Positions 1-64,000 of a stretch of DNA of 64,000 nt are shown in pieces; position 1 is the stretch's first letter; the number at the start of each line of letters is the position of its first letter. The notes under the pieces were generated by a model. That model did no database searches. It worked only from the letters and a program-made list of their open reading frames with translations, and was not told the origin of the DNA. A program made the position numbers and the translations under genes. The stretch spans positions 6,738,501 to 6,802,500 of the forward strand of contig NC_092571.1 of assembly GCF_037975245.1 (NCBI RefSeq), given 5' to 3'. This DNA is from Apostichopus japonicus. Taxonomy: Eukaryota; Echinodermata; Holothuroidea; Aspidochirotida; Stichopodidae.

Positions 1-810
1 AAGAGTAGCTTGCAAGCTCATAACCCTGGCTGAAGTTAATACTTACAGAGCATGATGATGATGACCCCAAATGACCTTTGACCTCCACCCAAAACAAAAG
101 ATTACTTGTACTCATTATAGGGAAGCCACATGCCAAACGTGAGAGCCAATACAGTTTCCTACCTGGAGATATCGTGTGTATTTCAAGTTTTGACCCCTCA
201 TGACCTTAAATGAACTCTGACCTACACCAAATTAAGTAAAAACTGTACACTACACAAGGCCGTCATTCCATGTACATGACCTCCTTTGACATTCAAGTTC
301 TGGAGATTTTCACATTTTTCCCTGTGCTGACCCCAAATGACCTTTGACCTCCACCCAAAAGATTGAATTTCTTGTACTCATTGTAGGTCAGCCAAATGCA
401 AAATATGAGAGCCAATACAGTTTCCTATCTGGAGATATCTTCCTTCAAAGGATTTCAAGTTTTGACCCCTGGTGACCTGAAATAAACTCTGACCTACACA
501 ATATTGTATGAAAACTATACACTACATAAGACAGTCCTACCTTGCAGATATGAGCTCCTTTGAAGTTCAGATTTTGGAGATACAACATTTTAAGATTTTC
601 ACATTTTCCCGTGCTGACCCTTATATGACCTTTGACCTCCAACCAAACAATAGGGTTCTTGAACAAATTATAGGGGAGGCCACATGCCAAATATGAGAAC
701 TGCAGAGATTACCCATGTTAAATATATTGTGTTCACAAGCTAGGGTGTCACATAGACACACACACCAACTTGACTGCATAGGTTACTTGCCTGCCGATGG
801 CAAGTAACCA
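1..810. repeat. Dispersed repeat with three TGACCTTTGACCT units and terminal hairpin
   Basis: Three diverged copies of a unit of roughly 270-290 bp. Each contains TGACCTTTGACCT (72-84, 338-350, 626-638), followed by 'CCAAATATGAGA'-like and 'TTTCAAGTTTTGACCCC'-like blocks. The right end has an ACACACACACC tract and a hairpin with perfect 10-base arms (781-790 and 800-809). Related sequence with the same style of CA-rich tract and hairpin end recurs near 9.25-9.32, 12.6-12.7 and 19.3-19.7 kb, so this is a dispersed family. I do not recognise a coding region or a known superfamily. It probably lies in an intron of the minus-strand SLC35F6 gene. Confidence 0.7.
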
Positions 811-1355
811 AAACAGTAACACAAACAATAGATAAGTAAGATATTAATTTTACTTGAATCTTGTTCAATGCAAGTGATCAGCAAGGTTATTTAAATGACT
901 AACATGGATGGGAGCATAGACTAATTAATAACAACATGTCTACAAATAAACGGGGCTGTCCAATAGCCAAAAAATAAATACATAAATAAATAAACAGTGT
1001 ACTGTCAATTCACTGCCAATAACAGACAAAAAGCTTGAAAAAGATTATGACAGTTGTTCTATTACTAATCTGGTCGAGAATCAGACAGATTTTTTAACAT
1101 GCTGGTATTGACTCGGTATTTGGCAAATGTTGCGGTCTATGAATGTACAGTACAATATTGAGAGGCTCTCCTAGTTTAAGCTTGTACAGTAACATAAGCT
1201 AATTCTAAATCAGTTCCTTTATAAAATCCCATCATCCACGAATCAAGCTTTGCAATATTAGCAAATGTATACGATGTACTTCACTTGGTTTGTGTGGAAA
1301 GAAGTATCAACAGATGAGAAGAGCTGATGACAGATGATATATAACGGTAAACTAC

Positions 1356-1771
1356 CTGAAAAAAGGGATGGTTGAAAGTCCTAGGGTCCGGATATTGCTC
1401 ATCGTACTTTGGGTCACCATTTGCTGTTGAAATATCAGCCCACCTAACAAAATGAAATGGAAAACAATGTCTGAGCATGAAGAAGAATTCTCTCCCACAT
1501 TGAGCGAAGTTATTGTTTGTCTGCCGTTGTCAAATTATGGAATTATTTGTTTATTGAATAATTAAACAATGCAATATTTATTGTTTTGGATCTTCTCATT
1601 TCAAATACTATCCCAGCGATGCAATGCGCCAAATAAACATACGTACATTTGATCACCATAAATATGACAACTACTCAACCGTTCAACTTACTTTGTACTC
1701 AAAGTATTTATTGACCCAGTGACCAACATCACAGCAGCTAAGACAAGCTGGTAAAGTGTCCATGATGCCAT
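1356..1771 (-). CDS. SLC35F6: SLC35F6 (DMT-superfamily solute carrier), first two coding exons, partial
   Basis: Two exons on the minus strand encode the first 56 residues of SLC35F6, a ten-TM member of the drug/metabolite-transporter superfamily; the human protein is reported at lysosomal and mitochondrial membranes. Exon 1 coding part is 1771-1692, starting MASWTLYQLVLAAVML and ending with split codon AA|G at GTAAGT. Exon 2 is 1443-1356, encoding WADISTANGDPKYDEQYP and ending NHPFFQ before GTAGTT. The run TGSINTLS-(T/A)-KWAD and the downstream (F)xHPFxQ match the human N-terminus closely, and the first TM helix is residues 5-24. The exon phases fit (AA|G gives K27). An acceptor (CTAACAG) lies 2 bases before the ATG, so a noncoding exon is expected upstream at higher coordinates. 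No third coding exon was found in 1-1355; the gene runs off the left edge. The ortholog call rests on the first 56 residues only. Confidence 0.88.
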
Positions 1772-2158
1772 GGCTGTTAGATTGACTGAAAGACAGAAAT
1801 TGTTAAATATTACTGTTAAAACCTGATTTAGTGATTCATTGCCACCTCTTTAAATGAGAACCATTTCATGTAACAATCAATACAATATCTTCAAGCTCTG
1901 AGTATTGATGACTTGGAGTAATGATCGGCAATGTTCTCACACTCGTGTGGACCTACAAATCAAGTTTGTCCCTTTACTTGAAGTTAATTCAAATGGTGTT
2001 TTAAGGTTTTTGGACTTTGAATTATCTAACCATTACAATTTTCACATGTTTATAAAAAGATTTTCACATCTGAATATCAGCAACCTACAATATTAACATA
2101 TTGCTATATATACAGACACAAGATGTTTAAGTACAGTACCATAATCAGCTGTTTAAAG

Positions 2159-2605
2159 TAAGGTGACCAGACGTCCCCGATTTTTGGGGACAGTCCCCGA
2201 TTACAGTGTGCTGTCCCCGATGAACAAGTGTCCCCGGAAATGTCCCCAATTCGTCAAAATGTTCAGGAATTTCGAAAATATCCCACATTATAAGTAAAAT
2301 AATTGTAAAAAAAAAAAATTATTCAAGTGTGCAGTCGCAGAACGGAACTAAACAGTATTTCAGGTGGGCCAGTGTAAAGTAGAATATGCTAGATCGATCT
2401 AGATGGGCACTCTTTCGTAAAGTAAATAAATTTCATATAAGAAAAAGCTACATTTTTGAAAATAAAATTGATTTAAAAAGTGCTTCTAAGTATCACCATT
2501 TTCTAAGCACCTTAGGCACTTGAAAATTTTCCCCTCAGACCCCTCCCACATATCAGTTACGCAATAAATGTCCCTGATTCCAGTCAGGCAAATATGGTCA
2601 CCTTA
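2159..2605. mobile_element. hAT-type MITE, intact TIRs and 8-bp TSD
   Basis: A 447-bp element with terminal inverted repeats TAAGGTGACCA at both ends, flanked by an exact 8-bp direct repeat GTTTAAAG (2151-2158 and 2606-2613). The interior has several TGTCCCCGA blocks near the left end and no coding capacity. The 8-bp duplication and the GGTGACCA terminus are typical of non-autonomous hAT elements. Confidence 0.85.
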
Positions 2606-3230
2606 GTTTAAAGGGCCATTACTCACACATTAATAGTGCTATTAGTATGTTACTACTCAGATAGAGCTTGTGTCTTAATATTTCAATAACTTAATGTTCT
2701 AGTATTCAGATATATCTTGTATCATAATATCAGAATAACTTGAGTTTCAAGTATTTAAATATTAACTTTATGTTAATTAATTATATATTATCTTAATGTC
2801 AGAAAATTCCAATAATGCCATAATTTCCTTCATTTATCTCAATATCTAGCAACAAAAACACTAAAGTATTTATCTCAATATCCTGATCTTATGACCTGAA
2901 AAGCTGTGTATTCATCCCAGTACAAAAAAATATGATTGCCGAGATAAACCATTGGCATGCCTCAACGCATTTCATGGCATAGATATGCATGACAAGCGTT
3001 AAAACTCAAATTGTTATGTGGGTATGAACGTATGTGTTGACAGTTCACACATAAATTGCAATTGATTTACAAAGCAGCAATTTGATGGTAGAACTGTTGA
3101 AAATAGTGATGTTCAAAGCAAATCAAGCTGTTTTATTATATTGAGCAAACTGTGAATTTTTCTTGATTGTTGCTCCCAGGGGAGCTGAAAGGTAAACAAA
3201 GAGACATGCTGGGACAGGCAACAACACACA

Positions 3231-3376
3231 TCTACAGTAGTGTTTTATAGAGATGAGTCCCAGAAACTGTTTCATTCCTTTGAGCACAAGGCTACAGTAA
3301 CTGAACATAAACATATACAGTAGAGATGTGTCCCAGAAACCGTTTCATTCCATTTGGAAGGCTGACTGAACATAAA
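3231..3376. repeat. Local tandem duplication of about 75-80 bp
   Basis: Two adjacent copies share 'ACAGTAG', 'GAGATG(A/T)GTCCCAGAAAC' and 'GTTTCATTCC', and each ends in CTGAACATAAAC. There is no coding signal. Confidence 0.6.
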
Positions 3377-3610
3377 CCAAACTTAAAGTTAGCTTTGACT
3401 ACCAGTGATTTTGCGGTCAATTGGTGATCAATTTACTGGAGTATGAACTTTCTGCAAGCTCATTGAATTTACAAGCATAATTCATTCTATTTCTGGAGGA
3501 TTCTCTTCAGTGATATAACTGAAGGATCGAAATAAACAACTGAACAAAACCAGTGAGATCATCATCACTGCTATCCATTAAAGGAATATTAATGCCCTTA
3601 CTATGTCAAA

Positions 3611-3688
3611 CATTACCGTATACCATTGTACTTGGATTCAAAAAACTGTACTTAGTTTTTAATCCAAGTACAATGGTATACGGTAATG
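3611..3688. repeat. Near-perfect long hairpin (28-bp arms)
   Basis: Arms 3611-3638 and 3661-3688 are exact reverse complements. After a short mismatch the stem continues through AAAAACT (641-647) and AGTTTTT (654-660), leaving a 6-base loop GTACTT. The total stem is about 36 bp. It may be a very short MITE made only of TIRs, or a small-RNA hairpin. No convincing target-site duplication was seen. Confidence 0.85.
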
Positions 3689-6189
3689 CTGACTTTCAGT
3701 TAAGTAAAAGTAAATAGATTGCTAAAGGCTGTACATGAAGTATTTGTTACTCAGACAGAACAAGAGGACTAAAACACTGCTTGTTTATTAAATCGTAAAA
3801 TGTGATCCATTTGAACGTATTTCACAATGATGGCCACACCTGATATGTTAAGCACCTCAAATTGCAATCAAAATAGAAGAGGTACTGTACAGTAGCTGGA
3901 TAACCAAATCTTTCTCATGATCTAGCAACACACATTATAGAACCCCATTGGCTTCTTCACATGATGTTTGATGAAGGGAAAACTCAAGTGCACATTGCGT
4001 TTCTTTGTGATAATTTCTACAATTCTCACCTACGGTAGCCTACTGGATTTACCTATTAAGAAGGCAAGGGTATCATAGAAGGCAAGGTCAATTGCAGGAA
4101 TTTATGTTCAGGAGTTATGATTGTAAAGCAAAGTTCCTTAGAAGTCAGACTTAAACTCAAGTTAATGGAGCAATTCACAAATTGTTGATATTTTAAAGAT
4201 GAATATCTTGAAGATTGGAATAGCTAAGGAAACATTACTAGCAATTAAATATGTTTCTTTTCCTTTGAATATGACATATCAAGATTAAAACTCTGTCTAA
4301 AGTCATCTTTTAATACACCGAATTTACATGAATTTTACATTCAAACGAATTTGTCTTTCACCTTATGCCCTAGCCTAATTTCATTATTAAAAGGATTGAT
4401 ATCAATTACGGCCCATCAAGAGAATAAGAAAAAATCCTTCCTTGTTGATATTTCTTTGCAGTTTGAATGGTGATTCCAACAATCACACAATGTTAAAAGG
4501 TAGGCTAGCCTATATTCCATACAGAGCTAAAACTGTAAATTCCGCCAAAGAAAATGTCTGATATCACTTTTCTTCTATGGCGGAAAACATGAAACTTACT
4601 GTGGCGGAAATGAACGGATATCAACAAACATGGGCCTAGGCCTAACGTACCTTTGCAAGGCCTAAAAGGCTAAAGTGTGTTAATTAATGCCGAACGTAGC
4701 TTCGGGATACCCCTACTCCCCCTAGGCGTAAGTTACGTTGCTTGGTCAGAATATCAACTCCGGACTTAGCCAATTATTATAACTGATATTGTAAGTCGTA
4801 CGTTACTTCCTGATCGAAACGAGGTAGCTAGCGTTCTAATCAGCAAAAGCGGTTGACATGCTTGATGAATGAATCTCTGTAGTGAGTTTGGAACGTGAGG
4901 TAGCCTACTTTCACTCAAATCGCACAGTTGTACAGTACTTCTAAGTTTCTACCGTTCCCCCTTCTGGTTCTAAATTTTACATGTGTGTTTTATATTGCGA
5001 GAAAACAATGGTGCAGAGGAGTTGAGAGTAACACCGTCACATGACTGTATGCATCGACATATACATTAAACTGGACCGACTATGTCAATGAGAAGACATG
5101 CACAACAACGTACCAACCCTGGTACCTTCCTGGTTCCGTGTAGCAAAAGTAATAGTAACCCTTATGTGTATTCTACAATAACTAATGTCCTGATCTCATA
5201 GCTTCCACATTCCTTGTGAAGGTTCGTGAACAGTTTAATCTAGCTAAGGGGTACATTTCCCCAATTTTAACAGCAGTTTTTAATTCCAAAATTGCTGTTT
5301 TGAGTATTTTCTTTCAAACAGTCGAACTGTGACTGGAACGCACGTTCGTTAATAGTCCTGATAGGTTCTCAACTGACAACTTATCAGGACTATATACAAA
5401 TGTACACATACAACGAGATGCAGCAACACAAGGCTTCTTGACGTTTGCACGTTAACAAACAGAAACAGAAACTAGCCACAGAAAGTGTTTAAATTTCTGT
5501 GAAATAAACGCGTGTGATATGATAGGAATGACCACCGTAAGCCATCTATAAGACTCTGACAGTAGATGTTCGAATAGTAGTACTAAGGATCCATGCTGAT
5601 AAAGCTTTTTACGAGACGGAAAGTAAATCTCAACAACGTTATCATCCAAACCTAGGCATTATTCTCAAATTTAACGTTAATACCCGTTACCCGTTGTCCA
5701 CGGAACGCTTATCTCATTTAACTGACAAAGGATTAAATAATTTGCTTTTTTAATAGCATCTAGAGGTAAGTCATATGACCGTCCATGGTTGGTATGTCTA
5801 TTGTCGTGGAGTGAGAGTTCCAGGTCATCTATAATTCGATGAATGTATGATGTTGACAGAACTGTCATGTGAGGGGATTGACAGCATATGCTGGATTAGC
5901 GCTTACGGAACGCCACAGGTGATGATTGTAAATGAGTTTCCAATTGTTTCAATGCGTGTGACGTTGTGTTTTGCGTTGTGCGTCGGTGTTGCGCATATCG
6001 TCGTGCGTGTGAGTTGCGACCTTGGTTTAAATTAGCCTTTATTCTGTTTGCTTCAGCAGATTATGCAGATAAGTAGATTTTTTTCAGATACACTTAGATT
6101 TTTCAGATACACTTTTTTCAGATATACTTAATTCAACGATTTAATATCTGCGCAGTGTGAATTTTTGGATGTGCTACTGTCGAAAACAA
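3689..6189. other. No gene recognised; upstream of SLC35F6
   Basis: AT-rich sequence upstream of the SLC35F6 start codon. It probably includes that gene's first, noncoding exon and promoter, but I could not fix either. A small inverted repeat with 12-base arms (5352-5363 and 5382-5393) is present. The open frames here are short and unconserved in appearance. Confidence 0.4.
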
Positions 6190-6480
6190 ACTCTAGGAGA
6201 TTTACAATGATGCTACTGTAATCGTTAGCCCAACGGAGTCGCTACCCTAAACAGTAGGCGCTACTAACCTACACAGGAGTTTTTCCATAACAACTCCCTG
6301 CTACTACCCCAAACAGGAATTGCTGCACTACCCTAACCAGGAGGTGATACTACTCTAAGAGGGGACGCTACCACTGCTATGGGTGGTGATGCCAGATCAA
6401 TATATGGCTCTGGGCGATGCTACTGTAAGTTAGTGTCCATACTGCCCTAAAACGTAATTAATTAGGTGCTACTACTCCAA
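6190..6480. repeat. Degenerate minisatellite, GCTACT(A)CCC-rich
   Basis: About eight imperfect copies of a motif resembling GCTACTACCCTAAACAGGAG, spaced by roughly 27-40 bases. The copies are too diverged for a fixed period and show no coding signal. The block ends just left of a hAT remnant. Confidence 0.5.
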
Positions 6481-6519
6481 TTTGGAGTTGATACTATCCC
6501 AAACATTTATTGTCCGTAC

Positions 6520-7315
6520 CAGTGGCGGAGCGTCCACACAGTCAGGGTGGATGCCCCCCCCCCCCCCCCCTGACGGACTCAAATGGACTGCTGGCGCCCT
6601 TTTCAGCTTTTTACCACTTTTTACTTATTCGCGATTATTGACTTTTTTTTATTGCGCTCTCATCTACCTATTGACATTTGCCACATTTTGTTGGTATAAT
6701 TTTCTGACAAAATGCATCTTACAGCGGTCTTTAATTTATCGGCACTTCCGTTGTACGAAACTATTTCCAAGAACTGTATGGGGTTTTCGATCAAATTTTA
6801 GACGATACGCCACGCGCAGTGACTGAAATAGTAATAAACGCAAACTTTAAGTCGGTATGCAGTGTACGTTATACGCCGCTCCATGATCAGTGTGTTGATT
6901 AGTGCAGTAGGTTATTTGTTAGTTGACAAATCGGAACGTGTGTAACGGGATACCATAGGCCTATACTTGTTTCATCTCTGATATCACAAAATGCCTAAAT
7001 ACAAAACATCTGGATGTGCAAATAGGAAACGGAAGGCGCTGAAAGAAGCAGCATCAAAGTGCCATAGTCTGGATGGATTTTTTAAACTTTCGAAGTTGTC
7101 ACAAATGGCGATGACACCTATTTATTCTTCGTTTATCTGCAAATTAGCAAGGCGCGGAAAGGGTAATTTCCGGCCATCTATGAGGTATCTTTACTCAAAA
7201 AGTTTCTGTACGCTCCGCGCCAACCTGTGGTGGCGCTCCGCTTAGATATTGTCGAAAGCGCCCCCTACAGACCATTCTCGCCCCCCCCCGACCAATACCC
7301 CTAGCTCCGCCACTG
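6520..7315 (+). mobile_element. Decayed hAT element with transposase N-terminal remnant
   Basis: The ends are inverted repeats CAGTGGCGGAGC (left) and GCTCCGCCACTG (right), the usual hAT-type terminus; no matching 8-bp duplication is visible. Inside, an open frame at 6991-7245 begins MPKYKTSGCANRKRKALKEA and contains LDGFFKLSK. This resembles the basic N-terminus of hAT transposases of the ZMYM1-like/TTF-finger type (SGxxNRKxK...FF). The frame stops after 84 codons and no catalytic or dimerisation region follows, so it is a deletion derivative. A related fragment lies at the right window edge (about 63,866-63,960). Confidence 0.7.
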
Positions 7316-8567
7316 ATCAAACCGATTCTATGCAGCTAGCGGAGGCCACTCTGACATTGAACTTCTGTTGTTGGTACAAGACCACAGATGTGGTTTATAG
7401 TCTTTGCCCGATTTACAATGTCTCAAGTGGTTAAAATGGCATGCAAATGTGGCCAGAGAAAAAAATAACCAACTCGGAGGGCGCTCTTGTTAGCTGACAT
7501 TTATAGTTTCTTTGTTCTACTTACATTCAGAGCCATGTATATACCACTTTGTTTCCATTAATGTCAGATGAATAACCTGGCATTTTTCGAAGCCTTAACG
7601 TGTTGAGATGTTTCATCCTATCATGCCAAATTCTGAGAGGCTATTGACCGCCCCCACCCCCCTTCGCAGTAGTACACTGCATGATGTTGGTGCGTAGAAG
7701 AGTTTTGCATGAGCATTGCCTTTTTCCAAACTTAAATGATTGGGCCCTTGTTTGGCATGAGGGCTGTTATAGATGCAACTTTCCGAGATTTCCCTACGAA
7801 AACACTTGGGGTGTGGCAAAGAGCAAAGTGTTATTCATAAATCCCCCTCCCTAAATATATAGTAATATTTTTTGTGTTAACATTGAACATGGACCCTCAC
7901 ACATATCCATTGTAACATTGAATATCATGTGATATCCATACACTTGCAAAGTCATTCACATCCAGTGTGAGGGAATGAGACGGGGTGGGGGGAGACATAC
8001 CCAAAAGTTTCTGCTCAGTATGTGCAGTAGACATGCTGACGGATTTACAGTGTAGAGGGTGGTTGCAATGCCCCCCCCCCCCCCCATTCCCAGTGGCAAC
8101 ATTTCAAAGGTGAGTTTTTTTCTTTTCATTCACAAAAATAGTAAAGTACGACTTTTCCTCCATCACACCTCATCTTCGTCTTTGCTCGTTTCATTCCGTG
8201 GCATCTATCCCCTTCATCCAATTTTGCACCCCAAACAAATCAATCAGGAGTTTGGATTGAAGCAGACTGAATTTTTTGTCACTTTATCTGAATATTCAAC
8301 GTGACAGCATCATGGTTTGCTGGTGACCGTGTTCCAAGAATCCATTAGCTTTGTGTCATAGTTGTCACAACATCAAATAATGTTATAGCATCACGGGCAA
8401 TTGGGGTCATCTACTAAATTTTAAAATATTTTTTGCTTGGGAGCACCATGACAAGATTTTAGTCTCTTCACTAATAATGAACATGTCAAGAATGAGGATT
8501 TCCATCCATCTGTGAATAATAGTTAATGAAATAAACAATCAAATACAATTATTAATTGCAACTTGAG
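7316..8567. other. No gene; transposon debris with poly-C tracts
   Basis: Contains poly-C/G tracts (about 7650-7665 and 8070-8086) of the kind found at ends of the hAT-like elements elsewhere in the window, and otherwise unremarkable AT-rich sequence. No exon-like open frame with splice signals was seen. Confidence 0.4.
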
Positions 8568-8573
8568 TTTATT
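8568..8573 (-). terminator. Candidate poly(A) signal AATAAA (minus)
   Basis: TTTATT on plus reads AATAAA on minus, about 1.2 kb downstream of the stop codon of the unidentified minus-strand exon at 9772-10006. It would give that transcript a 3' UTR of normal length. No transcript evidence. Confidence 0.3.
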
Positions 8574-9039
8574 GAAAGCACCAAGTACAGTCCTCTTGTT
8601 GCAATGTCACCAGATTCAAGTATTGCATTTATTCACCACAAATATGCTGTGATATCATTAGAATAACAAAACAAATTGCTGCTTTTTCCAGCAACTGGAT
8701 CGTAAGTAGGAATATGCAAGAACAAAGCACACATACTTGTTTACATATGAAAATGAAAATTTACATGCAAGGAGTTTGTCAAACTGAAACACAACCAGCT
8801 ATGGTATTTTCCAGATACATTTGGCATGGCAAAGTACTGTCAACCAGAATGAAAACATTTCATGGTTCCTTGCTGCTGCTCATTGATCTGCAGGGAACAC
8901 TCCAAGTATGTAATGATGAAGCAAGATCAATAATTAGCCTTGTTAAGTTATTAGTCATACAAACAAAGCCACCTCCTCATAAATACACACGTTATCAATT
9001 GCAACACGCATCGCCATGTGTAGGCTACCTACAGTACCA

Positions 9040-9320
9040 ATAACACACTCACCTCTGATGAAACTGACTTATGATTGTCTAGTTATATTGCAATTTGAAG
9101 ATTTTGATGTTTGACCATGTCACCTCATGAACAATTATAATATGAGCACCAAAATCAATAGGGTTTATCCACTCATTATGAACCACACACCCACCAAGTA
9201 TGGCGTTGATCAATCATTCCCTTGTTCAGTTATCGTGCATACAATTTTAAGTGTCACACACATACACACACCGACCTGACTACAAAGGTTCCTTTGCTTT
9301 CAGCAAGGAATGAAACACTA
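9040..9320. repeat. Fragment of the TGACC-type dispersed repeat, hairpin end
   Basis: Contains 'TGACCATGTCACCTCATGA', an ACACACATACACACACC tract and then an imperfect hairpin (GGTTCCTTTGCT...AGCAAGGAATG). This is the same end layout as the repeat at 1-810. It would lie in the 3' UTR of the candidate gene at 9772-10006. Confidence 0.5.
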
Positions 9321-9771
9321 TAAATGGCCATACACGAAATGCCTAAAACTTTAAATTTGCTGTTGTGTTTTGATCCAGGCACAATGCAACAAGATATTTC
9401 TTGTTAAATAAACAAAGAGGTCTTTGCGTACTGACTGGACAGCAAGGAAAATGTTAATTGAATGTCAAGACTGACTGAAAGCACAATGGCTATGTTCAGA
9501 AAATAGCATAATATGAACCATGCTAAAGGATAACTATTTCATGCCGCAACAAATACCTTTTCACAGTGAAAAAAACTTTTTAGACTAAATAGATCTGTCA
9601 ATAAATGTACAGAACATATGGCACCTGTGGTTGCAAAGGGCATATTTTTTATTAATTAACTAAAATTATGTTCTCAATGGTAGTGTCATACACCTTCAGC
9701 TATGATTTTGAATTGGCCAATGACCAACAGAATCAGAACTGATGATGATGAAGACGACCACAATGATTGGT

Positions 9772-10006
9772 TCATATTTTATGCCACTGAACCAAAAATT
9801 GGATTGCAAGTTCTTGATTATTTGACCAAATGCTTTTGAATGACATGACGTTCTCTTGGATCTCATGCTGATCACCTGTCACAATTTCATAAAAATAGCT
9901 CAATACACTGTCCAAACAAGAATTACAATCACTGCAGTTTACAAAATCATTACAAACTAGAAGGGCTTCCAATTGCATCCACAAAAATCCATCAAAAACA
10001 TGTAGC
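9772..10006 (-). CDS. Unidentified terminal exon (77 codons plus stop)
   Basis: An open frame on minus preceded by a good acceptor (TGTTATTCTGCACTTAG) and ending in TGA at 9774-9772. It encodes LHVFDGFLWMQLEALLVC... and ends LAIQFLVQWHKI. The composition is protein-like (amphipathic, with four Cys in a short stretch, 'CSDCNSC') and unlike the surrounding AT-rich sequence. I do not recognise the family. A start may lie to the right: on minus, CAAGATG at about 10,572-10,566 sits in a CpG-richer patch and resembles a YY1-type initiator. No connecting exon could be placed. Treat it as a candidate only; it could be a chance open frame. Confidence 0.35.
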
Positions 10007-10379
10007 CTAAGTGCAGAATAACATGTGAAGTGAGACCTTGGTAATCTTTTTCAAAGTTGCAGTAATAGGCTGCACATTGTTAGACGGTGACATACTGTAG
10101 GGCAAACAATGGGGCTTTAGACATATTGTGAAATCACCTTTGGGTAAGCACGACCCCTACTCCTTGGATCCACCAGTAAAAAACTAAGTATTACTCCTAG
10201 GCCCTAGGATAGTATTAATTATTCAAATACGAGAGTGAATAGCCTTGACACTGACAGTACAGTTTACAGGCCTAGGCTATGTAAGGCTAACAGTTACATT
10301 CCAATCCTAACAAGTAACATGCAGTTACTAGTAAGTAGTATACTATTAGTGGCATAGTACAGTAATAGGTAGGCTGTAT

Positions 10380-10580
10380 CGAATTTCGGACTTCTTCATC
10401 ACTTCCAAGGCGCCCGAATCGACCTATCGCCATTGCATATATCTGTAAACTACATGTGAGCAGTACTCCTTCAACTTAACTATACACGATTGGAGTCGGG
10501 CTGGAATTCGCCACTCTTCTCGACTACGCAATGCACTATGTTTCCATCTATGGGCGCAGACATCTTGATTAGGGGTGCTT
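10380..10580. promoter_or_regulatory. Possible promoter, CpG-richer, YY1-like CAAGATG on minus
   Basis: This patch has several CG dinucleotides (GGCGCCCGAATCG and neighbours) in an otherwise CpG-poor region. On minus it contains CAAGATGTCTGCGCCC, close to the YY1 initiator-type CAAGATGGCGGC. It would suit a minus-strand gene ending at 9772. Composition and motif only. Confidence 0.25.
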
Positions 10581-10864
10581 GGCAGCGATTGGCTGAAACC
10601 CCAAACCTTCTCTAAGATCTATTTTGATTGGTGCGTCACCCTCCTCTTCTCGTGCAATGACAGGTTCTCTAATTTAAAAATTAATGCCAGAGACTCCTTT
10701 TTCATTGTGGAATGGAATAGGCCTAATCTTATAGTTGAAATTGTTCAGAACTGCAGATGCCTTACAGCAACGTACAAATCAAAAATGTAAAGTTTTGCAC
10801 AGTCAGCATATCAAAGTACTGTAAGCACAGACTAATATTTTTAGATCCGCCTTCAATCTCTAAC

Positions 10865-10936
10865 GGCTTGTTGGTCTAGTGGCATGATTCTCGCTTAGGG
10901 TGCGAGAGGTCCCGGGTTCGATTCCCGGATAAGCCC
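10865..10936 (+). tRNA. tRNA-Pro (AGG)
   Basis: A 72-nt cloverleaf. The acceptor stem pairs GGCTTGT with ATAAGCC (one G-T pair), with discriminator C at 10936. The D arm holds TGGTCTAGTGG (internal A box). The anticodon arm CTCGC/GCGAG frames the loop TTAGGGT with anticodon AGG at 10897-10899. The T arm CCGGG-TTCGATT-CCCGG is the B box. The sequence is nearly the same as animal tRNA-Pro(AGG), including the anticodon stem-loop. There is no intron and no encoded CCA. A short T run (10943-10947) downstream can end Pol III transcription. Confidence 0.96.
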
Positions 10937-11189
10937 CGTGATATTTTTGCGCACGTTCTTTCCAATTTTTTTTCCTTCTATGATTAGGAGTTACATATGC
11001 GAAGGCGTGCCCTTCATGTGCTACAATCTTGAAATTTGAATGTATTTAGCATGATTAAATCTTGGGTTTAGACAGCCATAGGTATAGTATTTAAAATTTA
11101 AAGCGAGGAATAATTGATTTGTTACCTATATTTTGTTTCCGGCTATTTTACACTCAGGGGAAGATTTGGCGTTTGTACACTTTGTAGAA

Positions 11190-11410
11190 AATGATCCCAT
11201 TTACTCAGCGGTGTAACCAGACTTTTTTTCATCGTTGGAGAGGGGGGGGGGGCGAAGAGTTCAATTAGATAAACTGAAAAATATGAAAAATGGTACATTG
11301 GTGGCATGTTGACGTTTGGGTTCAATATTCCGTCCTTTCAATAGCTTTGTCTGAAGTTCTCATTCTCTCGAGTGGTGAGGGGGGAGGGTAGTAACGCGCG
11401 CGACCAGTTC
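11190..11410. mobile_element. Fragment of a hAT-like non-autonomous element (poly-G)
   Basis: CAGCGGTGTAACCAG at about 11,199 followed by a poly-G run resembles the CAGTGGCGTAxCxAG plus poly-G start of the elements at 42,223 and 51,593. No right terminus or target duplication was identified. Confidence 0.35.
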
Positions 11411-12114
11411 GGTCATTTTAGGTACTTTTGCCATAAGCCCCATTCCCAATTTTAGCCATGTAAAATTATATCAAAATGTTGAAAATACTGAATATGATTA
11501 GGTTAATGATTGATTCGTTCGGTAGGATTTTTTTTCAAGTAGGTATTTAACTCCGACTCAAAATAGAGGCTAATTCTATGGTGACCTAGTTAAAGATCAG
11601 TAATACAAAAGAAACAGTACGATGGCATCACGGTTAGATACAAGTTTGAAGTTTACATCTTACAGCAGGTTCTCGATTTCTGTTCTTGGTAGCTTCGGCC
11701 AGGCAGCGTGCGATGTTAGTCCCGAAGATGAAAGAGATCAATGATAGAAACTTGGTGGAACGGTGATGATGTTGAATATGTCCGAAACAAGTGAAGTCAT
11801 TGAAGTTTGTCGAGGATTATCCGCGGTGTACCATCCCTTTGTCGGCGTCCGCTCCTTTGTCGTCGTCCAGTGGGTGAGTTGCGGTTGAAAGAGTCTGGGC
11901 ATGGTACGTCTGTATCTCCAGGGGTTAGTGGAAGGGGTCATCCGTCTCCTGTGGTCTATCTTTGCTCTATTCATTTGTCCATTTTAACTGTGTCTACCCG
12001 TCTCTCTTAATGTGTTCTTAAGTTGATTGCCTTTCAGTTAGCCTCTGAAGAAGTGATATTTTGTCATTGTTTTTCCTTGTTTTAAATAATTTCTCCTTTT
12101 GGTTTTATTTAGTT
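11411..12114. other. No gene recognised
   Basis: A moderately GC-rich stretch (11,740-12,000) carries overlapping open frames on both strands without splice context or a recognisable domain. The plus sequence around 12,045 (CTCTGAAGAAGTGA) made me consider a Penelope-like element, but no reverse transcriptase or GIY-YIG motif is visible. Confidence 0.3.
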
Positions 12115-12450
12115 TGATCCGTGGGTCACATGGTTTAATTCAGTCGGCTAGGACAAGGAGGTGGACTTGTCTGGATCAGACAACTGCTTCCCTGGCTGAT
12201 ATTTGGCGATTTCGGGTTTCCTACATGAACTGGTGCGCTACTTGTGTTTGACAAGGTTTGGTCCATGCCAAATGGTAAAACTTAACCGGCTGGGAGGGGG
12301 TACTTTAGTCAACTCCTTTCCAACCTGATATTTTGTCAGTTTATCAATTTTTGTTCCATGATAAACTGGTGTGCTCCTTTCTTTTTGAGTTTGGTCAATG
12401 GGTTTGATGGGATGAATTCAACTAATTGGGAAGGGGAACTTTCAGGAGGA
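12115..12450. repeat. Diverged tandem repeat, unit about 150-165 bp
   Basis: Two and a half diverged copies share blocks such as 'CCTGATATTT', 'AACTGGTG(C/T)GCT' and 'GGTTTGGTC(C/A)AT', followed by 'AA(C/T)T(C/A)A(A)C(C/T)..GG'. Non-coding. Confidence 0.5.
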
Positions 12451-12964
12451 CCTGGGATCTAGACCCAACCTCTGGGCTGCAGCTGACAAACGTTTTGTGA
12501 ATGACTTAGATGGTCTTAGTAACAAGAAGGGGTCATACTGGATGGGGATGGGGGATCTTCAATAAGGTACATGTATATCCAAATATCCACCTTGTACTTT
12601 GAGCTATTATTTTTACAATGCAAGGTGGCACACACATCTGCCATAAACATTCACCAATGATTCCTTTTGCCTTCGACGAAATGAATGAAACACAACATAG
12701 ACAAACTTTTCTAAATTATCATTTGACATGTATTGAACAATAGGCAATTTTAATTATAGCTCTTCAATTTGAGTAATGAAAAGGCAGTGACACGTTCCTC
12801 GGTATAACGTAAGTGCTAGAATCAGACCTAGCTATTTCAGCAAGAACATTATCCAAGGATCACTAAGAGTCACAATAAAAAAACAATCCCCTTCAAATAT
12901 ATAATAACCCGACAGACCTAACATACAGAAGACAAACAATCACAACTGGGCATTGTAAGATATC

Positions 12965-12970
12965 TTTATT
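12965..12970 (-). terminator. Poly(A) signal AATAAA for RER1 (minus)
   Basis: TTTATT on plus gives AATAAA on minus, about 1.55 kb below the RER1 stop codon (14,523), with no other gene between them. It defines a plausible 3' UTR (14,522 down to about 12,945). Confidence 0.5.
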
Positions 12971-14522
12971 ATAATTACAGCATGCAAAACCTGGTGAAAA
13001 AGGAAGTCTTTGGTACTGCAAACTGAATGTTTATACTAAAACAATGTCCCAAGAGAATCGCACCTTCAGTTTTATTTTCTCTGCACAGTAGCAACCTCAA
13101 ACCTATCAATGCCCTGATATGCTGGATATCTTGGTTATTGATGAAATCAGTTTACAGCTACGTTCCATTCAATAGAAATTAAAACTGTCCAGTCGAGAGG
13201 TATGCCCAATTGCAGAAGATTGTTACCACAGAATAGGGAAGGGAAAATCTACGAGTGATGTTGTGCTCCATTAGGCAAAGAGCATGACTATCACATATAA
13301 CTAACCAAATGGTCTCCTCCATATTAAAGCAGACTTCAAACATATCAGCCAATTTGTCAGTCCATGACAAAAGTTTGATTGCTAGTATTATAATCTAAGT
13401 ATTTGTTGTAACTCTCCTGTAATACATAAGGGAACTGTTCAGTAGGTAAATTATCCAAAAATGCTTCTGCAAACATCTTTTTTTCTCTTATTTTGATTAT
13501 TTAGAACAGGTTATAATCAAATTATGGAAATAAAGTAGAGCTGTGTAAAACTAATTAGTACCTTATTTGGATTGTGGCTGAATATATATAACTTGTATGG
13601 TACATAGTTTCCCAAACATTGTGAAGTGTCCTCACTTTTGTTAACTTGCATCTTCAGTTTAAAACACAATTTTATTAGATCACTGTATGGGATATTTTAT
13701 GATTTCAGAAGAAAGGAAAAATGAAAACACTAAGGATTACTTACTACATTAAATTATTATCCGTTATATTACAAAGAAACATAATACATAGAGTGAGAGA
13801 GAACAGACTAAATGAATAGGGGAGATGAGTACATTCAGTATGATCCTCTCCCTTTCCTCTGAAAACAGCAACTAATTGAAGTAGAAGTAATGACACAGAT
13901 TCATCATCTGTATCCATCATTCCCAGATCACCATGGTGATGCTAAGCATACACAAATATGGCCATATTAATACAGAAAACTAAATGAAAAAAAAAATAAC
14001 ATCTGTAATCCCAAATCAGGTACATAGCAAATAAATACAGTCCATTCTTAATATTTGTTCATTTTTAATTAAAGATAAAAGTTTTGTTTGCCTGTAAAGA
14101 AACTTTTTTATTTATGCAGCATTTTCATGAGTTTCAATGCACTTGAAGTATCATATCATACTTACAAACTACGTATGCTCACAATGTTCAGAGATGTAGA
14201 GAGTGCAAATAACATGTCATCAAACTTTTTTTCTGACTTTTCCTTATAATATAACTGGATACATAGTTCTCTTGTTTACTATACCTGGCAATTCATTCAA
14301 AAAAATTACTTTCTTGCAATTTTCATAAAGGAAAACAAAAGAATTTGCCCACATTCTTTCCTTCCTAACAAGAATCTCTCCAGTTATAATAGTACACCAT
14401 TTGTAAAATCTTTCAGCTTAGAAAATGGTTGTAGAGAGAAAGAAAACAAAAGAGGAATATGTAAATAATCTACACTCATGAAGGAAAAGCTGACGAGGTT
14501 TCTCCAGACTAGTTGTGTTTCT

Positions 14523-17500
14523 TCATTGTATAACATCTCCTGTATCTTCTTTGCCCTTGTATTTTGTTTTGCCTCTTGACCATGGGAGATACCTGTATTT
14601 AACCATGTGCTGCACAGAGAGAGAGAGAGTGGAATAAAATGCCAAATATATAGAGATTGAACAGCAAATAATAAATGGTTGGCTTGAATGGGATTCGAAC
14701 CAGAGACCTAAGGACTAATGGTACATGCAAACAAATTGTCACAGGTGTTCTACTCATAATGCCTAAGGTTGGCATGTACAGTAATATACATGTTTGAGTA
14801 GTCGAGTAAGGACTTCATTTCCTTATACATCCAAAATATGTCTATTTCCTTATACCTCTTCTGAACAAACAGCATCATCATTACATACTGTAGGTTACGA
14901 TCATCATCAAAACCAAAAATAAGATTATTGCGCTAACAAAAACGGATCCACATATCACATATGTAGTTAATCCAAAGGTTATTTTTTAACATTAAATTTT
15001 TAGTAATTTACCTTTTGATGATCTAAAATGACTTTGAACCCACAAGATAAAATACACATATGACACATTTGAAGTTGTTGTTGTGCTCACAAGGTTTCAG
15101 ATTTTGACTTGTTGACTTGAAGTAACCTTTGGCTGCTATGCCAAAGTCTAAATCTCTGTTACTCACCAAACTGGACCTACACATTACAAAGTTTATTGAA
15201 GCTTTATTTAGGGGAGTTATTGTGCTAACAGGATTTCAGATTATGGTGACCTCAAAGCTAGGAAAAGAATAATTAGTTAATTCTCCATGCACCACTTACA
15301 AATCTGCTAACAATGTCAGAGTAATGCTATTGCCTATTTTACGCATATTCTCACTTAAATGCACATTTAAGGTTGGCAACTCCCAAGAGAGTCACTGATT
15401 GCATGAACAGCTGTTATTAGATATTATTGCATCCATCTTGCTACTACAGATAGTATACAAATAATGAATGGTTATGAGTGCAATAGTGCAAATATTTCAT
15501 GAGTTGAAAGATGGAACGTTCCATTCAACTCGGCTGCGCCTCGTTGAATGGAACAAATTACATCTTTCAACGAATGAAATATTTGCACTATTGCACTCAT
15601 AACCATTCATTATTTGTTTTATACAACATATTATATTAAGATGGGTAAAATGCACTCATGCAACAGATTGTTTTGAACAGACAGGTTTCTCTGCTCTTAC
15701 CATTGAAAAAAGTGCTACCAAAAAAGTATAACCCATGGTTCTATTTCATAGAGTGGAATAGAGCGGATTTTGCATGCAATCAACGAGCAATTGACCAATC
15801 AAATGACCAGAATACAATTAGGTGTTGTATAATAAACAATGCTTACCTCTATTTGTCTTCTCATTGTCAGGAAAAATAGGATGAAAAAGTACATGACCAA
15901 TATCGGCCAGAAGACAGGCACATTGAAGATGTCAAAGAATGTGCAGAATGAAGCTATCACTATTGACTTGGTTGCAGAATACCTGAAGACCAATAAAAAC
16001 AGATCATGGTTGTGGAATTAGATTAACTTCTTCTATTTTGAGAAAACAGACTAAAGGTGGTAGTACATTCAATATATTTGAGGGTGGGGCCTGTGGGTTG
16101 AAAATCAGGGAAGTGGTAGTGGCCACCCCAATCAACAGAGGCTTGTTCAACATGAGCAGCAACATTGACTAGCCATTAGGCTTTATTGTCTGAGATAAGT
16201 GAGATCTAACTAACTAAACTGACCTAACAGCTACTTGGCACTGCTTTTGCAATGAAAGTTAAACAACCTAATTAATGAAAAATAGACTGGGATGTGCACT
16301 GTAAACGTACATTTTGGTTAGTCTAATGAGACAAAGTGAATAATTCATCTGCATTTCTTAAAATATGTAATTGTTATCAAAGGAGAATGTCCGGAGATGC
16401 ATACTCGAAACTAGTGTTGCACTTATATGGCTAATATCGTATTTGACCAATATCCTATAATTTAGATCCCATTGTCAGCCAATACAGATCCAATATAGAT
16501 ATTGGAAGGAAAAAAAAGAAAAAAAAATTCCTTTGCAAACATTGCTTGCTCTTCACCAGATTAGCAATATATGATCCTACAGTAAGTCTTAGTTAATAGT
16601 ACCTAGTAGCCACGCAGCCACTGATCATAATTGTTAAGTTTGCTGGGAAAATGACAAATATTTGTGAAAACACTGTATCAGATGGCAATATCAGTAATAC
16701 ATGCACATTTTACCGATACCAAATAATACATGTTGATCATCTGTTTCACACAAAGTAGTGAAACAATTCTTTTTGAGAAAAATTCGGGGCATTCCCACAA
16801 TTATAAAACTTACTCTCTGATAGTGTCTTACCAAAATTTAAATTCAGGAAGTCTTCTTATGAAAGGACGAAATTCTTCGTTTGCTTTTGTGGGTAGTGTA
16901 GGACCATCATCCTCTACGATAAAACACAAAAGAACATATTCCATAACATTAACAGCAATATATTTTTTTATGTTGGACTTAATCAAAAGTATTCCTTGCA
17001 GAAATTGCTTCCATCATCCAGTCTCATATGAAACCATGCTACTGATTTGATTTGGCCTTTTCCCCACCACCTCAACCCTCCCCCCCACCCCAAGTAATAG
17101 CATTATTATCTTGCACGCTGGAGAATGAGCTACATACCGACAAGTCTCAGTAACAAAGTTCATATAAGCTGTGCTTTGATTTCAATTGCCATTTAGTGAC
17201 TAACAAACATCAGGTCTACTTCTACAGTCTGGATACACATGGTTCAATTAACCTACAAATTTGGCATCCAACATGTCTACAGACCTTGCCTTGTAGCCCC
17301 ATATGACCTATCCTACTTGTAACTCATGTTGGATATTGTGAAAACATTACATAAAACTGGAGAGCCACTTTACAAAGACAAGTCCACCATTCATCTTAAA
17401 AAGCCTGGCATAAGTTGTTAGTCTTTGGGACATTTTGAAAGGTCTACCTCAGTGATCTATGAGCAAGTCAGATTTAAGTGCATCAGTATTTAACAGACCA

Positions 17501-20374
17501 TACAAGATTTTGTGTGAACCACTATACCTGAGTCTTCTGTGATAACCGGTTCCATTTTTGGTGTGAGGAATGCAATAAAGAGATTTAGCTGATAAATTCC
17601 CAGTGCATATGTAACAATGTACCAGCCCTGCAATGGTAAAAATGACACAGATATATAACATAATCAAATACAATTTACAAATTACATTGACAGCATATCA
17701 CCTTATAGAAGAGAATCAAAACAAAAGTTAAAGGAGTTTACAGAGCCAACAGAGTGCAGAGCTCATCACTCGGAGCGACATGTCATGTTACTATTGATAA
17801 CAATAGATAACTACAATGTTTGAAAAAATCATTCTGCCAAAAGAGCTCAAACATGTAAGTTTGAAAACTATTGCACAGCCTGCCTTAGGTGATTGAATCA
17901 TGGTTTCACCATAGTATGCAAGGGCACAGTACAAATGTGATATATTAGGCTGGTATTATTCGGAAATAGACACTCTGATAGACGAAAAATATAGTCTTAA
18001 ATAAACATTGAATCCAAAGGAATTCTATTCAAGGAAAAATAAACCCTAGCTGCTTCTGCTTAGAGAATACCGTTTTGTAGTTCGCTCTTTTCGACAGAAG
18101 CAACACGAATGCTTGAAAACATTTCTTCAACCTTAAAAATTGATTTAATTGTCACCCATGGCATTTGCCATATTGTTTGAGCCACACATTGCACTTCAAA
18201 AGAAAACATCTTGCCGATCCAACAATAATTAAAATGGCACAAGCAAAGAATTATGTTGTGTTAGATAAAGTTTTTAATTTATAATGCATTATAAAAGGTT
18301 TCGACAGAAGAAAAATATTTTCCGAGTGTCATATGTTCTTTTTAAATATCGCGGGTTTTATGACAGGTGTACTCGCACAACATTCAAACCTTCTGAGCAT
18401 AACATTTCCTACATTTTCTAACATTTCCGAGCTCACGATAACTTAGGCAATATCTAGTCACTTTTGAAGCGCCCTCGTTATTGAAAGATGCATACTGGCC
18501 GCCAACACAGTAGGTGTGAAAAAATAATCACACACTTGAGACAATATATCTATTTGCCATAAGTCTGGCCTATTCATAGGGGTCGAATTAATAAAATAGC
18601 CAAATGGAAACATCACATTTATCTACAAAGCAATACTTCTTATTGAAAACATTAATCCAAAGAAAGTGTGAGCAAAGGTCTAAACCACAGTGAACAATTT
18701 TCTCTGGGCTCAGTGCAGTCATGAATTCACCTAACGGTGAAGCAATTAATGATACTAGGGCATCTGTTTAATGTGTCCTTTGAATAGCTCACTCTGCACT
18801 GGAAATGTTATTTGACAGCAACTTTAAAGTTAGAAACCTGAAATGGTGATGTCTACAAAAGCATTACATAGTTGTGATAGGCATAGTGATTGCATAACAT
18901 TTGAAGCCCATCATGATATAATCTAATTTACAGTTATGAACAGAAGAGGGTCAATACAAGATCAAATATTCACTAGTATCATTCCACTTACTTGTAAGAA
19001 GAAAACCCTTCCCAAGTAGCAAAATTCCAGCAGCAGGGTTGCAACCCACCTTGCAGGACTGTGTGGTACTGATCTATCTAAATATGTCTGGTATCTCTGA
19101 AGTTAGAAGAAAATAAAATAAAATAGTCATATATGTAAAACTAGAAAGCCAGCTGGCTTTGAGATTCCTTGCCATATATAACTTCAAATAAGTACAGTAT
19201 CTGACTAATGTAGAACAAGTGAGTTAAATTTGTCCAAGAATTAAGTGAGAACCAGAAAAAAACAATAGCCGAGAACTCACTATGTTGCATGTACATGCCA
19301 AGTTTGAAGTCCATCCAATTTGTAATACTGAGTTATTGTGTTTTTTACAGGTTTCAGTTTGACCACTGGGACCTCAAATGACCTATGACATTCATGAAAA
19401 ACACTACAGGTCTACTCACCAATGGCAAGATACACACCAAGTTTGAATTTCCTGAAACTTCCACTTCTTGAAATATGGTGTAAAGAATGTTTTCAGACTT
19501 TGACCCGTGCTGACCTCAAATTACCTTGGACCAATACCAATAACAATTCCAAACTAGTTTTACCTAAGGGGAACCTACACACCAAATATGAATATAGTAC
19601 CCCAGTTATCCTTCTGAAGATAGAGCGTTAAAGAGAAGGTATCACATACACACATACCCACGGCATCACCATTGCATAGATTCCTTCTGCCTTAGGCAAG
19701 GAATCAAAAACAAGTACTGCATCTTCAAAGCAACTACAAAAATGTCATAACTTCAAACGTCCTCATTCTTACTGGCATATCAAAACGATGAATATGTCTA
19801 CAGGAGAATGCCAGTGCAATTAATGTGAATCCATTCAGACTGAATGCTAGGTAGCTCTTATTCCTGGAAGTTAACAGGGAATGACAAACAATAGGCAGAC
19901 TCAAGTGCTCATTACTTTCTCTCCACAGAAGAATTTAAGAAATCAAAAACAATAAAAAATATACAATACGATGAGTGCGGTAAATGAGAAAAATGTCAGT
20001 CAAAGTTAGGTTAAATACAATTGGGACAATGCGGTACACACTGACTTACCAATCAAATATCACATGAATATTTATGTAGTTTTCTTTGTCTTTTCACTCA
20101 ACATTGCACTTTGTATAGGAAAAAAATACTTCTTAGTACAAGTTTGGGTGATCAATGAGGAAATAATACAGTACAATTTAATCATCTTGATTCTCTACAT
20201 ATCATAGCAATTTAATCATAATAATAATCATCATCATAATATTTTAATGAAATTTAATGACAAATTTACATGCAAACATTCCATGAAAGTACAAAGTACC
20301 TGACTCATCCCAGTGAAAAATCTAGAAAGAAATCCTGGCTGACTTGACACCACATCAGAAGGATCTGGCTCCAT
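14523..20374 (-). CDS. RER1: RER1, Golgi-to-ER retrieval receptor
   Basis: Six coding exons on minus: 20374-20300, 19096-18992, 17627-17528, 16913-16832, 15982-15847 and 14609-14523. All have GT/AG boundaries and matching phases, giving 194 aa (human 196). RER1 is a four-TM cis-Golgi protein that returns ER membrane proteins and unassembled subunits via COPI. Visible landmarks: [18 protein letters not shown] (26-43); TM segments near 40-59, 61-82 and a long double hydrophobic stretch 127-160; [20 protein letters not shown] (61-80); [16 protein letters not shown] (106-121); [14 protein letters not shown]; and a basic tail with KTKYKGKED. The N-terminus ([15 protein letters not shown]) is less conserved. 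The first coding exon starts at an acceptor at 20,412, so the 5' UTR is split. A 170-bp palindromic MITE lies in the intron at 15.45 kb. The assignment is firm. Confidence 0.97.
14684..14775 (-). repeat. tRNA-derived fragment (SINE-like), degenerate
   Basis: On minus, a perfect Pol III B box (GGTTCGAATCCC) is followed by ATTCAAGCC, as in a tRNA 3' half. The 5' half has only a poor A-box-like stretch (GAGTAGAACACC) and no partner for the acceptor strand. Probably a decayed tRNA-derived SINE head. It lies in the last RER1 intron. Confidence 0.4.
15453..15624. mobile_element. Palindromic MITE, about 170 bp
   Basis: A long inverted repeat covering the whole element. The left arm GTATACAAATAATGAATGGT... 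is mirrored by the right arm ...ACCATTCATTATTTG(TT)TTATAC, with matching ATGAGTGCAATAGTGCAAAT, AAATATTTCAT and GAAAGATG blocks. The centre is ...CATTCAACTCGGCTGCGCCTCGTTGAATG. There is no coding capacity. It sits in RER1 intron 5, about 220 bp beyond the fifth coding exon (15,847). Confidence 0.85.
19300..19710. repeat. TGACC-type dispersed repeat copy, hairpin end
   Basis: Contains CTCAAATGACCTATGACATT and TGACCCGTGCTGACCTCAAA, a CACATACACACATACCC tract and a terminal hairpin 19,679-19,705 (GATTCCT...AGGAATC with inner TGCC/GGCA). It is the same layout as 1-810. The open frame across it (19,422-19,631) is not a gene. Confidence 0.6.
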
Positions 20375-21293
20375 AGTGGTCTTACTCTATGTATCAGTTC
20401 TTGAAATTGAATCTGAAATTAACAACAAAGGACAAAAAAACATGTAGATTACCTGTGAATTTCAGCAACATTCACTACAGCAGTTTCATATACTGAACAA
20501 TTTTCTTTGAAACCCTTGAGTACTATAAAGTACAACTACTGTACTGTGCAATGCTAACGTTGGAATCAGTGACAGGATAAGAGGGCAGTCCCAATCAAAG
20601 CCTTTGAGTATACCTGTAGACTGTACCTATATACGTTTATATAACATACGCAAAACACTTGCAGGGTTACCTCAATCAAGAGTATGTTACTGTTGATATT
20701 TATGGTCCAACTTAAGCAAAGTAATGATTGCAACAAGGAGAACAGGCCAGGGAAAACATGTAATGAACTCAACAAAGCTGGTTTGGAGTTTACTTTGATA
20801 ATTTTTTTAATTTCTTAACTGAACATTGGTTGCTTAATAACTTGGTCTATGATTGCACCCCAGACAATCCATTTCAGCCATGTCCTGCAACTACTTTTGA
20901 CCATTTTTTCCCTTTACAACCCCTGCACCTCCTCCCACCCCCTCATAGGTAAACATCTCAAAACACACTATTTTTGTTAAACAAAGATTTGTGTAGACTC
21001 CTCAAAATGAAAAGAAATTTTCCAATGCCAGAAGTGATTCTTTGAAAAGAAATTGATATTAAACAGTTGCAGGTTGTGATGCTTCAATAAAGAGGTGACA
21101 ACATTCCTGTAACAGCCTAGGTTATCATGCATTATGTGATCATTCATAACATTAGGCCTGCTTTCAGATTTTGTTTGACAAGAAATGCTCATGTGATATA
21201 TGTGGGTTCCCTGAGGTCTATAGCATACACCCGGGCCACATACAATGAGACACCCCATGCTAAAATTACTGTAAGCCTACACATACCAGGTTT

Positions 21294-21663
21294 TAGGGTT
21301 GGGCGATATTTGCTTTTTAATGTGACGATAAATAGTTCAAAAATTATCGCGATATTTCGATAATTACGATAATTTTTTCTTGTTGTTTTTAGTGTGTTCT
21401 CTATACAGTCAATGTTGTAAAGGACTGGTTTTTTACGAAGTTCAAAAGTCAGTAAATGAAGTTGATAAACTTTATTTCTTTTCAACTTTCTTAACCATGG
21501 AATGCTAGAATAACATTTACACATAAAACGGAGAATTTTTTTTAAAATTTATTTCCAATTTCTTTCACAAGAAATTATCGTCATTTGTTCAATCCTCAAA
21601 AAATATCGTCTTGAAAAAAAATTATCGCGATAATAATAATTTTCGATATATCGCCCAACCCTA
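21294..21663. mobile_element. hAT-type MITE with 16-bp TIRs and 8-bp TSD
   Basis: A 370-bp element. The left end TAGGGTTGGGCGATAT is exactly repeated inverted at the right end (ATATCGCCCAACCCTA). It is flanked by the 8-bp direct repeat CCAGGTTT (21,286-21,293 and 21,664-21,671). The interior is AT-rich with several TTATCG(C)GATA blocks and has no transposase. The target duplication length and terminus fit hAT. Confidence 0.9.
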
Positions 21664-22100
21664 CCAGGTTTCCACTCCCGCCACTCCCACTAGGCATGAT
21701 TAACTTAATGCTAAATATTGTTTCCATGTCCTTGTGGAAAACTTAAACTTCGCAAAATACAATTTGTTGTGTTTTTGTTGTTACGTGAGATCCGTAACCT
21801 ACGAAGTGGTTAGGCTATTTACTATACACTTAACTATGGTAGGATATTAATTTTTCCTTTTTTTTGAAATTCAAGAAAATACTTTCTTTTCCCCCCGCTT
21901 AACACCAGATGTGGTCTTCTGGTTTATTCATAAATGGGTGTACCAGAGCCTTGTTTACATATTTGTTGCATTTAGTACGATATGCAAGTTTCGCGTGAAT
22001 TTTTCGAAAGTATTTTGCTCGATCTTTTGTAAAATTAGAAAGGTGTACCAACTTACTTTTCGTACACAATTGGTAATTTCTCTACTGATTTTCAGAGGTT

Positions 22101-22392
22101 TGTTCTCTATACAGTCAATGTTGTAAAGGACTGGTTTTTTTTACGAAGTTCAAAAGTCAGTAAATGAAGTTGATAAACTTTATTTCTTTTCAACTTTCTT
22201 AACCATGGAATGCTAGAATAACATTTACACATAAAACGGAGAATTTTTTTAAAATTTATTTCCAATTTCTTTCACAAGAAATTATCGTCATTTGTTCAAT
22301 CCTCAAAAAATATCGTCTTGAAAAAAAATTATCGTGATAATAATAATTTTCGATATATAGCCCAACCCTACCAGGTTTCCACTCCCGCCACA
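22101..22392. repeat. Direct duplication of the MITE's right part plus flank
   Basis: Nearly identical to 21,395-21,683, offset about 706-709 bp. It starts inside the MITE (GTTCTCTATACAGTCAATG), continues through the right TIR (here with one change, ATATAGCCC) and goes beyond the insertion site through CCAGGTTTCCACTCCCGCCAC. The left MITE end is missing. It therefore arose by segmental duplication after insertion, not by transposition. Confidence 0.85.
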
Positions 22393-23061
22393 TCAGGTGG
22401 ACCTAGGCTATAGTGTTACAATTTTCCCAGAAAATCAGGGACATGATATCAATGTATTTATCAACATTGCCCCCCCCCCCTACCCTCAAGGTTGCCATCT
22501 AGGGTTAGTAGGCTACCTAGGCTATACTATATATTTAAAGGAAGACATTTTAGAGGTCTCTCATTGTCTTGGTGGTTCTTTGTTTTCCATGCCAACACCT
22601 CATTCAGAAACAAGAACTTTGTCAAAGGTCTGAAGGTGGCTGGAAGCCTAAGTTTCCATCACTAAGTGCAACATCGTGCCCTGTGTGAATTACAGGCTAT
22701 TGAATTATCAAATGATCTGGGTTGCCTTTATATGTGAGCCAGGTATGTTTTATGTTTGCATGGCCTAACCTTACCCATTGGTTGGATGCAATAACTGCTT
22801 ACAGCTAAGCATAGGTTCATGCTGTCTCTACGAATGGTTGTCCAAACAGTGGTTGAAGTTGAAATTATTCTGGGCCTTCTAACAAATACAGTGATACTCC
22901 TGGGTAGCCTAGGCCTAGGTACATAAAATCAGGCCACTTTTGATTCGGTGACAGCAGATGTAATCCTGGGACTGTCCATTAATACTAATAGGCCTAATGC
23001 CAATGTTGTAGCAGGTGACGTACGTGCGTGACAGAATATTTATTTTAAACGCAACACTTAC
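22393..23061. other. Intron 1 (5' UTR) of RER1; no other gene seen
   Basis: A poly-C tract at about 22,470 is followed by unremarkable sequence with frequent TAGGCCTA-like words, also seen elsewhere in the window. No coding exon was recognised. Confidence 0.35.
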
Positions 23062-23200
23062 CTGAAATTACGACTTAACCTATAGTAGCCTTGCTCGAAC
23101 AACTTGAACATGAAAACTAGTCTTAAGTAGGCTACGGCAAATGCCTAGCCCTACGTGTAAAGTAAGGTTAGACGTTAGGCTACAGCGTACATGAGAATGC
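23062..23200 (-). other. Candidate noncoding first exon of RER1 (3' boundary 23,062)
   Basis: On minus, GTAATTTCAG|GTAAGTGTTG is a near-ideal donor ending an exon at 23,062. The first RER1 coding exon begins with an acceptor at 20,412, so this donor is a good partner for a 5' UTR exon. The exon's 5' limit is not visible; the right coordinate given is a guess. Confidence 0.45.
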
Positions 23201-24098
23201 CATACATTTAACTACCTTCATTTAATTGATAGTTAAATCTTTCATTTCTTAAAGGGGAATTTTCCCATTCATGAACTTACAGCGTGTGGCTATAGCCTTT
23301 GAAATGAAAGATGATTCGCTCAGTTCGGCATAATAATCATTCGGTGCTTTCGTGTAGTGGTTCTGACCTATGGGGTCCTCTAGGCTGTAGGCTACTTAAC
23401 CAAGCTTATTATAAGCCTAACCAGTATACAGAAAAGGTATAGTAGAGACACAGATATAAGTACCTGGTTATGTAAGAAGATTATCGAGAGATATTTAAAT
23501 ATCTATAAAATTGCCGAGTTTTATTCCTAGTCCTTAAGCAATGGTATTTTTAAAGGCTGCTACCATTAAAAAAATAAAGTCAAAATAGGAAATAATCAAA
23601 TTACTTTGACAATTTGCTTTGTGTATCCATTCCAATGATTTTCATCAGTTTTTAACAATCGCTACTTTGAAGAACTGTACGATGCATTATCTGTGCGAAG
23701 AGCTTTATCCGCTTGTTGAAGTCGTTTTCCTGATATGAAATAAAGTTCCAAAGTGAAAATCAGATGTTCCACGTGCCACGTTTTTTGACATAATTAACAT
23801 AAAGGTCACCAAACATACAACCAGCTGTACCATTTATGCGCGAGGGATATTTAGCTGCAGGATATGCACTGCATGCTATGGCCAGCTCTAGCTATATATC
23901 CAAGTTCAAGTACATCACACGGCGCCAAAGCTAAGCTAGCTAGTAACAGTGAAACTGAGAGGCTCTGGCTTGCACTTGTTGGCGGACATTAATCTAATGC
24001 CAACTATTACAAACTAAACAAGAAGCTGCCGTCAACTTCCATTCACTTACATTACATTTACAGATCTTGAGATTCTGAATATCGATGAGGCTAGCGTC
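23201..24098. promoter_or_regulatory. Divergent promoter region between RER1 and ING4/5
   Basis: About 1 kb separates the inferred RER1 5' exon (minus) from the ING start codon (plus, 24,099). It has a few CpG-bearing words (GGCGCCAAAGC near 23,930) and TATATAT at about 23,892, but no motif I would rely on. Shared regulation is inferred from geometry only. Confidence 0.4.
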
Positions 24099-27000
24099 AT
24101 GGCAAACGCACTTTACTTGGAACAATATCTTGATAGTAAGAACTAAGACAAATTAATGTTAGGCCTACACACTACAGTAGTGGTACTGGTAGTGGTACAG
24201 TACATTGCCTAGTAATCGTATTATAATATGTAGGCATAGTACTTGTATTTGTATTACTACTTGCACTACTAGTACTAGTAGTATTGTATTTGTATAACTA
24301 CTAGTACTACTTAGTACTATAGACTCGAGCAGAATAACCTAGGCCATAACGTGATGCCTGAGTAACGCATATAAGTATAACTGACTGCAGCATAGGCCTA
24401 AGCTTGTTGACATGGCCTCAGCCATTTCAGTTCATGTTTATGTGTTGCAAATTCCAAATTGTTCACTTAATTGATGGTTGGAGGTGAGTTGAGCAAGAGG
24501 GTTAATAGGCCTATCACTCAGAATAGGTAACGCAAGGGAGTACAGTATTGTTACGAATGCAGGATTCTGCTTCTGAAATGCAATGCTTTACTGTTAGCCT
24601 TAAAAAAAAACCACAACTGCTTCTGAAAAAAGCCATAATTTCTTCCAATCAATCCTACAGTTGTTTGAAAACGGATAAATCATAACATCCAACCACAAGG
24701 TTACAGGGTTAACAACATTTTCATTACAGAGTATTTATGCCAAAAAAAATCCATGATGCTTTTCCAAATTTCCCATGATTTGATTGGCTAATAGTCCCTT
24801 ACTAACCGTCTGCAGACATTCTTACTGTACATCTGTAGTGCTCATTGTACACAAAGTATGCAACTATTTGTATCGTTACTTTCCCACTGCATAGAGATAG
24901 CGAAGCTTGTGGTATAGGCCATGGTTGGAATTGCGCAGTACGCCAGCGTACTAAAATTAAATAAAAGTGTACCAAATTCAATTCCATGTTTGTTCTTCGT
25001 TCTACAAATGGCTTACCAAAATCGATTAGAATTAACATACATATTAGTTTGCAATTAATGCTCAACCATCTGCACGACGATACTTGACAGTGAATATGTG
25101 TGTAGTGCATCAACTGAAAACGCTTACCAGTCAAAACGTCCCTTAACCAAAACGTCCCCGTACCAAAACGTCCCCGCTTTTGGTCAAAACGTCCCCGTTG
25201 GTCAAAACGTCCCCGTTGGTCAAAACGTCCCCGTTGGTCAAAACGTCCCCGTCTAATACATTCATGCACAGTTGTTATTAAATAATAATTTTAAGTTATT
25301 ATTTGGCTAAGTTATCGGCATGCAGGTTGGATTGCAGGATTACAGGCGCTAAATAAATCATTAAGGACTATATATCGTTTAGGGCAGAGACGGGAAAGGG
25401 GGCTGGGGCTTTAGCCGTAGTCCCCCTTCTAGACCATCAAAAAATAAGAAGGCAGAATAAATTCTGGAAAAGGGTAGCAAAATAGGCAAACAATCACGAA
25501 AATCAAAAATATAATGTGTCTTCAGAAAAAAAATAAACGTATGTGCTGTAGGAAAATATATATCACTTTCATCCAGTCCGTCTCACATATTCCAAAAGTA
25601 ACTTGTAAATAAAAAAAATCCTATTACCCTACAGCCCTCTTGCATTCCCTTTTCTAGCAACTTACCTCAGAAAATTACAGGTATACTCAAAAATGTTTCC
25701 GCCCTCATACCCGGCACTTCCCACTCCTAAAAACTGTGTTTTCAACCTAAACTATACTTATCCTTACTCTTTGATTTGAACTTAAAACATCCACACATGC
25801 ATTCCAACTGATTATAAAAGCGGGGACGTTTTGACTGCGGGGACGTTTTGGTAAAAAGCGGGGACGTTTTGGTCTTAAAAAAGTGGGGACGTTTTGGTGA
25901 AGGGACGTTTTGACTGGATACCCTGAAAACTACCAATGAAGTAGAAAAGTTTTCCAGAGAAGGCATGTTCCATCATTCAAGTACACTATTCCAAAACAAT
26001 CACATCAACTCTTTAGCAAGATATGTCCATACTTATGTGTGATAAGGATAACTTGCGTTATGTCAAACCTTTATTGCATGCAATAGCTCTAGATAGTGAT
26101 TTTGTATTTCTATGGTTGCAAGCATGGCGATTTCTGTTTGACTTGTCGCTTCGTTCGTATACATGTTCTATGGAAAAAGTACATCAGGACTGTTGTAGTA
26201 CATAACCAAGCCTAACCATTCCTGTTGAACTTTCCATATGCGCACAAAGATAGGTATTTTTGGAACAGAAAAATAAATATGGTCATTTTCTAATAGCTTT
26301 GACATTATGAAACGTTTGACAACAGAGTTTGGTTTTCAGAAATGGCAAAATCTTTGTATACATGTATGTGATGCTACGACACCTGAAAAACCTAGGCCTA
26401 GTGTTATGCCAAGCCAAGCAGTACTAACGTTAGGCCTAACGTTATTGCTAAGACACCTGAGTAACCTAGGCCAAGTGTTATGCCAAGCAGCACTAACATA
26501 AGGCCTAACGTTTGTATCATTAGTGCTGTACACATAAGCAAAGCAGGCACAACAACAAGTCGAATTCAGACCCAAGCCTAAGGAAAGTGAGTCCTGAATG
26601 CCTGTTGCTGTATTTCAGCAGTGCTTACCAGAAACTTGGTCAGGCTTACTAAAACTGGAAAACCGGGACACTGGTAAGCACACTGGTGGCCCAAATTGCT
26701 TACCAGATTTTTTGGCAACTTTCCAACCCTGGTGTAGGCTGTCCTATGTGAGCAATCAAATATCATAACGTTAGGCCGTGTTGTCGCATACAGTATAGTA
26801 TTTAGTTTCTATTGCAAAGTTTTTCACGGTCCCATTGACCACATGCTTCAGTAAGTTTGATTTTGTGCAATGTCGTGTGTAAACTACTGTACTTCATGCA
26901 TCGTCAAAAGTAGCCATTGAAGTTTGATTTGTTTTAATTAACATTAAAAAGCTATTCACATAGGCCTACTGTAATTTTCTTAGAGGTGGTTGTTTGCAAA

Positions 27001-30000
27001 CACTGCAAGAAGCCCAAGGTAAATGTTGGATTATGTGTAGCTGAAACTCTTAAGTTCAAACAGGCCTATGTGCATGCAGCAGTGAACTGTTGTGAAGTTT
27101 AAGGGTCCGTGGTCAAATAATACAAAAACTTTGTTTAGCCATTACCTGCTTGTCAGTATGTTGAAAAAAGTAATTAAACCATATGATAAGTAGAGAATAA
27201 TGTAACAAAGTTAAATATAGTGCAGATTTTGGTGTGTAGGACAAGTGCCAACTGAGGTCAATGTCAGTTGGCCTAAATTGTGCGAAAATGTGTTGCAAAC
27301 TCCTACACAGAAAGCTTGATCAAGTTCAAACTTGGTGGGGAGGTGTCTGACTGTGATTGATGGCACCACAGGTGTCAAATACCCAAAAATTGATTTTTTA
27401 GCCATTTTATGCTTGTCAACATGTAGGCAAAGGCCTTAAACCAGAGACATGTAGAAAATAATTAGACACATTTTTAAATAGTAATTATGTGGTTGTGAAG
27501 TGTCAAGGTCAAATGTCATTGTTAATCAAAACTTTCCATCATGGAGGAGATGAGATCTGCTACTCCATGGATTGCCCGCCCCTCTTGTTCTGACTTGTAG
27601 TTCTGAGACAATTTTAACTCAGTTGCCTTTTACTAGCACATGAAAATTTTATGTCAAGGCTCTGCTGAAAGGTTTTATTAATTGTCCTTTAAAGGTAGAC
27701 AGACTCTTAGTAATCCATCACATTTCGCTGTCCTCTTTTCAGGTATAGAAAATCTTCCATTTGAACTGCAGAGGAACTTCACTCTTATGAGAGATTTAGA
27801 TCAAAGAACACAGGGTAAGTATCAAGTATGTAAGCTTTTCAACAGTTGGTGTTTAATTTGCATAAGTCAATTCAAGTTCAACTAAGAGATCTGCATAGGC
27901 ACAAACATTTGGTTACCCACACTTGGTGAGTTACTAACCATCTAATTCATTTAATTAGATCTTCTACAGCAGCTTTGACAATGAAAATACAGTCAAAAGT
28001 TTATGGTGTTTAAAGAAGAAAGTGTATCTAAAGAGAAAGATAAAGAAAGCATTTGACAAAAGAAATCATCAAGTGGTAATCCTAAGTAGAATGAGCTATT
28101 TGTTTAAGGTGTTCAGAGTTACAGTTTAAGCTGAATGCTAAAACTAATACAGATCTTTACTAGTTTTGATCGTTTTGATACAAAATTGCCGCTGAATAAA
28201 CAGCAGATTAGTATATAAATTATGAAGTGATCTCTTATTGCATTTGGTTGACTGTATTATGGCTAATCACCAATGCTAGTGCTTTATATATCTGTAATGA
28301 GGTGAGTAAGTGCTAACTGATAGGCTTCTCTTGTACCTAATGAATATCATGTTAGGGAATAAAATAGACCTATGCATGTAAAGTCGTACTCATTTATTTC
28401 TATGAGGTCATAATTTGATTCCTTCATTCTTCTTCATTGTCTGCATTACGGCATGTATTGTAGCTCGAATAAGGTCGGCCAACATCTCTGGTAACACTTC
28501 GTTGGTTGCATTGTCACATACAAGTGATACAACAATGTTTATTTACATAAAAGTCCTTGAATGTGTTGAAAGATCGATAGAAATGGTTATGTAGAGAACT
28601 AATCTTTCCCCTTCCATTTTTGATCTTCTAGATCTTGCCTCAGAAATTGATGGAGAATCTGCCGATTATCTTAAGAATGTAAAAAATTTAAATCCAGAGC
28701 AGAGAGCCTCCAGGCTGACAAAGATCAATGCAGCTTTTGCCAAAAGCCGAGAGTATGGAGATGATAAAGTACAACTTGCTATGCAAACTTATGAAATGGT
28801 TAGTTTAAGTCATCTTTCAATATGCTTATGAAATGGTTAGTTTTTCAGTCATCTTTCAAATATACTAATCTGTGGATGATGTATGATTTACAACCTTGCT
28901 TTTATTGATCATTTGCACAAAAGATCATTTGTTGGTGCTCACAAGGTCAGCTATTTTAATAATAATAATAATGGACATTTATAATGCGCCGGTATCCGCC
29001 AAAAACAGACGCTCATGGCGCAGTGACACAAACAGTGCGACAGCAAAACAAAACCAGTAAACATGGTATAAGACAAAAATGCAAGCAAAATGGGCAACAG
29101 TGAACAATTAATTAAACAGTTTTCATCAGATGAGTCTTGAGAGAGCATTTAAAAGAAGCAAGAGATGGACTGTGGTTTACATGTTCTGGAAGTCTGTTCC
29201 ACAGACAAGGGGCAGCAGTAGCAAAAGCTCTTTTGCCCCATGATCGATTTGAGCAATTTTCACACAGAAGTAATTTATTGTGTGATCTCATGAAACTACG
29301 ATTTCCATGATATAGTTGCAGAAGTTCTGACAAGTAGAATGGTGAAGTTCTAACAAAATAGCGATGTGAATCAGGAGTCTGTCTGGCTGCTGAACGGGAA
29401 ATGAGAACAGTACCAATGAATGTGAATAAATAATTATTGAGTCTCTTCGCATCTGTAGGAGTTTCTTTCTAGATTTGACAAAAGGGATAACTAGATTTGT
29501 CATGAACAAATAGAAAGTCCTCAGCAACACATAAAGATCATTAAAGTTTCACAATTAACCATTTTGTCTCACTGCGGGACAGAGACATTGGTAAATGAAC
29601 ATGTGACAAATGTGCTGTTTAATGTTACGATAGTCAGCTACTGTACTGTTGCTGCATTCACATCACCTCACGTGAACATTTAAAGAGTTTTACACATTTG
29701 AGGTATACTTTAAAGGTGCCTATTAATACCAAATAAATAATTCATCCTGCTTTAGGTGGATAAACATATAAGAAGACTAGATGCAGAACTACAGAGATTT
29801 GAAGAGGAATTGAAAGAAAGACATCTAGAACAACAGCAGGCCAGTGCTGGTGGTTTTGATGATGGTACTAGAGATAAGAGTAAGTCACTGCCAAGTACTC
29901 ATGTCAGTAACACTAATATACTGTATGTGTGGTGAATGCAGTACTTTACAACTCAATGTCTGTGCCAGAAAAACAATATTGGCCAAAGATGTGCCCAAGC

Positions 30001-33000
30001 TACTCAACAATCATCTACTCTTGAGTAGTTGAACTCCATGATAATGTTCCATTTCACTTGTAATGTGTGACTAAGACATTCTTATCAAACTCCTGATGTT
30101 CTGTAGGTGTAACAAATGTGCCATTGTTTGAAAATGGTATTGAGAGCTGCATGTTATAACATATTTATGAGTACTTTTAGGTCAGTGAGGCAGAAAGATT
30201 TTAGAGTGATAGAATAATTCTTTTCCAAATTATGCCAAAGTAATTTAATCTGTAAGCATTGTAGCTTTGTGTGGTGTATTAAGCACAGTAATGTGGAAGA
30301 GTGACTGACATTCAATTTAGATAAATGGGAAAGAGATAAGGATCAAAACTTATCATATGATGAGGAGTTGTCAAACTGCTTCTATTGGAAATTAAATAAA
30401 CAGCGCTAGGTTTACCAAGCACTTACTGTTTGCTTAGGAACTTACAGTCCTGATTTCGTTTATGAAAGTTAAGAGAAGGAGTTTAGCACAAAATAGATAC
30501 TAAAGTATGCAACCATAATAAGGTGGCGGCAGAGTGACCCAAGGAACATTATAAACTTGTCATAATGATAATTTGTAAGTACATAGAGTTCAGTGGATGG
30601 GATGAAGCACTTTTTAATCATTATATACGACCAAGTCACAGAACCTGAAAATTATGAATCTCTGTCAAATTTTGTTGTTAATTTGGGTTGACTGGAGTCA
30701 AAACAGCATCAAATGAAAACTATTTTTACAGTAATTACCATAGATTCTTTCCATATATATAGGCAAGCTATTGAAGATAGCGAACTTTTAAGTATTCGAA
30801 AAGCTGTGTATCTAACCTGTATGTATCTTATGACTTTTGCAACATGTAGAAAAGAAAGCTGGAAGGGAGAAGAAACTGAAGAATGCGAGAGGGCGACCTC
30901 CAGATGACGAGACTCCCAGACAGAAGAAGAAGATGAAGGGAGCTGCGGCCGCCTCTGTCGATCCACCACCTATGTAAGTCCAGCAGTGTTTGCGGCTCAT
31001 GTTAATTACTTGGACCTGAGTCAAAGACTCAGTCACACTGTTCTTGACTCGTTTGAGCTGACTTGGCCAGAAATGACTCGACTTGTAAACGAATGAACTG
31101 TGACTTGACGCGCTGATACAATCACACGTTACTTGACATGAATTTTATGTGACTTCTTGACATTAGATTAGTTGTTTACAATTTTTTTGGAAAAAAAATA
31201 ATATCCATGATCGAAACAAATAGTCAGTTGATTTTATTCTGCAACTTTTCACTTGGACATTATTTCTTTGTAATATGTGTGGAGGGAGAAGTGCCTATTT
31301 TGCAGTGCAGTTGCTATCCAATCCATTTCCAAGATTATGACTGTTGTTAAAGCTTCTAGCGACAATACTGCTGGAGTTACTTGATGCAGGTGATCCATCA
31401 TACCTGCATCACTTCCCAAAAGACCTTATCGGATCTTGATGCTTTATTTGCCTTTTGCCTCAAGTATTCCTTGATAATTTGCTTTTATAATTTCACCTGT
31501 AACTTGACTTACAAAACATCAGTTGACTATAGCTTGACGTGTGAACAATTACAGTGTTCGAGAGGTAAACATATATAACAGAACAGCAGAGCTTATGCTT
31601 ACAGTGGATCAACTCATTGTCACGAATCTATGATTTCATGCTTGAACCCACCAACAACTACTTTTGTATTGAAATTGTTATATAACTTTGGAAATTATTT
31701 GCATCAGTAAGGGATGATTTTGCAGTATGAATTTTTTCATTTGTAAAGGGATGCTAAGCATCAGGCAGGAATACAGGTTTATGTTTTTTCCATGTAAGAC
31801 ATCACAAATGATTGTGTAATGTAGTTATATGAAAATTCAAACTGATGGAAGCAGACCAATGTGTTCTTTAATGAATTAACAACTTGGCCCTAATGGTGAT
31901 GTCAAAACGGGGGAATTTTACCCAAAGGTACCGGTGGTAATCTGTTACCAAGGAAACACATGTTATGTAATGACCCAGTTGGTAATATGTTGCATCTTTT
32001 GTTTTTAATTCACAGGCCGATTACTCCAATACTTAGTGTCGCCTCTGTAATAAATGGTCCATCGGACGTACTTGATATGCCAGTAGACCCTAATGAACCA
32101 ACCTACTGTTTATGTCACCAAGTTTCCTACGGTGAAATGATTGGCTGTGATAATCCAGATGTAAGTTAATCACTTACTCAAGGTTATTATTATTGTCATT
32201 GCATCTATTACAGTGAGGTTTGTCTCTAATATTGTAGTTTGATCCAGGGAGAGGTATTTATGCCTGTTTGGTCTTTAGCATTGCTGTTTTTAGCTTGCTT
32301 AACTTTAAACAGGTTAGCCTCATGTGTTGCTATCTGTTGGTTGTTATTTTGGGAACCATATGTTAACTGTTTGATTCAGATGAAGCCTGAATGACTATAA
32401 TATGCAATTCTTTTAAAAGATTAGATACAGAAAAACTGAAGGTTGACCAGAAACTTTAGCATAAGAGTTTGTCTTAACCTCAGTCATTCCACTCTGTAGT
32501 TTGGAAACTGATATCAATTAGTTCTTAAAATTGTTTGGATCTCCTTACTACCTAATGAAAAACTTATAAAAGTCACAAAACGTTGTTCTGTTCATTCACT
32601 ACTACTTGGGATATCACTCGTAAAACCAGATTTCTGGCTTTGCAGTCCCAAGTCACTCAAGTATAGGCAGTTCTTCGTGGTCTGACAATACGCAAAAGAC
32701 ACATACAACAGTAACATACAGCATAACATTAGGCTTATACGTGTGCGCAGTACAGTTGGGCATTGTGTTCAATACGTAGTGAAAGGCTACTTGAGGAAAG
32801 ACCTGAAGTAACAAATGGTTACCCGGGAGGAATTATTGGACTGTTCCCATCACTAGCTTGCATCAGTGGAAAAAAAAGCCAAAGTTTTGCTTGCAATGTT
32901 GTATTAATGGTCTCAAAGTATTTTATTGTAACTTGTTCAGTGTGATAGTGTTAGTACTGTGAAAGCATAACAACGTTCATTAGATGAAAATCAACTGATG

Positions 33001-36000
33001 ACAGTGGCAGCCCGTTATATAAGTTGCGAGTCCTTTCTGTAACCTTGTTAGCCACGGTGACGGCATGTGTGTGTGGCCTATAAATGTGGTAACTCAAAAA
33101 GAACATGGTTGATGAACTTCATCATTTGGTATGTAGATGCACCTATTGAGCCCAATGCCCAGGGACACTTTGAAATAGGAGCTCAAAGGTTGCTTGCGGT
33201 CAACATAGGTCAAAGCCTGAAACCCTTGTAAACACTACTGTAACTCACAAAGTAAAGCTTCAGTGAAGTTCACACTTGGTACGTAGATACCCAATAGCGA
33301 GATAAAGGACCCTATTGCAGTCGGTGTAAGCAAAGAGTCTCTTGACGTTAAGATTGGTCAAAGCCTAATTAAACCATGTATAAACATAGAGCTGTTAAAG
33401 TAAAGCTTGGTGAACTACGTACCTGGTATATAGGTACACAGTAGTGAGTACAAAAGACTGGTGGAGGTCAAATGTCATCAACAGTCTGAAAACCTTATAC
33501 TTGATATGTAGATCACCTTTGTTGACCGCAAGAACCTAGTTGTGGAAGTCCAAAGGTCATTCATGCTCTGAAAAGGCTGCAAACTGTTTTTGTAAGCTAT
33601 GACGAACTTCAAAGGTGAAATACATGTGTAACAACATTGCTGCAAGTCAACAATGGTCAACATTTATTATAAATATTTTGTCGTGTCTATCCTAATTTAA
33701 TTTATTGTCTTTCATTAAGAATGTTTTTTCTTTCACGATACCACTTATGATTTTACTTTTTGTGCACATGCAAGAGAAATCAAAGAGAAATCAAAAAAAA
33801 TTAAATTAAAAAAACAAACAATGGTCAACATATCAAATCTGGTATGCTGCAGTGTGACAGTGGATTGTTTTAATAAAATATGGCAAGGGAAGACTTAGCC
33901 CATTGGCTGCTCTCTTGTTTATTAATGCAAAAAAAAAAAAGGCAACACAGAATTTAATTTTACCAATTTAATTTTTTGATATGCATGTATTAGCAAGTGG
34001 CTGAATGTGTGAAATAGGCAGAATAGATAAATCATTTTATTATCACGCAAATGTTCTTATTATGATCATCACCTTCCTTTTTCTTAATTACAGTGTCCAA
34101 TAGAATGGTTTCACTTTGCTTGTGTCGGTCTGGCGACCAAACCAAAAGGAAAATGGTAAGTGAAAACTCTTAAGAGTATTGCATGCCATTCATGGCATGT
34201 TTTAAGCATCTGAATAGCTCTGACATAAATTTTGTTAAATAAGTTTCCATTTACGTTTTTATCATAAAACTTACGACACAAAAACATGCACACTACGAAA
34301 ACTAATGAGAAGTGAGTAGAGAACGTCAACGATATATTAATGGTAAACTGGAACCATTAAAAGTGGTTATGGCTGCTGCCTTAATAAATAATAGACAGCT
34401 GATAAAGAGATTAATACCAGCTTAAGGGATCTATGAGTAGACTAGTAGGAATCTGTAATAGAAGAAAACAAATTGAACTTTGCTAATTATGCAATATTAA
34501 CATTTAAAAGTTTCATGCCAACTGTAGGATGAATACTATTCAACATTGTTAGTATCTGATAATTTGCTGTTGTTTTGATTAAATTAAATTCCAGGGTTCA
34601 TGTTTTTGTACATTTTTGTTTTATTAAAATCAGATTAATGTGATTTTAAACATTTTTGTGGAATTTTTATCATGAGTGTGTTAACTGTTAATGGTTTAGT
34701 GGTGTATGCAGAATACACAGTAAAAAAAAGTTGGTGATTTTTTATTATTAAAAAAATAAAACAATCAGATCCAGTTGATTAAAATCAGTTTTCTTAAATG
34801 CATTTTGTTTTTGTTTTTTTATGACATGAATACATGAAACATGTTAACATAAATTACTTTTTTGTGGTATATACAGGATACACAGTTTACTGCAAAACTT
34901 AAAACTTTCAACAAATTTTAAGATGCTAATTGTCAACACAGTGAACACACTTTTCAGTGCATGAAGGAACAATGTTATCTTCTAACAATAGTAGTACTCC
35001 AACATTCTTTGCCTCCTGTTTAATATTACAGAGCAAAGGACATGCAAACAGTTGTAACTTTTATCAAAGTACATGTTTGTAATGCATTTCAGTACCAACA
35101 TATATTCTACTGACCATCAGATTCACTAAAGAAACTAAAGAAAATAGTATTTCTTTCTAGAATAAGTCTGCTGTGGTTGGTCCATCTGTTACATAAAAAA
35201 TGTAAGCCTATGCTCAAGCCTGATGTTAGTATTAAAAATTCACATTCTCACTCACTGTGTGTAAATATTCGTTGTAACAAAAATAACTTTAACAAAAAAA
35301 AACTTTAACAATACTTCAATGGGCTCTTGTATTTTTTTATCAAGACATTACATAGTAAATAAGACTAAGTGGTGCTCAGTCACTTTTTTGCTTTGTATTA
35401 GAGTATTTTTTGACATTCTATTAGATAAAATTATGATAATTACTGTCAATGTACTTTGAATGAACCAATTCATGTTCAAAGAATGGTTAGCAAAGTAGTT
35501 ATATTGTTTCACTTTAAATATAATTCTGTTAAAAGTGATAAATGACAAACTTTTTTGATATAAATCAAAGCTTTAGTTTAAAAAAAATCAAGTGATTAAG
35601 ATATAAATTGGGTCTTTACATGAGCACGATTTAAGATATACATTGAGCTACTGGTATCAATACGATTGTCAAGCTGATAGTTGTCTGTAGTTAATATTAA
35701 AGGCTCCTTTAACATCTCAGCAAAACATGATTGTAACTTCATAGTACCACACATCATTTACCGTACAGAAGGCACCACATAAAAAACATTAGATTAAACA
35801 TCATGCCACATAACTTAAATAAATTGCAAAAATATATTTCAAACATTGTTATGAAGTCTTGGACCCTCAGGTGACTTTCTAATTCTGCTGTGGCTGTGTG
35901 TATTAAACTAACTCTGTTCTCTTGTTGTTTACATGGTGTGACTGTTAGAGCATATTAATGTCATTTTACCCAGTCACAGTAGTTAAACATCAACATGTGT

Positions 36001-36375
36001 TTAAGAGCATGTGTCTCACAAAAATATAAGTTAAGTAAACTCTTTCTTCAAAGGTAGGATCCTAAATTACAGGAAGTGTAATTCAACCCTACAGTACCTG
36101 TACCTAAATTTACCACATGCCTGTGACGATTAGTAAGGAATCTCTTTGTATTGTTAACTCGGTGAACTTAAACCTTGAGTAGCCAAAACCACATCATCAA
36201 AATCCAAACTACCTCTACTACTGTCCTTGCTTCAGGGCAATTAGATGTACAGTATCTAAGATATTATTACTACAGAGGGATAGACTTGGCATAGTTTTCA
36301 GTAGTGATTTTACTCATAGTTCCTTGTTTCCTCAGGTTCTGTCCAAAATGTATGCAAGACAGGAAGAAGAAGTAA
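24099..36375 (+). CDS. ING4/5: ING4/ING5-type inhibitor of growth, PHD-finger protein
   Basis: Eight coding exons: 24099-24135, 27743-27814, 28632-28798, 29756-29879, 30850-30973, 32016-32160, 34094-34155 and 36336-36375. All have GT/AG boundaries and consistent phases, giving 256 aa. ING4/5 proteins sit in HBO1 (and MOZ/MORF) acetyltransferase complexes and read H3K4me3. The N-terminal ING domain (1 to about 105) starts [20 protein letters not shown] and holds [21 protein letters not shown] basic linker (134-165, [17 protein letters not shown] and RQKKKMK) should act as nuclear localisation signal. The C-terminal PHD finger (205-249) has Cys4-His-Cys3 ligands C206, C208, C219, C224, H230, C233, C246 and C249, with cage residues Y205 and W228 spaced as in human ING4. 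The end is a basic DRKKK tail. Invertebrates usually have one ING4/5 gene, so I do not choose between the vertebrate names. Confidence 0.97.
25127..25917. mobile_element. Foldback-like element with tandem-repeat TIRs
   Basis: A 791-bp element in ING intron 1. The left end (25,127-25,255) is CCAGTCAAAACGTCCCTTA followed by repeated 18-mers GGTCAAAACGTCCCCGTT. The right end (about 25,820-25,917) is the inverted counterpart, with five GGGGACGTTTTGGT/GACT copies at looser spacing and the last 35 bases nearly the exact complement of the left 35. The middle (about 560 bp) is AT-rich and non-coding. TIRs built from short tandem repeats are the mark of foldback-type elements. No clear target duplication was seen. 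Open frames across the left repeats (RGRFDQ repeats on minus) are by-products. Confidence 0.75.
26379..26515. repeat. Tandem duplication, unit about 75 bp
   Basis: Two copies share 'ACACCTGA(A/G)(T)AA(A)CCTAGGCC', 'AGTGTTATGCCAAGC(A)' and 'AGGCCTAACGTT'. It lies in ING intron 1 and is non-coding. Confidence 0.6.
27050..27600. repeat. TGACC/GGTCA-type dispersed repeat copy (ING intron 1)
   Basis: Contains alternating 'GTGAAGT(T/G)T(A)AGGGTC', 'GAGGTCAATGTCAGTTGG' and 'AAGGTCAAATGTCATTG' blocks, ending in 'CTACTCCATGGATTGCCC...CTCTTGTTC'. The ending also occurs at about 33,895 (CATTGGCTGCTCTCTTGTTT) and 46,755 (CATGGACTGCCCTCTTGTTT). It ends about 140 bp before ING exon 2. Confidence 0.5.
28955..29550 (-). 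mobile_element. 3' end of a non-LTR retrotransposon (LINE), 5'-truncated
   Basis: On minus, a degraded frame leads into [18 protein letters not shown], then [20 protein letters not shown] and [13 protein letters not shown]. This is the typical C-terminal signature of LINE reverse transcriptases (GxRxFxxAAPxLWNxLP...FKxxLKTHLF). A 3' UTR containing GCGCCATGAGCG and GGCGCATTATAAATGTCCA ends in an (ATT)n tract at 28,957-28,971 on the genome, the usual 3' end of such elements. At least one in-frame stop precedes the signature, so it is dead. It inserted antisense in ING intron 3. Confidence 0.8.
33040..33920. repeat. Tandem GGTCAAAG-bearing dispersed repeat (ING intron 6)
   Basis: About four diverged units of 110-130 bp share 'GTGAA(G/C)TTC(A)CACTTGGTA(C/T)GTAGAT', '(A)GGTCAAAGCC' or 'GAGGTCAAATGTCAT', and 'TAAACA'. 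The block ends in CATTGGCTGCTCTCTTGTTT. This is the opposite orientation of the TGACC family. Confidence 0.55.
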
Positions 36376-37868
36376 CATCCCTCCTTCAGCAGCCTGTGTG
36401 TGATGTCATCTTTACTGGAATTACCCACTGCCAGTACTGAATAAAGCTGGTTCAGTCATATAGTAATTTTACAGTACAGGAGTCTTTTCTGCAAATGCTT
36501 TCAGATACTGTAATCAATGGCTGAAATGTTCATGGCACAAGTTTTAAATCACCATGATAGAGAATATTAGACAGTTCAACCTACATCTTATGCACCAATG
36601 GATGGTTTTAATCTATGAGTTAGACAAGCATTTATTTGAGACATTATTTGGTTAGAGCGCCATCTATATGTACAAACAAAGGGTTTACACCCCATGCTGA
36701 GGTGCATGTTGTAGGTATTAACACTGTTAACAACTTGTACAGCATGTGGAATGAGATGACCATGATTTGTAGATCGTGTTAAATTTGTCTAGTCACTTAA
36801 ACAACCAGACACCATTATGAACTATTCTTTAGACTCTGAATAGATTACTGTCTGGAAGCATTGAGTCATTTCAATTGCTTTGAATGGGAATGCATGAAGG
36901 TGTAGTCCATGCGTCATTGGGGGTCCCGTGAACTTTTGATCACTATTTGATCATTCTTTTGAACATACTTTTGATCACTATTGATGTCTTAAGGATTTTG
37001 TATGTTTGCTGTTTACCAATGTTGACCCAAGTATTACAAGTTAGATATAGATAACCTTGAGTAGTTTAAATGTAAAGTATGATGCTGACAATTTTGTGTC
37101 TAATCGTCACCATTCTCTTACTTTAAATATACCTTTCTTTACAAGGAATATAGGAGAGCTGAGAGCTTTACAGTATCTTTAAAAGATAGCAATAAGTAGT
37201 GGTTAGTGTTTCAGTGATACAGAACAGACCACCCTATTGTTGCATCCTTTGTGATATTCTTGTGGGTTTAAGAGAATTTTTGGCTACAAAACAGCGTATT
37301 AAAGCATTAGTCTAATTGTTGACTGTCCAAATTCTGAGGTGAAACTTCTCCTGGTGAATGATGAATTTATTACTAGTAATTACTCTCCCTGAATTTGCAT
37401 TCCTCAAGGATTTCATGTGTTTCTACAATGTTCAGTGATGAGTAATTATCTAGAAATTAAACTTTCTCTCATATAAGCAAACTAGCTTATTAGTGTCTGG
37501 TGAGCTGAATTTTCAGAAGGAAATCCTACATTGGAAGCTTTCCACCTTATTGGAAGACACCAAGTGAAACTGCAACATTTTTTGGGAATAATTAGGATTC
37601 GTTGATTTCAGTTCTGCTAAATAAAGTCCTAAATGGTGATGTTTGGTATTCATTGTAAGAAAGCCTTGACTCACAAGGTGAGGGATCGTTTTTGTAGAGT
37701 GAAATCATTTGCTAATTTTAAATTGTTAGTTTTGTCTTCCTGGCTACAGGTTGTTGCAATCAGGCATTTTTTTTTGACAAATTGTGAATTACAGTTTTTA
37801 TGTTAAGCTTTTTATCATAAGTACGATGTATAAAAAGTATTATGTATGGAATTTTATTTTAGCAACTG

Positions 37869-37874
37869 AATAAA
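37869..37874 (+). terminator. Likely main poly(A) signal of ING4/5
   Basis: AATAAA about 1.5 kb after the stop codon and just before T/GT-rich sequence and the minisatellite. Earlier AATAAA copies at 36,440-36,445 and 37,620-37,625 could give shorter 3' UTRs. Confidence 0.5.
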
Positions 37875-37991
37875 AAGAGTAACTATGTTATACACTGCTT
37901 AATTTTTGTTCTTGTCTCATTTTGTGTTTGATTGTTCATCTTACTCCTTGTCTTGTGGGTTTCAAACTCATCAGTTTGACAATCTGTGAAT

Positions 37992-40900
37992 TCTAAAAGA
38001 TTGAATCTCTCAGCATTAAGATAGTGACAACCTTTAAGATTGAATCTCTCAGCATTAAGATAGTGACAACCTTTAAGATTGAATCTCTCAGCATTAAGAT
38101 AGTGACAATTACCTTTAAGATTGAATCTCTCAGCATTAAGATAGTGACAATTACCGTCAAGATTGAATCTCTCAGCATTAAGATAGTGACAATTACCGTC
38201 AAGATTGAATCTCTCAGCATTAAGATAGTGACAACCTTTAAGATTGAATCTCTCAGCATTAAGATAGTGACAGCCTTTAAGATTGAATCTCTCAGCATTA
38301 AGATAGTGACAAACTTACAACCTTTAAGATTGAATCTCTCAGCATTAAGATAGTGACAACCTTTAAGATTGAATCTCTCAGCATTAAAATAGTGACAACC
38401 TTTAAGATTAAATCTCTCAGCATTAAGATAGTGACATCCTTTAAGATTGAATCTCTCAGCATTAAGATAGTGACAAACTTGCAACCTTTAAGATTGAATC
38501 TCTCAGCATTAAGATAGTGACAACCTTTAAGACTGAATCTCTCAGCATTAAGATAGTGACAACCTTTAAGATTGAATCTCTCAGCATTAAGATAGTGACA
38601 ACCTTTAAGATTGAATCTCTCAGCATTAAGATAGTGACAACCTTTAAGATTGAATCTCTCAGCATTAAGATAGTGACAACCTTGAAGATTGAATCTCTCA
38701 GCATTAAGATAGTGACAATTACCTTTAAGATTGAATCTCTCAGCATTAACATAGTGACAATTACCGTTAAGATTGAATCTCTCAGCATTAAGATAGTGAC
38801 AACCTTGAAGATTGAATCTCTCAGCATTAAGATAGTGACAGCCTTTAAGATTGAATCTCTCAGCATTAAGATAGTGACAAACTTACAACCTTTAAGATTG
38901 AATCTCTCAGCATTAAGATAGTGACAACCTTTAAGATTGAATCTCTCAGCATTAATATAGTGACAGCCTTTAAGATTGAATCTCTCAGCATTAAGATAGT
39001 GACAACCTTTAAGATTGAATCTCTCAGCATTAAAATAGTGACATCCTTGAAGATTGAATCTCTCAGCGTTAAGATAGTAACAACCTTTAAGATTGAATCT
39101 CTCAGCATTAAGATAGACAACCCTTTAAGATTGAATATCTCAGCATTAAGATAGTGACAACCTTTAAGATTGAATCTTTCAGCATTAAGATAGTGACAAC
39201 CTATAAGATGAAATCTCTCAGCATTAAGATAGTGACAACCTTTAAGATTGAATCTCTCAGCGTTAAGATAGTAACAACCTTTAAGATTGAATCTCTCAGC
39301 ATTAAAATAGTGACATCCTTGAAGATTGAATCTCTCAGCGTTAAGATAGTAACAACCTTTAAGATTGAATCTCTCAGCATTAAGATAGACAACCCTTTAA
39401 GATTGAATATCTCAGCATTAAGATAGTGACAACCTTTAAGATTGAATCTTTCAGCATTAAGATAGTGACAACCTATAAGATGAAATCTCTCAGCATTAAA
39501 ATAGTGACATCCTTGAAGATTGAATCTCTCAGCGTTAAGATAGTAACAACCTTTAAGATTGAATCTCTCAGCATTAAGATAGTGACAACCCTTTAAGATT
39601 GAATATCTCAGCATTAAGATAGTGACAACCTTTAAGATTGAATATTTCAGCATTAAGATAGTGACAACCTATAAGATGAAATCTCTCAGCATTAAGATAG
39701 TGACAACCTTTAAGATTGAATCTCTCAGCATTAACATAGTGACATCCTTGAAGATTGAATCTCTCAGCATTAAGATAGTAACAACCTTTAAGATTGAGTC
39801 TCTCAGCATTAAGATAGTGACAACCTTTAAGATTGAACCTCTCAGCATTTAGATAGTGACAACCTTTAAGATTGAATCTCTCAGCATTAAGATAGTGACA
39901 TCCTTTAAGATTGAATCTCTCAGCATTAAGATAGTGACAATCTTTAAGATTGAATCTCTCAGCATTAAGACAGTGCCATCCTTTAAGATTGAATCTCTCA
40001 GCATTAAGATAGTAACAACCTTTAAGATTGAATCTCTCAGCATTAAGATAGTGACATCCTTTAAGATTGAATCTCTCAGCATTAAGATAGTGACAACCTT
40101 TAAGATTGAATATCTCAGCATTAAGATAGTGACAATCTTTAAGATTGAATCTCTCAGCATTAAGACAGTGCCATCCTTTAAGATTGAATCTCTCAGCATT
40201 AAGATAGTAACAACCTTTAAGATTGAATCTCTCAGCATTAAGATAGTGACATCCTTTAAGATTGAATCTCTCAGCATTAAGATAGTGACAACCTTTAAGA
40301 TTGAATCTCTCAGCATTAAGATAGTGACAACCTTTAAGACTGAATCTCTCAGCATTAAGATAGTGACAACCTTTAAGATTGAATCTCTCAGCATTAAGAT
40401 AGTGACAACCTTTAAGATTGAATCTCTCAGCATTAAGATAGTGACAACCTTTAAGATTGAATCTCTCAGCATTAAGATAGTGACAACCTTGAAGATTGAA
40501 TCTCTCAGCATTAAGATAGTGACAATTACCTTTAAGATTGAATCTCTCAGCATTAACATAGTGACAATTACCGTTAAGATTGAATCTCTCAGCATTAAGA
40601 TAGTGACAACCTTGAAGATTGAATCTCTCAGCATTAAGATAGTGACAGCCTTTAAGATTGAATCTCTCAGCATTAAGATAGTGACAAACTTACAACCTTT
40701 AAGATTGAATCTCTCAGCATTAAGATAGTGACAACCTTTAAGATTGAATCTCTCAGCATTAATATAGTGACAGCCTTTAAGATTGAATCTCTCAGCATTA
40801 AGATAGTGACAACCTTTAAGATTGAATCTCTCAGCATTAAAATAGTGACATCCTTGAAGATTGAATCTCTCAGCGTTAAGATAGTAACAACCTTTAAGAT

Positions 40901-42215
40901 TGAATCTCTCAGCATTAAGATAGACAACCCTTTAAGATTGAATATCTCAGCATTAAGATAGTGACAACCTTTAAGATTGAATCTTTCAGCATTAAGATAG
41001 TGACAACCTATAAGATGAAATCTCTCAGCATTAAGATAGTGACAACCTTTAAGATTGAATCTCTCAGCGTTAAGATAGTAACAACCTTTAAGATTGAATC
41101 TCTCAGCATTAAAATAGTGACATCCTTGAAGATTGAATCTCTCAGCGTTAAGATAGTAACAACCTTTAAGATTGAATCTCTCAGCATTAAGATAGACAAC
41201 CCTTTAAGATTGAATATCTCAGCATTAAGATAGTGACAACCTTTAAGATTGAATCTTTCAGCATTAAGATAGTGACAACCTATAAGATGAAATCTCTCAG
41301 CATTAAAATAGTGACATCCTTGAAGATTGAATCTCTCAGCGTTAAGATAGTAACAACCTTTAAGATTGAATCTCTCAGCATTAAGATAGTGACAACCCTT
41401 TAAGATTGAATATCTCAGCATTAAGATAGTGACAACCTTTAAGATTGAATATTTCAGCATTAAGATAGTGACAACCTATAAGATGAAATCTCTCAGCATT
41501 AAGATAGTGACAACCTTTAAGATTGAATCTCTCAGCATTAACATAGTGACATCCTTGAAGATTGAATCTCTCAGCATTAAGATAGTAACAACCTTTAAGA
41601 TTGAGTCTCTCAGCATTAAGATAGTGACAACCTTTAAGATTGAACCTCTCAGCATTTAGATAGTGACAACCTTTAAGATTGAATCTCTCAGCATTAAGAT
41701 AGTGACATCCTTTAAGATTGAATCTCTCAGCATTAAGATAGTGACAATCTTTAAGATTGAATCTCTCAGCATTAAGACAGTGCCATCCTTTAAGATTGAA
41801 TCTCTCAGCATTAAGATAGTAACAACCTTTAAGATTGAATCTCTCAGCATTAAGATAGTGACATCCTTTAAGATTGAATCTCTCAGCATTAAGATAGTGA
41901 CAACCTTTAAGATTGAATATCTCAGCATTAAGATAGTGACAATCTTTAAGATTGAATCTCTCAGCATTAAGACAGTGCCATCCTTTAAGATTGAATCTCT
42001 CAGCATTAAGATAGTAACAACCTTTAAGATTGAATCTCTCAGCATTAAGATAGTGACATCCTTTAAGATTGAATCTCTCAGCATTAAGATAGTGACAACC
42101 TTTAAGATTGAATCTCTCAGCATTAAGATAGTGACATCCTTTAAGATTGAATATCTCAGCATTAAGATAGTGACAATCTTAAAGATTGGATCTCCCTGCA
42201 TTAAGATAGTGACAA
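37992..42215. repeat. 39-bp minisatellite array, about 4.2 kb, with 1,807-bp higher-order repeat
   Basis: The unit is 39 bp: CCTTTAAGATTGAATCTCTC followed by AGCATTAAGATAGTGACAA (about 108 units by length). Variants include units with an added TTACC, with CTTGAAG, with CTATAAGATGAAAT, or with GACAGTGCCATC. Their order repeats: about 38,500-40,310 is copied at about 40,310-42,125 with constant offset 1,807 bp, and I saw no difference between the copies. Both strands stay open over long stretches because 39 is a multiple of three (TTFKIESLSIKIV on plus; VTILMLRDSILKV or CHYLNAERFNLKG on minus). There is no signal peptide, splice context or codon bias favouring one frame, so I call it non-coding. 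Confidence 0.95.
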
Positions 42216-42222
42216 CAAACAG

Positions 42223-42594
42223 CAGTGGCGTAGGAAGGTACTTTTGAGTGGGGGGCTGAAGACTGATGGCCGGCCTGGGGGAGGGGTCTAAGGGGAGGGG
42301 TGTCCCCCTCCCCTTTGGTTTTTTTTTGCATTTCCAGGTGGCCTCAGATGCAATTTGGTGCATTATAGCACACTTCAACCCACCCACTCCATTTTGTATA
42401 TAATTTTGCATTTTCACCTGGCCTTAGATGCAATTTGGTGCTCCAAATGAGATTTTTTTCTCATTTGGAAATGAAAAAGGGGTTTTCTGACTTGCGAAGT
42501 GGGGGGGGGGGGGGCGGAATGATACTTTCGCCCCTCCATATTTTTCACTGGGGGGGCGGCTGGCGCCCCCAGCACCCCGGTTCCTACGCCCTTG
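42223..42594. mobile_element. hAT-type MITE, same family as 51,593-51,950 (inverted)
   Basis: Starts CAGTGGCGTAGGAAGGTAC and ends GGTTCCTACGCCCTTG, with poly-G/poly-C near both ends and internal blocks such as ATGCAATTTGGTGC. It aligns end to end with the copy at 51,593 in the opposite orientation. The flanking octamers (...CAAACAG and TCAGACGT) do not match, so the junction with the minisatellite may have been rearranged after insertion. Confidence 0.85.
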
Positions 42595-42747
42595 TCAGAC
42601 GTGAATAAGTTAGGTGCAATGTTTCTCGATATTAATACCTCCTAACCAGTTCATTTGCTGATGTTCCATTCAGAAAGCCTAGTAATATGACTACATCGTT
42701 GTCGTGGACTGGCGCCACCAGTCGTGTGTCCTTGAGGATGTTGAAGG

Positions 42748-42753
42748 TTTATT
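42748..42753 (-). terminator. Candidate poly(A) signal for the FCGBP-like gene
   Basis: TTTATT on plus (AATAAA on minus), about 190 bp beyond the stop codon at 42,940. It gives a short 3' UTR that stops before the MITE. Confidence 0.45.
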
Positions 42754-42939
42754 GACAGGTTGCAGAGATTAACCATCAGTAATAAAACGGAAATTGTCAT
42801 ATATACGGATATGGATATGGATATGGATGTGGGTTATGTAGATCATAAGAACTTAAACACTTAAAAAAGAATTAAGTTAAATATATTAAAGATGATATCA
42901 TATATGCTTTTGATCTCCTTGGACCAAGCAGACTTCTAT

Positions 42940-45900
42940 TTAGAGTAAATAGGCAAAAGAACTCACACGGTGCCAACCGTAAACTGCTGCCCTTACTTGA
43001 AATGTTCCGTGGATTTGAAATGTATTTGTACTTTCGTTTAGGGATGTTCGGAGAATCATTCCGCCATTAGCCAGAGTTCCTATCTGGCTCCATGACGGTG
43101 TATTATTATTAACCAATAGGAAATCAGTATTTGCACCGGGTGGCAGCCACACGGTCATATGATAGTCTAGTATGTCTGATGCAACGCTTCCAATAGCAAA
43201 CAAAGGGAAAACCAAATATCGCGCAATAACTTTGTCAGAGGGCGTAACTGTTGCCATTGATAGTGAAGGCGTTAGTGTACCCTGGCCTTCCTTATAGACT
43301 GAAGTAAATTGCATCACAAGTACCGGTTTATCTGAGGATATTTCAATGTTCTCTCCATCTGGGAAAGGAAAAAGTTGAATTTCTTTGAAGTCCTCCGAGT
43401 CAATGACGTCTGTCCATTGTGAAGCCCCATATCCCCATGTAATGATGGTAGTCATGTTCCAGGGTACTATTCTCAGAATTGATGCCGACTCGCGATCTGA
43501 GAGCGGGGCGACAGAAAATGTCATTCCCCAATCATTTAAAGGAGGCATGCATTCGTAAAACATATCTTTACCCATGGTGCTGCCATCTAAATGGTCTTCT
43601 TTATTCCCAGAGACGACAAAAACTGGCTCATCTGTTACTAAGTAAACACCACTCAAATCGCTGTCACTTTCCCAGAGGATCGTTTCGTATGGCATTAGTG
43701 TAGTCGTCTGACTGATACCACTCTGAATAATATTCACTACCGTTGTTCGGTTGTAAGCCGTAACAGCGGTGACTGGATTGCCCATGTATCGGTACGATAT
43801 GACACGGTACTCCGTCCCTAACCCATCTAAAGGTATTAGTTTAAAGGTAGTAGCTTTATTGTTTTGCTGCTCTGTGCAGCGCAAATGAACGTAAGCAGCC
43901 ACCGGACGATCAGCTGAAATCATTGCCGTGGAATTTTCTTTCCTTAATGTTTGGATGCTACTAGGCAGCACATGTAACGGTATATCAATAAGGCTGCCAT
44001 TTTCACCGGTGACGAATGGAATGTCTTCAATATCGCGTAACGGAAAGGAAATGTTGCCAGATGCTTCCGTGTTTTGTGACAATGATGCAATAAAGACCTT
44101 TACCACTGCCGAGCTTGAAGAACATTCTAATGGCAACAAAGTGAAGATAAACCGTGGCTGTTGGACGCCGTGCCAGCCAGCTGAACCTGCAGAGAAAAGG
44201 AGATAAACACCACATTGAAATGGCCAATAATAGTAACATTGATATCCTCAAATGTTCACTCTGGCTGTTAACATATATTTCGACAGTATAACACCACACA
44301 TTAGACAAATAGGTAGCCCGCCTCGCCCCCTCTATATTCGGCCTCATTTACACTATAGAATTAAGTTTGGATAACCAAAGAGGAAGCAAATAGTGTTTTC
44401 CTTAGCTTTTCTTTCGATAGTGCACACTCCCTATCATAATGGATGATCCTCTACAATGGGTTCTGTCAAGTAGGAACTATGAAAGTATCATCCTCTCTGT
44501 AGTTTATTACTTACCGGGGTGTGTTTATCAGTGTACCATTGCTCTTTTGTGTCAAACTTACCTGCAGTACTTGTTTCTGTATCGTCTATTGAGTTGGTAG
44601 ACATGAGTTTCAGGCTATCAGTGGAGGAGGTTATTGTGGTGTATAACTGGTCATCAGAATCAGATGGAGTCGTTATAGACTGTGACTTCATAACCATCGT
44701 GGATGCCGCTTGATCTTTGATGAAAGGTGAAACAGCTATGATTAAATATGTGTGTGAGGGGGTATTAGCAATTACCCCCGACTCATTAAGGTATTGGGCT
44801 GAACTTTTGTGGAATGAAAGATTTTATAAAGGAGAGGACTGCACTTGGGTCATTGTAGTGGACCCCTATGTCCCCATGTCCAAATAATGATTGTGAGGCC
44901 AACCGCCCCCCCCCCCCCCCAAAAAAAGAAAAACAAATGAAAATTTTTGAATGTCTAGTGATGCATTCTGAGGCATAGATTTAGGTATATTTAAGTAGCT
45001 CTAAACTCAAGATCGTGCTTATATAAAAGAAAACTCCCAAATTCCATGACTGATATTAGGTAGTGACATGAATCTTTATGGGAAGGCTAGATGTGAACGG
45101 AGTAGTTCATAATGGAGTGGGTGTTGCCGTGGTTCATTGAAACCAGCTCCCATGTGCAGGGGTCTAGCAATTACCCCCGACTCATTAAGGTATTGGGCTG
45201 AACTTTTGTGGAATGAAAGATTTTATAAAGGAGGGGACTGCACTTGGGTCATTGTAGTGGACCCCTATGTCCCTATGTCCAAATAATGATTGTGGGGCCA
45301 ACCCCCCCCCCCAAAAAAAAAATCAAGTTTTGAATGTCAAGTGATGCATTCTGAGGCATAGATTTAGGTATATTTCAGTAGCTCTAAACTCAAGATCGTG
45401 CTTATATAAAAGAAAACTCCCAAATTCCACGACTGATTTAGATAGTGACAGGAATCTTTATGGGAGGGCTAGATGTGAATGGAGTAGTTTATAATGGAGG
45501 TGGTGTTGCCGTGGTGTCAGTGAAACCAGCCCCCATGTGCAGGGGTCTAGGGTCCTCTCCGGAAAATAAACAAGATTAAAGAAGTCAACTGGTGTATTCT
45601 GAGGCATCACATTTTGACTTTTATTTAGGTTTTTATAAGTTACTCTATATAAGGAAGGTAAATAATGATGAATTCAAAATTGAGGGGGGGGGGGGGGGGA
45701 GCTTAGACGTCAAATGGTGCATTTTGAGGCATATTTACAATGAAAATTAGATCTATAGAGTTAAACGCAAGGATTTGCTAATAAATACTTTGTGTGAGGT
45801 ATAGAAGGGCGTGGGAGAGTACACCCATCGTAGAGGTCCTATTCTTTCCGGGCAGAATGTAAAAAATCCCCGACTGGTGATCCGAAGTGGGGGATCCCCC

Positions 45901-48900
45901 CCCCCCTTGCCCACGTCACTGATACAGAGAACGACATTCACAAACTTATAAGCAGGCTCAAGCAAAATAGTAGATCGTTTGGGAAATATCAGAGTTGAAG
46001 ACGATGTCCTTTTACATTATAACGAGTCTGACAGCTCGTTCAAGCCTATAAATCGTAACCCAAAATCTCTAATGATACAGTAATGTAAAAGTATTTTATT
46101 TTTTATTTCGACAGTATAACACCACTCATTAGACAAATAGGTAGCCCTCCTCCCACACCCCCCTCCCCTATATACGCCTTCTTTTACTTAGAATTAAGTT
46201 GGATAACCAAATAGGAAGGAAATAGTGTTTCCATTAGCTTTGCTTTCGATATTGCACACTCCCTATCATAATGGATGATCCCCTACAATGGGTTCTGTCA
46301 AGTAAGAACTATGAAAGTATCATCCTCTCTGTAGTTTATTACTTACCGGGGAGTGTTTATCAGTGTAACATTGCTCGTTTGTGTCAAACTTACCTGCAGT
46401 ACTTGTTTCTGTATCGTCTATCGATTTGGTAGACATGAGTTTCAGGCTATCAGTGGAGGAGGTTATTGTGGTGTATAACTGGTCATCAGAATCAGATGGA
46501 GTCGTTATAGACTGTGACTTCATAACCATCGTGGATGCCGCTTGATCTTTGATGAAAGGTAAAACAGCTATGATTAAAAGATCATTAACTAGCATTAAAC
46601 AAAGCTATCATATCACTATGAACATGACGTATTCGTCAAGTCATCATTCATTATATACTGTTTCATACTTACCTGGCGAGTTTATCATGTAATCATTCAA
46701 TGTATGTTGATTCATACTTACATGTTGTGTTCATCATGTTATTATTATCTCAACTCCATGGACTGCCCTCTTGTTTCGTTTGTGCAGAGGGTAAAAAAAA
46801 TCTCTATTTTTCAGGAAGATTTATGTTTTATAGAAATGTAATAGCTTTAAAAGCCGGTGCAAATGTGTAAGTTAAAAAGCCACTTGTTTCATCTTTCAAC
46901 AAAGATTCAGCAACGACTATCAATTCACCCACGGCATTTGTCACAATGCCACCAGATTCGTCACATTCGACAATACTGCCCTCGTCTTACAGCCAAGAGG
47001 CCCTGTTTACCACCATGATGGGTCATGCATTGAAAAAGATACTAGGTAAATATGACGGACATGCAATACAGAATTTTATGAAAAACGTGTTAGTTAAGTA
47101 ACAATCAAAATACCATAAATGGTGACATCACAACGCGTCAGGTCAGTACGAGCCAACATAGCATAAAATGATGACATGATAAACACAACAAGTAAGTATA
47201 AATCGACAGATAATAAAAGATGGCATACAGGCCAGGTGAGTATAGGAATCAGTACATAATAAATAATATCATGTCCAACGTGTCATGTAAGTATGTATCA
47301 ACAAACCATAATAAAAACATGAGAGCAATCCATGGAGTTGCAGATCTAATCTCCTCCGCACAATTTAGACGAATTTGACATCTGACCTACATTGACCTAT
47401 GACGTCATAAATCATGCAGGCAAGAGCTTTTACGCTCAGCCACCAACCCACCTTGTGTGAACTTGATCGGACTTACATTGTAGAAGGACTTTGCGACACA
47501 TATTTTCGCACATTAGGCAAATTTGACCTGTAACCTCAATGGACCTTTGACCCGACACTAAACACATAAATCTGTCTTATTTAAAATTCGAATCATCATT
47601 CTCTACAAATCGTGAGGTTATAGATTTTTTTCGACAAGTAGGCTAGAAACCAATTTTTAGGTTTCTTGACCTATTCTTGACCAATCACGCAGGCCCGAGT
47701 TTTCATGGTCAGGCCACCAAGTTTGAATGTCTATGGGGTGTTCGCGACACACTTTTTGTGTTCATATACACACACGCACGCACACACACAAATTTAAGCC
47801 GCTTTTCCTTCTTTTTTTTCTGTTTTTCGTATGTTCTCGTTCTTTTGATGATTGAATAACTTGAATGCAACTCAAAATTCGAAGAATGATGACAAGGTAA
47901 ACGTTTTTGCCATTTGACTTCCGCATGTGTAAGGCCGTTGAAATGTTTGAAGTCTTATTAGTAGCAACAGGAGGAAGAGTGTCAGGGACAGTTGTATGAT
48001 TGTGTCCTTTCATTACGCAATTACGCAGTAAAACACATATCTTAAATTTCAAAGAAGTTGATGTTTTGAGATAATTTAGTCTAAAAGACGCAATTTCGCG
48101 GAATTAATTGAAATTCGATATCAAAAGGTCATAAGTCATGATAAGTGAAAGGTTTTACATGAAAAAATCTAACTGTTCGAGAAAACAGTCGTGAAAATGT
48201 TGAGATGATTGTAAGTGAAAATTTCCATACAAAAGAATTGTAATTTCTAGGAAAGATTCAAAGTAAGAGATAAAGTAGTCGATATTCTCAGGTAAACAGA
48301 AAAAATATCCTAAACTGTTTAATGGTTCTTCTTCTTCTTCCCCTCCCTCTTTCCTCACCCTTCCTCTCTTTTCGATCGCTCTCACGCAACTGAACGTAGG
48401 AGTAGAGAGTCATTAAGTTAGCAATAATTGACCTTCATTTGACCAAACGCAACAAGTTGCTTTAAGCAAACTCTTAAGGTGGCATACTCCTATTAGAGTC
48501 TATATCCATCCGCTCGATTGTTCTCCTTCAGGAAAAGTACCAAAAAGCAGCAGGAGAACATCCTTTTTTTTTTCTTTTTTTTCCTGTTATCAATCATGAT
48601 CTAGTTATTTTGTGGCTTGCATGTTGAAGAACATGAATGGAAGTACATTTGGTGAGAAAATTGGGTCAATTGAGGCAATTTTAGACCCCTTTAGGCCTCC
48701 CAGGAGTAGCATAGGAAAATTGTTTACTACTGAGTTAAGAGGTTTGTTTACAAGTGACGAAAACTTCCGGCTCGGATAGAAAAATCTACATGGTAATGAT
48801 GATACGGAAAATTGATGATGCCATGAAAGGCCAACTTGTCAGCTATCCGGTGATGGGGAGCGTTTAGCTAGTGAAAACTTCTATCTAGACTTAGAGACCA

Positions 48901-50772
48901 CATTACTTTTGGGATTTAGTGTGTAAGTCAATGGGGCTTTTAATGGGCGTTTGCTACCTTAAAACCGGAGCAATTGTACCTCGGGACTACCGGTGGAACA
49001 GTGTATTTGTTCCCTGTGGTAAGTCTCCAGTCGGACAATATTCGCTAAGGCACTAATATCCGACCGGACCACATATTCTTCGAAGTTTTGTCCATAATAA
49101 TAACACAGGATTACCGTCCACTGCTCGAAAATCCCAGGATTTTTCTAAGCGTGAGTTCTGTGGTTGGACCAGACGGTTTGCCAATTTATCAAGTATTCCG
49201 GACTGACAAATATTCCGCTGAGTGAGGGAACCTAAATAACTGTGACGTGGGAAATAAAGTTTGATATACCGTGTCAAGACATATTTTCGTGATAAAATAA
49301 TGTCCGATCGGAGTTTCTCTGCGGGGGTGGGGGGGGGGGGTGGAGGAGGGGGACGACAAACTATATTCCCATAACTGCTCATCGTGTGCGTTGTATTACC
49401 GTGTGCCTTTAAATTATGTTAAGCGTTTAACATATTTTTAATTCTAACCTGCATTGCGTTGTATGTGGGAGCAGCGGAACAGTTTCACCTTTCGTAACGA
49501 TGATCCACCATCTGATGAAACTACAAATATAAAAAAAACAGCCTTTTAGGAAGTACACAGCATTTATACATCACTTCTTACTGAATGTTTCGGATTACTG
49601 AATGTTTCGGATCTTACTGAATACGATAAGTTTTTTTTTTATTTTTTTTATTTTTTTTTAATAATATGTCATAGTGATCAAATTGCTAACAATCGACAGA
49701 CTAACGGCCCAACGTCACATATGTTAATTCCACAGGTTTGCTGACAAACAGCCCAACGTCACATATGTTACTTCCACAGATTTCCATATGGTAAATAAAG
49801 TCAAAGGTCACAGAATCAAAGGTCAAATGTATAACTATTGTCCAGTTTTGGGTCAACAATCCTTCCTAAGTTAGCCTGGTTCAATTTTCAAACTTGGGAA
49901 CAGATAGGCATATGATGGGAACTTGTGTCTGCCATATTGCAAAAGTAAAGGTCAAAGATCAAATTAAGCACAAGAAAGTGCCTTGCTGTAACTCAAAGGG
50001 GAACATATAATTCACTTGCAGCCTTCACAGATGTAATAGGAATGTTGAAGACAACTGTTATCAAAATATGAAGGTGTCATAGCATCTGAGGTCAAAGACC
50101 AAACGAATAAATTAAAGTGCTGACATTTTTTAAATTAGTCGAGAGGTGCCCCGTGATTGGGCTTATACTTACTAAGAGGTCAGAGTTCAGTGGTTGACTG
50201 AAGCTAAAATTGACTTTTGTTATGAAAATACAAGGACAACTGTTAAATAGTCGTACAACCAGTACAAGCTAAGTGTTATATAAGACAGACCATAGTAAAC
50301 AGTGGTCAAACCTCACGGGATAAAAGAGCACAAAATAATGCTGGTATGCCTTCAATGCGGAGGCCATTAATGAGGCGTAAATTATATATTATGCACGCCA
50401 TAATCAATTATGGATTGTCCAGCGCCTTTCTTTTTTTTAGCAAATTATTTTAAAATTACATATCTTTAAAGAGCGACGAACGCATATTTTAAATTAATTG
50501 AGTCCCCATTACCTTATCTCCCATAGTGTTCTGCAGGTTCTATAGTATATATGACTCGGTTCCTATATTAAAACTTATATATATATATATGAATTTTATT
50601 TATGAGTACAACTGATCATGTTTGCTGGATGAAGACTGAGATTGCCCATCGTAACATTACAGGTTTACAAACGCAGTAGACATATATGAAGAGTAAAAGG
50701 CCCATACGTACCGGTATATCTCGCGAATAGCAAACACAGTATCAGAGAATATGTCTTTGTCAGTCTTGCCAT
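42940..50772 (-). CDS. Secreted IgGFc-binding (FCGBP-N)-like protein with Ser/Thr-rich exons
   Basis: Proposed exons on minus: 50772-50712 (signal peptide MARLTKTYSLILCLLFARYT), 46546-46394 and 44714-44562 (two near-identical 51-codon Ser/Thr-rich exons, DQAASTMVMKSQSITTPSD...), and 44186-42940. All junctions are phase 1 with GTAAGT or GTACGT donors, so they join cleanly and either Ser/Thr exon could be skipped. With both, about 536 aa. The last exon (414 codons) starts SAGWHGVQQPRFIFTLLP and ends VYGWHRVSSFAYLL-stop. It is one IgGFc-binding N-terminal-type domain, as in mucus-associated FCGBP and many echinoderm secreted proteins. Recognisable parts: DRPVAAYVH, DGLGTEYRVISY, DEPVFVVSG, DKPVLVMQF and YHMTVWLPPG. 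It has many N-x-S/T sites, no TM segment and no VWD domain. The domain exon is firm; the exon chain is inference. The function is probably mucus or coelomic-fluid binding. Confidence 0.75.
44277..44745 (-). repeat. Duplicated block carrying the Ser/Thr-rich exon (copy 1)
   Basis: Near-identical to 46,107-46,579 (offset about 1,830 bp): TTTCGACAGTATAACACCAC, CATAATGGATGATCC, and the whole 153-bp exon with both splice sites. Exon differences are few (for example N versus K in LMST(N/K)SIDD). The offset is filled by repeat DNA (44,755-45,925). Confidence 0.85.
44755..45925. repeat. Tandemly duplicated repeat (about 400-bp unit) with hAT-like end
   Basis: Two copies about 400 bp apart share ATTACCCCCGACTCATTAAG, 'GGACCCCTATGTCCC(C/T)ATGTCC', a poly-C run and 'GATGCATTCTGAGGCATAG'. 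A third, partial copy follows from about 45,540. The right end CTTGCCCACGTCACTG (45,906-45,921) after a poly-C run resembles a hAT-type terminus (CAGTGACGTGGGCAAG). It lies between the two Ser/Thr exons of the FCGBP-like gene. Confidence 0.6.
46107..46579 (-). repeat. Duplicated block carrying the Ser/Thr-rich exon (copy 2)
   Basis: Partner of 44,277-44,745. It retains an intact acceptor (TTTCATCAAAG), an open 153-bp exon and a donor (GCAG|GTAAGT), so it is usable rather than decayed. Confidence 0.85.
46905..47045 (+). CDS. Candidate inverted Ser/Thr-rich exon (plus strand)
   Basis: A 141-bp open stretch between an acceptor-like TTTCATCTTTCAACAAAG and a donor CTAG|GTAAAT. It is phase 1 at both ends and encodes DSATTINSPTAFVTMPPDSS... 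to ...HALKKILG. The Ser/Thr/Pro-rich composition, symmetric phase and acceptor wording resemble the minus-strand Ser/Thr exons at 44,714 and 46,546, but it lies on the other strand. It may be an inverted, stranded copy, or an exon of an unknown plus-strand gene. No neighbouring exon was found. Confidence 0.25.
47046..50711. other. Intron 1 of the FCGBP-like gene; repeats only
   Basis: Holds two GGTCA/TGACC-type repeat copies (about 47,330-47,790, ending in an ACACACGCACGCACACACAC tract; and about 49,780-50,320 with AAAGGTCACAGAATCAAAGG), a CTTCTTCTTCTTCCCC tract near 48,330 and a poly-G run near 49,330. The open frame at 49,053-49,382 crosses the poly-G and is not gene-like. A Ser/Thr-rich minus frame at about 47,905-48,012 lacks a good donor. 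Confidence 0.45.
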
Positions 50773-51592
50773 AGTGTCAACGGTACGGAACATTAGGTAC
50801 GATATCCCCTTCTGTATATGAAACTATCTTTACTCGATGAACTTACAACGTACACTGTCTGAATACCGGTACCTCTTTTCGTCTCAGAAGGATGAAATTA
50901 ATTTCTTGGTCACCATCAGTTTTTCTGTGTTCTTTGTATTTTTTTCTCCGAACTAAAAGTTCTGTGAAATTAAATCGACCTTAAGTAGTAACCTTTAATG
51001 TTTATTGATCCTAGCCGTTGTCAAGTTCTCTGCCATTATATGGTATTGTTTCCACTAACCTTGACTAGCTATCTTCTCATACGTAGCAATATCGAATGGC
51101 TGCACGACATGAATACTTTGCTTTTGTTTATTATTATGATTATTTTATTATTTTATATTATTTTTTATTAGTTTTGACCATCCCTTCCAAGTTTCGGGGA
51201 AGTCAATCAATAGCCTCGAGTGTATAGGTTAGGTCATAAAGATGTCAACCAATTAAGTTTACGATTCAATCAGAAGAAATTGACTGTCAGAATAAGTTGA
51301 CATCAAATAAATTGCATATATATCAGTATCACGTATCTTTTGGACGAGCGTAATTAAAAAAGCAATTATTATCATCACTTTCGTCATCATTACGTCATCG
51401 GCATCGACAACATTGACATTTTGCAGTAAGCACCATTGCTCAATTCAAATCTTGGTCTTATTAAACTTATCCTGGATTTTGATAACTTTCGTTTTAAAGA
51501 ATATAAGTCCATGTTATTTAAATGAGAAAGGTAACAGATAACATTTCATATCAGTGACATTGCAGTTAGAGGAAGTAACATTGTTCAAAATA

Positions 51593-51950
51593 CAAGGGCG
51601 TAGGAACCGGGGGGCTGGGGGCGCCAGCCCCCCCCCCAGTGAAAAATATGGTGGGCGGAAGTATCATTCCGCCCCCCCCCCCCGCTTCGCAAGTCAGATA
51701 ACCCCTTTTTCATTTCTGAATGAGAAAAAATCTCATTTGGGGCACCTAAATGCATCTAAGGCCAGATGAAAATGCAAAATTATTTACAAAATGGAGTAGG
51801 TGTTGAAGTGTGCTATATTGCACCAAATTGCATCTGAGGTCACCTGGAAATGAAAAAAGATCCAAAGGGGAGAGGGACAACCCCTCCCCCAGGCCGGCCA
51901 TCAGTCTTCAGCCCCCCCCCCACACTCAAAAGTACCTTCCTACGCCACTG
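51593..51950. mobile_element. hAT-type MITE with 8-bp TSD
   Basis: Starts CAAGGGCGTAGGAACC and ends CTTCCTACGCCACTG, flanked by the exact octamer TCAAAATA (51,585-51,592 and 51,951-51,958). Poly-C/poly-G runs lie near the termini. It is an end-to-end relative of 42,223-42,594. Its strand-spanning open frames have no coding meaning. Confidence 0.9.
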
Positions 51951-51959
51951 TCAAAATAT

Positions 51960-53188
51960 AAGCCATTTCATCAAGTTAATTATTGAACGCCGATGTTGTC
52001 AACAAGGCCTAGAGTACAAACTGGTATCAATATTACAATTGAAACCACTATAGACTACATTAGGATCCATTATTAAGCACTTAAGAAATCAATTTGTATT
52101 GATAGCCTTAAAAAAAGATATACATCCCACATAACGGATACATGTCTTAAATGATTCGTGTTAGATGGTTTTAATTTTTCGTTTTGTTCCCTTTATTTGC
52201 AAAAGTATAGGTCCACTTAAGGAAATGCTATAATCGATAAAAGTTTGTGCTTCTGAGATAAAAATCGATACAGAGTTCTTTTTAAATAATCTTAACCTCA
52301 ACCATTAACTTGGTTTCTTGAAGAAATTGTTAAAGAGTAATTGCTGTCGGATTAGATTTCCTGGAAAAAAGTGGTTTGAATAGAAAATCGTGCGTGCATA
52401 CGCCCTCTCTACCGTCCACGCATACATATACCTTCTACCGACCTACCCCATCCCCGATGAGTAGCAAACTATCAAGGTCATAATATTCCAATCCGTTGTA
52501 AATTGTATAAATTATGATTTTTGTTTATATATTTCTTGTAATTGCATGATAGATAATATATCACCGAAGAGCATGAAGTTAAAGTACAATGTTAAGAGAA
52601 CGGAATCATCGAACCAGTCAGATTAGGAATATAATTAAGAGCTTTGATGCATTTGTCAACTAACCTATCTATATTGACATCAAATGTGTTCAATAATATC
52701 AAATACATCATCTCCGTATACATATATATATACTGTATATCTGCATACATAGGGGTATAAACCTGTTGAATCTGTATTTACTTATTTTCTTTCATTTCGA
52801 CGGGAAATGACACTTCACCCAGAAGACTGCAGTAGTTTTTGTCCGTAGCAAACACTTTATCAGTGAGAATATAATCACCGTCGACAAATGATTAGAAACT
52901 GAAAGTATATGTGAATATGGTTAGTAATTTCACTATTAGTAGCTATAGGAGTAGCTTTTATGATATGATATTTGTTTAGATAAAATAGAATTATGTTTCA
53001 TTTACAAGACGATCAATTATATAGGTGGGTGTTCCTATCAAAGATAGCCGTGTCCGTCAACAGCCTGAACAAGTCTTCCATGCATGTAGTCAGGCTGTTG
53101 TTTCAACAGGTAGTATACGTTAGCAGTCAATTCGCTTCACTGCACCAGTCTAACACGCAGAAAACAACAGGTAGGCCTATACAGGTAA
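51960..53188. other. No gene recognised; 5' flank of the plus-strand Ig gene
   Basis: AT-rich. A small hairpin with 11-base arms CAACAGCCTGA/TCAGGCTGTTG (53,058-53,068 and 53,090-53,100) lies about 90-130 bp before the start codon. The frame 52,993-53,355 overlaps the real gene out of frame and is rejected. Confidence 0.35.
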
Positions 53189-54586
53189 ATGCAGCCAGTG
53201 GTCAATGGAATGGCTTTGCGAGGTATAACGTATGTCCTGATTGCCAGACTTCTCGTGGTGGGAACTGTTTGCACAAACGTCGATTTTTATGTCCAAAATG
53301 GAAGCTACAGTTTAAGAGAGGGCATGGATGTTACACTTGTGTGTTCTGTATCTGACTCATCATTACCAAGTGATATTGCTTCTTACCAAATCCTTCAAAA
53401 TAATATCGTGGTCTTATCAAATGGTTATTTAAGGGAGCCACGTCAGTACAGATTTCAGAGTATGGGAAGTAGCTCACAATTGAACTACGAACTGACATTG
53501 TTATCAACCCCACGATATTTCAACGGCGACTCATTTACATGTGAAGTGATGATACTAAAAGAGTTGTCTCTTCTAAGCTTCTCAAGGACCTTGCGGTTAT
53601 CCGTCTATTACGATCCTTCCCCGTCGTATCCAATATGCAATGACTTTCAAACAACTTCATTTTTTGCAGGAGATAATGTATCGTTTACATGTTCAAGTGA
53701 GTATGGAAACCCACCGGTGAGCATGAACGTCTCAACTAATATGGAATATCAAGCAGGGATCTGGTTAGAAGCTAATGATTTATCAAATTCTTCTTTTCTG
53801 GTTCAAACTTTGTCCCTGACAGTTAACACTTCCTTGGAAGGGATGGAATTTCGATGTGATACTTGGTCTTCCAGTGGTTACCGTAGTTCGTGTTTCTCAG
53901 GGAGGTTATATGTAAGGGACAACTTCAATGTGTCTGTCTTAACTAGAGTGGTGACCTCTCAATTTACATCTCTCGTGTGTAAATCTAATATTCCACTAGC
54001 CTCGCTCGAGTGGAACATATCTCAGATTTACCAAAAACCAGGTATCACAGTTTCTATGGATACTAGAAATGGCTCTAGCATACTTCTTGACATACAAATA
54101 GAAGAAGGACATTTACACACAGAAATCTCCGTGTGGTGTTTGGCGTCAGTAGTTTGCAATAACGGGACAGTGCTTAGGGCTTCTTATGGGTATCCCATCA
54201 GCGTGAGTGTGGGAATCGATTCAACCTTACACACCTCGACACATGTGTCAAATGAATATTCCACTAGAGATGAATCACATGACAAACGAAGCCATTTTAT
54301 GACCTCAAAACATCTTGAAATGCAACAAAGCAAAGGATTGCACAAAGGCATACCTGTGCATATTATTCTTCTAATTATAATCAACATTATCTTGTTGTCT
54401 ACGTTTGTGTTATTAGCTGTAGCTTGTATCACAGTACGTTATGTTAGACCAAGATCATCTAGTATGCAGTCCACTCTAAATGAAGTTGGTTATTCAACAC
54501 GTATTGTGAAAAGCGATCAACCGTGGATAGGCTGCAGTAAGGATCATGATAACTTCGAAGATGTTACTTATGAAGCAATGCACTGA
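53189..54586 (+). CDS. Single-exon type I membrane protein, three Ig-like domains
   Basis: 465 codons plus stop in one exon. The in-frame Met at 53,210 (residue 8, MALRGITYVLIARLLVVG) makes the better signal-peptide start, giving 458 aa. Numbering from 53,189: Ig1 about 31-140 (C52, C118), Ig2 about 150-242 (C168, C223), Ig3 about 247-341 (C264, W275, C317), a linker, TM about 389-416 (HIILLIIINIILLSTFVLLA), then a 49-residue tail ending DNFEDVTYEAMH. Y461 is in YEAM, the YxxM pattern bound by PI3-kinase p85 SH2 domains and close to an ITIM. An extra cysteine pair (C150, C235) brackets Ig2, as in the two minus-strand neighbours. The roughly dozen N-x-S/T sites suit an exposed ectodomain. A surface receptor or adhesion role is likely; the ligand is unknown and I see no close named family. 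Confidence 0.85.
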   Translation: MQPVVNGMALRGITYVLIARLLVVGTVCTNVDFYVQNGSYSLREGMDVTLVCSVSDSSLPSDIASYQILQNNIVVLSNGYLREPRQYRFQSMGSSSQLNYELTLLSTPRYFNGDSFTCEVMILKELSLLSFSRTLRLSVYYDPSPSYPICNDFQTTSFFAGDNVSFTCSSEYGNPPVSMNVSTNMEYQAGIWLEANDLSNSSFLVQTLSLTVNTSLEGMEFRCDTWSSSGYRSSCFSGRLYVRDNFNVSVLTRVVTSQFTSLVCKSNIPLASLEWNISQIYQKPGITVSMDTRNGSSILLDIQIEEGHLHTEISVWCLASVVCNNGTVLRASYGYPISVSVGIDSTLHTSTHVSNEYSTRDESHDKRSHFMTSKHLEMQQSKGLHKGIPVHIILLIIINIILLSTFVLLAVACITVRYVRPRSSSMQSTLNEVGYSTRIVKSDQPWIGCSKDHDNFEDVTYEAMH

Positions 54587-56454
54587 TAGACAAAAACAAC
54601 GAAAAACGACATGTGTAAATAACTCATTCTATGTAGCTTAGCTAAGAACTTATAAAACATAAGTATATAATATCAATCGCAGTGTTAATATTTCTAACAT
54701 GCTACGGTTAGTTGGAATCTGACCACCTTGACAAGTGATGATGCACCTGAAGTTTCGAGCATAAGGAACTATAATTCATTGTAGATATCAAAATTGTTTA
54801 TCACAATTTCGAACCACAGTGGTTACGTCAGAAATAATATAATTATATTCGGCCGGGCGAATTCAACTAAATTTAATAATATATCTATCTACGATATGCT
54901 GAAAATAGAAGCTAAAATATCAATGAATACATAAAGCTTAGCCAGAAAGTGAATCAGTTAGGTTTCGGTATCAACATTTTAGCAAGTTTCACACGTCGGG
55001 TTCTAAGACTTAGCCACTGCACTTATACCCGGGCTAATTGTACTCCAGTGCACCATAAACGTAACATCTCTCATCATGTTATGATCTTACGTGCTCATGC
55101 AAGCAGGCTAGACGAGCTTGAAACATTGATCAAGTTCCTTTGGGACTCGCTCATGCACACTTGTAACTTATAACTCAAAAAAGAGTGTATATAGCGCACA
55201 ACGGATGACATCATTGTCATCATAGTTTAGTTAACAATACGGATTTCATGAGTAACGTTCTAGTTCGTTTTTCAACGCTTGATTATGATAATGTCATGTT
55301 TTTCAGATAATTAATAGCAAGACGCCGGCATGAGTTCTATCTATTTCGTGGTTTAATTAAAACTAAATATTTCAACCATAGAAAGAAAATAATACATACA
55401 CCCCTCCCCTATAGAAGGATACGTGTTTGCGATCTCTCATGTCATGGATATTATGTAATTTATGATGTCGCATTGCTACAACCAACACACGAAATGCCAT
55501 TTTGTTTTAGGGAATATCAATGCAGCTTTATGTACTAGGAATGTAACACAACAACCGGAAAGGGTTTGTATGTAATTGATGTGTTTTTGTCATGCAAATT
55601 ATCGCCCACGTATAGAAACATTTTGTATCAAACTGTGATCGTTCGAGAAAACCGGAAACATTTAATGCCTCAACGCCTTCCACTAATTACTTTTACGACG
55701 ACGATATGCTCAGTTACAAACTTTTCTTTCATTTTGAAGTTAACACTTCGACACATGTGTCTACTACCTCTTGCAATTTACGTGCGAATATTCAAAACTT
55801 TTAGTTTAAATTGGTCAAGTGTAGTACGTTTCCCCATAGCATGCTTCTCTTTTCGGAAATTGTAAAAACTTTTCCCTGAATACTGGTCACATAATTTCAA
55901 AGTCAATATTTTGTTATCTTTCTTATATCATAAAATTATCGTCGGGGACTTATTTCCGATGCCCATGACCAACAGAACGTCTTTTTCATGTTCATAAAAT
56001 AATAGGATTGAGTGCTTTATATGACTGTAATTATGCTCTTGATGAAATATCTCTCTATTGAAATAAAAATAGGGCGTTCATTATCTGTCACAAGTCCACT
56101 CTAAATTTGTCAGTTAAGTCAAGTAAACTGAAGTATTAATTGAGGTGTATAGTTGTTACTGAACTTCGTTGCAGTAAGAGTTGTTTCTGCAACATTCAGA
56201 ATACAATGGAAACCTCGTCTCGAAGAGATAGTCAAACGACGGAGAGATATTGCGTAATTGATCATTCTTTCAATATCAATGCGTATAGTTGTAGTGGTAT
56301 ACAGCAGTCTTTAGATGTTCCAGTGGTCGTCCTACAGTGAAGTTAGTGAACTCAGCAGCAACACACTATACGCGGATGATCCTCACGGTGTATATGCATA
56401 TCAATGAGCAGTATGTGCTTTACTTGTTGTTGTTACTTGTTGTTGACAGGGTAG
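54587..56454. other. Convergent intergenic region, no gene recognised
   Basis: Contains the 3' flanks of two converging Ig genes. An AATAAA on plus lies at 56,062-56,067. The short frames here lack signal peptides, domains or splice context. Confidence 0.35.
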
Positions 56455-57807
56455 TCAAGGTAACTGAGCCACGGGCGGTAAGTCATAAAGGTCCTCATCC
56501 AAAGGAGTTAATGGCGATCTTTCGGTATCCTCATCTGCAGAGCCTACACTAGTTATACTAACATGATGGGGCCGTAACTGGTATCTGCCATCGGGTAGCG
56601 TAGTCAACATCATATCACTGTCTTTTGCCGGTGGAAATGAGACGAACTCGTTTGTTTCGGCCATCTTGGATCCCTCAGAACTATCTTTGCTTTTCCGACA
56701 CTTTCGTATTGTAAAGCATATGATAATGAAAACGCAAATTAAAAATATAGAAACCAAAACAGCTACAGAAATCAGAATCAGTGTAAACAAAGGAATAGCA
56801 AGACCCGGTGTTTCTGCAGTAGGTGAAGAAGATACCGAAAATATGTAACTTGTCGACAGGTTCATCCCGTATGCCGTTCCTACGCATGAAATGTTAATCT
56901 CTCTCCCAAGGTTCGACAAGCTCGACAGATCAGTAAATGTTATGTAAGAAGTCTCATTAGTACTAGCAATGACGTAATTGGTAGGAACGTCCAGCCACTC
57001 GATCGTGCCGACATTGGTTTGCCACGGTGTAATGCGACAACTAAACGTTCTGTTGCTTGATGTGCTCCCTGGGTTGATTTCTATAATAGAAATGAAAGGA
57101 GAGTTATAAACAACGACTGGCCCTAACGTACACGATAAGTTCGATGTAGTTTGTGGGTTATCATCTGTTTCTGCAATGCATATAAAACTAGTACCATTCA
57201 TCTCAGCTTTGATGGAGAGAGTTGCATTATCTACAGCTGAGAATTCATCCTCTGTTCTCTCTCTCTCCAGTGCCTCGGACCGATCTTCACTTCGATACCA
57301 CTTCACTCTCCTGGTCGGTTCGCGGTATATTGGGTTGTAACAAGATAAAACAAGTTTCTCTCCAACCAAATATTCCAATGTATTTTGCTTGTTCGCTAAA
57401 CAGATTGGCATCCTTTCATCCACGGATAATGCATATTCAGCAGATGTGACGTCACCTCCATCAGTCATCCCAACACACTCATATATCCCACTGTGTTCCA
57501 TGCGAGTTAAATTCTCAAAGGTTAAAAAGTATAAACTATTGGAGGATAACGAAATAACCGAAGATTTCGTAAATTTAGGAAGATTATCCACCTGTATGTC
57601 TTTTCCTACGTAACTTATTATACTGATGTTATCTTTGAGCCACGTTTGCGATTGAAATCTGCTATGGACGGTGCAAAGTACATTGAGAGGTATCCCTTCA
57701 AATAGATGTGGTGTATCTCGTAGCAGCTTGATTGATACATCAGATTCGGCATAGGTTATTGTAAACGAACACAGGATCAATGCCGTCACACCAATAAAAC
57801 CCTGCAT
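56455..57807 (-). CDS. Single-exon type I membrane protein, three Ig-like domains, LPDGR tail
   Basis: 450 aa in one exon. Signal peptide 1-20 (MQGFIGVTALILCSFTITYA). Ig1 about 22-128 (C45; HSGIYEC with C111). Ig2 about 134-228 (C156, WY at 170-171, C210), bracketed by C136 and C226. Ig3 about 234-325 (C257, W271, C308). TM about 337-367, then a basic stop (RKCRKSK) and a tail of about 80 residues. The tail holds DMMLTTLPDGRYQL (398-411, Y409) and an acidic end DEDLYDLPPV (Y441). It is a tandem paralogue of the 60,814-62,112 gene: same order, EYLVGEKLVLSC versus EYLIGEQIELTC in Ig2, and the shared tail motif. About eleven N-x-S/T sites. No canonical ITIM or ITAM. A surface receptor is likely; the partner is unknown. 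Confidence 0.88.
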   Translation of the reverse strand: MQGFIGVTALILCSFTITYAESDVSIKLLRDTPHLFEGIPLNVLCTVHSRFQSQTWLKDNISIISYVGKDIQVDNLPKFTKSSVISLSSNSLYFLTFENLTRMEHSGIYECVGMTDGGDVTSAEYALSVDERMPICLANKQNTLEYLVGEKLVLSCYNPIYREPTRRVKWYRSEDRSEALERERTEDEFSAVDNATLSIKAEMNGTSFICIAETDDNPQTTSNLSCTLGPVVVYNSPFISIIEINPGSTSSNRTFSCRITPWQTNVGTIEWLDVPTNYVIASTNETSYITFTDLSSLSNLGREINISCVGTAYGMNLSTSYIFSVSSSPTAETPGLAIPLFTLILISVAVLVSIFLICVFIIICFTIRKCRKSKDSSEGSKMAETNEFVSFPPAKDSDMMLTTLPDGRYQLRPHHVSITSVGSADEDTERSPLTPLDEDLYDLPPVAQLP

Positions 57808-60747
57808 AATGATTAAGATTACTGTACACTATTTCTAATACTATGAAACAAATTTAGCAGAACCAAATGTCACAACACCTTTCCAGTATAATGAATGACT
57901 TCCTGTCTCTTGCAATGGTTGGTTGACACTTGTATCCTATATGCGTGTCAACGTCCTAATTTGTAGAAATTTTTGTATCTTTGGAAACGAAATCATAAAC
58001 AATTATATATAGACATCTCTTTATCCAAATTCTGCAATCACAGTAAAGGTGCCCCTTGAATCGTTGTTGTGCAAAATATTGCTTGCCGACAGAAGCAGAA
58101 TTGCGTGCTTCACGGATCCGTCATGTTAGTTATTTTCCTGAAGATGTGGTTATTTATACTTATTGATATCCTCCTCAACGTACAGTCACTGTTGGATTGT
58201 TCAATCGACTATGCTGACATCATATCGTGCAGACGTTAATGCGTACCTTGGATTCAATGTGAACACACCCTGGTCGTTTGAGAATAAACACATATGAAGA
58301 AAGACACATGTAGCGTATATGCTGATATGCAGGTACCCCATTGTATTGGTGGAGTGTACACACTGATTCAGCATAAGATGCGTTCGTCATGCCCGGTGTA
58401 CCCTGATAAATGGTTCCACCTACACCTATTGCCCTTCGCAGGTCACTTCATTGTTATACTGCAACAAACAACGTCTGGCAGTGTAATTAACCTTGTATTA
58501 TATTAAAAGTCAGATACCAATATATGATTCACTCGCCAAGGTTTTAGGATAATAATTCGTTAACTCAGCACACACACACCCACACACAAAATGTTACACA
58601 ATAGAAGGTGCGGTACACATGCTAGAGTTTTGCACTACCAACCCCTGAAATCGACTAATATTTTACTACAATAAAATAACACAGTCATTATAAATGCACG
58701 TTTTTTTCTTCAATTTTAGTTCAACTGCTTTTCATGGATCTAGCGATCTATTGTGTATTTTGCATGCTATTCATGCACTCTCCCAATCCTGTTGGTGTGA
58801 TTTTATGGTGACGTCAACAGCCGATGGGTGACATCATAATGGCAATTTAGCTAAAGAGGCCTAGTCGTTCTTCTTTGTTATATAGGAATATTGTATCAAA
58901 CAAGAAAGAGGAAAATCCCCCACCCCACCCTGCCCTGCCCCCACCCCATCCTGCTCCGGCATTTTATAATGAGGCTTGAAAAATTTGAAACAAACGCTCA
59001 ATGGCCTGCCGTAACAAGCATACACTGAACTTAATTTAAAGACATGGAAGACATGGTATATATTTGATATCATTCAAGTAGACTAATAATGTGATGTTGA
59101 AAATCATAAGCGTCCTTTATAATGTGATTAATAGACACAAACTTCTAACTTATTCGTATTAAATGACGTCGTCAGTAGAGCATTAAGTCCCTTATTTTCA
59201 ATACTTCAGTAGCAATGATATTCTTCCCATTTAATGTAATAGTCATTTTGGCTCGGCTATTAATTCAGCTGTTTCCTATATCTATTGCTGGCCATTGTTG
59301 CTCTTATTAACTAAAACAAGTCTTCAGTTTCATAAGACCAGGTTCAAAAGTTTAAGCATAACATTTTTTATTTGTGAAAATGAAAACGTCAGTTTCCAAG
59401 TACGAAATACTGAAACCACCACACTGTACTAACAAACCTAACATCACAACCAAACACCGTCACGCCCGTAGCCAGGCCGGGCAAGGGGCGTGCCCCACCC
59501 ATCTCCGTGCAGACCACTGTGCCCCCATCTCTTTATCTATCAATGATGTGTATAAAAAACATCACAAGTTACAAGTCAAGGATGTCGTGCCCCTCATTAA
59601 ATTGGTTTTGTCCCTCCAACTCAGATTTCTCGATACGGACCTGCCAATCATGATTATAAAGTGTTGCATACGACGAACCAAATCTCAACGCTTACGTCAC
59701 CATATGATTTGGATGTGATGTTTCTGCTAGAGAGACCACTCCATCAAGTAGCTTCGAATGGTGCTTTGTGGAGTGATTAAGGCAGATTTTATGGAAGCGT
59801 CGATGCCTTTTTCTCTCTATACCGCCTTGTAGTATGTATGCTAACCATTAAACTAGCGGTATGCCTACTCCAGAGGAACATTTATTCTTGCTATGTATCG
59901 TTTTCGAGCAAACAACATTTGAAGTTGACATACTTTGCTTCAAAAGTGAACTTGAGGCAAATAAATGTGATGTCATAATTGTACACCAACAAATTTGTGT
60001 TTTGTTTATCTTTGCAGTCTTCACCATATGATTACAATTCGTTTAGCGTATTGATAATGTCATACCCCGCTAAAACGACCCTATCCAATCCAAGGCTAAA
60101 ACAGTAAAGTAACAAAAAAGAGACACAAACACTTTTCTGTCAATGTGCAACAAAATTAAATCACATCTATTTACTTTACGTTTACTTACGGTACAAACTG
60201 GGACAATATCTGGAAAGCAATGTAGGAATTATAAACAATTGTAACGAAGTTACTTAGAATATGTTCTTCTGTCACTAGCAAAAAACAAATTTTCTTCTAA
60301 TATATAATTTTAGGAGAGGTATAATTTTTTTTTGTATGAAAAGTTTCTAGCAATATAGATATCTACAGTTGCATCATAATAACGCCTGAATTACGCCAAT
60401 GAAATAACCATTTTGTTTTCTTAATTAACCAATTAATTATGACATCAGAATGTTTGATAAAAACAATTGAGAACATTTCAGATCAAATTGAATTCTAGCC
60501 CCGGGAAAGTTTCTCTGAATAAACAAAATGTAATGAAAATCCATTCACAATGACCCTTCGCACCCGAGAAGCGGTTATCTATAGGTTGTTCTTGAACCCA
60601 TGTGTGTACATAAATACGTCTCACTTGTTGCAGCATACATTACAGGTTTATCACTGGGTAAAATAGGTATAGCAAACAATAAATCGATATATTAATTTAT
60701 CTGCAACTATCTGTCTAGACATCTATATATATATATATATATATATA
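57808..60747. other. Intergenic; one hAT-like fragment, no gene
   Basis: About 59,455-59,690 begins CACGCCCGTAGCCAGGC and has the look of a non-autonomous hAT-type end; the open frame across it (59,374-59,718) is a by-product. A poly-C/CCCCACCCC stretch lies near 58,920. The rest, including the upstream region of the 57,807 gene, shows no exon. Confidence 0.4.
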
Positions 60748-60753
60748 TTTATT
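60748..60753 (-). terminator. Poly(A) signal for the 60,814-62,112 gene
   Basis: AATAAA on minus, 61 bp below the stop codon, at the edge of an (AT)n microsatellite (60,726-60,748). Confidence 0.45.
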
Positions 60754-60813
60754 TTTTAATTTGTAGTTATTCTGTATTGTTATTAGACTACCGGTAGGAC
60801 CAACCAGAGAGGC

Positions 60814-62112
60814 CTATTCTGCCCTCCACTGTCCGCCTTGAGGATTGGTAGGTGGGGCTCCGTTAAGTTCGTCAGTACTTGAGAGGTTAATAAAGTCACC
60901 GGCATGGGATTGTTTCATATCATTAGAGTATAGTCGTTCTTGTAACTGTAGTCTTCCATCGGGCAGTTTAGTTAGTACCATGTCTTGTTCATACGCGTTC
61001 AGTACAATGTCAGGGTTTGAATCCTGTAAGTGTGATCCATCTGTTCCGGAAAAGCCGAATGAACCTCTCTGATAACCTTTGACTAGTATTTGCCAGCCAG
61101 ACCATGCTATGACTATTGCACCAACAAACAGTAAAATACCAGAAATAACTGAAATTGTAATAAAAAAACGATTGTTTCCATTGGAGATTCTAACAAAAGT
61201 TAAGTTATATCCTGAAATAAAACTGTCGTTGATCAATATCCCGGCGCATGAAATACTATATGTTATTGTGTCCTCCACTGGCGATGAGAAATCGTAAATA
61301 GTTAAAGTAGAATCGACTTGTGAATCTGAGATTTCCATAGATGTAATGTTGGGTTCAATGAACCACTCGTAGACTACTCCTTTCACTTCCGGTATTAATC
61401 GACAAGTTAATGTGAACGAGTCGTTAAGTTGACTCCCTTCCTCAATTGAAATGTAATACGAGTCGTAAACAAAAATAGGCCCTATTGAACATGACTCAGA
61501 CATGTTCTGATTTTCAATGTAGAAACAATCAAAGTTTGTTGAATTATGCACTGAATCAAGAGAAACGTTCACAGAAGATGAAGATGAAGAGACCACCATT
61601 TGAGAAGGATAAAGCCTGGAATTATTCCAGAACCAACCAGGTACGTTACTATTCAGACTATCACACGTGAGCTCGATCTGTTCACCTATTAAATATTCCT
61701 GCCGTCCACAGACTTTAGACTTACACTGCAGTGACTCAATAGTTACGGTCAAGAAAAATTCGGCTTTGTTGCTCTGGTTTATCAAACATGTGTACAATCC
61801 ACTATCACTGACAGTTGCAACATCAATCGTTATAAAAAGAAAGAGACTAGGCGGTGCTGACAACAAGAAAGCTTTCTTCCCATCGGCCTCTATTTGCGTC
61901 ATATTCGGGAAGACACCAAGAACAGTACCATTGTGTGAAAGTGTTACTGAGTCGTTTACTGAAAACGACGTGGATGAACAGTATACTGTGACAGGTGAGC
62001 CTTCTAAGACGATGTCATCTGTCACCGAGAATTCAATCTGACCGATCACGAATGGAACTAAGAGTATGAATAACACCATCAAGTTAGCTGGTAACAGAAA
62101 TAAACTATCCAT
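60814..62112 (-). CDS. Single-exon type I membrane protein, three Ig-like domains, LPDGR tail
   Basis: 432 aa in one exon. A long hydrophobic signal at 1-24 (ANLMVLFILLVPFVIGQ). Ig1 about 26-124 (C45; textbook DSGLYTC, C109). Ig2 about 130-212 (C150, W162, C196), bracketed by C130/C135 and C208. Ig3 about 218-306 (C237, W250, C289). TM about 316-340, then a tail of about 90 residues. The tail holds DMVLTKLPDGRLQL (377-390), the same motif as the paralogue at 56,455-57,807. Y395 (YSND) has the YxN pattern used by GRB2-type SH2 domains. A serine run (SSSSSS, 175-180) lies in Ig2. About a dozen N-x-S/T sites. It lies head-to-tail with its paralogue, 3.0 kb apart. An acceptor-like CTTCCAG 10 bases before the ATG leaves room for a noncoding 5' exon. 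The ligand is unknown. Confidence 0.88.
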   Translation of the reverse strand: MDSLFLLPANLMVLFILLVPFVIGQIEFSVTDDIVLEGSPVTVYCSSTSFSVNDSVTLSHNGTVLGVFPNMTQIEADGKKAFLLSAPPSLFLFITIDVATVSDSGLYTCLINQSNKAEFFLTVTIESLQCKSKVCGRQEYLIGEQIELTCDSLNSNVPGWFWNNSRLYPSQMVVSSSSSSVNVSLDSVHNSTNFDCFYIENQNMSESCSIGPIFVYDSYYISIEEGSQLNDSFTLTCRLIPEVKGVVYEWFIEPNITSMEISDSQVDSTLTIYDFSSPVEDTITYSISCAGILINDSFISGYNLTFVRISNGNNRFFITISVISGILLFVGAIVIAWSGWQILVKGYQRGSFGFSGTDGSHLQDSNPDIVLNAYEQDMVLTKLPDGRLQLQERLYSNDMKQSHAGDFINLSSTDELNGAPPTNPQGGQWRAE

Positions 62113-62860
62113 GACCGCTGACTGGAAGTCGTCACTAACCAGGTGTTTAGTTACGAATGATTCAGTTTGTTGAAAACTATGTTGTTATCAAGGAACTCCC
62201 CTAGAATACACGTCGGTATTACTTACACACATAGAACGTGGGTCATCATAGTTGATCCAAAAGCTTGGTCCAATAGGTAGTCGACGGTACACTGTAACAC
62301 GTTTAACACATGTTTAAGATGTTTCATAGAAAACTGTTCTGTATATATAGTTCAGTACTCAGTATCATCGTCAAAACGGCGCTGTTATACCCTGCAGCAT
62401 GTACATGAAACAAACCATATTGTATGAACCAAATTCCTCTGCAGTTTCTAACTGCATAGCTGTTAAAATGAACGCATGACTGCATCTTAAACAATATTTC
62501 TTTAGAAATACTGTATATGAGAGAAAAGACTAGAGTGAGCACAGGTCAGGCTTATAGAGGTCGTTACTATTTAGCGGCAATACGTAAACAACTGAAGGCT
62601 CATAGAAATATTACTCGAAGATAGAATTAAAATATTTGTGCAATGAGGTCACTTTACGAGCATGTAAAACGAAAATTACATAAAATATATGTACTTTTTA
62701 TCATTTGCCTTTGTCGTTAACCTCCATTTCATTAACAAAAGTCTGTTCAAAGTATCTCTTTCGAGATCCGGTTTTAGGAATCACAAATGCTTTCGAGTTG
62801 GTTGGCATTATGTTTGATCTCTAGAGCGAGTCAAATACGTCACCAAAAACGGAACTAGTA

Positions 62861-62863
<3 letters not shown>
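62113..62863. other. Upstream region of the 62,112 gene; nothing recognised
   Basis: Expected promoter side of the minus-strand Ig gene. No reliable core-promoter motif and no exon were seen. Confidence 0.3.

Positions 62864-62931
<68 letters not shown>
62864..62931. repeat. (TA)n microsatellite
   Basis: An uninterrupted TA dinucleotide tract of about 68 bases. Confidence 0.97.
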
Positions 62932-62935
<4 letters not shown>

Positions 62936-62999
62936 CAAACCCACATCAAATCTTTTATGAGCTCTATCAAACAGGATTTTGCTTGATACAAAGACGATC

Positions 63000-63260
63000 A
63001 GTCTGTATGAGAATCGTTCAATGTCCCCCCCCCCCCCCCTATGCTAGCTCATTGTCAACCGCTCAACCTTAGATTCCTACTCACTTCCTTTTCCGTTGCA
63101 GAAAACTTCTGAAGGTACAAATTGTGATAACTTCTGCAAACATAAAATACTGTGTCATTCATGGGCGGCGATCCTGGGGGGGAAGGGGGGATATATCCCC
63201 CCCATGAAAATGGGTGGAGGGGATGTAATACACCATATCCCCCCCCCCCACCAAATGCCA
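63000..63260. repeat. Poly-C/poly-G repeat fragment
   Basis: CATGGGCGGCGATCC at about 63,159 starts a block of G runs, GATATATCCCCCCCATGAAAA and a second C run. The style is that of the window's non-autonomous DNA elements, but the termini are not paired. Open frames across it are by-products. Confidence 0.45.
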
Positions 63261-63859
63261 GGGATAAGAATTTTTTCATGCCTACATTTATGCATCATCG
63301 TGAATGTACGGCTCTTTTTTAGCTTCATTTCTCGCCTACCATAAACGCAGTGCGATCTTTTCAAATAAACCGTCTTTATAAAGCAAGAATAGTTGACTGT
63401 AGGCTTCATTGGCCCTATAACAACAAACTGTATTATTGCGCCCATGGTATTGATATAGTACATATATGCACCCTCATAGTATTCATATAGGCCCTATAGT
63501 AGGCCTACACACGTACATGTTCCCTCGAACAGCTGAGAATCTCATGTTACCAGGGTAATGCTTAATACACGTTTCACCTGGATGCCCTAGCAATCGGTAC
63601 CTAGGAATGTAACTATGTGTAATTGTGTATTGCATGTGTATAGGCCTATAATAGCCTGCATGAGGCCATTTTCTTCATCGAATAATATAAAAGAGCTCTC
63701 GAACATTCTAACGTAGCGCCTGAAACAAGACTGACAGGGGCAATTTTCCCAAAATAAAACCCGAAATTAAAAAAAAAGTATTTTGGATCCTGATTATGAG
63801 ATATTTCGGACATGATATCCCTATTTTAAAGTTGGGTATATGGCGCTTGGAAACCTCGG

Positions 63860-64000
63860 GAAGTGCCGTTTCCGGCCATCTAGAGGGTTTGTAAATCCCA
63901 AAATTTTCTTGTACGCTTCGCGCCAACTCATGGTGGCGCTACGCTTAGATAGTCAACAAGGTCATATCCCCCCCCCCCCCCCACTCGGAAGTACGGATCG
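63860..64000 (+). mobile_element. Fragment of the hAT family seen at 6,520-7,315
   Basis: TTTCCGGCCATCTA, GTACGC(T)TC(G)CGCCAAC, ATGGTGGCGCT and CGCTTAGATA correspond in order to 7,168-7,250 of the left element. The poly-C run that follows also matches its right part. The fragment runs off the window edge. Confidence 0.7.

Follow-up and report, generated by a model that had tools for sequence, protein, structure and literature searches.

Large tandem families of Ig receptors that pair recognition with tyrosine signaling are best known from vertebrates, where the KIR, LILR, CEACAM, FcRL and Siglec receptors form expanded clusters and carry tyrosine motifs in their tails. Vertebrate nectin/PVR/CADM proteins, whose genes are split, combine three Ig domains with one transmembrane (TM) helix and a short tail. 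Sea urchin Toll-like receptors are expanded echinoderm immune-type receptors, mostly encoded by single exons, and Sp185/333 (SpTransformer), Hydractinia Alr and amphioxus VCBP are families whose clustered genes are highly diverse or have reassorted sequences. Among echinoderm Ig genes without introns, the nearest one described is KirrelL, which according to its published description encodes a skeletogenic Ig-domain TM protein acting in cell fusion, and for which the authors propose an origin by retrotransposition (PMC8903837).

We analyzed a window of 64,000 nucleotides from the sea cucumber Apostichopus japonicus (GCF_037975245.1, NC_092571.1:6,738,501-6,802,500, forward strand; all feature coordinates are relative to this window). 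It holds three genes that, like KirrelL as published, lack coding introns and encode Ig domains and one TM segment; the KirrelL description covers one gene, whereas the sea cucumber family comprises about a hundred arrayed loci with varied tails (PMC8903837). The first-pass annotation had proposed an undescribed immune-receptor locus: topical searches of an open-access library yielded no description of this expansion, but "undescribed" has to be qualified, as an intronless echinoderm Ig membrane protein was already on record as KirrelL (PMC8903837).

Gene 1 (P0001; 53189..54586, plus strand; 465 aa) encodes in a single coding frame a signal peptide, Ig1, Ig2 (53627..53908, with an extra flanking cysteine pair), Ig3 (53906..54202), a stalk, a TM segment (54362..54436, by hydropathy) and a tail of 49 aa with one YxxP (YVRP) and one YxxM (YEAM). 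It converges on two tandem genes of the minus strand, as previously annotated, each a single coding frame for a signal peptide, three Ig domains, a TM segment and a tail. Gene 2 (P0002; 56455..57807; 450 aa) has its Ig2 at 57115..57411, again with the extra flanking cysteine pair (C136, C226), Ig3 at 56821..57117, the TM segment at 56707..56778 (hydropathy) and a tail of 83 aa with one YxxP (YDLP). In gene 3 (P0003; 60814..62112; 432 aa), the signal peptide and Ig1 (61738..62112) form a block that has diverged from a second copy discussed below, followed by Ig2 (61474..61734), Ig3 (61183..61476), the TM segment (61093..61164, hydropathy) and a tail of 92 aa that contains no YxxP, YxxM or Yxx[ILV]. 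The tails of genes 2 and 3 have in common the motif DMxLTxLPDGRxQL (56575..56616 and 60943..60984, respectively). A neighboring minus-strand ORF at 42940..44247 matches the IgGFc-binding (FCGBP-type) domain (Pfam, E 1.5e-28), in agreement with the annotated FCGBP neighbor; it lies outside the receptor family and serves as context. We use "intronless" for the coding frame as read from genomic DNA, which leaves room for a 5'UTR intron.

The three window ORFs are confirmed as real and exactly placed. In first-order Markov sequences modelled on the surrounding 11 kb (200 controls), the longest stop-to-stop frame had a mean length of 117 aa and never exceeded 208 aa. All three proteins have an N-terminal hydrophobic segment and one strong TM segment (peak 19-residue hydropathy 2.7-3.3). 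Pfam searches found Ig domains in all three, with curated cut-offs passed by P0002 and P0003 and P0001 slightly below (Ig_2, 26.1 against 27 bits). In the window proteins, Ig3 had no Pfam match at cut-off; a profile of Ig3 built from 28 family members matched PDB Ig domains with E-values down to 1.5e-28, and an Ig2 profile built from 29 members had SYG-2 as its best PDB match (3.7e-24). An AlphaFold model of P0002 (mean pLDDT 40.3), computed with the three window proteins as sole input, adds no support.

Searches of the animal's own genome retrieved at least 151 merged loci on 12 contigs, after exclusion of repeats of one locus and of short fragments, including 15 upstream fragments. At 112 of these loci the open frame measured 400 aa or more, and 105 of the 112 had no stop in the longest match (a count that includes three loci from a second copy at C11:10.19 Mb). 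Because the queries were intact frames, the searches favor single-frame relatives, and lower-scoring split relatives (two short-frame matches on C12) are uncounted. As a control, 150 generic Ig_3 matches scored in the same genome had a median frame of 139 aa, with 119 below 200 aa and 17 of at least 400 aa, which bears out that ordinary Ig genes in this genome are split. The 84 fetched genes include four groups whose members are at least 98.5% identical, with 6 surplus copies in total that may likewise be haplotypes. These results support the window genes as members of a large family of single-frame three-Ig receptors, about a hundred genes in clusters, and are the outcome that the first-pass annotation had named as support for an expanded family.

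A signal peptide, three Ig domains, a TM segment and a tail were recognized by hydropathy in one frame at 84 of 86 parsed loci, the exceptions being L006, which is broken and split between two frames, and L088, an odd form. Eight ectodomain cysteine columns, among them the extra pair flanking Ig2, are present in the window proteins and kept in 80-84 of 84 aligned ectodomains, and W271 is kept in all 84. A Pfam scan of 15 members returned Ig families and weak TM or tail matches, and listed no LRR, TIR or chitin-binding domain. In these 15 members the family therefore differs from sea urchin Toll-like receptors, having neither an LRR ectodomain nor a TIR tail, and from VCBPs, which are described as bearing chitin-binding modules, while it also has a TM segment; Sp185/333, Alr and VCBP are built from other domains. 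That the frames are pseudogenes or an artefact, an already disfavored reading, could draw on the 7 of 112 long frames with a stop, the 39 of 151 loci with shorter frames and the split L006, but the three intact window frames, the eight cysteines conserved across 84 proteins and the purifying selection on P0002 described below make it extremely improbable.

Judged by sequence comparison, the window genes are old lineages and not fresh duplicates. P0002 and P0003 are 24% identical (BLASTP, E 5e-16) and P0001 matches neither of them significantly in BLASTP, so we rejected the view of three recent tandem duplicates. The converging geometry is correctly described, but the suggestion that it shows a family still duplicating here is not supported. 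Recent expansion is seen elsewhere, in the arrays at C11:27 Mb, C23, C4 and C5.

The only near-identical copies of the window genes lie at C11:10.19 Mb, on the same chromosome and in the same orientation, about 3.4-3.7 Mb away, with 95-100% protein identity. A true recent segmental duplication, and hence a window cluster that is still duplicating, would account for this placement and identity. The two copies, however, stay collinear for 1 Mb or more, interrupted by insertions and with an identity that varies from place to place (roughly 86-99% at the cluster and 92-94% at the two points +0.36 and +1.05 Mb), which is the pattern of two haplotypes placed in series. The second copy is thus probably an uncollapsed haplotype; we consider the segmental duplication unlikely and did not retain this copy as proof of ongoing local duplication. 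A 20 kb DNA search was swamped by a repeat and missed the known second copy, so its absences mean little.

In the comparison of the two copies, P0002 is under strict purifying selection, with 6 differences that are all synonymous (0 nonsynonymous). Gene 3 behaves differently along its length, with about 10 synonymous and 23 nonsynonymous differences in the signal peptide and Ig1 against 2 and 0 in the remainder of the gene. Two copies, possibly alleles, that differ sharply in Ig1 and are nearly identical elsewhere would fit a self-recognition repertoire (allorecognition, or neuronal or coelomocyte identity) in which identity is encoded by combinations of heads, and the head divergence and head/tail reassortment reported below point the same way. 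Against this, the allelic status of the two copies is itself an interpretation, and pN in the Ig1 block (0.079) does not exceed pS (0.108), giving a ratio not above 1; we regard self-recognition as quite improbable.

We examined how the parts of the genes are combined in the C11:26.98-27.60 Mb array, defining the head as the signal peptide plus Ig1. The set comprised 22 genes, 21 from this array and one on C18, leaving aside L050 (whose fetched frame is shorter than listed) and array loci with broken or short frames; the window genes lie outside this array. Four head types and four tail types, at cluster thresholds chosen by the analyst, occur in 11 combinations among the 22 genes. Identities of heads and tails are uncorrelated (r = 0.05), whereas those of heads and Ig2 are correlated (r = 0.80). 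Heads are very divergent, with as little as 20% identity inside a single array, and dS between head groups is at least 1.4 or saturated over codons 1-150 against 0.16-0.42 over codons 181-330. In this array, heads and tails combine independently around a homogenized Ig2/Ig3 core. Since dN/dS is mostly below 1 in all gene parts (0.32-1.13), with no consistent positive selection, the data do not clearly point to an arms race. We tentatively propose, as a reading that falls somewhat short of probable, that the roughly one hundred single-exon Ig receptors form a germline repertoire, in which recombination or gene conversion through the Ig2/Ig3 core shuffles heads and tails as modules and neither introns nor somatic rearrangement are involved. 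If true, the repertoire would be modular, with one recognition unit connected to different intracellular outputs and one output to different recognition units.

Tail motifs were counted in 43 nonredundant tails out of 82 and compared with 2000 shuffles. Yxx[ILV] occurred 69 times in 37 tails against 41.8 times in 26.3 shuffled tails, a value reached by 0 of 2000 shuffles, and YxxP 41 times in 21 tails against 20.5 times in 13.0 (0 of 2000 by count, p 0.008 by tails). Both enrichments survive removal of three repeat-rich tails, and neither motif is enriched in the ectodomains. Within the window these enriched motifs amount to one YxxP each in P0001 and P0002 and none in P0003. The strict ITIM [ILV]xYxx[ILV] is unenriched, with 9 occurrences in 9 of the 43 tails against 6.0 in 5.6 shuffled tails (p 0.16 by count, 0.10 by tails), and none was found in the three window tails among the matches listed; we therefore do not call these proteins ITIM receptors in the strict sense. 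A broad form of the ITIM gave p 0.0015 by count and 0.07 by tails. NPxY was borderline (4 in 4 tails against 1.4, p 0.057 and 0.036), and YxxM, Grb2-type YxN, PxxP and ITAM showed no enrichment in the tails. YAx[ILV], which resembles the core of many ITIMs, is enriched and present in 17 of 43 tails, a post hoc result because the motif was selected after inspection of the tails. The family hence resembles the vertebrate ITIM-receptor clusters in being clustered, expanded and equipped with tail tyrosine motifs, and differs from them in lacking strict-ITIM enrichment, in the prominence of YxxP, in being intron-free and in its independent expansion.

The main competing account of the family's role is a KirrelL-like adhesion or fusion family used in tissue building (skeletogenesis, regeneration), whose expansion would reflect developmental or body-wall diversity and not immunity. 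KirrelL, a TM protein with Ig domains, is reported as intronless in all echinoderms examined and as needed for skeletogenic cell fusion (PMC8903837). The best match of the Ig2 profile, SYG-2, is a Kirrel/nephrin-type protein, and a 15-member family profile aligns with nearly all of nectin-like PVR (chain residues 40-372, E 4.8e-20) and also matches CADM4, a profile-level similarity that spans the whole ectodomain. Sequence similarity to nectin/PVR/CADM proteins is nonetheless low, and the extra Ig2 cysteine pair and the single coding frame set the sea cucumber family apart. Each window gene represents one old lineage, and purifying selection such as that on P0002 is expected of a conserved adhesion gene. 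A tandem-arrayed family of roughly a hundred loci that includes recent, nearly identical copies, very divergent heads and swapped tails would however be unusual for developmental adhesion genes, and we view an adhesion role as possible, if on the doubtful side.

Immune recognition is the likely role of the family as far as its sequences allow a judgment, and we lean slightly towards an overall explanation in which old single-frame receptors recognize through Ig1 and signal through tyrosine tails, after one loss of introns and with reassortment in arrays. The membrane-distal Ig1 would recognize a ligand, either microbial or self on another cell, with Ig2-Ig3 as a shared stalk, and phosphorylated tail tyrosines would recruit SH2 proteins: YxxP points to adaptors of the Crk type, and both YAx[ILV] and Yxx[ILV] point to phosphatases or kinases with SH2 domains. 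Introns in the coding region would have been lost once, before the expansion and probably via retroposition, and the single exon would then have spread by tandem duplication and recombination, the heads and tails of the C11:27 Mb array being reassorted through the homologous Ig2/Ig3 core. The receptors might serve immunity on coelomocytes. Points against this explanation are the lack of strict-ITIM enrichment, the dN/dS values, the few enriched tail motifs of the window genes, which also lie outside the mosaic array, and KirrelL, the closest published intronless counterpart in kind, whose role is in cell fusion and not in immunity. The interpretation given in the first-pass annotation is partly supported.

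A family this large in an echinoderm, encoded in single frames and showing head/tail reassortment at silent sites, would mean that a germline repertoire for Ig recognition has been reached by a second route, independently. KirrelL, whose known role is in skeleton formation, would then fall within or next to a receptor family of far greater size. With one exon per gene, cloning and expression of the receptors would be simple, and the use of the arrays by coelomocytes in immunity or allorecognition becomes testable. With about a hundred genes, some of them with mix-and-match heads and tails, this sea cucumber may possess an extensive inherited collection of receptors for recognition.

The Apostichopus japonicus genome holds a large family of single-frame, three-Ig type I receptors with shared cysteines, genomic arrays, docking-motif enrichment in their tails and modular mosaicism. 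The three intronless receptor genes of the window that the first-pass annotation had proposed were recovered as exactly placed open reading frames: gene 1 at 53189-54586 (+, 465 aa), gene 2 at 56455-57807 (-, 450 aa) and gene 3 at 60814-62112 (-, 432 aa). Among 200 first-order Markov sequences modelled on the surrounding 11 kb, the mean length of the longest stop-to-stop frame was 117 aa (maximum 208). By hydropathy, each protein has a signal-peptide-like N-terminus and one TM helix, leaving tails of 49, 83 and 92 aa (genes 1, 2 and 3). Pfam Ig matches were found in all three, over the cut-off for genes 2 and 3 and slightly under it for gene 1, and profiles of the family Ig2 and Ig3 matched Ig domains of known structure; an AlphaFold model of the gene 2 protein, with only the three window sequences as input, was poor. 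An IgGFc-binding (FCGBP-type) ORF lies next to them at 42940-44247 (-), as had been annotated. The window also contains a long minisatellite (37883-42247), in which several frames, on both strands, are open, and, at ~63156-64000, a repeat with at least 38 copies among the matches listed (96-98% identity, many contigs).

We searched the genome (671,581,487 bases, 35 contigs) with nine single-protein queries, the three window proteins and six fetched relatives, yielding at least 151 merged family loci. Of the 151 merged loci listed, 112 carry an open frame of 400 aa or more, and in 105 of these the longest match is free of stops. These 112 loci lie on C11, the window's contig (46), C23 (20), C21 (12), C4, C5 and C19 (7 each), C13 (4), C15 (3), C18 and C20 (2 each), and C6 and C16 (1 each), with arrays at C11:26.98-28.33 Mb, C23:10.54-11.15 Mb, C4:14.93-15.07 Mb, C5:3.98-4.02 Mb, C19:14.38-14.43 Mb, C21:5.17-5.26 Mb and C11:24.72-24.75 Mb. 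As a control, 150 scored matches to the generic Ig_3 profile in the same genome had a median frame of 139 aa (119 below 200 aa, 17 of at least 400 aa); because these frames are short, ordinary Ig exons are mostly one-domain and the single-frame family is exceptional. On C23, Ig_3 also matched frames of 2607 and 2348 aa (14.964-14.967 and 15.020 Mb) and a run of frames of 507-646 aa (14.973-14.997 Mb), additional single-frame Ig genes, some of them huge. One member at C11:24.745 Mb (L006), divided over two frames of 435 and 222 aa, is apparently a broken gene within an otherwise intact array. At C23:10.77-11.15 Mb, 13 of 14 array genes have, ~600 bp upstream, a fragment resembling their own signal peptide and the start of their Ig1; the one examined in sequence (L020, bases 250-560) is interrupted by stops.

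Among 86 parsed loci (3 from the window, 83 fetched), 84 have a signal peptide, a ~310-430 aa ectodomain, a TM helix and a tail, the exceptions being the broken L006 and an odd form, L088. The eight cysteine columns are conserved in 81, 80, 83, 84, 84, 83, 84 and 84 of the 84 aligned ectodomains, and the Ig3 tryptophan in all 84. Of the four cysteine pairs, three correspond to the standard Ig pairs; the remaining one (C136 and C226 in gene 2) brackets Ig2 and would form an additional disulphide. The whole-family profile matched the nectin-like PVR almost end to end and also CADM4 and SYG-2, the last being the best match of the Ig2 profile.

Modularity was examined in 22 genes, 21 from C11:26.98-27.60 Mb (L017, L018, L031, L036-L049, L051-L054) and one from C18 (L027). 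Four head types (signal peptide and Ig1) and four tail types occur in 11 combinations, the two commonest tails each being paired with all four heads, and pairwise identity of heads is uncorrelated with that of tails (r 0.05) and correlated with that of Ig2 (0.80). A sliding comparison of nucleotide identity along the codons of 13 chosen gene pairs reveals switches. L031 and L053 are 34-59% identical over codons 1-165 and 91-94% over 206-486 (except 85% at 247-286), L051 and L043 are 86-93% identical up to codon 320 and 41-53% thereafter, and all 13 pairs keep 91-96% identity over codons ~205-250. Over codons 1-150, synonymous divergence between head groups is 1.4-1.9 or saturated; over codons 181-330 it is 0.16-0.42, the within-group level. 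Since protein constraint alone does not lower silent divergence, recombination or gene conversion accounts better for this pattern: heads and tails reassort around a homogenised Ig2/Ig3 core. By domain, we found no consistent dN/dS excess above 1 (range 0.32-1.13).

To assess tail motifs, we kept 43 of 82 complete tails (<60% similarity) and used 2000 shuffles as control. The set contains 69 Yxx[ILV] motifs, spread over 37 tails (shuffled, 41.8 in 26.3; no shuffle as high), and 41 YxxP motifs, spread over 21 tails (shuffled, 20.5 in 13.0; 0/2000 by count, p 0.008 by tails). Both enrichments persist after removing three repeat-rich tails, and neither motif is enriched in the ectodomains. In the same 43 tails the strict ITIM is not enriched (9 vs 6.0, p 0.16), nor are YxxM, YxN, ITAM or PxxP; the broad ITIM is enriched by count (24 vs 13.3, p 0.0015) and unclear by tails (p 0.07), and YAx[ILV], a motif chosen post hoc, is found in 17 tails vs 1.9 expected. 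YxxP is bound by Crk-type and YxxM by PI3K-type SH2 domains. The window tails are modest, with YVRP and YEAM in gene 1, YDLP in gene 2 and none of these motifs in gene 3. At C11:18.425 Mb, L008 (bases 193-2343, -) has a 356 aa tail whose tandem repeats contain YLVP nine times and YLAP once, which can be likened to a built-in adaptor-docking array; the tails of L079 (C11:25.90 Mb) and L087 (C20:5.94 Mb) feature a repeated QTYS[TR]TI unit and 47 tyrosines in 365 aa.

A quick 73-row tree (near-duplicates removed; the program warned of long branches) places genes 2 and 3, with an SH-aLRT of 97, beside the C11:24.7 Mb array and the gene on C6; gene 1 is basal to a C11:27/C4/C19 group (SH-aLRT 90, not starred). 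The tail motif DMxLTxLPDGRxQL is common to genes 2 and 3 and absent from the other members among the 86 parsed loci. The window genes are old lineages. Copies of genes 1, 2 and 3 at C11:10.19 Mb have 97, 100 and 95% protein identity. Collinear homology reaches leftward as far as the comparison extended (window position 31960) and rightward beyond the window; sequences sampled at 7.10 and 7.79 Mb have counterparts of 92-94% identity at 10.49 and 11.47 Mb. The two regions, C11:6.77-7.80 Mb and C11:10.17-11.48 Mb, are collinear near-duplicates over at least 1 Mb, and with their insertions and patchy identity they resemble two haplotypes in series; the second copy is probably an uncollapsed haplotype, although it may be a true duplication. 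Between copies, gene 2 has 6 synonymous and 0 nonsynonymous changes, gene 1 about 8.5 and 16.5, and gene 3 ~10 and 23 in the signal peptide and Ig1, with 2 and 0 elsewhere. If the two copies are alleles, the Ig1 of gene 3 stands out as a block of sharp divergence; with a pN/pS of ~0.7, this divergence is no evidence of positive selection.

The nearest described protein in kind is KirrelL, an intronless echinoderm Ig-domain membrane protein for which its authors proposed retroposition (PMC8903837). Introns may likewise have been lost by retroposition here; Ig1 would bind ligand, the tails would signal via SH2 domains and the receptors may be used in immunity. Among the open-access titles listed by topical searches, we found no description of this expansion; a 2026 paper on extended gene families in a sea cucumber genome never uses the word immunoglobulin, and passages of two reviews make no mention of the expansion. 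The expansion, the divergent heads and the swapped tails speak for recognition; the low dN/dS and the precedent of KirrelL call for caution.
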